Below are positions 1 to 37,148 of a stretch of DNA of 37,148 nt, piece by piece. The stretch comes from an uncultured Clostridia bacterium (lineage in GTDB: Bacteria; Bacillota; Clostridia; Christensenellales; Borkfalkiaceae): contig CATLBN010000019.1 of NCBI GenBank assembly GCA_949878885.1, positions 1-37,148 of the forward strand, in the 5' to 3' direction. A program made the translations under genes and the position numbers. The notes beneath the pieces are model-generated. The model was not told the origin of the DNA. It did no database searches and worked only from the letters and a program-made list of their open reading frames with translations. Each line of letters starts with the position of its first letter. Position 1 is the first letter of the stretch.

Positions 1-112
1 ACGCCATTACCATAGTGATAGCTGCGGTCAGAGTGGTCTTGCCGTGGTCAACGTGGCCGATTGTGCCAATGTTAACGTGGGGCTTGCTGTTGTCGTACTT
101 AGCCTTTGCCAT
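1..112 (-). CDS. tuf: Elongation factor Tu, N-terminal fragment (runs off the left edge)
   Basis: EF-Tu is the GTPase that carries aminoacyl-tRNA to the ribosome A site. Only the first 37 codons are here. They start [20 protein letters not shown] and continue into the G1/P-loop GHVDHGKTT, which is diagnostic for EF-Tu. The ATG at 112 has a good Shine-Dalgarno AGGAG (121-125) about 8 bases upstream. The gene lies downstream of fusA in the classic rpsL-rpsG-fusA-tuf order, 292 bases away. That gap contains a candidate extra promoter, so tuf may be made both from the str operon and independently, as is common for this very abundant protein. Confidence 0.97.
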
Positions 113-225
113 TTTTGTTTCTCCTATAAAAATATTTTATAAAAATGATAACTTCCGTCTTTCGACGTCGCAGCTATCTATCATTGACTTTGCTGCTTTT
201 ACGCGTTTTTTTACGCCGTGCCTAT

Positions 226-254
226 ATTATATATTAAAAATATTAAAAACACAA
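226..254 (-). promoter_or_regulatory. Candidate tuf promoter
   Basis: On the minus strand a perfect -10 TATAAT (226-231) lies 17 bases from a weak -35 TTGTGT (249-254). It would start transcription near 219, giving a leader of about 107 nt before tuf. That leader contains a small GAAA-tetraloop hairpin (156-167, CGTC/GACG). The -35 matches in only three positions, so this is a candidate. Readthrough from the str operon is equally possible. Confidence 0.4.
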
Positions 255-404
255 TTAAAAAACGCAAATTTTTTAACTTTTTTTGCCGTTAATTGGCAAT
301 TTACAAAACGCAGAAACGCCGCAGCCGCATATGTGTTTATGCGGTAAAAAGCCGGTTAAAAAACCTTAACGTTTAAACTGCGTACAAAAAGTTATGCGTT
401 TTGT

Positions 405-2510
405 TTAGTTCTTTTTGGCGCGCTCGCCTATAACCTTTTCGGCAACGCTTCTGGGAACTTCCGCATAGTGGTCGAACTGCATTGTGAACTGACCGCGGCC
501 CTGCGTACGCGAACGGAGGTCGGTTGCATATCCGAACATTTCGGAAAGAGGCACTTCCGCATCCACCACTTTTGCGCCCGCTCTGTCGTCCGTGGAAACT
601 ATAGTTCCGCGGCGTGCGGTAACGTTGCCCATTATATCGCCGAAATAATCGTCGGGGGTAATAACTTCAACTTTCATTATAGGTTCCAAAAGCACGGGTT
701 TAGCCTTTGCCATACCGTCTTTAAAGCCCATAGAGCCTGCAATTTGGAAAGCCATTTCCGACGAGTCTACTTCGTGATAGCTGCCGTCGTAAACCTGAAT
801 TTTAAAGTCAACCACTTCATAACCGGCCAAAAATCCGTTTTTAGCCGCTCCGCGGATACCCTTGTCTATTGCGGGAATGTATTCTTTGGGGATTGAACCG
901 CCTACGGTTAAATCTTCGAATACGTAACCGGAAGCCGGTTCGCCCGGAATAAGATGAAGTTTACAATGTCCGTACTGACCTTTACCGCCCGACTGACGCT
1001 TGTACATTCCTTCGCAGTCCACAGCCTGACGGATAGTTTCGCGGTAGGCAACCTGAGGCGCGCCTACGTTTGCTTCCACTTTAAACTCTCTCAAAAGCCT
1101 GTCTACTATAATATCAAGGTGCAATTCGCCCATACCTGCGATAATAGTCTGACCGGTTTCTTGGTCGGTATAGGTCTTAAACGTGGGGTCCTCTTCGGCA
1201 AGTTTGATAAGCGCCATAGTCATTTTTTCCTGACCCGCTTTTGTTTTAGGCTCGATTGAGAGCTGAATAACGGGGTCGGAGAACGTCATCTGTTCCAAAA
1301 CTATAGGATGCTTTTCGTCGCAGAGCGTATCGCCCGTTGTGGTATCTTTCAATCCCACTATGGCGCAGATATCGCCTGAATAAACTTTGGGAATTTCGGT
1401 ACGCGTATTTGCGTGCATCTGCACAAGGCGGCCTACGCGTTCCTTTTTACCTTTTATAGAGTTATAAACGTAAGAGCCTGATTCAAGTACGCCGGAATAT
1501 GCTCTGAAATAAGCAAGACGTCCTACAAACGGGTCGGTTGCTATTTTGAACGCAAGACCTGCAAACGGTTCTTCGTCAGAAGTCTTTCTTTCTTCCTCAG
1601 CGCCCGTATCGGGGTTAACGCCTTTAACGTGTGCAACGTCTACGGGAGAGGGCAGATAATCTATAACAGCGTCCAAGAGCATTTGAACGCCCTTGTTTTT
1701 GTATGACGAACCGCAAAGCACGGGTGTGCATTTCATAGCGATTGTAGCTTTTCTCAAACCGCGGCGGATTTCTTCGGGAGTAAGTTCCATAGTTTCAAGG
1801 AACTTTTCCATAAGCTCGTCGTCGCCTTCGGCTGCCGCTTCCATAACCGCCATATGCGCTTCTTCTGCGGCGTCTTTCAAATCTGCCGGAATTTCATCTC
1901 TGTGATATTGCTTGCCGTCGTCGGAATCGTAAATTTCCGCGTTCATTTCAACAAGGTCTACTATTCCGCAGAAAGTATCTTCCTTACCTATGGGAAGTTC
2001 TATGGGAACGGGATTGGCGTTAAGTCTTTCCCGCATCATATTTACGGCGCGCTGGAAGTTTGCGCCGTTGATATCCATTTTATTTACGTATGCTATACGG
2101 GGTACGCAATATTTATCTGCCTGACGCCAAACGGTTTCGGACTGAGGCTCAACGCCGCCTTTTGCGCAGAAGGTTGCAACCGCGCCGTCGAGCACGCGCA
2201 GAGAGCGCTCTACTTCTACGGTAAAGTCAACGTGTCCCGGAGTATCGATAATGTTTATGCGGCATTCGTCTTTTTTGGTAAGTCCCGTTCTTGTCCAGTG
2301 GCAGGTTGTAGCCGCCGACGTAATAGTTATACCGCGCTCCTGCTCCTGAACCATCCAGTCCATAGTAGCGGTGCCGTCGTGCGTTTCGCCTATTTTATGA
2401 TTTATACCGGTATAGTACAAAATACGCTCTGTAGTAGTGGTTTTACCTGCGTCGATATGCGCCATTATTCCGATATTTCTGGTATGCAGTAAATCGTAAT
2501 CTCTTGCCAT
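405..2510 (-). CDS. fusA: Elongation factor G
   Basis: EF-G is the translocase GTPase that moves tRNAs and mRNA through the ribosome and, with RRF, recycles ribosomes. The 701 residues are full family length. The G1 motif AHIDAGKTT follows the start, and DTPGHVDF (G3) and NKMD (G4) are present. Domains II to V continue to the end, with the conserved domain IV stretch around [10 protein letters not shown]. The start ATG has an AGAGG-type ribosome binding site and sits 12 bases after rpsG, as expected for cotranscription. Nothing looks truncated. Confidence 0.98.
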
Positions 2511-2522
2511 AAATTACCTCTT

Positions 2523-2993
2523 TCAGAAACGGAAGTGCGCAAACGCTTTGTTCGCTTCTGCCATTCTGTGCGTATCTTCCTTCTTTTTAACCGCGCCGCC
2601 CGCATTGTTGTATGCGTCTATAAGCTCTGCCGCAAGTTTAGAGCTCATTTCGCGCTCGCTTCTTTTACGGGTTGCAATTACAAGCCAACGGATAGCAAGC
2701 GTTTGGCGTCTTTCCGGTCTGATTTCGATGGGAACCTGATAGTTGGCGCCGCCGATTCTCCTTGCCTTAACTTCCAATACGGGCATAATGTTATTCATTG
2801 CCGTTTCGAAAATTTCCATTGCGTCTTTACCGAGTTTTTCACTCATTTTATTAAAAGCGTCGTAAACGATGTTCTGTGCCGTTCCGCGCTTTCCGTCGTA
2901 CATAATCTGGTTTACAAGCTTTGTTACAACCTTGGAATTGTAGACGGGATCGGGTAATACGTCCCTCTTGGGAACGCCGCCTCTTCTGGGCAT
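2523..2993 (-). CDS. rpsG: 30S ribosomal protein S7
   Basis: S7 is the primary binding protein of the 16S rRNA 3' major domain and nucleates assembly of the 30S head. The 156-residue length is typical. The start [16 protein letters not shown] and the region [20 protein letters not shown] are conserved signatures. A strong GGAGG site precedes the ATG. It lies between rpsL and fusA, but the gap to rpsL is unusually long (283 bases) and full of hairpins. In E. coli S7 represses its own operon through the S12-S7 spacer, so the structure here may matter for regulation. Confidence 0.98.
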
Positions 2994-3077
2994 AGTTTTA
3001 TCCTCCTGAAAATTTTTTTACCGCAAAAATTTCTTACGAACGATTTGCGGAAAAGAGAACCGAAGTCTCTTTGTGCT

Positions 3078-3257
3078 GCGCGGCTTTATACCGCGCCTCG
3101 GAGGGTTGTCCTCCGCTTTAAGGGTTTTACCTTAAATAAGCTATTGCTTGCCTTATATGCTTTAAACAAACGGTTACAAGGTAGCAAATCTTCTCCGCCT
3201 TGCGGCGAATACTGCCTACTTTTATTCGGTAAGGGTGTATATTCCGAAACAAGTAGG
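3078..3257 (-). promoter_or_regulatory. Cluster of stem-loops in the rpsL-rpsG spacer
   Basis: The spacer is packed with inverted repeats. Perfect stems are 3078-3083/3091-3096 (GCGCGG/CCGCGC), 3099-3104/3110-3115 (CGGAGG/CCTCCG) and 3117-3123/3130-3136 (TTTAAGG/CCTTAAA). Further on come a CCGC-CTT-GCGG hairpin and a nested one in which CCTACTT pairs with AAGTAGG around TTCGG/CCGAA. The CCTAC segment could instead pair with the upstream GTAGCA, so two folds compete. No protein-coding signal is seen. A role in S7 feedback, mRNA processing or partial termination is inference. Confidence 0.55.
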
Positions 3258-3276
3258 GAACAAAAAAATATTTTAA

Positions 3277-3651
3277 TTATTTCTTGGGTTTTTTAGCGCC
3301 GTAGCGTGAACGGGCCTGCATACGTTTTGAAACGCCTGCGGTATCCAACGCGCCGCGTACGATGTGATAACGAACGCCGGGTAAATCCTTTACACGTCCG
3401 CCTCTGATTAACACCGATGAGTGCTCCTGCAAGTTATGACCTTCGCCGGGAATGTAAACGGTACCTTCCTGTTTGTTGGTCAAACGTACTCTTGCAATCT
3501 TTCTTATAGCCGAGTTGGGCTTTTTAGGCGTAGTCGTTGTAACGGAAAGACAAACTCCGCGCTTTTGTGGACAGTTGTCCAATATGGGCGACTTCGACTT
3601 GTAAACCTGCTTTTCTCTGCCGTGTCTGATAAGCTGATTGATTGTGGGCAT
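3277..3651 (-). CDS. rpsL: 30S ribosomal protein S12
   Basis: S12 sits at the decoding centre and controls accuracy; mutations here cause streptomycin resistance in many bacteria. The 124 residues match the family. The start [14 protein letters not shown], the decoding loop [12 protein letters not shown] and the [13 protein letters not shown] segment with a KKPKK tail are conserved. The lysine of the KPNS loop, the usual streptomycin-resistance position, is the sensitive-type Lys. It is the first gene of the str operon, with a GGAGG site and a leader of about 205 nt. The preceding gene is recG, not rpoC. Confidence 0.98.
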
Positions 3652-3864
3652 TTTTTACCTCCTTGTTTTATCGGGGACTCCCCGTGGAATATATCCCGCC
3701 TTGCCGCTTACCCTTAAAAGCGGAAAAGGGATGAACAAAATATTGTTTCGCGCAAATCTCGTTTTACTGCGATTTGTCGCTGTTTAAACCGCCGTATTAT
3801 TTATATATAAAGAAACGGCTTCCGCCCGTTTAGCGTAATAATCCATACTAAACGTGCGAAAGCT
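3652..3864 (-). promoter_or_regulatory. Structured 5' leader of the str operon
   Basis: There is no gene in this stretch of about 210 bases. It is the predicted untranslated leader of rpsL. It contains hairpins at 3672-3684 (CGGGG-ACT-CCCCG) and 3704-3723 (CCGCTT/AAGCGG). I recognise no known riboswitch or ribosomal-protein leader motif. A long structured leader on an operon encoding S7 fits feedback control, but this is inference. Confidence 0.45.
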
Positions 3865-3893
3865 ATTTTAACAGAGTAAATTCAACTTGTCAA
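3865..3893 (-). promoter_or_regulatory. Promoter of the str operon
   Basis: The -35 is a perfect TTGACA (3888-3893) and the -10 is TAAAAT (3865-3870), with an exact 17-base spacer on the minus strand. Transcription should start near 3858. It lies between the end of recG and rpsL, so the ribosomal operon starts here rather than reading through from an rpoBC region. Confidence 0.8.
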
Positions 3894-3957
3894 CAAAAAT
3901 TACGTAAAATTTGCCAATCTTTGGCTTTAAACGGCGATGAGCGCAACGGTTTTTAAA

Positions 3958-5964
3958 TTAATTCAAAATAACGTCTTTAAGACTGTCGTACTTGCGCGAC
4001 GCTATTAACGAAAGCTCCGCCGTATCGAAAGCGCCGGAAAACGCTTCGTCCGACAGCGCTTTTGCAGTAAACACCGTTTCTACGGGGAACTTTAAATTTT
4101 TAATTTCGGAAAGCATTCTTCCGCTTTGACGCGTTCCCATAAAATCTCCGCCGCCGCGCAGTCTTAAATCCGCTTCCGCAATTTCAAAGCCGTCGGCAGA
4201 ATTTTTAATTACAGAAAGCCTTGCGCGCGCTTCTTCGCTGTCGGACCCCATAAGCAGAAAGCAATAGCTTTTTTTATCGCCTCTGCCAACTCTGCCGCGA
4301 AGCTGGTGAAGCTGTGAAAGCCCGAACCGTTCTGCGTTGTAAATAATCATAACGGTAGCGTCGGGCACGTCTACGCCTACCTCTATTACGGTAGTAGAAA
4401 CCAAGCAGTCGTATTTTTTGTCCCGGAAATCCCGCATAATTTCGTTTTTCTGTTTTTCGCGCATTTTGCCGTGCAGCAGCGCTATGCGCACACCTGAAAG
4501 TTTGACTTTCAGTTCTTCGTACAACTCGGTTACAGACATAACCGTCCCTTCGTCGTCGCCTTCTATTTTAGGGCATACAAAATAAGTTTGATTGCCTGCC
4601 TTAGCTTGTCCGCAAACATACTTATACATATCCGAATACTTGCTTTCGGGTATGATTGACGTGGATATATCCTGCCGCAAACGCGGTTTATCCTTAATTG
4701 TAGCAACGTCCAAATCGCCGTAAAATATAAGCGACAGCGTACGAGGAATAGGAGTTGCCGACATAACCAAAACGTCGCAGTTTCCGCCTTTTTCAGACAG
4801 CGACGAACGCTGCGCAACGCCGAAGCGGTGCTGTTCGTCGCAAACCGCCAAGGCTAAATTTTTAAACTCTACGTCTTGCTGTAACACTGCGTGAGTGCCG
4901 CAAACTATATTTATATCGCCGCTTGCAAGCGCTTTTTTTATTTGCCTTTTTTCGGCAGCCGGCGTAGAACCCGTTAATACGGCTACGTTATATTCGGGAA
5001 AATATTTTTTCAAAAGCGCGGCATTTTGCTGTGCCAACACCTCGGTAGGGGCAAGCATTGCCGCCTGGTAACCTGATTTAACCCCCATATATATTGCGGC
5101 GAACGCTACCGCGGTTTTACCGCTGCCCACGTCGCCTTGCAGCAGCATATTCATTTTATGCGGAGATTTCAAACATTTAAACACGTTGGCTACCGCCGCG
5201 TTCTGCCCTTCGGTAAACTCAAACGGATAGCGCTTTTTAAACGCGTTTACTTCATTTTCCGTTACCGAATAAAAATTTAAACGCGCGTCGTCACGGCTCC
5301 CCTTTATAACTTTAAAAGCTGAAATAAGCAAAAAATATTCCTCTAACGCAATGCGTGCGGAAGCGTTTTTTACATCGTCGGAATTTTCGGGACAATGCAG
5401 TTTGCAATATGCTTCGTAAAGCGACATAAGCCCGTATTTTTTTATTAAAGACCCCGGTATATGGCTTGATATCCGTACTTTTTGAAGCGCCTGACGGATA
5501 GCGGCGCGCACTACGCCCTGCGTTAAACCGCCTGACAGCGAATACACGGGAATAAGCCCTTTTAAATTATTATTTCTGTCGGAACGTTCGAAAGAGGGAT
5601 TTACCATCTGGCAGCCCATACCGTATTTATTTTGCACTCTGCCGTAAAAAAAATATTCGCCGCGCATAAGTTTTTGCGCTACGTAAGGCTGGTTAAACCA
5701 AATTGCCGTAAACATAAGTCCGCGCTGCTGACACAGCGCTTTTACAAACGGACGCCGCGCATATTTGTTAACTTCTACATTAAGCACTTCTGCAACGGTT
5801 AAAATAACGTCGTTATGATATGCGTCGGAAAGCAGCGTAACTTTGCGCAAATCCAAATAGTCGCGCGGGTAGTGCTTTACAAGGTGTTCAACCGTATATA
5901 TATTGAGTTTATTAAAATCTTTTTCGCGTTTTTCCGAAATAAATTTAAGCGAATTCAAATCCAT
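3958..5964 (-). CDS. recG: ATP-dependent DNA helicase RecG
   Basis: RecG is a superfamily 2 helicase that drives branch migration and regresses stalled replication forks. The 668 residues cover the N-terminal wedge/OB domain (about 1-200), the Walker A GDVGSGKT (277-284), the DEQH box (376-379) and the C-terminal helicase lobe. That lobe contains QLRGRVGRG and the RecG-type LRLRGGGDFMGTRQSG. The start MDLNSLKFISEKREKDFNKL is typical. It is the last gene after yloU-fakA, as in Bacillus. A 9-bp hairpin (5982-6003) separates it from fakA. Only a weak hairpin (3913-3925) follows, with no clear T-tract. Confidence 0.97.
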   Translation of the reverse strand: MDLNSLKFISEKREKDFNKLNIYTVEHLVKHYPRDYLDLRKVTLLSDAYHNDVILTVAEVLNVEVNKYARRPFVKALCQQRGLMFTAIWFNQPYVAQKLMRGEYFFYGRVQNKYGMGCQMVNPSFERSDRNNNLKGLIPVYSLSGGLTQGVVRAAIRQALQKVRISSHIPGSLIKKYGLMSLYEAYCKLHCPENSDDVKNASARIALEEYFLLISAFKVIKGSRDDARLNFYSVTENEVNAFKKRYPFEFTEGQNAAVANVFKCLKSPHKMNMLLQGDVGSGKTAVAFAAIYMGVKSGYQAAMLAPTEVLAQQNAALLKKYFPEYNVAVLTGSTPAAEKRQIKKALASGDINIVCGTHAVLQQDVEFKNLALAVCDEQHRFGVAQRSSLSEKGGNCDVLVMSATPIPRTLSLIFYGDLDVATIKDKPRLRQDISTSIIPESKYSDMYKYVCGQAKAGNQTYFVCPKIEGDDEGTVMSVTELYEELKVKLSGVRIALLHGKMREKQKNEIMRDFRDKKYDCLVSTTVIEVGVDVPDATVMIIYNAERFGLSQLHQLRGRVGRGDKKSYCFLLMGSDSEEARARLSVIKNSADGFEIAEADLRLRGGGDFMGTRQSGRMLSEIKNLKFPVETVFTAKALSDEAFSGAFDTAELSLIASRKYDSLKDVILN

Positions 5965-5981
5965 AATACAAATAAATTTAT

Positions 5982-6003
5982 AGGGAAGACTACTGTCTTC
6001 CCT
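5982..6003 (-). other. Intercistronic hairpin between fakA and recG
   Basis: A perfect 9-bp stem (AGGGAAGAC/GTCTTCCCT) has a 4-base loop. Downstream on the minus strand comes ATAAATTTATTT rather than a T-run. It could be a processing or stability element, or a weak terminator that tunes recG. It is too imperfect to call a terminator. Confidence 0.45.
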
Positions 6004-6029
6004 AAACGGTTTTTTCTTTTTACGGCAGC

Positions 6030-7685
6030 TTATTCAAGCGACACCATATAATAGTAAACGGGCTGACCGCCGAAGTGGAAATCCACGTCGCAGTCGGGAT
6101 ACGTTTCCGAAACCTTAGCCGCCAAAGCTTCGGCGGATTCCTCCGTTACGCCCTCTCCGTAATACAAAGTAATCATTTCGTGCTCGTCGTTTTTAAGCGC
6201 TTTTATAAGCTTCAAAGTGGTTTCGTCTATATTTTCGCCCTTGGCAAGAATGCGCTTGTTATCCAACCCTATAATGTCGCCTTCTTTAAGCTTAAAGCCG
6301 TTCATTGTAGTATTGCGCACGGCATAGGTAACCTGACCTGACGCAACGTTGTCTATTGAGTGGGTCATATTGGTTTTGTTTTCCGGTACGGAAGCTTCGG
6401 GGTTAAACGAAAGCGCCGCCGAAAATCCCTGCGCAACGTTTTTAGTGGGAATTACGTGAATGGTTCTGTTTGTAACAAGGTCTTTCGCCTGTTCTGCGGC
6501 AAGTATTACGTTGCCGTTATTGGGGAACACGAATACGTTTGCCGCGTTGATTTTCTGCACCGCGTCGGCAATATCCTGCGCAGACGGGTTCATTGTCTGT
6601 CCGCCCTCTATTACCTTGTCGCACATTAAATCCTTAAATATTTCTTCAAGTCCCTTGCCTGCGCAAATGGCAAGCATACCCATTTCTTTCTTTTCCGCTT
6701 CGAGCTTGGCTTTGAGAGCGCGGTTCTCCTCAAGCATATTTTCTATTTTTATTCTGTCCAGCTCGCCTAATTCCAATGCGTACGAAAGCGCAACGCCCGG
6801 AGTGTTGGTATGCACGTGAATTTTAACAAGCTCCAAATCGCCTATGCATATAACGCTGTCGCCTATTTGCATAAGCTTTTCTTTAAGTTTGTCTATATCT
6901 GCAAGCGTGGTTATTTTCTTTAAATTTATAACGAAAAATTCGGTGCAATAAGCAAACTCTATATCGCCCAAATCAAGATTTATTATATCGGAATTATCTC
7001 CGAATACGTCGTCTTCGGTCTTTTTGCCGTCCTGCGCTTCCGTAGGAATTTCTCCCAGCTCGCTCTCGTCGCCGGAAATAGCGGCAAGAAATCCGCGCAT
7101 AATAGTCATTAATCCCACACCGCCGGAATCCACAACGCCCGCTTTTTTAAGCACGGGCAAAAGCTCCGGAGTGCGCGCAAGCGCTTCGTCGCCAACAGCG
7201 ATAAGCGCGGTTAAAAATTCTACAAAGTCTTTGTGTTTGCTTGCAAGCTTTGCCGCGGATTCGCTCATAAGACGGACTACCGTTAAAATAGTGCCCTCTT
7301 TGGGAATTGCAACCGCGCCGTATGCAACTTTTGACCCGGCTTCCATTGCTTTTGCAAACGTTTTTGTATCAAAACTGTCTTTAGTATCTCTTATAACCGA
7401 ACAAATTCCGCGGAAAATCTGCGAAGAAATAACGCCCGAATTGCCGCGCGCGCCTTTGAGCGCGCCTTTTGAAACTGCATCGCAAATTTCCTGAAAACGG
7501 TTTGACGAGCAGGCGTTCATTTCTTTAACCGACGACTGCATAGTAAGCGACATATTTGTTCCCGTATCTCCGTCGGGTACGGGGAAAACGTTAAGAGCGT
7601 CAACTTTGGCTCTGTTTATTTCAAGCATTCTCGCACCGGAAGCGACCATTTTACGAAATTCGGTGCTGTTGATTGTTTTTTGCAT
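6030..7685 (-). CDS. fakA: Fatty acid kinase catalytic subunit (DAK2/YloV family)
   Basis: FakA phosphorylates fatty acids held by a DegV-family FakB partner, feeding exogenous fatty acids into phospholipid synthesis in Firmicutes. The 551 residues have the family layout: an N-terminal DhaL/DAK2 ATP-binding domain with VFPVPDGDTGTNM (Asp ligands at about 38-40) and GARGNSGVISSQ, followed by the central and C-terminal FakA domains. Gene order yloU-fakA-recG matches Bacillus. A DegV-family protein is encoded at 26082-26927. A terminator-like hairpin precedes the gene, and TTAAGA-17-TACAAT just upstream of the ATG could be its own weak promoter. Confidence 0.93.
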   Translation of the reverse strand: MQKTINSTEFRKMVASGARMLEINRAKVDALNVFPVPDGDTGTNMSLTMQSSVKEMNACSSNRFQEICDAVSKGALKGARGNSGVISSQIFRGICSVIRDTKDSFDTKTFAKAMEAGSKVAYGAVAIPKEGTILTVVRLMSESAAKLASKHKDFVEFLTALIAVGDEALARTPELLPVLKKAGVVDSGGVGLMTIMRGFLAAISGDESELGEIPTEAQDGKKTEDDVFGDNSDIINLDLGDIEFAYCTEFFVINLKKITTLADIDKLKEKLMQIGDSVICIGDLELVKIHVHTNTPGVALSYALELGELDRIKIENMLEENRALKAKLEAEKKEMGMLAICAGKGLEEIFKDLMCDKVIEGGQTMNPSAQDIADAVQKINAANVFVFPNNGNVILAAEQAKDLVTNRTIHVIPTKNVAQGFSAALSFNPEASVPENKTNMTHSIDNVASGQVTYAVRNTTMNGFKLKEGDIIGLDNKRILAKGENIDETTLKLIKALKNDEHEMITLYYGEGVTEESAEALAAKVSETYPDCDVDFHFGGQPVYYYMVSLE

Positions 7686-7762
7686 ATTACTCCTAAACTT
7701 CTTTATTGTATAAATTGTAAAGTGTATTCTTAATTAAAAAGTAAAAACGCTTTTGCACAAAC

Positions 7763-7802
7763 ACAAAAAAGGGGCAGCCGAAATTATTAAAGCTTTACCC
7801 CT
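7763..7802 (-). terminator. Terminator-like hairpin directly after yloU
   Basis: On the minus strand AGGGG...CCCCT (770-774 paired with 798-802) with an inner AGC/GCT pair forms a stem. It is followed by a run of six or more T and overlaps the last codons of yloU. It would stop, or partly stop, transcripts before fakA. Confidence 0.5.
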
Positions 7803-8137
7803 ATTATGTTTACGTTGACAGTGTCCACTATCATTCCAGTGAACCGTTCAACTTTGTATTTAACGCTCTCTTTCAGCGACTCGGCAACGGCGTTAATTGA
7901 TACGCCGTATTTTATTATAACGTTAACGTCTATAAATATTCTGTCGCCGGAAGTAGCAACCTTAATGCCTCTGCCGTCGGGCTGCTTTTTCAAAAGTTCC
8001 GAAAGAGAATCGCCTATGCTCCGCGCCGCGGTGCCCACAATGCCGTAACATTCGAGCGCAGCGTTTTTAGCCACCTTGGCGATGGCTTGGTCGGATATTG
8101 AAATTTTACCGTAAACGTTGCTTGTATTGACCGACAT
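7787..8137 (-). CDS. Asp23/Gls24 family envelope stress protein (YloU)
   Basis: This small family is widespread in Firmicutes, associates with the membrane or envelope, and is linked to alkaline and cell-wall stress; its molecular role is not settled. The 116 residues start with YGKISISDQAIAKVAKNAALECYGIVG, which matches the family start (GkI.Is..vi..IA..aa.e..GV.gm). The body alternates strands and helices, ending in VDTVNVNIIGVKL. A GGAG site precedes the ATG. It sits next to fakA, as yloU does in Bacillus, and diverges from rpmB. There is no transmembrane segment. Confidence 0.92.
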   Translation of the reverse strand: MSVNTSNVYGKISISDQAIAKVAKNAALECYGIVGTAARSIGDSLSELLKKQPDGRGIKVATSGDRIFIDVNVIIKYGVSINAVAESLKESVKYKVERFTGMIVDTVNVNIIGVKL

Positions 8138-8280
8138 TTTTTCTCCTTTTGCCTTGTTATTTTATACCATACATTATAATTTTGCAAGTGTTTGCCGACG
8201 AATATCCGAAATTCGTTGAATTTTGATTAAAATTATTTTGCAAATTTGACAAAAATTTAAAACTTTAAAGCCGTTTTTGA

Positions 8281-8309
8281 TTGATTTTTTTTAAGATGAG
8301 TGTTATATT
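8281..8309 (+). promoter_or_regulatory. rpmB promoter
   Basis: TTGATT (8281-8286), a 17-base spacer and TATATT (8304-8309). The transcript would start near 8316, leaving a leader of about 80 nt. That leader carries a CGGGG-TTTT-CCCCG hairpin (8354-8367) before the ribosome binding site. Confidence 0.5.
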
Positions 8310-8394
8310 TAGTTAGGTCGCTTAAAACAACGGCTTTATTTTCAGCTGATTTTCGGGGTTTTCCCCGAGGGAATAACCCACGGAGGTGTAATTT

Positions 8395-8577
8395 ATGTCG
8401 AGAGTATGCAGCGTATGCGGAAAAGGTCAAACAACGGGTAACAACGTAAGCCACTCCAAACGCAGGACGAGAAGAACGTTTAAAGCAAACGTTCAAAAAG
8501 TTTCGTACCTTAACGGAGGCAAACAGGTTACGGGTTACGTTTGCACAAGATGCCTTAAAACCGTTGAGCGCGTATAA
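8395..8577 (+). CDS. rpmB: 50S ribosomal protein L28
   Basis: L28 is a small 50S protein near the E site and is needed for normal subunit assembly. The 60 residues start [21 protein letters not shown]. The [19 protein letters not shown] segment is the family signature. Two CxxC pairs (CSVCG near the start, CTRCLK near the end) make this the zinc-binding C+ form. A strong GGAGGTG lies seven bases before the ATG. It is a single-gene unit that diverges from yloU, the same arrangement as in Bacillus. Confidence 0.97.
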
Positions 8578-8610
8578 TTTATACGTGCTATTTCAGCAAT
8601 ATAAAAATTC

Positions 8611-8645
8611 AGCCGTCCGCCGAATATTCGGCGGACGGCTTTTTG
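8611..8645. terminator. Bidirectional terminator between rpmB and the LRR lipoprotein gene
   Basis: A perfect 30-base palindrome (8611-8640) can form a stem of about 13 bp around a short loop. It has TTTTTG on the plus side and an A-rich left flank on the other. It serves rpmB and probably also the convergent gene ending at 8657. Confidence 0.9.
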
Positions 8646-8656
8646 TTGTCCGTATT

Positions 8657-9697
8657 TTAATATTCCGCGTTAAAATGCTTTTGCGCGTTTAAAATTGCGG
8701 TATTGTCCGATTTTTCGCCGCTTATGGTAACCACGTTGTCTTTTATATCTACCTGCGCCCACTGTTCTGCGCTGCCTGCATAATACACCGTTTTTAAAGC
8801 AGGGTCGTTATGAAAAGCGTGTCCGCAATAAAACGCGCCCTCCACATATCTTGCGCCTTCTATCGTTTTTATGCTGTCCGGCAAATAAATTTCTTCAAGC
8901 GCGGGGCAATAGCCGAACACGCTTGACGGAAGCGTTTGCACACGTCCGTAAATTTTTACCGTTTTAAGCTGTTCGCAGCACCAAAAAGCGCCTACACCCA
9001 AGCCGTAAGTCGTCTTGGTTTCTTTTTCACCCTTGTCGTTTTCAACGGTTTCAACCTTATCGGCAACGCTCTCCGGCACAGCTAACTCTTTAAGTCCGCA
9101 CATATAAAAAGCTCTTTCGCCTATCGTTTTCAGCCCTTGCGGCAAAATTATACTCTCTAAAAAACCGCATTCCGAAAACGCCAGAGCGCCTATCTCCGTA
9201 ACGCTTTCGGGAAGTTTCGGAAGAACTAAATGTTCGCACTGCGTAAATGCTTTAACGCCTATCGTTTTAAGATTTGCGGGAAGAACAATCTGTTCCAAAG
9301 CACGGCAAAACGCAAACTGTCCCTGAGAAATTTCGGTTACCGCGCTGCCTTCTTTATAAGTAACTTTTTTAAGTTTATAGCAGTTTGCAAACGCAGCCAT
9401 TCCTATACTTTTAACGCTTGAAGGAAGCACTACCTCCGTTACGTTTGTACCGCGGAACGCATTTTCTTCTATATGCGTTACGGGAGCGTTATCTTCGCCC
9501 TCGCCGTACGTTTCGGGAATTTCCAATACTCCGTCCAACGCAGGCGCGTATCCGCTGCATTTAACCGAATAATATTTATTGCCGTCTTCGTCTATATTTA
9601 AAATAAAATTTTTGTTTACGCTGCAACCCGAAATAAACGCTGCGCCCGTTGCGGCAACCAAAACTGCCAAAAGCACAGAAATAAATTTTGCTTTCAT
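8657..9697 (-). CDS. Leucine-rich repeat (BspA-like) surface lipoprotein
   Basis: The 346 residues start with a lipoprotein signal: a basic start, a hydrophobic core and the lipobox FISGC at about residues 21-25. The rest is a string of BspA-type (LRR_5) repeats such as IEENAFRGTNVTEVVLPSSV, SIGMAAFANCYKLKKV and TIGERAFYMCGLKEL, spaced about 23 residues apart. Such proteins are surface anchored and bind other proteins or host molecules; the ligand here is unknown. It lies between rpmB and a dipeptidase in a place where Bacillus has other genes. Its promoter overlaps a long palindrome. The SD (AAGGCGG) is close to the ATG. Confidence 0.88.
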   Translation of the reverse strand: MKAKFISVLLAVLVAATGAAFISGCSVNKNFILNIDEDGNKYYSVKCSGYAPALDGVLEIPETYGEGEDNAPVTHIEENAFRGTNVTEVVLPSSVKSIGMAAFANCYKLKKVTYKEGSAVTEISQGQFAFCRALEQIVLPANLKTIGVKAFTQCEHLVLPKLPESVTEIGALAFSECGFLESIILPQGLKTIGERAFYMCGLKELAVPESVADKVETVENDKGEKETKTTYGLGVGAFWCCEQLKTVKIYGRVQTLPSSVFGYCPALEEIYLPDSIKTIEGARYVEGAFYCGHAFHNDPALKTVYYAGSAEQWAQVDIKDNVVTISGEKSDNTAILNAQKHFNAEY

Positions 9698-9699
9698 TA

Positions 9700-9726
9700 A
9701 AAATATCCGCCTTATGCGGATATTTT
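9700..9726 (-). promoter_or_regulatory. 27-base palindromic operator at the LRR lipoprotein promoter
   Basis: Perfect 11-base arms AAAATATCCGC (9700-9710) and GCGGATATTTT (9716-9726) surround a 5-base centre. The right arm covers the -10 of the predicted promoter and the element ends three bases before the start codon. As RNA it could end the dipeptidase transcript; as DNA it looks like a repressor site covering the transcription start. Confidence 0.6.
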
Positions 9727-9750
9727 AACACGTTTTATTAATAATTGCAA
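9722..9750 (-). promoter_or_regulatory. Promoter of the LRR lipoprotein gene
   Basis: TTGCAA (9745-9750), a 17-base spacer and TAAAAT (9722-9727) on the minus strand, squeezed between the dipeptidase stop codon and the lipoprotein ATG. The mRNA would start near 9715 with a leader of only about 18 nt. Confidence 0.55.
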
Positions 9751-9753
9751 GCA

Positions 9754-10695
9754 TTAATCAAATTCCCTTAATACTCTCATAAAATTTTTAAAACACAGCT
9801 TTTCCGCCGTTGAATTTTTAATTCCGCGCTTTGCAAGATAATCCAACAAATATGGCATTTTTGTGCAGTCTTCCATTCCCGTTAAAGCAGGGATACCGTC
9901 GAAATCGCTCCCGAACGCAACGGCGTCTTCTCCGCCCGCGTTTATTATATGTATTATATGTTTGTAAATTAAATCGAAATTATCGCCTTCGCCCAAAAAG
10001 TCTTTACAGAAGTTTACGCCTATAACACCGCCGCTTTCGGCTATTTTTTTTATCAGCGCGTCGGTAAGGTTACGGCTCACGTTACAAACTTCCGCGGCGT
10101 TGGAATGGCTGGCAACCACAGGCTTTTTACTTATTTCAAGCGCGCGGAGCGTACCTCCGTCGGAAAGATGCGAAACGTCTAAAATAATTTTATTTTCTTC
10201 CATTGCCTCTACGGCTTGCTCGCCCAGCGGAGTAAGCCCTTCCGAACATCTTAATTCAAATTTAGGCAATCCGTTTTCAAATATAAGATTGGGACTTGCA
10301 AATAAATTTTTATTATTCCACACAAGCGAAGCCATTTTAACGCCCGCATCGCCGAGCTTTTTTATACCGGCTATATCGCCGTTTAAAAAACCTATGTCTT
10401 CCGCGGTTAAAACTGCGCCCGTTTTTGTCCCGTTTAAACACTTTACCAAATCGCAGGAATTGCGTACGGAAACCACGCTGTCTTTATGTTTTTCAAGCAT
10501 ATTCCCGTACCAATCGCAGCTTTCTTTAAAAAAGCGCGCGGCGCCGTCGCCCTGCGTAAATACCGCAAAGCACTGTGCCGCACAATCGCTTTTTTTAAGT
10601 TTTTCAAAGTTTGTCTGCAACTCGCACGTTTTTAAATCGCTGTTGAGTTTAGCGCTTTCGGTAAGCGTGTCGCAGTGTAAATCCACGTATTTCAT
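9754..10695 (-). CDS. Membrane dipeptidase (peptidase family M19)
   Basis: Family M19 zinc enzymes hydrolyse dipeptides, including some with D-amino acids. The 313 residues carry the binuclear zinc set: DLHCDTL near the start (His and Asp), the AEDIG region (bridging Glu), LDVSHLSD, ASHSNA and GSDFDG. There is no signal peptide, so this bacterial form is probably cytoplasmic. The ATG has no proper ribosome binding site of its own. Instead it overlaps, as ATGA, the stop codon of a tiny upstream ORF, which suggests translational coupling. The length is typical of short Firmicutes members. Confidence 0.92.
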   Translation of the reverse strand: MKYVDLHCDTLTESAKLNSDLKTCELQTNFEKLKKSDCAAQCFAVFTQGDGAARFFKESCDWYGNMLEKHKDSVVSVRNSCDLVKCLNGTKTGAVLTAEDIGFLNGDIAGIKKLGDAGVKMASLVWNNKNLFASPNLIFENGLPKFELRCSEGLTPLGEQAVEAMEENKIILDVSHLSDGGTLRALEISKKPVVASHSNAAEVCNVSRNLTDALIKKIAESGGVIGVNFCKDFLGEGDNFDLIYKHIIHIINAGGEDAVAFGSDFDGIPALTGMEDCTKMPYLLDYLAKRGIKNSTAEKLCFKNFMRVLREFD

Positions 10696-10760
10696 TTGCG
10701 ACAGATAAGCCTTAGAATTTTCCTTACGGGTTTCGGCGGCTTAATGCAGATTACGGTCAT
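10692..10760 (-). CDS. 22-residue leader ORF overlapping the dipeptidase start
   Basis: An ATG at 10760 follows AGGGGG (765-770), which can pair with the anti-SD through one wobble. It opens a 22-codon frame whose TGA overlaps the dipeptidase ATG by the classic ATGA. The peptide begins MTVICIKPPKPVRK; it is strongly basic, has two cysteines and contains a PP motif that could slow ribosomes. It is not known to me. The exact overlap and the missing SD of the dipeptidase argue that it is translated and coupled. It could be a regulatory leader peptide or simply a coupling device. Confidence 0.5.
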   Translation of the reverse strand: MTVICIKPPKPVRKILRLICRK

Positions 10761-10804
10761 ACTGCCCCCTTGAAATAAAAGTCGGACAAAACTGCCCTGT
10801 TAAT

Positions 10805-10834
10805 ATTATATGCGCCGCGCTGAAGAAAGGTTAA
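10805..10834 (-). promoter_or_regulatory. Candidate promoter of the dipeptidase unit
   Basis: On the minus strand TTAACC (829-834), an 18-base spacer and a perfect TATAAT (805-810). Transcription would begin near 10798, about 40 bases before the 22-residue ORF. The leader contains two similar stretches, GGGCAGTTTTGTCC and GGGGCAGTATGACC, the first of which can fold. Confidence 0.4.
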
Positions 10835-10846
10835 CGCGCAAGCCGT

Positions 10847-11512
10847 TTATTTTTTAAGCGCCGCAATAGTTTTTGAAACGTTTTGTGATTTAAACACCGC
10901 AGACCCTGCCACAAGCACATTTGCGCCTGCGGCTTTTATTTCCGCAGCGTTTTCTTCAGTTACGCCCCCGTCTACCTCTATATCCATATCCGGTCTTCCT
11001 GTTTTAACGGCGTATGCGCGTGCGGTTTTCACTTTTTCAAGCACTTCGGGAATAAATTTCTGACCGCCGTAACCGGGGAATACAGACATTAAAAGCACCA
11101 TATCGCAAATATCGAACACGGGGAAAATATTTTCTACGGGCACGTCGGGGTTTACAACCGCGCCGCACTTTATCCCGTACGAGCGTATAAGTTTAAGCGT
11201 TTCTTCCAAATAAGTATCCGATATTTTTTTGCAAGCTTCGTAATGCACGGTAATTATATCCGCGCCGGCTTCGGCAAAAAACTTTATCTGCGTTTTAGGA
11301 TGTTCAATCATAAGATGAACGTCAAGTTCAAGCTTGGTTACAGGACGTATGTTTTTAACCATTTGTCCGCCGAAAGTTATAGGTTCCACAAAACTTCCGT
11401 CCATTACGTCGCAATGCACCAAATCGGCGCCGCCTAGTTCAATTTTGCGTATCGCCTCCCCCATTTTGGAAAAATCCGCCGAAAGTATTGACGGCGCAAT
11501 TTTAGTTTTCAT
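10847..11512 (-). CDS. rpe: Ribulose-phosphate 3-epimerase
   Basis: Rpe interconverts ribulose 5-phosphate and xylulose 5-phosphate in the pentose phosphate pathway. The 221-residue TIM barrel has APSILSADF, HCDVMDG (metal-binding His/Asp), DVHLMIEHP, VFPGYGGQKF and VDGGV, all catalytic or phosphate-binding signatures. It is the last gene of the long yicC-to-rpe operon, 14 bases after rlmN, with a GGAG site. In Bacillus three genes (prpC, prkC, rsgA) lie between rlmN and rpe; here they are absent. Confidence 0.97.
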   Translation of the reverse strand: MKTKIAPSILSADFSKMGEAIRKIELGGADLVHCDVMDGSFVEPITFGGQMVKNIRPVTKLELDVHLMIEHPKTQIKFFAEAGADIITVHYEACKKISDTYLEETLKLIRSYGIKCGAVVNPDVPVENIFPVFDICDMVLLMSVFPGYGGQKFIPEVLEKVKTARAYAVKTGRPDMDIEVDGGVTEENAAEIKAAGANVLVAGSAVFKSQNVSKTIAALKK

Positions 11513-11526
11513 AAACTCCTCCGATA

Positions 11527-12579
11527 TTATTGCGGATTGCTTCCGCCGTTTTTAAGATATCCTGCGCGCAGCTGACCGCAAGCACCGCCTATGTCCGCGC
11601 CTATCTGTCTGCGCAGCGTTGCCGAAAGTCCGCCGCGCTCCAAAGCGCCCAAAAACTTATACGCCTGCTTTTCGCTTACGCTTTTAAGAGTGCGCTCTTT
11701 AACTTCGTTAAGCCTAATCAAATTTACGTGGCAAGGCTTGCCCTTTAAAAGATTTATAAGCGCTTGGGCGTCCTTATCGCCGCAATTTTCTCCGTCTATC
11801 AAAGAATATTCGAAAATATACCTTCTGCCCGTCTTTTCAAAATAATATTCGCAGGCTTTTAATATTTCGGCAATGGTGTATTTTTTTGCTATGGGCATAG
11901 TACGCGCTCTGCCCTCGTCTGAAGTTTGATGCAGGGATATGGTTAAGTTTACGGGAATCTCCTCCTCCGCAAGCTTATAAATTTCGGGCACTAAGCCGCA
12001 CGTTGACAATGATATGTTTCTTGCCGAAATATTAATTCCGCCCTCCGCCGTTACGTTTTTTAAAAACTTAACTACGTTTAAATAATTGTCAAGCGGTTCT
12101 CCGCTGCCCATCAATACAATATTTGTTACTTGCCTTTTAACGTTAGCGCCGCCGTGCAAGGCGTTTACCGTTAAAACCTGCGCAAGTATTTCGCCGGAGG
12201 TCAAATTTCTTATAAGACCGCCCAGCGTGCTTGCGCAAAATTTACAGCCCATACGGCAGCCTGCCTGCGTGGAAACGCACTGCGTATTGCCGTATTTATA
12301 ACTCATTAAAACGCCCTCTATAATATTTCCGTCGGCAAGTTCGAAAAGATACTTTTCCGTACCGTCGGCGGAGCGGAACGTTTCTTTTATTTTTACGGGC
12401 TCGTCTTCGTATTGTTCTAAAAGTTTTTTACGAAACGCGGCAGGCACGTTTATTTCGGATAATTTTTTACCTTGCATAATTCCGTCGTAAAGCTGTTTTG
12501 CGCGGAATTTTTTTTCGCCGAAGTTTAGTACAAGCAGTTCAAGTTCGTTTAAGTTTAAATCTTGTAAAATGTTTTTCAT
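11527..12579 (-). CDS. rlmN: Dual-specificity 23S rRNA/tRNA adenine-C2 methyltransferase
   Basis: RlmN is a radical-SAM enzyme that methylates C2 of A2503 in 23S rRNA and A37 in some tRNAs. The cluster motif CRMGCKFC, the GSGEPL region, the SLHQTSDEGRARTMPI segment and the C-terminal methyl-carrying Cys in GGACGQLR are all present. I chose the ATG at 12579 (350 residues), which begins MKNILQDLNLNELELLV like other family members. A TTG 33 bases upstream would add 11 residues and overlap rsmB by 17 bases. The SD is weak at either start, so translation may be coupled to rsmB. Confidence 0.95.
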   Translation of the reverse strand: MKNILQDLNLNELELLVLNFGEKKFRAKQLYDGIMQGKKLSEINVPAAFRKKLLEQYEDEPVKIKETFRSADGTEKYLFELADGNIIEGVLMSYKYGNTQCVSTQAGCRMGCKFCASTLGGLIRNLTSGEILAQVLTVNALHGGANVKRQVTNIVLMGSGEPLDNYLNVVKFLKNVTAEGGINISARNISLSTCGLVPEIYKLAEEEIPVNLTISLHQTSDEGRARTMPIAKKYTIAEILKACEYYFEKTGRRYIFEYSLIDGENCGDKDAQALINLLKGKPCHVNLIRLNEVKERTLKSVSEKQAYKFLGALERGGLSATLRRQIGADIGGACGQLRAGYLKNGGSNPQ

Positions 12580-12595
12580 AATTTCAGGCAAAACG

Positions 12596-13816
12596 CTAAC
12601 TGTTTTTAACAAAAGCAGTTAAATAAAATCCTGCTCCCAACGATATATGCGGCAGAAACTGCAGCCCAAGCTTTGTTTCTGTGTGAGCAAGCGGCGAAAA
12701 CGGCTTATTTAACGCATATTCGGGGTGCAACTGTAAAAACCGATATGCAACGCTGTCGTTTTCTTCCGGTAAAACCGAACAGGTTGAATAATAAAGAACG
12801 CCGCCGCATTTTACGTACTTTGCGCAGTTGTTTAAAATTTTCAGCTGAATATCGGCAAGATTTAAAATATCTTCTTCACGGCGGAAAAGTTTGATATCTG
12901 GATTTTCGTTTATAACTCCCGTTCCCGAACACGGCGCGTCGCACAGCACCGCGTCAAACGCGTTTTCATAAGTAGGATTAAATACCGAACTGTCCGCTTG
13001 AACCGCGGTTATATTATCGGCGCCCATTCTCTTTTTGTAAGCTTCTATTAATTCGGCTCTGTGCGGATGCAATTCGCAAGACAGTACGCTTTTAAATTTT
13101 TCCGAAAGCAAAACGGATTTACCGCCGGGCGCCGCGCAAGCGTCCAAAAGACTGCCGCCGCCTTTTACCGAGTTGCAGATAGCCACAGAACCTACCGACT
13201 GAAAAGTATAATCTCCGGCAAAAAAGTTTTCGTCACGCACAAAATTTTTAAATATGAACACGTTTTTAAACGGCGTTGCGATATGCGGCTTGTCCAAATA
13301 ATTTTCGGCGCCGCGCGCAAAACGCACACACACGCCCAAACTCGGAGCGGTTAAAATATCCGCCGCCTCTTTTTTATAACTGCGTTTAAGTTTTTTTACA
13401 AGCCAAAGCGGCGCGCTGCACTCAACCGACAGCCGCTCGTCCGACTTTTCGGGAAGCGGCGGAATTTTATATGAACGCAAAAAGGCGTTTACAAACCCCG
13501 CAGCGCCGTCTTTACCTAATTTTTTTGTAAGCTCAACGGCAAAATCCACCACCATATAGTCGTGCTTTTGCATAAATTCAAGCATATACAGCGCCGTTTT
13601 AAGCACTGTTTTTACTGCGCTTTTAGGTTGTTTTTTTACGTTTGCCCCTATAATATGCTCTAAATAACAGTCTTTTTCAAGTACCCCGTAACATATTTTA
13701 ACGGTACGCGCCTTGTATAGCGGCTCCACGCAAGTTTCCGCAATAGCCTGTTTTAAAAACTTTCCGGCGTACACTTTTGAAAGTATTAAATAAGGGTCGC
13801 AAAGCGGATTATTCAA
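12596..13816 (-). CDS. rsmB: 16S rRNA (cytosine-967-C5)-methyltransferase
   Basis: RsmB makes m5C967 in 16S rRNA. The 406 residues hold an N-terminal NusB-like RNA-binding helical domain (about 1-130) and a SAM-dependent methyltransferase domain. The latter has DACAAPGGKS (SAM site), DAPCSGTG (motif IV Cys) and YYSTCSV (catalytic Cys). It starts with TTG, overlaps the end of fmt by 8 bases and is slightly short for the family. Fmt-rsmB-rlmN is the conserved order. The TTG start was chosen because no ATG occurs for about 90 codons and the N-terminal helix would otherwise be lost. Confidence 0.94.
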   Translation of the reverse strand: MNNPLCDPYLILSKVYAGKFLKQAIAETCVEPLYKARTVKICYGVLEKDCYLEHIIGANVKKQPKSAVKTVLKTALYMLEFMQKHDYMVVDFAVELTKKLGKDGAAGFVNAFLRSYKIPPLPEKSDERLSVECSAPLWLVKKLKRSYKKEAADILTAPSLGVCVRFARGAENYLDKPHIATPFKNVFIFKNFVRDENFFAGDYTFQSVGSVAICNSVKGGGSLLDACAAPGGKSVLLSEKFKSVLSCELHPHRAELIEAYKKRMGADNITAVQADSSVFNPTYENAFDAVLCDAPCSGTGVINENPDIKLFRREEDILNLADIQLKILNNCAKYVKCGGVLYYSTCSVLPEENDSVAYRFLQLHPEYALNKPFSPLAHTETKLGLQFLPHISLGAGFYLTAFVKNS

Positions 13817-14726
13817 GTATATCGCCCGCCTTTATTTTTCTGCCGTTTGCAAAATCTTTTGCGCTCATACGCTTGCCGCCGGAGGGCTGCAATTCGGTAA
13901 TAAGTACCGCGCCGTAGCCGCAGGCAACGCCTATTCCGCGCTTGTCCGCAAACAAAACCTCTCCGGGCTTGCCTTTTCCGTTATCTGAAAGTTCCGCGTT
14001 AAAAATATTCAATTCCGCTCCGTTAAAATTGCAAAACGCGGCAGGTTCTGGACTGAAAGCTTTTATTTTACGGCACACTTCCGTATACGCGCAGTTAAAA
14101 TCCAGTTTACAGTCTGCCTTCGCTATTTTTTTACAGTGCGTAGCTGCGGAGTCGTCCTGAATTAAAAGCGTATAATCGCCCTTCTCTAAAAATTCCGCCG
14201 CTTCCGCCGCCGCTTCCGCGCCCAGCTCGGCAAGTTTTTGCGTAAGTTCGCCGCAGGTAGCTTCGCCTATGGGAATACGCTTAACAAGCAGCATATCGCC
14301 CGTATCAACCGAAGTTTCGGTTTTCATAATAGTAACTCCAGTATGCGATTCCCCTGCCAATATGCTTGATTGAATAGGCGATGCACCGCGGAATTTGGGC
14401 AAAAGCGACGCGTGAATATTCCAAACGCCCTTGGGAAAACAATCTAAAATCTGCTGAGATAAAATTTGACCGTAAGCGCAGGTAATCATAACGTCTGCGT
14501 TAAACGATTTAACCGTTTCAACATTATCGCGTATTTTATTAAAATCGTACACAGGCAGATTATGCGCCAGCGCAAACGCCTTTACAGGCGTAGGAGTAAG
14601 CGTTTTTTTTCTGCCTGCCGGCTTATCCGGCTGAGTAATTACCGCAACAATGTTTTTTCCTGCCTTTAAAAGCTTTTCAAGCGCGGGCACGGCAAACGCG
14701 GGAGACCCCGCAAAAACTATTTTCAT
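13809..14726 (-). CDS. fmt: Methionyl-tRNA formyltransferase
   Basis: Fmt formylates Met-tRNAfMet with 10-formyl-THF to create the initiator tRNA. The 305 residues include the start MKIVFAGSPAFAVPALE, the catalytic region NIHASLLPKFRG (Asn104, His106) and the SVDTGDML motif (Asp141), followed by the C-terminal OB-like tRNA-binding domain. It directly abuts def (0 bases) and overlaps rsmB, so the formylation and deformylation enzymes are made together. GlyA elsewhere in the window supplies one-carbon units to the folate pool this enzyme uses. Confidence 0.97.
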   Translation of the reverse strand: MKIVFAGSPAFAVPALEKLLKAGKNIVAVITQPDKPAGRKKTLTPTPVKAFALAHNLPVYDFNKIRDNVETVKSFNADVMITCAYGQILSQQILDCFPKGVWNIHASLLPKFRGASPIQSSILAGESHTGVTIMKTETSVDTGDMLLVKRIPIGEATCGELTQKLAELGAEAAAEAAEFLEKGDYTLLIQDDSAATHCKKIAKADCKLDFNCAYTEVCRKIKAFSPEPAAFCNFNGAELNIFNAELSDNGKGKPGEVLFADKRGIGVACGYGAVLITELQPSGGKRMSAKDFANGRKIKAGDILE

Positions 14727-15188
14727 TCAATCCTCCGGTTCGAGGTCGTAAACCTCCAAAGCCTTATCTATATACAGTATCCCGTCCAAGTGGTCGAGTT
14801 CGTGGCACACAGCGCGCGCAAAAAAACCGTCGGCGGTGAGCTTGTGCTTTTTGCCGAAGCGGTCGCGGAATTCCACTTTAACTTTATTGGGTCGCGCAAC
14901 CGTGCCCTGTTTGCCCTTGACCGAAAGACAGCCTTCCGCGCCCACCTGCTCTCCTTTCTGCGCAACAATAACGGGATTTACCAATTCATAAAATCCTTCT
15001 TCCACGTCTATAACCGCCACGCGCAGCGCCAAGCCTATCTGCGGAGCGGCAAGTCCTGCGCCGCATTCGGCGCGAACGGTTTCTTTCATATCGTCCAAAA
15101 GCGCCCACAGTTCTTTGTTAAACGCTTTTACTTCCGAACATTTTTCTCTTAAAACGTTATCGCCTACCTGTACAACGTATTTTTTCAA
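14727..15188 (-). CDS. def: Peptide deformylase
   Basis: Def removes the N-formyl group from nascent proteins. The 153 residues carry all three signature motifs: GAGLAAPQIG (44-52), EGCLSV (metal Cys87) and HELDHLDG (metal His129 and His133, catalytic Glu130). It is a short form close to the Gram-negative-like type 1 length. It sits between priA (10 bases upstream) and fmt (adjacent). Confidence 0.97.
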   Translation of the reverse strand: MKKYVVQVGDNVLREKCSEVKAFNKELWALLDDMKETVRAECGAGLAAPQIGLALRVAVIDVEEGFYELVNPVIVAQKGEQVGAEGCLSVKGKQGTVARPNKVKVEFRDRFGKKHKLTADGFFARAVCHELDHLDGILYIDKALEVYDLEPED

Positions 15189-15198
15189 TTTTTGCCTC

Positions 15199-17370
15199 CT
15201 ATGATAAACTTGCCGGATTTTCCTCTACATACACAAGGCATTTCGAATCGGAAAACTTTACCGCCGTATCGTAAATTTTGCAAAGATTGGAATTTGAGGC
15301 AAGCCGCATCAAAACCTGATAGCGGTGCCTGCCCTGTAATCTTTTTATGGGTGAATGCATTCTGTTTAAAAACAGAAAATCATCTTTGTTTGCTTCTTTT
15401 ATAGCTTCTATTTCAAAATAAACGTTTTTTAAAGTTTCCAAAGCCGCCTTTTCGTCTTCGGAAGTAACCATTACCCTGCAAATAAGAGAATACGGCGGAA
15501 ATTTCGCCGCTTTTCGGATTTGGGTTTCGTTTTCGAAAAAGCCCGTGTAATCGTAATTAACGGCATACCTCAAAATATAATTTTCCGGACAGTAAGTTTG
15601 CAAAACTACTTTGCCCTTGCTGTCCGCCCTGCCGCTTCTGCCGGAAACCTGCGTTATAAGCTGAAAAGTACGTTCGCCGCTGCGGTAATCCGAAAAATAA
15701 AGGCTCATATCGGCGTCGAGTATCCCCACTAAAGTAACCGAAGGAAAATCGTGTCCCTTGGCAATCATCTGGGTGCCTACTAAAATGTCCGCCTGCCGCT
15801 CGGAAAACTGTTTTAATATTTTGTAATGCCCGTCTTTGCCGGAAACGGTATCGTTATCCATTCTTAAAATACGCGCGTCGGGAAAAAGTTTTTTTAAATC
15901 GGCAACAACGCGCTGCGTACCCGTGCCGCCCAAACGGACGTGCGTGCCTCCGCATTCGGGACAAGCAGTAAGCATTTTGTATTTTGCGCCGCAATAGTGG
16001 CACTTTAAACAATTTTCTTCGCTGTGATAGGCAAGCGAAACGTCGCAGTCGTTGCATTTTGCAACATAGCCGCAGTCGCTGCAAATTACGGTTTTTGCAT
16101 AGCCGCGGCGGTTTAAAAATATTATTGCCTGATTGCCGCTTTCAAGCGTTTTAAAAAGTTCGTCTTTTAGCGCTGCGGAAAACGTCGAATTATTGCCGCG
16201 CTTAACCTCTTTCCGCATATCCGAAATAATAATTTCGGGCATAGGTTTTTTATTTATTCTTTCGGGAAGTTTTATTAAGTTGAACTGCCCGTCCGCCGCC
16301 TTTATATAACTTTCCACCGAAGGAGTGGCGCTGCCCAAAACCAATTTGCAATTATTGTATTCGGCGCGCATTTCGGCAATTTCCAAAGTGGAATATCTGG
16401 GAGCGGATTCCGAAACGTAAGAAGTGTCGTGCTCCTCGTCCATAATTATAACGCCCAAATTTTCAAGAGGCGCAAAAACCGCGCTTCTTGCGCCTATGGC
16501 GATTTTAGCTTCGCCTGAACGCAGTCGCCACCACTCGTCGAATTTTTCGCCTGCGGAAAGTCCGCTGTGCATAATAGCCGCCGCGCCTTTAAAACGCGCA
16601 CGGAGTTGCGAAAGCATTTGCGGAGTAAGCGAAATTTCGGGCACCAAAAATATAGCGGTTTTTCCGCGCTCAATCTCGCGCGCAATAAGCTGCAAATAAA
16701 TTTCCGTTTTCCCGCTGCCCGTAACTCCGTGTAAAAGATGAACGCGTTTTTCCGAGCTTTCTATATTGTTTATAGCTTCGGCTTGACCGCGCGTTAAAGT
16801 TTTTGCACTTTCTTCGCCGCAAATGCCGCTTAGCGGATTGCGGTTTATTTTGCGTTTTTCTATTGAAATAACGCCTTTTTCGGCAAGCGCGTTTACCGCG
16901 CCCCGTCCGAACTTTTCGCAAAGCCGCGCAAATTCAAATTGCTCCGCTTGATTTAAAAATTGTATAATTTCCGCTTGTTTTTTAGCCGATTTTGAAATTG
17001 GTACCGATATATCATTGAGTTTAGCGTATTTTACGAATGCTTCACGCACCTTGCCCTGCCGCATTTCCGAAGGTAAAAACAACCTCAACGCAGCAGCTTT
17101 GGGCACCCTGTAACGCAGGGAGATACGCTCCATCAATTCAAAACATTCCGAAACCAGCGCGGGGCTTTCGTCAAAAGCTTCGGCAATCGGTTTTACCTTT
17201 TCGGGCGCAAGCGAGCAGCTTTCGGAAAGCCCTATAACAAACCCGTCGATAATTCTTCCGCCAAACGGCACTTTAACCCTGCTGCCCTTTTTTAATCCGT
17301 TGGGGCAGGAATATTCGAATATTCTGTCCACCTGACTGTGGGCAATGTCAACGATTACCTTTGCGTACAC
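15199..17370 (-). CDS. priA: Primosomal protein N' (replication restart helicase PriA)
   Basis: PriA recognises abandoned replication forks and reloads the replicative helicase. The 723 residues include an N-terminal DNA-binding domain, the Walker A GVTGSGKT (215-222), the DEEH box (311-314) and four CxxC zinc pairs starting at Cys429, 438, 456 and 469. The C-terminal helicase lobe has QVSGRSGR. It lies after rpoZ; in Bacillus coaBC separates the two, but it is absent here. Confidence 0.97.
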   Translation of the reverse strand: MYAKVIVDIAHSQVDRIFEYSCPNGLKKGSRVKVPFGGRIIDGFVIGLSESCSLAPEKVKPIAEAFDESPALVSECFELMERISLRYRVPKAAALRLFLPSEMRQGKVREAFVKYAKLNDISVPISKSAKKQAEIIQFLNQAEQFEFARLCEKFGRGAVNALAEKGVISIEKRKINRNPLSGICGEESAKTLTRGQAEAINNIESSEKRVHLLHGVTGSGKTEIYLQLIAREIERGKTAIFLVPEISLTPQMLSQLRARFKGAAAIMHSGLSAGEKFDEWWRLRSGEAKIAIGARSAVFAPLENLGVIIMDEEHDTSYVSESAPRYSTLEIAEMRAEYNNCKLVLGSATPSVESYIKAADGQFNLIKLPERINKKPMPEIIISDMRKEVKRGNNSTFSAALKDELFKTLESGNQAIIFLNRRGYAKTVICSDCGYVAKCNDCDVSLAYHSEENCLKCHYCGAKYKMLTACPECGGTHVRLGGTGTQRVVADLKKLFPDARILRMDNDTVSGKDGHYKILKQFSERQADILVGTQMIAKGHDFPSVTLVGILDADMSLYFSDYRSGERTFQLITQVSGRSGRADSKGKVVLQTYCPENYILRYAVNYDYTGFFENETQIRKAAKFPPYSLICRVMVTSEDEKAALETLKNVYFEIEAIKEANKDDFLFLNRMHSPIKRLQGRHRYQVLMRLASNSNLCKIYDTAVKFSDSKCLVYVEENPASLS

Positions 17371-17403
17371 TTTTAAACCCTTGTAAAACCGCTGAAAACT
17401 TTA

Positions 17404-17619
17404 TCAGTCTTTAACGCATTTTATTTTTCCGTCGGCAATTTCACGGCTGGCGATTGCAAGCTCTTTTAAAACTTCGTTGCCTGTCGCCTGACCGGAAGTT
17501 TGTTCTATAATCTGTCTTGCACGCTTTGCCGCCACTACGCAAAGACAGTAACGTGAAACGGGCTGTCCGTCGGTTCCCAAACGGTCGATAAGTAAATCTA
17601 CGGGGGGTTGATTAATCAT
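17404..17619 (-). CDS. rpoZ: DNA-directed RNA polymerase omega subunit
   Basis: Omega helps assembly and stability of RNA polymerase. The 71 residues start MINQPPVDLLIDRLG. They contain the family stretch RYCLCVVAAKRARQI (normally RY.LV...KRAR) and end with LAIASREIADGKIKC. A GGAG site precedes the ATG. Its place directly after gmk is the standard arrangement in both Firmicutes and Proteobacteria. Confidence 0.92.
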   Translation of the reverse strand: MINQPPVDLLIDRLGTDGQPVSRYCLCVVAAKRARQIIEQTSGQATGNEVLKELAIASREIADGKIKCVKD

Positions 17620-17666
17620 ATATATTCTCCTTAATTCAAAACTTATTAAAATACGGAAAAATCCGC

Positions 17667-18215
17667 TTATTTGCTTTGTTTTATTATGCCGTCTATCTCT
17701 TTTACGGCGGAAGCCAAATCGTCGTTTACAACGGTATAGTCGTAATACGATGATTTGGAAATTTCGTATTCCGTTCTCTTTATGCGTTCGTCAATTTTAT
17801 CGTCGCTTTCCGAACCGCGCTTTTTAAGCCTTGCGCGCAGCTCCTCTGCATTCGGCGGTAAAATCATAATAAGCAGCGCGTCGGGATAAGACTGTTTAAC
17901 CTGCAGCGCGCCGTTTACTTCTATTTCCAATATAACGTCGCCCGTTTCAAGCTTTTTTTCAACAAATTCTCTTGGAGTGCCGTAGTAATTTCCGAAATGG
18001 TTTGAATATTCCAGAAAACCGCCGTTTTTTATCATATCCGAAAACTTGTCCGAAGATACGAAAAAATAAGAAACTCCTTCTTTTTCTCCATCGCGCGGCG
18101 CACGGGTGGTGCACGAAACGGATAACGAATATCCGCCGATTTTAAGCAGTTTTTTTACTATTGTCCCCTTGCCTACGCCGGAAGGACCGGATATAACTAT
18201 AAGCTTGCCTTTCAT
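17667..18215 (-). CDS. gmk: Guanylate kinase
   Basis: Gmk converts GMP to GDP. The 182 residues have the P-loop GPSGVGKGT (10-18), the GMP-binding SCTTRAPRDGEKEGVSYFFV and the lid region with RLKKRGSES. The start ATG overlaps the yicC stop codon as ATGA, so the two are translationally coupled. The length is slightly shorter than E. coli Gmk (207) but complete. Confidence 0.97.
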   Translation of the reverse strand: MKGKLIVISGPSGVGKGTIVKKLLKIGGYSLSVSCTTRAPRDGEKEGVSYFFVSSDKFSDMIKNGGFLEYSNHFGNYYGTPREFVEKKLETGDVILEIEVNGALQVKQSYPDALLIMILPPNAEELRARLKKRGSESDDKIDERIKRTEYEISKSSYYDYTVVNDDLASAVKEIDGIIKQSK

Positions 18216-19087
18216 TCTACGTTCTGCACCTGTTCGCGTACTTTTTCTATTTCGTTTTTAAGCGCAAGCGCCGCTTTGGTAACTTCTATATCGTTGGATT
18301 TGGAACAAACGGTATTCGCCTCGCGGTTAAATTCCTGCACCAAAAAGTCAAGTTTTCTGCCTACTAGTTTTTCTTTGCATATACTCCTGAACTGAAAAAT
18401 ATGCGAATGCAGCCGTGTAAGTTCTTCGTCTATATTGCTTTTATCTGCAAACAGCGCAGCCTCGGTTAAAAGCCTGCTCTCGTCTACTTCAACGCCTTCC
18501 AAAATTTTCTTAATCCGCGTTTCCAGCTTTATTCTGTAATTTTGCGCCACCGCAGGAGCGCGTTTTTCTATTTCGGCAACAAGTTTTTCTATTTCGTCCA
18601 TACGGTTAAGCATATCCGTTTCAAGTTTGCCGCCCTCTTTTTCACGCATAGCGTTTAACTTTTCAAGCGCCGCCGAAAGAGCGCAATCAAGCGCCTTAAC
18701 AAGTTCTTCGTCCGCACAGGCAACTTCTTCCGCACGCAAAACGTCAGTAAAACGCAATACGTTTACAACGGATAAATCGTCGGTAATTTCCGGAAACAGC
18801 TCCCGCGCCCGCTTGCCAGCGTTTACGTAAGCTTTTGCCGCGCTCTCGTCAAAACGCAGCTCTTTTTCACGTTCTCTTTTATCGGTAAAAGAAATAAACA
18901 CGTCCGCATGACCGCGCGTAAGCTTTTCGCGCACGGCGGCGCGCACCGTTTCTTCCTGCGCGGAAAAAACGCGCGGACATTTTACCGAAACGTCCAAATA
19001 CCGGTTGTTTACCGTTTTAATTTCGACAGTAAGCTCTATATTGCCCTGCTTGTATTCGCCCCTGCCGAACCCCGTCATACTGTACAT
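18212..19087 (-). CDS. YicC family protein (YloC), stress-linked endoribonuclease family
   Basis: YicC proteins (YloC in Bacillus) are conserved; E. coli and Bacillus members have been reported to act as endoribonucleases. The 291 residues begin with the family start MYSMTGFGRGEYKQGNIELTVEIKTVNNRYLD and end with the DUF1732 C-terminal segment LDFLVQEFNREANTVCSKSND. That C-terminal piece includes the conserved EFNRE and SKS-ND residues. It opens the long operon yicC-gmk-rpoZ-priA-def-fmt-rsmB-rlmN-rpe, 32 nt from a strong promoter. Confidence 0.95.
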   Translation of the reverse strand: MYSMTGFGRGEYKQGNIELTVEIKTVNNRYLDVSVKCPRVFSAQEETVRAAVREKLTRGHADVFISFTDKREREKELRFDESAAKAYVNAGKRARELFPEITDDLSVVNVLRFTDVLRAEEVACADEELVKALDCALSAALEKLNAMREKEGGKLETDMLNRMDEIEKLVAEIEKRAPAVAQNYRIKLETRIKKILEGVEVDESRLLTEAALFADKSNIDEELTRLHSHIFQFRSICKEKLVGRKLDFLVQEFNREANTVCSKSNDIEVTKAALALKNEIEKVREQVQNVE

Positions 19088-19126
19088 TGCTAACCTCTTT
19101 TGAAAGACGAAATTTTCAGTAATGAC

Positions 19127-19155
19127 ATTATAGCAAAATTATTTTAAAATTACAA
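19127..19155 (-). promoter_or_regulatory. Promoter of the yicC-to-rpe operon
   Basis: TTGTAA (19150-19155), a 17-base spacer and a perfect TATAAT (19127-19132) on the minus strand. Transcription would start near 19120, followed by a short leader with an AGAGG ribosome site. No other strong promoter was seen before rpe, so all nine genes may depend on it. Confidence 0.7.
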
Positions 19156-19186
19156 GCGGAAATTTGACGATTTTTAATATATAATC

Positions 19187-19216
19187 AACGCCTGCGCCGA
19201 GTTCCGCGCAGGCGTT
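19187..19216. terminator. Stem-loop terminator downstream of the nitrilase-fold gene
   Basis: An 11-bp perfect stem (AACGCCTGCGC, 19187-19197, with GCGCAGGCGTT, 19206-19216) is followed on the minus strand by GATTATATATT, an AT-rich but not T-only tail. It separates the gene at 19234 from the yicC promoter. Confidence 0.65.
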
Positions 19217-19233
19217 AAAATGCAAAGCTTTGT

Positions 19234-19905
19234 TTAATAATCTTCTCTTACGTCCGCGGTAATACCGCGGCGGCGTACTGTAACCAAATGATAACGGCTT
19301 TGCGGACTGACCTCGAAAAGCGCGTTTTTTTGCGTAGAAGTTGCGATTGCCCCCGTAATATCCGCGAAATAAGCCGTTTTGCCCGCGCACATAAGTATAG
19401 GCACGCCGTACAAATACGAATACGCGCGCATAAGCAGCGGAGGGAGATTGTCGCGCACTTCTTCCATTACCGCAACTATAACGCTGCAGCCGCACATAGA
19501 AAGCGATTTTACCGCGTCGGGAAAAAGCAAATCGTTTTCTATCAAAAGCCCGACCTTACAGCCGCCGACTTTGTAAAGCCCCAAAGCGGCTCCGCTTTTA
19601 TACCCCTCGCTGTCCAGCACGTGATTCATATCGGCAATACCCAGAAGTTTTCCGCCGTCGGATACCGCAACGGATTTGCGCGCAGTTCCGCGGCTAATTG
19701 TTTTACAGCCGCACAAAAGTCCGCAGCCGCACGTTTTGGAAAGCCGCGCCGCCTCCTCAAACTTTTCCGTTTCGCATTTGAGTTCGCGCTCGTAATCAAC
19801 CTCGCCCAGCCCCGAAAAACCGAAAACCGCAACATCGCAATCCGGAAGCGACGCGGTTTCGTTAACTTTTCCGTCCGTAACCAAACAAAATACCATACCG
19901 TACAT
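19234..19905 (-). CDS. Nitrilase-fold (carbon-nitrogen hydrolase) protein lacking catalytic residues
   Basis: The 223 residues follow the nitrilase superfamily pattern: DGGKLLGIADMNHVL matches dG.ilg.yrKvhL, KVGLLIENDLLFPD matches kiGl.iCyDlrFPe, and LLMRAYSYLYGVPILMCAG matches the RA..n...vv.a. segment. The catalytic Cys position is Glu123, the Lys position falls on Met93/Asn94, and the FPE glutamate is missing (VFGFSG near residue 30). It is therefore probably an inactive member with a binding or scaffold role, or one with changed chemistry. It is a single gene ended by a hairpin. Fold assignment is by eye and fairly convincing; function is unknown. Confidence 0.7.
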   Translation of the reverse strand: MYGMVFCLVTDGKVNETASLPDCDVAVFGFSGLGEVDYERELKCETEKFEEAARLSKTCGCGLLCGCKTISRGTARKSVAVSDGGKLLGIADMNHVLDSEGYKSGAALGLYKVGGCKVGLLIENDLLFPDAVKSLSMCGCSVIVAVMEEVRDNLPPLLMRAYSYLYGVPILMCAGKTAYFADITGAIATSTQKNALFEVSPQSRYHLVTVRRRGITADVREDY

Positions 19906-20003
19906 TTTATTTAATATTTAAAAATTATGTTCTTAAAAACAAACAGACAAGCATAAAATATTTTTACCGAAGCTGAGTTTTTCGGATAAACAGAGGTGGT
20001 ATC

Positions 20004-21458
20004 GTGAAAAAAATTTTATGTTTTATACTGGTTATTTGCGCGGCGGCGGCAAGCCTTGCCGTTTCGGCGTGCGCAAAAGACGGCAACAAGTCTATAAGCG
20101 CGTATAACGTTTTTGCCATTTACGACGAAGAAGCGCAAACTTTGACCGGCACGCTGAATTTCGATTATTATAACGGCACGCAAAACGAAATAAAAGATTT
20201 AAAATTTAACCTGTACGGCAACGCTTTCAGAGAAGGCGCTACATATGCTCCGGTATCTAAAACTTACGAAAACAAAGCATATTACGGGGGCAAAAGCTAC
20301 GGAAGTATGGAAATTACAGGCGTTGAAAACTGCGCCGGCTGGACCGTGGCGGGCGAAGACCAAAACGTTTTAACGGTAAATCTTATAGAGCCTATATATC
20401 CCGAACAGCGCGTACAAATTACTATTTCCTACATACTGACGCTTGCCAAGGTAAACCACCGCACGGGAGTTACCAAAACCACGGTTAACTTAGGAAACTT
20501 TTACCCCATTCTCTGTGCCTACTCTGCGGAAGGCTTTGTGGAATGCCCCTATTATTACTGCGGCGACCCGTTTTTATCCGATTGCGCAAATTACAGCGTA
20601 ACGCTTGACATACCCGAAAAGTACACCGCGGCGTCAAGCGGCAAACTTGAAAGCGAAAGCGTAAACGACGGCAGAAAAAAATGTTTGTACACTTTAAAAA
20701 ACGCACGCGACTTTGCGTTTGTTCTTTCAGATAAGTTTGAAGTAATTTCAGAAAACGTAAACGGCGTTACCGTAAACTATTATTACGTAGCGGATACAAA
20801 CGCACAGGTCAGTCTTTCCGCCGCAGTCGAAAGCCTTAAATATTTTTCGGAAACGTTCGGCGATTACATATACCCCACTCTATCCGTAGTTCAAACGGGT
20901 TTTTGCTACGGCGGTATGGAATACCCCGCGCTTACGATGATTGCCGACGGGCTTGATTCCGACAACAATATTTATACCATAGTGCACGAAAACGCACATC
21001 AATGGTGGTACGCTATGGTAGGCAGCGACCAAATTAATAACGCCTGGCAGGACGAAGGACTTGCCGAATACTCCACGCTTATGTTCTTTGAAAAAAATCC
21101 AAGCTACGGATTTACGCGTACCGGCATAGTTAAAACGGCAACCAATTCGTACAGAGCTTTCTTTTCTGTTTACAACCAACTGAACGGTTCCGTAGACACA
21201 TCTATGAACAGAAAACTGTGCGATTATTCAGGCGAGTTCGAATACAACAACGTAACGTACAATAAGGGACTTATTTTGTTTGATACGCTTAGAAATTCTA
21301 TCGGCGACGAAAAGTTTTTAAGCGGACTTAAAAATTATTATAAAAAGAACGTTTGCAAAATTGCTTCCGCCGACGAACTTTACGGCTGCTTTATAAAAAG
21401 CGGTACCGATTTGGAAGGATTTTTTCAGTCGTTTACCGAAGGCAAAATTTTAATTTAA
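20004..21458 (+). CDS. M1 family metallopeptidase, lipoprotein
   Basis: The 484 residues start (GTG, with a GAGGTGG site) with a lipoprotein signal ending in the lipobox AVSAC (Cys23), so it is exported and lipid anchored. An aminopeptidase-N-like beta domain leads to the gluzincin motif HENAH (His328, Glu329, His332), followed 18 residues later by Glu351 in DEGLAEY. The Tyr-rich segments and the GGMEYP motif, the M1 family GAMEN equivalent, support an M1 peptidase. It lacks the long C-terminal helical domain of full aminopeptidase N. The substrate is unknown; peptide scavenging is likely. A terminator follows. Confidence 0.92.
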   Translation: MKKILCFILVICAAAASLAVSACAKDGNKSISAYNVFAIYDEEAQTLTGTLNFDYYNGTQNEIKDLKFNLYGNAFREGATYAPVSKTYENKAYYGGKSYGSMEITGVENCAGWTVAGEDQNVLTVNLIEPIYPEQRVQITISYILTLAKVNHRTGVTKTTVNLGNFYPILCAYSAEGFVECPYYYCGDPFLSDCANYSVTLDIPEKYTAASSGKLESESVNDGRKKCLYTLKNARDFAFVLSDKFEVISENVNGVTVNYYYVADTNAQVSLSAAVESLKYFSETFGDYIYPTLSVVQTGFCYGGMEYPALTMIADGLDSDNNIYTIVHENAHQWWYAMVGSDQINNAWQDEGLAEYSTLMFFEKNPSYGFTRTGIVKTATNSYRAFFSVYNQLNGSVDTSMNRKLCDYSGEFEYNNVTYNKGLILFDTLRNSIGDEKFLSGLKNYYKKNVCKIASADELYGCFIKSGTDLEGFFQSFTEGKILI

Positions 21459-21471
21459 CTTTGTTTTTATT

Positions 21472-21502
21472 AAGGCGCGGGCAAATATGCCCGCGCCTTT
21501 CC
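21472..21502 (+). terminator. Terminator of the M1 peptidase gene
   Basis: AAGGCGCGGGC (21472-21482) pairs with GCCCGCGCCTT (21489-21499) around AAATAT and ends in TTT. The GC-rich stem makes it convincing although the T-tract is short. Confidence 0.8.
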
Positions 21503-21538
21503 GATTTTAATTTATAAAAATAATATTTTAACAAATAC

Positions 21539-21567
21539 TTGCCAAAATATATATAATGGTATATAAT
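21539..21567 (+). promoter_or_regulatory. Promoter of the corA leader
   Basis: TTGCCA (21539-21544), a 17-base spacer and a perfect TATAAT (21562-21567). The transcript would start near 21574 and runs first through a leader ORF and a terminator before corA. Confidence 0.75.
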
Positions 21568-21595
21568 CAAGGCAATAAATTTTTTGGAGCCTGCT

Positions 21596-21640
21596 ATGGA
21601 AGTTCCGGACAGTTGTTGTTTTAATATTAAAATTTATTAA
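21596..21640 (+). CDS. 14-residue leader peptide upstream of corA
   Basis: An ATG at 21596 has a good GGAG site six bases upstream and opens a 14-codon frame encoding MEVPDSCCFNIKIY. Its TAA (21638-21640) overlaps the 5' arm of the antiterminator (21639-21646), the layout of a classical leader peptide. A ribosome finishing the ORF would cover that arm. The early Glu, Pro and Asp codons resemble the ribosome-destabilising composition of Mg2+-sensing leader peptides such as enterobacterial MgtL; the two adjacent Cys codons are an alternative sensor. Function is inference. Confidence 0.6.
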   Translation: MEVPDSCCFNIKIY

Positions 21641-21699
21641 TTCCGTACCAAAGCAAAATAAGTTTGCAGCGCACGGAATTGTATTCCGTGCTTTTTTTT
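21639..21699 (+). promoter_or_regulatory. Terminator/antiterminator switch before corA
   Basis: GCACGGAAT (21671-21679) pairs with ATTCCGTGC (21683-21691) around TGT and is followed by eight T, a textbook intrinsic terminator. Its 5' half, ACGGAATT (21673-21680), can pair instead with AATTCCGT (21639-21646), 33 bases upstream. The two structures exclude each other, so this is an attenuator. No known riboswitch aptamer is seen, and the leader (about 120 nt) is too short for an M-box. With the overlapping leader peptide, translation is the likely input. Confidence 0.7.
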
Positions 21700-21779
21700 G
21701 CCCGCAAACACGCTAAAATAAAGTATTAATGCGTATTTGTTACGGGCTATACCTTAGACAAACTTATGTGAGGCGCTTT

Positions 21780-22790
21780 ATGGTTAAATACTTTTTTGCC
21801 GCAGACGGCGAAAAAATGGAATCGTGTGAAAATTTTAAAAAGAACTGCTGGGTAGATATGATAAACCCCACCGACGGAGAATGCCAAGACGTTGCGCGTT
21901 TTACGGGCGTGCCGGAAGATATGATTAAAGCCGCTTTGGACGAAGAAGAACGCGCGCGTTCGGAATTTGACGAAGGCTGCAGTATGTTTGTATTGGACTG
22001 CCCCATTATAGAAGAAGGCACCGGCGGCGACAGCTATACCACCCTTCCTCTTTCTATTATTTATAATAAAGACTGCATAGTTACCGTTTGTTTAAAGGGC
22101 AACACCGTTTTAAAAGATTTTATTACGGGCAGAGAAAAAGTTACAAGTATAAAACCCGTGCATTTTGCGCTTTCGTTTATGATGGGCAACGCAAAAAGAT
22201 TTTTGTACTGCCTTAAACAGATAGACCGCAAAAACCACCGTATTCAAAACGAAATGGGCAAGACTATGCGTAACGAAGAAATTATACAGCTGCTGGACTT
22301 GCAAAATTCGTTGGTATTCTTTTCCACATCGCTAACGTCAAACGAGCGCGTTCACGAAAAATTTTCAAAAACAGAAGCCGTTACCACAAGGGAAGACTAT
22401 CAGGATTTATACGACGATTTAAGCATAGAAAACAAACAGGCTATAGAAACCTGTAACATTTATAAAAATATTTTAAGCGTAACTATGGACGCGTACGGTT
22501 CGGTAATTTCAAACAACGCCAACAACAATATGAAAACGCTTACCATTATTACCATACTGCTTGCCGTGCCCACTATGATTGCGGGATTTTGGGGTATGAA
22601 TATGCCCGTACCCGGCGAAAACGGCGTTACGTTTGCACAAACAGGTTGGTTTTGGCTGGTTACCGTTGCCGCCGTTGTTCTTACCGCGGGCATTGCCGTT
22701 TTTTTGCTTAAAGGCAATCCGTTTAAAAATTCCATAAAACAAAAAAGAAAAAAAAGACGCGAAAATAAAGACCGCAAAAACAAAAACTGA
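21780..22790 (+). CDS. corA: CorA family divalent-metal (Mg2+) transporter
   Basis: CorA proteins are pentameric channels for Mg2+ and sometimes Co2+ or Ni2+. The 336 residues form a large N-terminal cytoplasmic domain, a long stalk helix and two C-terminal membrane segments. The first of these ends in the selectivity motif GMNMP (Gly272-Met273-Asn274), and the C-terminus is basic. I chose the ATG at 21780 because it has GAGG six bases upstream; a start 51 bases further up lacks a ribosome site. It is preceded by a leader peptide and attenuator and followed 20 bases later by an FmdB-type gene. Confidence 0.94.
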   Translation: MVKYFFAADGEKMESCENFKKNCWVDMINPTDGECQDVARFTGVPEDMIKAALDEEERARSEFDEGCSMFVLDCPIIEEGTGGDSYTTLPLSIIYNKDCIVTVCLKGNTVLKDFITGREKVTSIKPVHFALSFMMGNAKRFLYCLKQIDRKNHRIQNEMGKTMRNEEIIQLLDLQNSLVFFSTSLTSNERVHEKFSKTEAVTTREDYQDLYDDLSIENKQAIETCNIYKNILSVTMDAYGSVISNNANNNMKTLTIITILLAVPTMIAGFWGMNMPVPGENGVTFAQTGWFWLVTVAAVVLTAGIAVFLLKGNPFKNSIKQKRKKRRENKDRKNKN

Positions 22791-22810
22791 ACTATTTTTA
22801 AGAGGATTTT

Positions 22811-23008
22811 ATGCCGATATTGCAGTACGTATGTAAAAATTGCAATAAAAATTTTGAAGAACTTGTAAAAAAACACACCGATGTTGTTTTATGCCCCGTA
22901 TGCGGCAAACCCGCAGAGCGCAGTTTTTGCGGAGAAATGTTTTCGGCTACGGGTAAAACAATAAAAAAATGCAGCGGTAATTGCAAAACCTGCGGAGGCT
23001 GCAAATAA
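22811..23008 (+). CDS. FmdB-type small zinc ribbon protein
   Basis: The 65 residues start MPILQYVCKNCNKNFEELV, the FmdB/CxxC_CxxC_SSSS family start, with zinc pairs CKNC and CPVC. They end in a Cys-rich tail (CSGNCKTCGGC). The function of this family is not established beyond metal binding. It is probably cotranscribed with corA: AGAGG before the ATG, 20 bases from the corA stop, and a shared terminator. Confidence 0.88.
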   Translation: MPILQYVCKNCNKNFEELVKKHTDVVLCPVCGKPAERSFCGEMFSATGKTIKKCSGNCKTCGGCK

Positions 23009-23036
23009 TTTTTTGATAAAATTATATAAATAATCA

Positions 23037-23078
23037 AGCTGCGGCGCCTGTCAAAACAGACAGGCGCCGCAGCTTTTT
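23037..23078 (+). terminator. Terminator of corA-fmdB
   Basis: A perfect 16-bp stem (23037-23052 with 23059-23074) around AAAACA is followed by a T-run (TTTTT). This is one of the strongest terminators in the window. Confidence 0.93.
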
Positions 23079-23164
23079 GCCGTTCTATTAAAAAATTTTA
23101 AATTTAAGCGTTTAAATTATAACCTTAACGGCAATAAAAAACGCATAACGTTCGGAGGTGCGGT

Positions 23165-23584
23165 ATGCGGCTTGCAAAAATATTAACTTTAACCGTTGCG
23201 GTTGCCGCATTATTGGCGGCAGTAGCCGCCCTGCCCAAACGTCTTTGCTTTACAAGCGGAGAAAACTATACGTTCTACATAGGGAACAGTTCAAAGGACT
23301 GCAGAGAAGTTACCGTTAACAGCGACGCCGCTTTAATAAGATTGGGGCTTACCGAAGTGTGCGGAGAAGCAACGGAATACAGCGATTTTGATTTGGAAAG
23401 TTTTTTAAAAAGCGTAAACGGAAAAATAATTGCCTGCGAAAAACTTTCCGACAGCGTTAACTACTACTGCACCGCAGATTTGCCCTATTCGGTTAACTTA
23501 TACGGTACAAGCATAAACCTGCACGTTTCGGTGCGGGGAGATAAAGCAAAAGTTGCTTCACCGATAATTTTCGGCGGGTACTGA
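23165..23584 (+). CDS. Small exported protein of unknown function (possibly YwmB-like)
   Basis: The 139 residues begin with a hydrophobic signal or anchor (AKILTLTVAVAALLAAVAAL, about 4-23) and continue as a predicted exported alpha/beta domain. The end NLYGTSINLHVSVRGDKAKV followed by SPIIFGGY recalls the YwmB-type proteins found near sporulation genes in Clostridia, but I cannot confirm this. An excellent CGGAGGTG precedes the ATG. It lies 47 bases before an M23 peptidase gene and is probably cotranscribed with it, which suggests a joint role at the envelope. The gene is real; the name is not secure. Confidence 0.85.
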   Translation: MRLAKILTLTVAVAALLAAVAALPKRLCFTSGENYTFYIGNSSKDCREVTVNSDAALIRLGLTEVCGEATEYSDFDLESFLKSVNGKIIACEKLSDSVNYYCTADLPYSVNLYGTSINLHVSVRGDKAKVASPIIFGGY

Positions 23585-23631
23585 ATAAAACGGAAAAATG
23601 ACGTCAAGAACATAATAAAGGAGTTAAATTT

Positions 23632-24264
23632 ATGAAAAACAAAGAAAAAAGCAAACCTACCAAAAAGAAAATTCTGATAACCTACCTATCGGTTGCGGCT
23701 TGCCTGTTGATTGCGGCGGCGGTTACCGTTGGCGTTGTTTTCGGAATTAAAAACAAACTGCCCGATAACGTTATTGAAAATCCTCCCGTTACCGACCCCG
23801 ACGACAACGAACCCGACGATAAACCGCCCGCAGTAGATACCTCTACCCAATACGAGTTTATTATGCCTATAAAAGACGCAAACGTTTCTTTGGGACAAGC
23901 GTTCGGTTACGATAAAACTATGGATTGGTACCGTTTACATTGCGGTATGGATTTTTCGGCAACGGCAGGCTCGCAGGTTTTGGCAGCCGTTGACGGCAAA
24001 GTTACCGAAGTTTCTAAAAGCGACCTGCTTTACGGCGCGGTAATTACCATTGAACACGCAAACGGCGTTAAAACCGTTTATAAGTTTGTTGAGCCTTCCG
24101 AAACGCTTAAAGCCGGCGACAAAGTAAACCGCGGCGACGTAATTGCTACCGTTGCGGCTGCAACGGGCGTTGAAAACAAAGACGGCGACCACCTGCACTT
24201 TGAAATTTACAAAGACAACGAACTTGCAGACCCCGACGATTACCTTGAAGTAAATCCCAAATAA
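23632..24264 (+). CDS. M23 (LytM/SpoIIQ-like) family membrane-anchored peptidase-like protein
   Basis: The 210 residues have a basic N-terminus, one membrane helix (about 14-38), an acidic Pro/Asp linker and a LytM domain. It has the first zinc motif HCGMD (His103, Asp107) and HLHFE (His187, His189). The catalytic His normally found in the YxH motif is replaced: TVYKFVEP has Phe152 there. SpoIIQ-type sporulation proteins are similar in layout and often lose catalytic residues, acting as scaffolds, so this may be SpoIIQ-like rather than a lytic enzyme. A GGAG site and an upstream exported protein suggest an operon. Confidence 0.88.
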   Translation: MKNKEKSKPTKKKILITYLSVAACLLIAAAVTVGVVFGIKNKLPDNVIENPPVTDPDDNEPDDKPPAVDTSTQYEFIMPIKDANVSLGQAFGYDKTMDWYRLHCGMDFSATAGSQVLAAVDGKVTEVSKSDLLYGAVITIEHANGVKTVYKFVEPSETLKAGDKVNRGDVIATVAAATGVENKDGDHLHFEIYKDNELADPDDYLEVNPK

Positions 24265-24299
24265 TTTTGTCTATTCCGTAATACCCGACAAACCTTAAA

Positions 24300-24334
24300 A
24301 AGCCTCCGCAAGTAATACCTGCGGAGGCTTTTTT
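24300..24334 (+). terminator. Terminator of the M23 gene
   Basis: AGCCTCCGCA (24301-24310) and TGCGGAGGCT (24320-24329) form a 10-bp stem, followed by a T-run and flanked by A on the left. Confidence 0.9.
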
Positions 24335-24370
24335 ATTGCAAAATTAAAAAATGTTAAATTTTAAAAATTT

Positions 24371-24511
24371 TTGTTAAGTTTGTTATTATATTACACGCAA
24401 AAATTTTTTAAACGAAAAGTTAACATAAATTATAAGATTAAACATAGAATATTGTTAGAAACTAACAATTTTAAATTTTTAAAAAATTTTTGAAATGTTG
24501 TTGACTAACAA
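24371..24511 (+). promoter_or_regulatory. Operator region with TTGTTA/TAACAA half-sites before the tiny ORF pair
   Basis: This AT-rich stretch holds no gene. It contains TTGTTA at 24371 and 24380, an inverted repeat ATTGTTAG-AAA-CTAACAAT (24451-24469) and a second, TTGTT-GACT-AACAA (24498-24511), that overlaps the -35 of the next promoter. The recurring half-site suggests binding by a dedicated regulator. Rex (encoded at 31794) binds TTGTTA-like sites in Clostridia but with a six-base centre; here it is five, so Rex is not assigned. Confidence 0.5.
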
Positions 24512-24529
24512 AAATTGCAGTGATATACT
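24501..24529 (+). promoter_or_regulatory. Promoter of the tiny ORF pair
   Basis: TTGACT (24501-24506), a 17-base spacer and TATACT (24524-24529). The leader then has two overlapping hairpins: CAATCGG with CCGATTG (537-543/550-556), and CCGAT with ATCGG (550-554/564-568). The second would occlude part of the ribosome site, so the two folds exclude each other. Confidence 0.75.
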
Positions 24530-24578
24530 GCTCTTGCAATCGGAAATAACCGATTGACTTCCTATCGGAGGTACGGAA

Positions 24579-24719
24579 ATGTTTGAGGATATGTTCGAAG
24601 AAGAAAACAACGAAGGTTTGGCTTCGTTTCCTTTGTTTTTTTTAATGGCAATGGGAAATCCAAACAATGCAGGATTGGCTAACGCGGTTCTTCTTAAAAA
24701 TTTCAAAAGAAAAAAATAA
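24579..24719 (+). CDS. 46-residue small protein, unknown, possibly membrane associated
   Basis: An ATG at 24579 has a strong GGAGGT seven bases upstream. The peptide starts with an acidic segment (MFEDMFEEENNEGL), then a hydrophobic middle (ASFPLFFLMAMGNPNNAGL), and ends in a basic KNFKRKK. Charge asymmetry fits a small membrane or amphipathic protein with its C-terminus inside. I do not recognise it. It is under a strong regulated promoter and followed 56 bases later by a second tiny ORF; the two probably form one transcript. Confidence 0.7.
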   Translation: MFEDMFEEENNEGLASFPLFFLMAMGNPNNAGLANAVLLKNFKRKK

Positions 24720-24775
24720 TAAATTGTTTTAAACAAAATTTACAAATGCGGTTAAAAAAACAAGGAGGTGTTAAG

Positions 24776-24874
24776 ATGAAAAGCATTTACGATGAGCTTA
24801 ACGAGTTAGACGAAAGCGTTGAAAGCTGCGGTCTTTCTCCTCTTGCTTACGTTGTTTTAGACTGCGCAAGATAA
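24776..24874 (+). CDS. 32-residue small peptide, unknown
   Basis: An ATG at 24776 follows a near-perfect ribosome site AAGGAGGTG. The peptide has an acidic first half (MKSIYDELNELDES) and a second half bounded by two cysteines (Cys18, Cys30), with residues 18-30 reading CGLSPLAYVVLDC. An acidic leader and a Cys-flanked hydrophobic end recall ribosomally made, modified peptides or signalling peptides. No maturation enzyme or exporter lies next to it, so this stays speculative. A stem-loop ends the transcript. Confidence 0.65.
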   Translation: MKSIYDELNELDESVESCGLSPLAYVVLDCAR

Positions 24875-24897
24875 AAATAAGTTTAATTAAAATGAAC

Positions 24898-24935
24898 GGC
24901 GCGGGCATTATCTGCCCGCGCCTTAATTTATTTTA
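24898..24935. terminator. Shared terminator between the tiny ORF pair and ribU
   Basis: GGCGCGGGCA (24898-24907) and TGCCCGCGCC (24913-24922) form a 10-bp GC-rich stem with AT-rich tails on both sides (TTAATTTATTTTA on the plus side). It probably stops both the tiny ORF transcript and the converging ribU transcript. Confidence 0.75.
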
Positions 24936-25679
24936 TTTGTTTTCCGAACAAACCTGCTGACTTTCGGTTTGTTCTTTTTTATGCTTTTTCGCGCGTTTTG
25001 CCCCCGTAAATTTTTCATTTGTAAATTTAATAAGCCTTGACAGCGGTTTATACAATAAAAGCGCCGCGGCGGATACGCACAGGCATTTTATAAAATTGAA
25101 TAAAAGCGCCCAATACCAAACGTTTACAAACAGCTGCTTACCGCCTTCCCACGTACCGCCGAAAGCCTGTGAAAACGCAGGAAAAGTTAAAAAATAGTTT
25201 ATAGGCATAGAAAAAGCGCACTGTAAAACACAACCTACCGCAACGGTCCACAAAACCGTTTTAATGCCCTTATACTTTTTGTATATAATAGCCGGCAAAA
25301 GCATATAAGGCAAAACCATTAAAATATTTGCAAGTTCGCCTATAAACGCCGTATGCCCAACCGTTATTGCGTGCAGCAATTCCTTTAACACGGCTATTAC
25401 CGTACCTGCGGCAGGACCCAGCGCAAAGCCGCCTATAAGTACGAACACGTTTGAAAAATCAAGTTTTAAAAAATCTACGGGAGATGCGGGCAAAAGCGCA
25501 AAGTCCAATAACCCTATAGCGTAAGATATAGCCGTAAAAATTGCCATATACGCTATACGCGTAGCTGTAAAATAGTTTGCAAAAATCTGTTTTGCCGTTT
25601 TCTTTTCTTTCCCCGCCGAAGTGTTTTCGGCGGCATTTTCCGCAGTTTCCGCGGAAGGCGTTTGCTGAATTACATCCAT
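24933..25679 (-). CDS. ribU: ECF transporter S component, RibU-type riboflavin transporter
   Basis: S components bind the vitamin and work with a shared ECF energising module. The 248 residues have a long polar N-terminus, then about six membrane helices, with the RibU-type segment DFSNVFVLIGGFALGPAAG and PINYFLTFPAF. The C-terminus is a basic, charged tail. The substrate call rests mainly on the FMN riboswitch directly upstream. The energising ECF genes are not in this window. An AAGGAG site lies before the ATG. Confidence 0.9.
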   Translation of the reverse strand: MDVIQQTPSAETAENAAENTSAGKEKKTAKQIFANYFTATRIAYMAIFTAISYAIGLLDFALLPASPVDFLKLDFSNVFVLIGGFALGPAAGTVIAVLKELLHAITVGHTAFIGELANILMVLPYMLLPAIIYKKYKGIKTVLWTVAVGCVLQCAFSMPINYFLTFPAFSQAFGGTWEGGKQLFVNVWYWALLFNFIKCLCVSAAALLLYKPLSRLIKFTNEKFTGAKRAKKHKKEQTESQQVCSENK

Positions 25680-25720
25680 AATAAGAACTCCTTGAATATT
25701 TTTTTAAAGTAGTTCTTTGC

Positions 25721-25749
25721 AAAAAAACGCTCCGAAAAATATCGGAGCG
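25721..25749 (-). terminator. Riboswitch expression-platform terminator
   Basis: CGCTCCG (728-734) pairs with CGGAGCG (743-749), followed on the minus strand by seven T. It lies between the FMN aptamer and ribU, so FMN binding probably favours premature termination. Confidence 0.85.
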
Positions 25750-25769
25750 CAAAACGACAAAATCGCTTT

Positions 25770-25888
25770 AAAAGTTCTTTTATCATCCGGACTATACCGT
25801 CGGTACGGGAATCTCACCCGTTCGGGAGCGCAACGCGCTCTTCGCAGACTTTACTGCCGGTGGGGAATTTCACCCCGCCCCAAAGAAT
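25770..25888 (-). promoter_or_regulatory. FMN riboswitch (RFN element)
   Basis: The minus strand carries the RFN hallmarks in order: GGGGCGGGGTGAAATTCCCC, ACCGGCAGTAAAGTCTGCGA, a variable GC hairpin, GGTGAGATTCCCGTACCGAC and AGTCCGGATGATAAAAGAA. It senses FMN and controls riboflavin uptake or synthesis. It lies immediately upstream of a terminator and ribU. Confidence 0.97.
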
Positions 25889-25908
25889 AACTTTAAATTT
25901 ACAGTTAT

Positions 25909-25937
25909 ATTATATTGTGTAATTTCACTCTTGTCAA
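25909..25937 (-). promoter_or_regulatory. Promoter of the FMN riboswitch-ribU unit
   Basis: Perfect TTGACA (25932-25937), a 17-base spacer and perfect TATAAT (25909-25914) on the minus strand. The rest of the stretch up to 26081 holds no gene; a CAATAC/GTATTG hairpin within it may help end degV. Confidence 0.9.
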
Positions 25938-26081
25938 GCGCTGAATATATTTATTTTCAATGCAAATTGTATCTTACTTTAACTTACTCCGCCGTTGACA
26001 AATCTTTGCCGCAAATCAATACGCGCTGTATTGCTTAAATTACCGTTTAGACTTTGCAGTTGCGGTATTTGAGCATTATGC

Positions 26082-26927
26082 TTAATTATAAATAAACAGC
26101 AGTCCCAACGTGTTTTTACCGCAGTGCGCAGTTACCACGCAGCCTGCAACCGTTTCATAAATTTCGTCAAACTCAAACAGTTCTTTTACCTGCTCGCGCA
26201 CCTTGTCCACAACTTCCTTTTCGCAGCTGGAATGAGTTATAAAGCAACGCGTTTTATCATAAGAAGGATATTCTGACGCAAGCTCGTTTATATAATTTTT
26301 AAGACAGCGCTCTATACCTCCCATATACTTCTTTTTAGCGTACAGTTTGCCATCTTTCATATCTATCATAGGATGCAGTTTTAATACCTTTGCGCCCATA
26401 AGCGAAGCAAGCGAACACCTGCCGCCTTTGTGCAGATAGTCCAGCGCGTCCGGCACAAATGAAGTGTTTACGTTTAAACGCAAATTTTCCGTTATTTTAA
26501 CTATATCCTGGGGGGAATTACCCGCTTTTGCCAAATCGCAAGCCTTTAAAACAAGCAGTCCCTGCCCTGTAGAAAGCGCATAAGAATCCACAACCCATAC
26601 CTTACCTTTAAAACCTTTTGCCGCGTAAACCGCGTTTTCGTAAGAGGACGAAGCTTTTGATGAAATATTAAAATGCACTATAGCGTCGCAATCGGATAAA
26701 GCGCTTTTAAAAAAGTCCGCATACTCCTCCGCAGAAGGCGCCGAAGACTTGGGCAGAACTCCTGTTTTATTAACGTAATCGAATATATCCTGCGGAGCAA
26801 TATCAACGCCGTCTTTATAGATTTTATCGCCTAAAATAACTGCAAGCGGCATTATACCTATTCCGTATTCTTTTATAAGTTCCGGACTTAAATCGCAAGT
26901 TGAATCGGCAGTGATTTTTATATTCAT
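26082..26927 (-). CDS. DegV family fatty-acid-binding protein (FakB candidate)
   Basis: DegV/FakB proteins bind a fatty acid and present it to FakA for phosphorylation. The 281 residues start MNIKITADSTCDLSPELIKEYGI, the family signature, with the IMPLAVILGD segment, VVDSYALSTGQGLL and the LHKGGRCS stretch of the C-terminal domain. A partner FakA is encoded at 6030-7685. An AAAGGAG site precedes the ATG. It lies 101 bases after glyA with no strong terminator between, so it may be cotranscribed with glyA. Confidence 0.93.
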   Translation of the reverse strand: MNIKITADSTCDLSPELIKEYGIGIMPLAVILGDKIYKDGVDIAPQDIFDYVNKTGVLPKSSAPSAEEYADFFKSALSDCDAIVHFNISSKASSSYENAVYAAKGFKGKVWVVDSYALSTGQGLLVLKACDLAKAGNSPQDIVKITENLRLNVNTSFVPDALDYLHKGGRCSLASLMGAKVLKLHPMIDMKDGKLYAKKKYMGGIERCLKNYINELASEYPSYDKTRCFITHSSCEKEVVDKVREQVKELFEFDEIYETVAGCVVTAHCGKNTLGLLFIYN

Positions 26928-27028
26928 TTAATCTCCTTTTATTTAATGCTTATTTTGTCAATATTTTTTTTATTAAAGCGCACCCGTTATGCTCGTCGGA
27001 CGTATCAATTCGTTAGTGTTAATAACAT

Positions 27029-28279
27029 TTACTTTACACAATCCGCATAAAGAGGGAACGCCGCGCAAAGCTTAGCAACCTCATTGCTAACGCGTTCAAA
27101 CGCATTTTCGCGTTTTTCTATAATTTCGTATATGAGTTCGGCTATTTTTGCCGCTTCGCCTTCTTTCATACCTCTGGAAGTAATTGCCGGCGTTCCAACG
27201 CGTATGCCGGATGTTACAAACGGCTTTTGAATATCAAACGGCACGGCGTTTTTATTTACGGTAATATGTACTTCGTCCAAAAGTTTTTCAAGTTCCTTGC
27301 CCGTCATATTCTTATCGGTCAAATTTAAAAGTATAAGATGATTATCTGTACCGCCCGAAACCATTTTTACGCCGCACTTTTTAAACTGCTGCGCCATTGC
27401 CGCGGCATTTTTAACTATTTGATTTTGATAAGTTTTAAACTGCGGCGAAAGCGCCTCTTTAAACGCAACCGCCTTTGCCGCAATAATATGCATAAGCGGA
27501 CCGCCCTGCACTCCCGGGAAAACCGCTTTGTCAATAGCTTTTCCCCACTCCTCTTTGCACATAATAACGCCGCCGCGCGGTCCTCTAAGCGTTTTATGAG
27601 TTGTGGTCGTTACAAAGTCGGCGTACGGCACAGGGGAAGGATGAATACCTGCCGCTACCAAACCTGCTATATGCGCTATATCAACAAACATAAGAGCGCC
27701 GCATTTATCGCATATTTCGCGTATGCGTTTAAAATCTATCACTCTCGAATACGCGCTTGCGCCGGAGATTATAACTTTGGGTTTGCACTCCGTAGCTATG
27801 CGTTCCATTTCGTCGTAATCTATAACTTCGTCTTTTTCGCTTACGCCGTACGGCACAATATTAAAATATTTACCTGAAATATTAACGGGCGAACCGTGCG
27901 ACAGATGCCCGCCGTGCGCAAGATTCATACCCATAACGGTATCCCCCGTATTGCAGGCGGCAAATAGCACCGCAAGGTTTGCGCTTGCGCCCGAATGCGG
28001 CTGCACGTTGCAGTATTCGCAGCCGAAAAGTTCTTTTAAACGGTTGCGAGCAAGTTCTTCCACTATATCAACGCATTGGCAGCCGCCGTAGTATCTGTGG
28101 GCGGGATAGCCTTCGGCGTACTTATTGGTAAGATGACTTCCTGCTGCAGCCATAACCGCTTCCGAAACAAAATTTTCGCTTGCAATCAATTCAATATTGT
28201 TTTGCTGACGTAAAAGTTCCGCTTTAAGCGCGCCGGCAACCTCCGGGTCGCTTTCTGCAATCAAAGAAATATCTATCAT
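27029..28279 (-). CDS. glyA: Serine hydroxymethyltransferase
   Basis: GlyA interconverts serine and glycine and charges tetrahydrofolate with a one-carbon unit, for nucleotide, methionine and formyl-Met synthesis. The 416 residues have [11 protein letters not shown], the PLP lysine region [13 protein letters not shown], and [16 protein letters not shown] chose the ATG at 28279, which has GGAG upstream and starts near the family start; an extension of 31 residues would have an unlikely hydrophobic N-terminus and no ribosome site. Confidence 0.97.
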
Positions 28280-28340
28280 AAAAATACTCCGCAAACGGCA
28301 GGAATTTTTATCCGCCGCAAAAATATAAAATATTTTTATT

Positions 28341-28369
28341 ATTATAGCACTTCGGCAAAAATAAAACAA
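28341..28369 (-). promoter_or_regulatory. Promoter of glyA(-degV)
   Basis: A perfect TATAAT (28341-28346) lies 17 bases from TTGTTT (28364-28369) on the minus strand. The leader would be about 55 nt. It is divergent from the glycosyltransferase promoter. Confidence 0.5.
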
Positions 28370-28461
28370 CAAGTTAACAAAATTTTATTTGCGCGATTAT
28401 GCGTTTTTTGCAGTAATATTAAACTATGCAGCAGGCAAAGCACCAACGTTACAAAAACGCC

Positions 28462-28490
28462 TTGACATAGGTTGTTTTTTAATTTATAAT
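28462..28490 (+). promoter_or_regulatory. Promoter of the glycosyltransferase gene
   Basis: A perfect TTGACA (28462-28467), a 17-base spacer and a perfect TATAAT (28485-28490): consensus at both boxes. The transcript starts near 28498, about 53 bases before the ATG. Confidence 0.9.
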
Positions 28491-28550
28491 ATATAAATGC
28501 AAAAAAACCTTTTACGGTAAATAATACCAAAGTATAGCCGTCGGAGATTT

Positions 28551-29675
28551 ATGAAAATTATTATAGTTATCGATTTGGTTGACTTAAAAACCAACGGTTC
28601 AGTTATGACCGCCTTACGGTTTGCAAACGGGCTTAAAAACCGCGGGCACGACGTTAGGTTGGTTGCTATAGGAGCGGACGGCGAAAAAGATTGCGCCGTT
28701 GAGGAAGAACATATACCTTTAGTTTCCAAGGTTTCCGCAAAAAATCAGGTTAAATTCGGCAAATTCAATGAAGAAAAAATCCGTAAAACATTCGAAGGCG
28801 CGGATATAATACATTTTATTTTTCCTTTTAATCTTGAAAAAAAATGCAAAAAACTTGCCGACGAAATGGGAATTCCCAATACCGCGGCTTTTCACGTTCA
28901 GCCCGAAAACTTTTCTTATAATATGCACTTAGGGCATTTTAAACCCGTGGTAGATTTTCTTTACTTTTTTTTCAAAGCAAGATTTTACAAAAATTTTCAG
29001 CGCATTCACTGCCCTTCCAAAGTTATTGCAAACGCGCTTAAAAAGCACAATTATAAAGCGGAATTATATGTAATTTCCAACGGCTACGATAAAAATTTTG
29101 TTCCGCCGGTTGAAAAACCCGAAAACGAAAAATTTGAAATCGTTATGGTAGGCAGACTTTCTCCCGAAAAAAATCAGCAGGTAATTTTAAAAGCCATAGC
29201 AAAATCAAAATACAAAAACAGCATACGCCTTACGCTTTTGGGCAACGGCCCCAAGAAAGATAAATTGACTAAACAAGCCGAAAAACTTAACATAGAAGCA
29301 GTTTTCGACTTTTTAAACAGAGAACAGCTTATAAACAAACTGCAGCAAAGCGACTTATACATACATTCCGCAAAAGTGGAAACCGAAGCCATTGCGTGTA
29401 TAGAGGCGATTGCCTGCGGATTGGTGCCCGTAATTGCCAACAGCAAACTTTCCGCTACTCCCCAATTTGCTTTGGACGAGCGTTCGCTGTTTAAAAACAA
29501 CAGCGCAAAGTCGCTTGCTCAGAAAATAGATTATTGGATTGAAAACAAGGATGAACGCCGGAAAATGAGCGCGTTATACGCAGACGAAGCCAAAAAATAC
29601 AGTTTGGAAAATTCCATTTTAAAAGCCGAAGAAATGTTCCAAGCGCAAATAAACCAAGTAAAAAACAACACATAA
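28551..29675 (+). CDS. GT4 family glycosyltransferase
   Basis: The 374 residues have the GT-B fold: an N-terminal acceptor domain with TNGSVMTALRFANGLKNRGH and a C-terminal nucleotide-sugar domain with VMVGRLSPEKNQ, then VETEAIACIEAIACGLVPVI, the EX7E motif. Such enzymes make glycolipids (such as diglucosyl-diacylglycerol) or surface polysaccharides; the acceptor cannot be read from sequence. It is a single-gene unit between a consensus promoter and a terminator. The CGGAG site lies close to the ATG. Confidence 0.9.
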   Translation: MKIIIVIDLVDLKTNGSVMTALRFANGLKNRGHDVRLVAIGADGEKDCAVEEEHIPLVSKVSAKNQVKFGKFNEEKIRKTFEGADIIHFIFPFNLEKKCKKLADEMGIPNTAAFHVQPENFSYNMHLGHFKPVVDFLYFFFKARFYKNFQRIHCPSKVIANALKKHNYKAELYVISNGYDKNFVPPVEKPENEKFEIVMVGRLSPEKNQQVILKAIAKSKYKNSIRLTLLGNGPKKDKLTKQAEKLNIEAVFDFLNREQLINKLQQSDLYIHSAKVETEAIACIEAIACGLVPVIANSKLSATPQFALDERSLFKNNSAKSLAQKIDYWIENKDERRKMSALYADEAKKYSLENSILKAEEMFQAQINQVKNNT

Positions 29676-29681
29676 TTTTAA

Positions 29682-29710
29682 GCCCCGCTTGCATAGCGGG
29701 GCGTTTTTTT
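29682..29710 (+). terminator. Terminator of the glycosyltransferase gene
   Basis: GCCCCGCT (29682-29689) and AGCGGGGC (29695-29702) are followed by G and seven T. Confidence 0.92.
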
Positions 29711-29756
29711 CGCGCGGATTTTATTATATTCGTCAGAATTTTACTTTAAAATACAT

Positions 29757-29836
29757 AATGTTTTTAACATTCGACAAAATGCGACCGTTAAAGTGCTTTT
29801 TCAACAAAGTATTCGCGCTTAAAAAGTACTTTTAAG
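29757..29836 (+). promoter_or_regulatory. Palindrome-rich operator region before the 70-residue ORF
   Basis: Three inverted repeats precede the promoter: AATGTT-TTT-AACATT (29757-29771), AAAGTGCTTT (29790-29799) and AAAAGTACTTTT (29822-29833). The last two share AAAG-NN-CTTT and lie 33 bases apart, three helical turns. The last ends just before the -35. They look like operator sites for one dimeric regulator; no such regulator is identified here. Confidence 0.5.
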
Positions 29837-29837
29837 A

Positions 29838-29866
29838 TTGACCGTAAAAGCACGGACGGATATAAT
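29838..29866 (+). promoter_or_regulatory. Promoter of the 70-residue ORF
   Basis: TTGACC (29838-29843), a 17-base spacer and a perfect TATAAT (29861-29866). The leader begins near 29874 and carries a CGCGCC-GTAA-GGCGCG hairpin (29884-29899) just before the AAGAGG ribosome site. Confidence 0.85.
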
Positions 29867-29913
29867 ATATATATACAAGGTGGCGCGCCGTAAGGCGCGT
29901 AAGAGGTTAACTT

Positions 29914-30126
29914 ATGGATAAGATGAAGGCTGGAACTAAAGGAGAAGCGGTTGATTTAAAAGCCGCCAGAGAAGAAGCGCGTTTTAGCGCAAACGATTTG
30001 CTTGAAGAATTAATACCGCTTATTGAAGAATATTACGTTTGCAATATTCGGCTTGACAAAAACGGAATAAATCTTGATTTTTTAAACAATCAAAAGTTTA
30101 TAATTTCAGCTGTAGAAACCGTTTGA
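29914..30126 (+). CDS. 70-residue hypothetical cytoplasmic protein
   Basis: The start is polar and Lys/Glu rich, followed by a likely helix (ANDLLEELIPLIEEYYVC) and a small strand region (IRLDKNGINLDFLNNQKFII). There is no signal, membrane segment or metal motif. I do not recognise the family. It has all the marks of a real, well-controlled gene: a near-consensus promoter, operator-like palindromes, a leader hairpin, an AAGAGG site and a strong terminator. Confidence 0.8.
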   Translation: MDKMKAGTKGEAVDLKAAREEARFSANDLLEELIPLIEEYYVCNIRLDKNGINLDFLNNQKFIISAVETV

Positions 30127-30135
30127 TTTCCGCAC

Positions 30136-30172
30136 AAGAACGCCCGCGTCGTATACGCGGGCGTTCTTTTTT
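30136..30172 (+). terminator. Terminator of the 70-residue ORF
   Basis: GAACGCCCGCGT (30138-30149) pairs with ACGCGGGCGTTC (30155-30166) and is followed by six T; the flanking AA/TT extends the stem. Confidence 0.95.
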
Positions 30173-30225
30173 CCGTCGTCTGCCGCCAAGGCATTATGCC
30201 GCTTTGATTTTAATATATTATATAT

Positions 30226-31746
30226 ATGTCAACGGAAAAATTTACCTCTAAAAAAGGTTTTGTTTTAGCAAGCATAGGCGCGGCGGTGGGTTTGGGAAAC
30301 GCATTGAGATTCCCGGGGCTATGCGCCGAATACGGCGGAGGAACCTATCTCTTTATTTATTTGATTGCGCTTTTGGTATTGGGAATTCCTATGCTGAACG
30401 CCGAAATAGCCTTGGGCCGCAAATTTGCCGGAAGCGCGCCCAAATGTATGGAAGGGCTTGTGCGCGGCGGCGCAAAATTAGGTTGGGCGGCGTGCCTTAA
30501 TTCGCTGGTAACCGCGCTTATATATGCCGGTTTAGCCGGCTGGATAATAGCTATGACGGTTAAAATAACTCCTCTTTGCAGTGCTTCAGCACAGCTTTCC
30601 AAAACGGAAATAAGCGGCTATTTTTTTAACGAAATTTTAAACGCGCGCGCAGACGGCGTAATTTCGCACATTTCTCCTATTGTATGCATAGGCGTTGCCG
30701 CTGCTTTTGCCACTATGTTTTTGTGCTTGCGCGGCGGCGCCAAAACGCTTTCGAAAGCCGCGGAATTTACGGTTGTTATTCCGGTTGTTTTTTTGGCGTT
30801 TATGGCAGCACGCGGACTTATTTACGAAAACAGCTCAACGGCGCTTACCGCGCTTTTTACTCCGGATTTTACAAAACTGTCTTCTCCGGATTTATGGCTC
30901 AGCGCCTTGGGACAGGTGTTTTTTTCAATGTCCGTTGGCGTGGGCATTATGCCTGCATACGGCGCCTATCTGCCGTCCGAAACCAATATTTTTAAATGTT
31001 CGCTTATTATTGCCGCCGCAGATTTTGCCGTTTCGGTTTTAGCCTCGGTAGTGCTCTTTACCACTTTATACGGCTGCGGACTGCAAACCGAAATAGGACA
31101 GTCTGGCATAATTACGGCGTTTGCGGTTTATCCCGTTGCAATAACAAAACTTTTCGGCGAAAACGTTATTTTAAACTCTGTTGCAGGCGTGCTGTTTTAC
31201 GGTTCTCTTGCTATGATTGCCGTACAGGCAGCCGTGTCTATGGCTGAAGCTTTTTTATCGCCTCTTGCGGAATACTTCGGGTTTAAAAAATCACGCGCTG
31301 CCGCGGTATTTTGCGCGATTGGTACGGGAATATGCATTATTTTCGCTACTTCCGCCGCTGTTACAATAGTGGACGTTTCCGACAGATTCGTAAATTTTTA
31401 CAACGTGCTTTTGCTTGCAATAGCAGAATCTTTAATACTCGGTTGGCGCGGACGCACAGACGACGTACGCCGTGAAATAAATACTTATACCAAACGCTTA
31501 AAAATGCCTGCGGCGCCGTTTAAAATTTCTGTTAAATATATGTGTCCCGCCGTTTTATCCTCGCTTTGCATATACGAAGCGGTGCGGCTTATAATGAACG
31601 GATTGGCATATCCTATGTGGATTCTCGCCGGCTTCGGCTGGGGCATAAGTTTGTGCATTTTCTGCTGCGCGCTTTTTACGGCAAACCTTGCAAAAAAGCA
31701 CGGCTCTCCGCCTGCGCGGTCGGTTTATAACTGTGCATTGAAATAA
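30226..31746 (+). CDS. Sodium-dependent transporter, neurotransmitter:sodium symporter (NSS/SNF) family
   Basis: NSS proteins such as LeuT import amino acids with Na+. The 506 residues have the family start TSKKGFVLASIGAAVGLGNALRFPG, where TM1 carries the Na+/substrate-binding unwound region, followed by about 11-12 hydrophobic segments. The length fits the family. Substrate is unknown; an amino acid is most likely. The ATG lies in TATTATATATATGTC with no Shine-Dalgarno sequence, and no alternative start is near, so leaderless or weak initiation is possible. A strong terminator follows. Confidence 0.93.
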   Translation: MSTEKFTSKKGFVLASIGAAVGLGNALRFPGLCAEYGGGTYLFIYLIALLVLGIPMLNAEIALGRKFAGSAPKCMEGLVRGGAKLGWAACLNSLVTALIYAGLAGWIIAMTVKITPLCSASAQLSKTEISGYFFNEILNARADGVISHISPIVCIGVAAAFATMFLCLRGGAKTLSKAAEFTVVIPVVFLAFMAARGLIYENSSTALTALFTPDFTKLSSPDLWLSALGQVFFSMSVGVGIMPAYGAYLPSETNIFKCSLIIAAADFAVSVLASVVLFTTLYGCGLQTEIGQSGIITAFAVYPVAITKLFGENVILNSVAGVLFYGSLAMIAVQAAVSMAEAFLSPLAEYFGFKKSRAAAVFCAIGTGICIIFATSAAVTIVDVSDRFVNFYNVLLLAIAESLILGWRGRTDDVRREINTYTKRLKMPAAPFKISVKYMCPAVLSSLCIYEAVRLIMNGLAYPMWILAGFGWGISLCIFCCALFTANLAKKHGSPPARSVYNCALK

Positions 31747-31784
31747 AAAAAGCAATCCGCAAATCTTTGCGGATTGCTTTTTTA
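31744..31784. terminator. Bidirectional terminator between the symporter and rex
   Basis: AGCAATCCGCAAA (31751-31763) and TTTGCGGATTGCT (31766-31778) are perfect complements with A-runs on the left and T-runs on the right, so both convergent transcripts can end here. Confidence 0.93.
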
Positions 31785-31793
31785 TTATTAAAA

Positions 31794-32405
31794 TTAAACG
31801 GAGCTGGCCAATATGGCAAGGTTTGCCGCCACGTCTATATTGCGCACGTTAACGTTTTCAGGCACCTTTAAAAGTACGGGCGCAAAATTCAAAATAGCGT
31901 TTACGCCGCAATTTACCAACATATCGACAACTTCCTGCGCGTGATATGCCGGAACGCATATAACGGCTAACTCCGCGCCCGTTTCCCTTATTCCGTTTTG
32001 CGCGTTATTTACGTCGAAAACGGGTTTACCGGCTATTTCTTTTCCTATTTTCGAAGGGTCGTTATCGAAAGCTGCGGCAATTTCTATACCGTAATTAATA
32101 AATCCTCCGTAAGACAGCAACGCTTGCCCCAAACCGCCGGCGCCCACTATAACGGCTTTCTTTTTATTATTGCAGCCCAAATAATCTTCAAGCGCGGCAA
32201 CAAGCTCGTCGCGGTTGTATCCTACGCGCGTTCTGCCCGTTGCCGAAGTATAAGCCAAATCCTTACGCACAAGCACTTCTCCCATATTCAGAGCGCGCGC
32301 GATGGCGCCGGAAGAAATATACGTTTCACCGCCTTCAAGCGACTTTAAATAATTAAGATAAATAGGCAGTCTTTGCAAACATATAACAGGTATATCGCTT
32401 TTCAT
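31794..32405 (-). CDS. rex: Redox-sensing transcriptional repressor Rex
   Basis: Rex represses fermentation and anaerobic respiration genes and releases DNA when NADH is high. The 203 residues have the N-terminal winged helix (ISSGAIARALNMGEVLVRKDLAYTS, 31-55) and a Rossmann domain with GAGGLGQALLSY followed by AAFDNDPSKIGK. It lies one base from an upstream ROK-like gene and is cotranscribed with it. I see no clear Rex box at its own promoter. Confidence 0.96.
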   Translation of the reverse strand: MKSDIPVICLQRLPIYLNYLKSLEGGETYISSGAIARALNMGEVLVRKDLAYTSATGRTRVGYNRDELVAALEDYLGCNNKKKAVIVGAGGLGQALLSYGGFINYGIEIAAAFDNDPSKIGKEIAGKPVFDVNNAQNGIRETGAELAVICVPAYHAQEVVDMLVNCGVNAILNFAPVLLKVPENVNVRNIDVAANLAILASSV

Positions 32406-32406
32406 T

Positions 32407-33324
32407 TTACGCTCCTTTTACAACTTCCGCGGCTGCAGCAGCAGCTCCCAAAACTTTCGCTCGCTCGCCTAACCGTGCGCATACTACTTCAACGGGAGAA
32501 CCTTGTCTGCCGCGGTACATTTCGGTTTGCATCGCTTGTTTCAGCGGAACCGTTATGCGCGAACCTTGCGCGGCAATTTTTCCTCCTATTATAATCGCTT
32601 GCGGACGCAATACGTTTGCAATGTTTATTACTCCGCAAGCAAGATATTTCATATACTTTTCTATAACTTCTTTTGCCGTACGGTCGGTATCCATATACTC
32701 AAACGCCGTAGTTTCGTCTGCGGTATTGTGATTGCGGCTTTTCCACATATCCGAGGAAGTATATTCTTCCATTGCCCATTTGGTGTACGCTTTTAAAGCG
32801 GCCGAAGAACAGTAAACTTCCAAACAGCCGCGCCTGCCGCACTTGCATACGTGTCCGCCGCGCTCCACAGCCATATGTCCGAACTGTCCGCCGTCAAACA
32901 GACTGCCTCCGAAAAGTTTGCCGCCGGCAACTATTCCGCCGTTTATTTGTTCGCCGATATTCAAAAGCACGCAGTCCGAATAGCCCTTGCCCGCGCCGAA
33001 ACGCGCCTCGCCCAAAGCCGCCGCTCCCCACTTTTTTACAAGCGTAACAGAAACTTTGAACTTATTTGTTAAACAATTTTTTATATTTTCAAGAGAACCG
33101 TCGTCAATAAGTAAATCATCGCCGCAAACGCCTATTGCGCAAATTTGCGAAAACACAGCTTTTGCGCCCTGTACAACGGATTCGGCAATTTCAGAAAGTC
33201 TTTCCGTTAAATCAGAACCTTCGTATAACGGCAAACTGCTTTCGCTCAAAATTTTGCCGTTTCCGTCTATAACCGCACCGCTTGCAACACATTCGCCTAC
33301 GTCCAAACCAATGAACAACGCCAT
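32407..33324 (-). CDS. ROK family protein with lost kinase motifs
   Basis: The 305 residues are a ROK fold: GLDVGECVASGAVIDGNGKI at the start (normally DxGGTK), a central GQFGHM, and the ROK zinc motif HVCKCGRRGCLE (His150, Cys160, Cys162, Cys167) intact. The phosphate loop is degenerate (DVGEC instead of DIGGT), the catalytic Asp of the NDxNxAALGE stretch falls on Lys98 (KKWGAAALGE), and GTGxGGG has become GEQINGG. It is therefore unlikely to be an active sugar kinase. There is no DNA-binding domain, so it is not a NagC-type repressor. It is in one operon with rex, hinting at a regulatory or sensing role. Confidence 0.85.
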   Translation of the reverse strand: MALFIGLDVGECVASGAVIDGNGKILSESSLPLYEGSDLTERLSEIAESVVQGAKAVFSQICAIGVCGDDLLIDDGSLENIKNCLTNKFKVSVTLVKKWGAAALGEARFGAGKGYSDCVLLNIGEQINGGIVAGGKLFGGSLFDGGQFGHMAVERGGHVCKCGRRGCLEVYCSSAALKAYTKWAMEEYTSSDMWKSRNHNTADETTAFEYMDTDRTAKEVIEKYMKYLACGVINIANVLRPQAIIIGGKIAAQGSRITVPLKQAMQTEMYRGRQGSPVEVVCARLGERAKVLGAAAAAAEVVKGA

Positions 33325-33382
33325 TTTAATTCCTTTCGGCAGCCGCAGTTCGGCAAACCGCTTTTAAGTATTAATATATTCA

Positions 33383-33411
33383 ATTATATATCAAAATCGC
33401 CGTTTCGTCAA
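33383..33411 (-). promoter_or_regulatory. Promoter of the ROK-rex operon
   Basis: TTGACG (33406-33411), a 17-base spacer and a perfect TATAAT (33383-33388) on the minus strand, about 55 bases before the ROK ATG, which has an AAAGGA site. Confidence 0.85.
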
Positions 33412-33431
33412 TACCTGCCGTCTATTTCAAT

Positions 33432-33458
33432 AAAAAAACGGCGCTTGCAAAGCGCCGT
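33432..33458 (-). terminator. Terminator of nrdD-nrdG-dut
   Basis: On the minus strand ACGGCGCTT (33458-33450) and AAGCGCCGT (33446-33438) form a 9-bp stem with a short loop, followed by seven T. Confidence 0.9.
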
Positions 33459-33466
33459 CCAAAATT

Positions 33467-33904
33467 TTATTTGCTACCCGTTGAACCGAAACCGCCGGCT
33501 CCGCGCACCGTTTCCGACAATTCCGCACAGGTTACGAATTTTGCGGTTAAGTAAGGCGTTATAACTATCTGGGCTATGCGCTCGCCTGCCGCCACGGTCT
33601 GCGGCTCGGACGAATGATTGTGAAGCGCAACTTTTATTTCGCCTCGGTAATCGCAATCCACAACCCCGACTTTGTTTGCCGGAGCAAGCCCTTTTTTTGT
33701 TGCAAGACCGCTTCTTGCATATATAAGTCCGGCATATCCCAGGGGCAATTCCATTGATATGCCCGTAGGAATTACTGCCGTTGCGTGCGGAGCCACGGTA
33801 ATATCTGCGTTTACGCAGGCATATAAATCTGCGCCTGCCGCATATTCGCTGCCGTAAGTAGGCACAACCGCATTATCGTTTAATTTTTTAATACGTACTT
33901 CCAT
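33467..33904 (-). CDS. dut: dUTP diphosphatase
   Basis: Dut hydrolyses dUTP to dUMP, keeping uracil out of DNA and supplying the thymidylate precursor. The 145 residues contain all five motifs of trimeric dUTPases: AGADLYA, YARSGLATKKGL, VGVVDCDYRGEI, GERIAQIVI and the glycine-rich C-terminus RGAGGFGSTG. It is the third gene after nrdD-nrdG, nine bases from nrdG, so dNTP production and clean-up are coupled. Confidence 0.97.
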   Translation of the reverse strand: MEVRIKKLNDNAVVPTYGSEYAAGADLYACVNADITVAPHATAVIPTGISMELPLGYAGLIYARSGLATKKGLAPANKVGVVDCDYRGEIKVALHNHSSEPQTVAAGERIAQIVITPYLTAKFVTCAELSETVRGAGGFGSTGSK

Positions 33905-33913
33905 ATATTTTCC

Positions 33914-34447
33914 TCATACCACCGTTTTTTCGTCCCACAGCACAATTTTATCTTGTTTCAAAGTGGGTTTTACAAGTATTATTCTTTGGTTTGAAGAACC
34001 GCGGAACAGCAAATTCAAATCTTTTAATTCTTCAACGAATCTTCCGTCTACAAGCACGTCCAAGCATTTCAGCATTCTCATAACCAAGTTCACGTCGCCG
34101 AGTTTACCCGTTAAAAGATGCGACTCAAAGTCGTAACCCGTAAACGCCCAAAACGATTTTTTGGGATAAGCTTTTCTCAGCTTTTCCAAAAACGGCGCTA
34201 AAACAACTTGGTTTTCAGGCTCGAACGGGTCGCCTCCGAGCAACGTAAACCCCTTAATATATTCGGGTTTCATACTTTCTATAATGGATTTTTCCACGTC
34301 TTCCGTAAACGGCTCGCCGTAAGAAAAATCCCAGGTTTCCGGATTAAAACAGTTTTTGCAGCGGTTGCGGCAGCCGCTCACGTACAGCGATACTCTAACG
34401 CCGGGTCCGTTTGAAACGTCAAACGGTTTAATTTTTGCATAATTCAT
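33914..34447 (-). CDS. nrdG: Anaerobic ribonucleotide reductase activating protein
   Basis: NrdG is a radical-SAM enzyme that makes the glycyl radical on NrdD. The 177 residues carry the cluster motif CRNRCKNC (Cys26, Cys30, Cys33) after VSNGPGVRVSLYVSG, and the GGDPFEPEN region. It follows nrdD with an 81-base gap that contains a hairpin (AATTCGGCTATTCC / GGAATAGCCGAA near 34485-34519). It is followed directly by dut. Confidence 0.97.
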   Translation of the reverse strand: MNYAKIKPFDVSNGPGVRVSLYVSGCRNRCKNCFNPETWDFSYGEPFTEDVEKSIIESMKPEYIKGFTLLGGDPFEPENQVVLAPFLEKLRKAYPKKSFWAFTGYDFESHLLTGKLGDVNLVMRMLKCLDVLVDGRFVEELKDLNLLFRGSSNQRIILVKPTLKQDKIVLWDEKTVV

Positions 34448-34528
34448 ATTTATTTCCTTTATTTGGGGTATATCAGGGGGGCAATTCGGCTATTCCGCAA
34501 AAATCGGAATAGCCGAACTTTTGATTTA

Positions 34529-36655
34529 TTATAAATGAAGCACTCTTGCTTTAATTTCTTTTGTTTTGCCTACGTTCCAGAAATTCTCGCCCAAATATCC
34601 GCAAGTGCGGCGCGTTACGTTCATTTTTCTTTGGTCTTTGTTGTGGCAAACGGGGCACTCCCATTCGTTGTCGTCGTTAATTATAATTTCTCCGTCAAAA
34701 CCGCATACGTGGCAATAATCAGACTTTGTGTTAAATTCGGCGTATTGAATGTTATCGTAAATAAACCGTACTACGTCTTCTATTGCCGTAAGATTGTGGC
34801 GCATATTGGGAATTTCCACGTATGAAATCGCGCCGCCGGAAGAAATTTTTTGGAATTGGCTTTCGAATTGGAATTTGGAAAACGCGTCTATATTTTCGCG
34901 CACGTCAACGTGATAGCTGTTGGTATAATATCCCTTATCGGTTACGTCTTCGATAGTGCCGAAGCGTTCTTGGTCTATTCTTGCAAAACGGTAGCAAAGC
35001 GATTCCGCAGGCGTGCCATACAGCGCAAAACCTATGTTGGTTTCCTGCTTCCATTTATTACAGTGGTCGCGCAGCGACTGCATAACTTTAAGCGCAAATT
35101 CGGTGCCTTCCGGCGCGGTATGCGAGCAGCCCTTAACAAGCTTTGTAACTTCGTACAGCCCAATATATCCCAAAGATATCGAAGAATATCCGCCGAAAAG
35201 ATACTTGTCTATTTTTTCTCCAGGCTGCAGTCTTGCAATAGCTCCGTACTGCCAATGCACGGGGGAAACGTCGCTGGTAACGCCCATAAGCGCGTTATGA
35301 CGGCACATAATAGCTTCAAAGCAAAGTTGCAGACGTTCTTCCAAAAGTTCCCAGAATTTTGTTTCGTCGCCCTTTGAAAGAATGCCTATCTGCGGCAGGT
35401 TAATTGAAACTACGCCTTGATTGAATCTGCCTTCGAATTTATAATTTCCGTTTTCGTCTTTCCAAGGCGAAAGGAACGAACGGCAGCCCATAGGCGAGAA
35501 AACGTTTCCTTCGTAATTTTCGCGCATTTTCTTTGCGGAGATATAATCGGGGTACAGGCGTTTTGAAGAACATTTTACCGCAAGCTTGGTAAGATAGTCG
35601 TATTTACCGCCTTTCAAGCAGTTGTTTTCGTCCAAAACGTATATAAGTTTGGGGAACGCAGGCGTAACGTAAACGCCCTTTTCGTTTTTAATCCCCTCGT
35701 AACGCTGTTTTAATATTTCCTCTATTATCATAGCGTTTTCTTCTATATATTCGTCTTTTTCGTCAACGTAAAGAAACAGCGTAACAAACGGCGACTGACC
35801 GTTTGTGGTCATAAGCGTGTTTATCTGGTACTGTATAGTCTGAACGCCGGCTTTCAAAGCTTCTTTAACGCGCAGCTCCACAAAGCTGTTTTTTGTTTTT
35901 GCGTCTAAGGTATCTCCGAATTGTTCGTTGCACTGCGCCACGTATTTATCGCGCGTTAAACGCAGATATTTACCCAAATGCGCAATATTAACCGACTGTC
36001 CGCCGTATTGCGACGAAGCAACCGAAGCTATAATTTGCGTGGTTATGGTGCAAGCCGTTTGGAAAGACTTGGGGCTTTCTATCATTTTTCCGTTCATAAC
36101 CGTGCCGTTTTCAAGCATATCTTTAATATTTATAAGACAGCAGTTAAAAATAGGCTGAAGGAAATAATCGGCGTCGTGGAAGTGGATAGCGCCCTCGTCG
36201 TGCGCTTTTGAAATATATTCGGGCAGCAAAATACGACGCGTTAAATCTTTGGAAACTTCGCCGGCAATAAGGTCGCGCTGGGTAGAAGCCGTGCGCGCGT
36301 TTTTATTGGAGTTTTCTTCCATTACGTCTTTATTTGCGTTGCGTATAAGCGAAAGTATGCTTTCGTCCGTGGTATTGGCCTTGCGGATAAGCGCGCGCTC
36401 GTAACGGTACAGAATGTATGCTTTCATAAGCTGATACTTCTGCATCTCCATAAGCTTTTCTTCCACCATATCCTGAATATCTTCAACAAGCAAACGCATT
36501 CTGTGGCGCGAAGCAATATCGTCCACTATAGCGTTAATCTGTTTATCGGTAATTCTGTCTTCAAAGTCAACCGCAAGATTGGCTTTGGATATAGCCGTAG
36601 CTATCTTTTTTCTGTCGAATTCACAAGTAGTTCCGTCGCGCTTTATAACTTTCAT
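34529..36655 (-). CDS. nrdD: Anaerobic (class III) ribonucleoside-triphosphate reductase
   Basis: NrdD reduces ribonucleoside triphosphates by an oxygen-sensitive glycyl radical. From the ATG at 36655 it has 708 residues: an N-terminal ATP cone (MKVIKRDGTTCEFDRKKI...), the catalytic barrel, a C-terminal zinc site (CHVCG, then CPVCH) and the glycyl-radical motif RRTCGYLG with Gly at about 686. I prefer 36655 because GGAGG lies eight bases upstream; the TTG 15 bases further up would place that site inside the coding region. Only this class of reductase is seen here. Confidence 0.97.
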   Translation of the reverse strand: MKVIKRDGTTCEFDRKKIATAISKANLAVDFEDRITDKQINAIVDDIASRHRMRLLVEDIQDMVEEKLMEMQKYQLMKAYILYRYERALIRKANTTDESILSLIRNANKDVMEENSNKNARTASTQRDLIAGEVSKDLTRRILLPEYISKAHDEGAIHFHDADYFLQPIFNCCLINIKDMLENGTVMNGKMIESPKSFQTACTITTQIIASVASSQYGGQSVNIAHLGKYLRLTRDKYVAQCNEQFGDTLDAKTKNSFVELRVKEALKAGVQTIQYQINTLMTTNGQSPFVTLFLYVDEKDEYIEENAMIIEEILKQRYEGIKNEKGVYVTPAFPKLIYVLDENNCLKGGKYDYLTKLAVKCSSKRLYPDYISAKKMRENYEGNVFSPMGCRSFLSPWKDENGNYKFEGRFNQGVVSINLPQIGILSKGDETKFWELLEERLQLCFEAIMCRHNALMGVTSDVSPVHWQYGAIARLQPGEKIDKYLFGGYSSISLGYIGLYEVTKLVKGCSHTAPEGTEFALKVMQSLRDHCNKWKQETNIGFALYGTPAESLCYRFARIDQERFGTIEDVTDKGYYTNSYHVDVRENIDAFSKFQFESQFQKISSGGAISYVEIPNMRHNLTAIEDVVRFIYDNIQYAEFNTKSDYCHVCGFDGEIIINDDNEWECPVCHNKDQRKMNVTRRTCGYLGENFWNVGKTKEIKARVLHL

Positions 36656-36878
36656 ATTCACTTCCTCCAAGGTAGATACGTTTTAATTCTACCATATATA
36701 TTGTATATTGTCAATCTTAATACTACAATATATTGTATTGCAGTATTTATATATTACTCATATTAAAAACTTGATTATCGGTGCGAGCAAGGTTTAGTAT
36801 AATAACCTTTAATTACAAAGTCAAGCTTTAAACCACAATATCTTGTATGATAATTTTTAACGCTATAACTAAATATTG
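36656..36878 (-). promoter_or_regulatory. nrdD control region with two promoters and four candidate NrdR boxes
   Basis: No gene lies here. P1 is TTGACA-17-TAGAAT (36709-36714 and 36686-36691). P2 is TTGACT-17-TATACT (36819-36824 and 36796-36801). NrdR-like 16-base boxes (consensus acaCwATATaTwGtgt, each 13/16 by my count) start at 36691 and 36723, 32 bases apart with one inside the P1 spacer and one just above its -35, and at 36833 and 36866, 33 bases apart above the P2 -35. NrdR is an ATP/dATP-sensing repressor; its gene is not in this window. Confidence 0.7.
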
Positions 36879-37061
36879 TGTGTTATAATTTGTAACAAAA
36901 TAATGAATTTTGGCGAAAACCGTCTGAATAAACCGTTTAAACGGTACTTGCCCGCCGTGAAACCTAACATTTTGTAAAACATTTTGTTTGTAACGTAAAA
37001 TTTTGCTCTAAATTAATAAATTTTTGCGTCTGAAAGTTGAATTGCGGATACAGAAAAAGAG
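36879..37061. other. Intergenic stretch without recognised gene
   Basis: AT-rich sequence with no credible ORF. The only notable element is a perfect 14-base palindrome ACCGTTTAAACGGT (36932-36945), which could be an operator but has no promoter beside it. Confidence 0.4.
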
Positions 37062-37100
37062 TAAAAAAGATGCGGCGGAGAATTGGGAGTCTCCGCCGCA
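37062..37100 (-). terminator. Terminator of a minus-strand gene outside the window
   Basis: TGCGGCGGAGA (37071-37081) and TCTCCGCCGCA (37090-37100) form an 11-bp stem. On the minus strand it is followed by TCTTTTTTAC, so it ends transcripts coming from the right edge. The remaining 48 bases may be the end of that gene but are too short to judge. Confidence 0.85.
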
Positions 37101-37148
37101 CAAGGGATGAGTAAAACGAGCTTTTATGCTGCGTTTTGGGTTAGGTTG

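Follow-up and report, generated by a model that had tools for sequence, protein, structure and literature searches.

The window analysed here, a stretch of 37,148 nucleotides, belongs to a genome of 1.49 Mb in 33 contigs, which is 96.9% complete. The locus studied lies between a peptidase-M1-like gene (20004–21458), after which a likely terminator can be seen by eye at about 21472–21499, and corA, which codes for a Mg2+ transporter. The features are the following:

21528–21557, + strand: second promoter match found in the sequence, TTAACA-18-TATAAT
21539–21544 (-35) and 21562–21567 (-10), + strand: sigma-70-type promoter TTGCCA-17-TATAAT, 11 of 12 positions matching
21586–21589, + strand: ribosome-binding site of the leader ORF, GGAG, from the sequence
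21596 (ATG) to 21638–21640 (TAA), + strand: leader ORF, 14 codons and stop, MEVPDSCCFNIKIY, from the sequence and the conserved codons of the VPDS group
21639–21646, + strand: antiterminator arm 1, AATTCCGT, from the pairing of own arms in 106 loci
21653–21667, + strand: small hairpin GCAAA-ATAAG-TTTGC inside the antiterminator, from the predicted fold
21673–21680, + strand: shared arm 2, ACGGAATT, whose partner is either arm 1 or the 3' arm of the terminator (21683–21691)
21671–21699, + strand: intrinsic terminator with a 9 bp stem, GCACGGAAT/ATTCCGTGC (21671–21691), a loop of 3 and eight T (21692–21699)
21780–22790, + strand: corA, CorA-family Mg2+ transporter, 336 amino acids (Pfam PF01544, E 1.9e-49)

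The initial annotation had described this region as a leader peptide followed by a terminator/antiterminator switch. Its promoter, ribosome site, 14-codon ORF, both hairpins and run of eight T are all present at the positions it gave, and the stop codon does sit on the antiterminator arm, which it overlaps. We have taken 21780 as the start of corA; a longer version in the ORF listing began at 21729. The corA product scores 92.4 bits with TIGR00383, under the cut-off of 200.75. In the window, 80 nt separate the T-run from corA.

The promoter stretch of the window can be aligned in several loci of the genus. In the same genome, 67 bases of another locus (L002, G000:C15:43023–43089) are 76% identical to the promoter region (21504–21570). 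The window also contains an FMN riboswitch on the reverse strand (RF00050, 25771–25891, 105.7 bits), ahead of a 248 amino acid ORF on the same strand (24933–25679). This ORF looks like a membrane protein, and we take it to be probably a riboflavin transporter component.

An antiterminator and an intrinsic terminator which exclude each other, as in leader-peptide attenuators, are found within the leader. The terminator stem has an energy of -13.3 kcal/mol, against -7.1 for the lone antiterminator helix of 9 pairs. The predicted fold of RNA 21578–21682 is the antiterminator (MFE -20.6), while that of the full leader is the terminator, which remains when 21622–21651 are held unpaired to mimic a ribosome at the stop codon. 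Five terminator-like sites are found in 21400–22900 (shuffle mean 2.0), and 21565–21700 folds moderately better than shuffled sequences (z -2.02, with 8 of 200 shuffles equally good). The window sequence alone does not exclude a chance origin: it is excluded because relatives conserve the arrangement.

Within the genus, corA orthologues (E ≤1e-30) are present in 73 of the 93 genomes, and we have read the upstream regions of all 73. The initial annotation would have been contradicted by relatives which conserve neither the ORF nor the stems and which lack covariation, and it passes this test: a leader ORF, defined by an acidic codon 2 (D or E) and by P or D among residues 3–6, is present in 67 of the 73. 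The peptide starts form several groups: M[DE]VPDS, MDPSS/MDPSN, MDPYYS, MD[AGS]YPS/MDANPS and M[DE]DP. A few leaders have two acidic residues and no early proline (MDTDS, MESDS, MDYDS, MDASDS). No leader ORF was found in six of the 73 orthologues (genomes G007, G023, G062, G063, G068 and G071). In these leaderless loci (L103, L119, L130, L144, L147, L156) a promoter-like stretch can be seen by eye about 45 nt or less from corA; judging from it, the 5' end would be very short.

At the family level, corA (E ≤1e-20) is found in 114 of 313 genomes, the genus included, which belong to 5 of the 17 genera. Forty-six of the genomes with corA lie outside the genus, and 40 of their upstream regions have been taken. 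A leader ORF is present in 39 of these, mostly beginning with MDAAPNNRC, MDAVPDNR, MDAVPNRSS or MDDPNNRC; behind the ORF come a hairpin, which usually resembles GCGCACGG...CCGTGCGC, and a T-run. In the remaining region (G230) the contig ends 126 nt upstream of corA, and a leader and a terminator are found at the end of another contig of this genome. The pattern MDA[AGV]P[ND] matches 37 times in the 313 genomes, and corA lies no more than 300 nt away in 34 cases. The other three are the G230 case and two genomes without a listed corA (G186 and G316).

For the order we chose by hand 40 regions from 39 genomes, in 15 families other than f1, out of 144 genomes with a match beyond the window's family; for the class, 40 further hand-picked regions from 29 families, out of a pool of 115 outside the order. 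By eye, 30 of the 40 order regions have a leader (for example MDADPYS, MDTDPLS, MEDPYGN or MDADPKRT), as do 18 of the 40 class regions, which come from 15 families (MDCDPGGS, MDADPGEK, MDADPLRT, MKSDPCGH and others). None could be seen in 10 order and 22 class regions, and in one order family (f6) a single region out of eight has a leader. Outside the window's family the leaders often begin with M-D-x-D-P, so that D-P at residues 4–5 is frequent there. In one class genome (G854) the leader frame extends 26 nt into corA.

These counts by eye may be compared with those of a fixed motif rule, which was drawn up after the loci had been read. It finds leaders in 59/73 genus, 39/40 family, 23/40 order (ribosome site included) and 15/40 class regions. 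When these regions are shuffled with their dinucleotides preserved, the mean is 0.6–0.9 leaders per set and the maximum 4. With a peptide profile built from the order leaders, 15 of the 40 class regions score over the 1% shuffle threshold, and 11 over all 2000 shuffles; this test is cleaner than the motif rule, though both the order and class sets had already been seen. The 198 control ORFs in the same loci, which include spurious frames and 30 loci preselected for a similar pattern, give 3 leaders by the rule and 4 over the profile threshold. In these loci 33 of 36 corA-like genes have a leader by the rule.

A loose pattern, M-[DE]-x-[DE]-P, was also tried as a leader finder in the DNA of the whole class and rejected: at least 127 of 393 genomes match, and most matches are background. 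Among the matches listed, 30 loci include one which adjoins corA (tblastn) and one which adjoins an MgtE_N gene; a further match (G764:C158) lies, by its coordinates, about 80 nt upstream of corA. Recurrent MEGDPHS matches were discarded, they are found within long reading frames of 390–394 codons, presumably NuoF-like. A pattern search of 13 chosen genomes gave 23 loci, one of which (L361) is a further corA leader. In genome G939, six places (L357, L368, L372, L374, L375, L376) have similar frame starts, MDAEPGS or MDAEPES, and similar upstream bases: they probably belong to a dispersed repeat which has nothing to do with corA.

The leader start appears to be selected as a peptide, as a comparison at the codon level indicates for three of the five leader groups. 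The VPDS group (14 distinct ORFs) has 24, 0 and 189 differences at codon positions 1, 2 and 3 within codons 2–6. Over all pairs, 149 of these are synonymous and 64 non-synonymous, against 17 and 301 from codon 9 onwards. The MDAxPNN group has 358 synonymous to 264 non-synonymous differences in the early codons and 214 to 2193 in the later ones; the YPS/NPS group has 126 to 193 and 20 to 590, respectively. Codon differences give no sign of such selection in the other two groups: the 13 MDPYYS ORFs have no differences at all in codons 2–6, and the DPS group, in which M[DE]P starts are aligned out of register with M[DE]D starts, has 18 to 283 early and 16 to 373 later. The acidic/proline start had been suspected of being the sensor and is in fact the best conserved portion of the peptide, as would be expected of an MgtL-type leader. 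Proline is found within residues 3–6 in 100 of the 106 genus and family leaders, and an acidic residue 2 (D or E) in all 106; the search rule itself demanded the latter, along with P or D among residues 3–6.

Codon choice is also peculiar. Within codons 2–9, proline is coded by CCA in 48/62 cases in the genus and 32/39 in the family, against 2% in the genes of the window and 4–6% in neighbouring genes of its relatives. Serine is coded by AGT in 67/90 and 15/22 cases (7% in genes), and arginine by CGA in 38/38 family and 1/6 genus cases (9% in genes). The bias is absent from codon 10 onwards. In order and class leaders, counted within the leaders alone, AGT is the commonest serine codon (23/32 and 15/19), CGA is the commonest arginine codon of the order (11/18; 3/8 in the class) and CCA is rare (1/27 and 2/20). 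Our reading is that slow decoding at rare codons would favour the drop-off of short peptidyl-tRNAs; an RNA-level constraint may also act on the same bases. Since two of the five groups give no sign of peptide selection and the synonymous codons of proline and serine are constrained, conservation may lie partly at the RNA or codon level. Several class leaders (L285, L286, L292 and L263) have a second similar stretch near their end, GLFAVPFT or SLFAVPIV, which suggests an additional peptide or RNA constraint there.

The arms of the switch can be followed in the relatives, as the initial annotation had recommended, and they match their own partners best. We have compared the stretch between codon 7 and the terminator with the terminator 5' arm in the 106 leaders, using the best ungapped pairing. 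The mean score is 16.6 for the own arm, 11.7 for a shuffled stretch and 14.2 for the terminator arm of another locus. The own pairing exceeds all 2000 permutations in both sets: it scores 15.3 in the genus, where the permutations reach at most 14.4, and 18.8 in the family, where they reach at most 17.8. The swap test treats loci as independent, and kinship inflates both arm and codon statistics. One column of the shared arm in the family pairs with arm 1 as G-C in 16 loci, A-U in 11 and G-U in 3, with 9 unassigned (n=39), counted per locus, although related loci are not independent. The A-U loci include one from another genus (G231), and the terminator 3' arms follow the change (CCGTGCG, CTGTGCG, CTGTACG). 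This count is biased towards pairs because arm 1 was located through its pairing, a fault which the swap test does not share. Arm 1 is near the stop codon in many loci, not in all: in the MDPYYS group it is short and mostly begins 9–18 nt past the stop, and in 12 of the 39 family loci its start precedes the last base of the stop codon by 27–56 nt, beyond the footprint of a terminating ribosome.

An automated caller finds a terminator with a T-run between leader and corA in 61 of the 67 genus loci. Two others (G048 and G037) have an interrupted T-run, as seen by eye, and four (G041, G034, G049 and G085) have a hairpin without a T-run. These four (L132, L133, L140, L141) have MDANPSF leaders and a second hairpin a few bases before the ribosome site of corA. 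In L132 there are 11 paired positions between arm 1 (CCTTTCCGCAT) and ATGCGGAGAGG, and the four loci perhaps represent a translational version of the switch. Hairpins with a T-run have been called for 12 of the 30 order leaders and 3 of the 18 class leaders. The read-out is not uniform, given the genus hairpins without a T-run and the few T-run hairpins in the order and class. Order and class leaders without such a hairpin might act by masking the corA ribosome site or by coupling. The end of the terminator stem lies at a median of 30 nt from the corA start, and at no more than 50 nt in 59 of the 67 genus loci; such short spacing leaves corA little room for a promoter of its own. Together with the ORF counts and the codon excess, this spacing points to a translatable short ORF upstream of corA and probably on the same transcript, as is found in attenuators.

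A leader of this type may not be restricted to corA. The best-scoring control ORF in the profile test (L263, genome G881) codes for a 418 amino acid PRC-MgtE_N-CBS protein; the leader before it, MDGDPANKCRVYF...LFAVPIVLPV, has the ribosome site AAGGAGG and ends 17 nt upstream of the gene. The best NCBIfam model for this protein is mgtE, below its cut-off. In G881 the leader before corA, MDCDPGGSGPKRYFPILIGLFAVPFT..., likewise begins with MDxDP and contains LFAVP. By eye, the end of the L263 leader has a stretch complementary to the downstream ribosome site. It is a single case which looks like a genuine leader. Genes for MgtE N-domain fragments are described as adjoining Nramp-related Mg2+ transporters, many of them under Mg2+ riboswitches, and one riboswitch-free homologue which was tested seemed to transport mainly manganese (excerpt of PMC4072509). 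As with MgtL, the genes downstream of our leaders code for Mg2+ transporters, judging by protein family (CorA and one MgtE_N-CBS protein).

We propose that the corA 5' leader, from about 21574 (a start deduced from the promoter) to 21779, would act as an attenuator which responds to ribosome processivity. When the whole leader is translated, the ribosome would stand on or beside arm 1 during the synthesis of arms 2 and 3; with arm 1 covered, the terminator would form, transcription would end near 21699 and corA would be off. A ribosome failing early, among the codons for an acidic residue 2, a proline and a further acidic or polar residue, often rare ones, would leave arm 1 free to pair with arm 2, the terminator would not form and corA would be transcribed. 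Low Mg2+ is the most likely signal, it weakens ribosomes on acidic/proline nascent chains, and a Mg2+ importer would thus be made when Mg2+ is scarce. The architecture itself, a leader ORF and alternative hairpins before corA, is in our opinion nearly certain from the sequences compared. These also support a translated and selected leader start, the alternative arms and their placement on the corA transcript. We infer drop-off rather than stalling, Mg2+ as the signal and the sign of the response, and the mechanism as a whole is probably correct.

The leader may be compared with several known systems. The gene controlled by MgtL, mgtA, codes for a P-type ATPase. In trp-type attenuators a leader ORF is combined with a terminator and an antiterminator, and the position of the ribosome determines the choice; the corA leader differs in that it has no run of codons for a single amino acid and the peptide start itself is conserved. 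The remaining comparisons are based on excerpts of the papers cited. MgtL of Escherichia coli and Salmonella also precedes the gene of a Mg2+ transporter as a short uORF, it has acidic and proline codons at residues 2–5 (the destabilising motif EPDP, with Glu2 and Asp4), and it follows the logic which we propose here: full translation turns the gene off and early loss of the ribosome turns it on (PMC11282234). MgtL termination is Rho-dependent (PMC11282234), unlike the case described here, with an intrinsic terminator, corA and a Clostridia host. We therefore call our leader MgtL-like in its logic and not a member of that class, since an intrinsic terminator with eight T would take the place of the Rho-dependent read-out. 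CorL, again in E. coli and Salmonella, is a uORF before corA whose translation is inverse to corA expression, and Mg2+ influences the expression of enterobacterial corA; CorL differs in being Rho-dependent, with a three-way junction and a peptide reportedly poorer in acidic and proline residues (PMC11552253). With less certainty, CorL may share the same logic of full translation and early loss. In Salmonella, mgtQ precedes mgtB, its Asp2 and Glu5 are both required and set the output, and destabilisation favours expression of the transporter; it differs in acting on mgtB translation within the operon (PMC8092293). The corA RNA motif is reported from Gammaproteobacteria only (PMC6429828). Among the matches listed in a literature search of open-licence full texts, with few subscription papers and no preprints, no such corA leader outside enterobacteria appears in the text available.

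The M-box (ykoK) acts on corA, mgtE or mgtA, in most cases by way of an intrinsic terminator (excerpt of PMC4072509). It is an aptamer RNA, unlike the corA leader, which has no M-box match. The genome had been thought to lack this element: indeed, the Rfam model RF00380 finds none in the window or in the rest of its genome, and only 5 of the 93 genus genomes have one. The gene behind one of these (L168) best matches models of Mg2+-translocating P-type ATPases, with scores below the cut-offs because the edge of the locus cuts the gene. Two other M-box loci (L169 and L171) resemble it by eye, and in L170 the first ORF found is different.

The main rival to drop-off under low Mg2+ keeps the same switch with another input: slow or stalled elongation at Asp-Pro or Pro and at rare codons, and not Mg2+ itself, with EF-P, ABC-F proteins or the charged tRNAs for proline, serine (AGT) and arginine (CGA) as possible inputs. 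A ribosome paused at codons 4–8 would likewise leave arm 1 free, nearly all leaders have the early proline, and the rare-codon bias in codons 2–9 is strong; in B. subtilis, EF-P and YfmR resolve stalling at Asp-Pro (excerpt of PMC11381351). We nevertheless consider this rival unlikely: the downstream genes, corA and the one MgtE_N gene, are linked to Mg2+ by their families, and the 6 leaders without proline in residues 3–6 keep two acidic residues (MDTDS, MESDS, MDYDS). A sensor for a single tRNA would also be ill-suited, since the motif stands in varying residue contexts (VPDS, PSS, PYYS, NPS, APNN).

A metal-binding RNA (a riboswitch, an M-box or a new one), with an incidental ORF, would agree with the alternative hairpins and the Mg2+ transporter downstream. 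We find this very improbable: three leader groups conserve the ORF start at the codon level, with a variable stretch behind it, and the read-outs differ among families while the peptide start persists. A known riboswitch in the leader was rejected as a candidate, no Rfam family reaches its gathering threshold in the region and the 17 weak hits (E up to 5) are all far under their cut-offs. Still less credit can be given to a separate small gene or sRNA which ends at a terminator of its own and is unrelated to corA, the latter having its own promoter. Promoter, ORF and terminator do form a complete unit, and in the window there are 80 nt between the T-run and corA, but in the families sampled across the class corA has such leaders in front of it, nearly all family-type pattern matches lie close to corA and the spacing is short in most genus loci. 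The weakest case is that of a trp-type attenuator for cysteine or another amino acid, suggested by the two Cys codons (7–8) of the window leader: cysteine is found anywhere in the peptide in just 67 of the 106 leaders and its positions are not fixed, the leaders share no single-codon run, and we know of no link between corA and cysteine, so this second input can hardly be maintained.

Drop-off under low Mg2+ may be part of a wider picture, for and against which the chances seem to us evenly balanced. In Clostridia, ribosome processivity would be an old and widespread Mg2+ sensor, based on a leader of the MDxDP type or a form derived from it, with interchangeable outputs, which controls corA and at least one gene of the MgtE_N type. 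The rare codons would lengthen the risky step, and the outputs would be an intrinsic terminator in some lineages and perhaps masking of the ribosome site or close coupling in others. Conservation would fall on the peptide and the codons which encode it, rather than on any RNA fold, and the leader would have the role which the M-box plays elsewhere. The likeness to MgtL would then be either very old or a striking convergence.

The bias for CCA, AGT and CGA at the leader start leads to a testable claim, that decoding speed belongs to the sensor, and the six leaderless corA loci of the genus are natural contrasts. If our interpretation is correct, dozens of natural variants in peptide, codons and read-out would be available to study the causes of ribosome drop-off. 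Mg2+ sensing through ribosome failure would not be confined to enterobacteria, and it would be a common form of CorA control in Gram-positive gut anaerobes.
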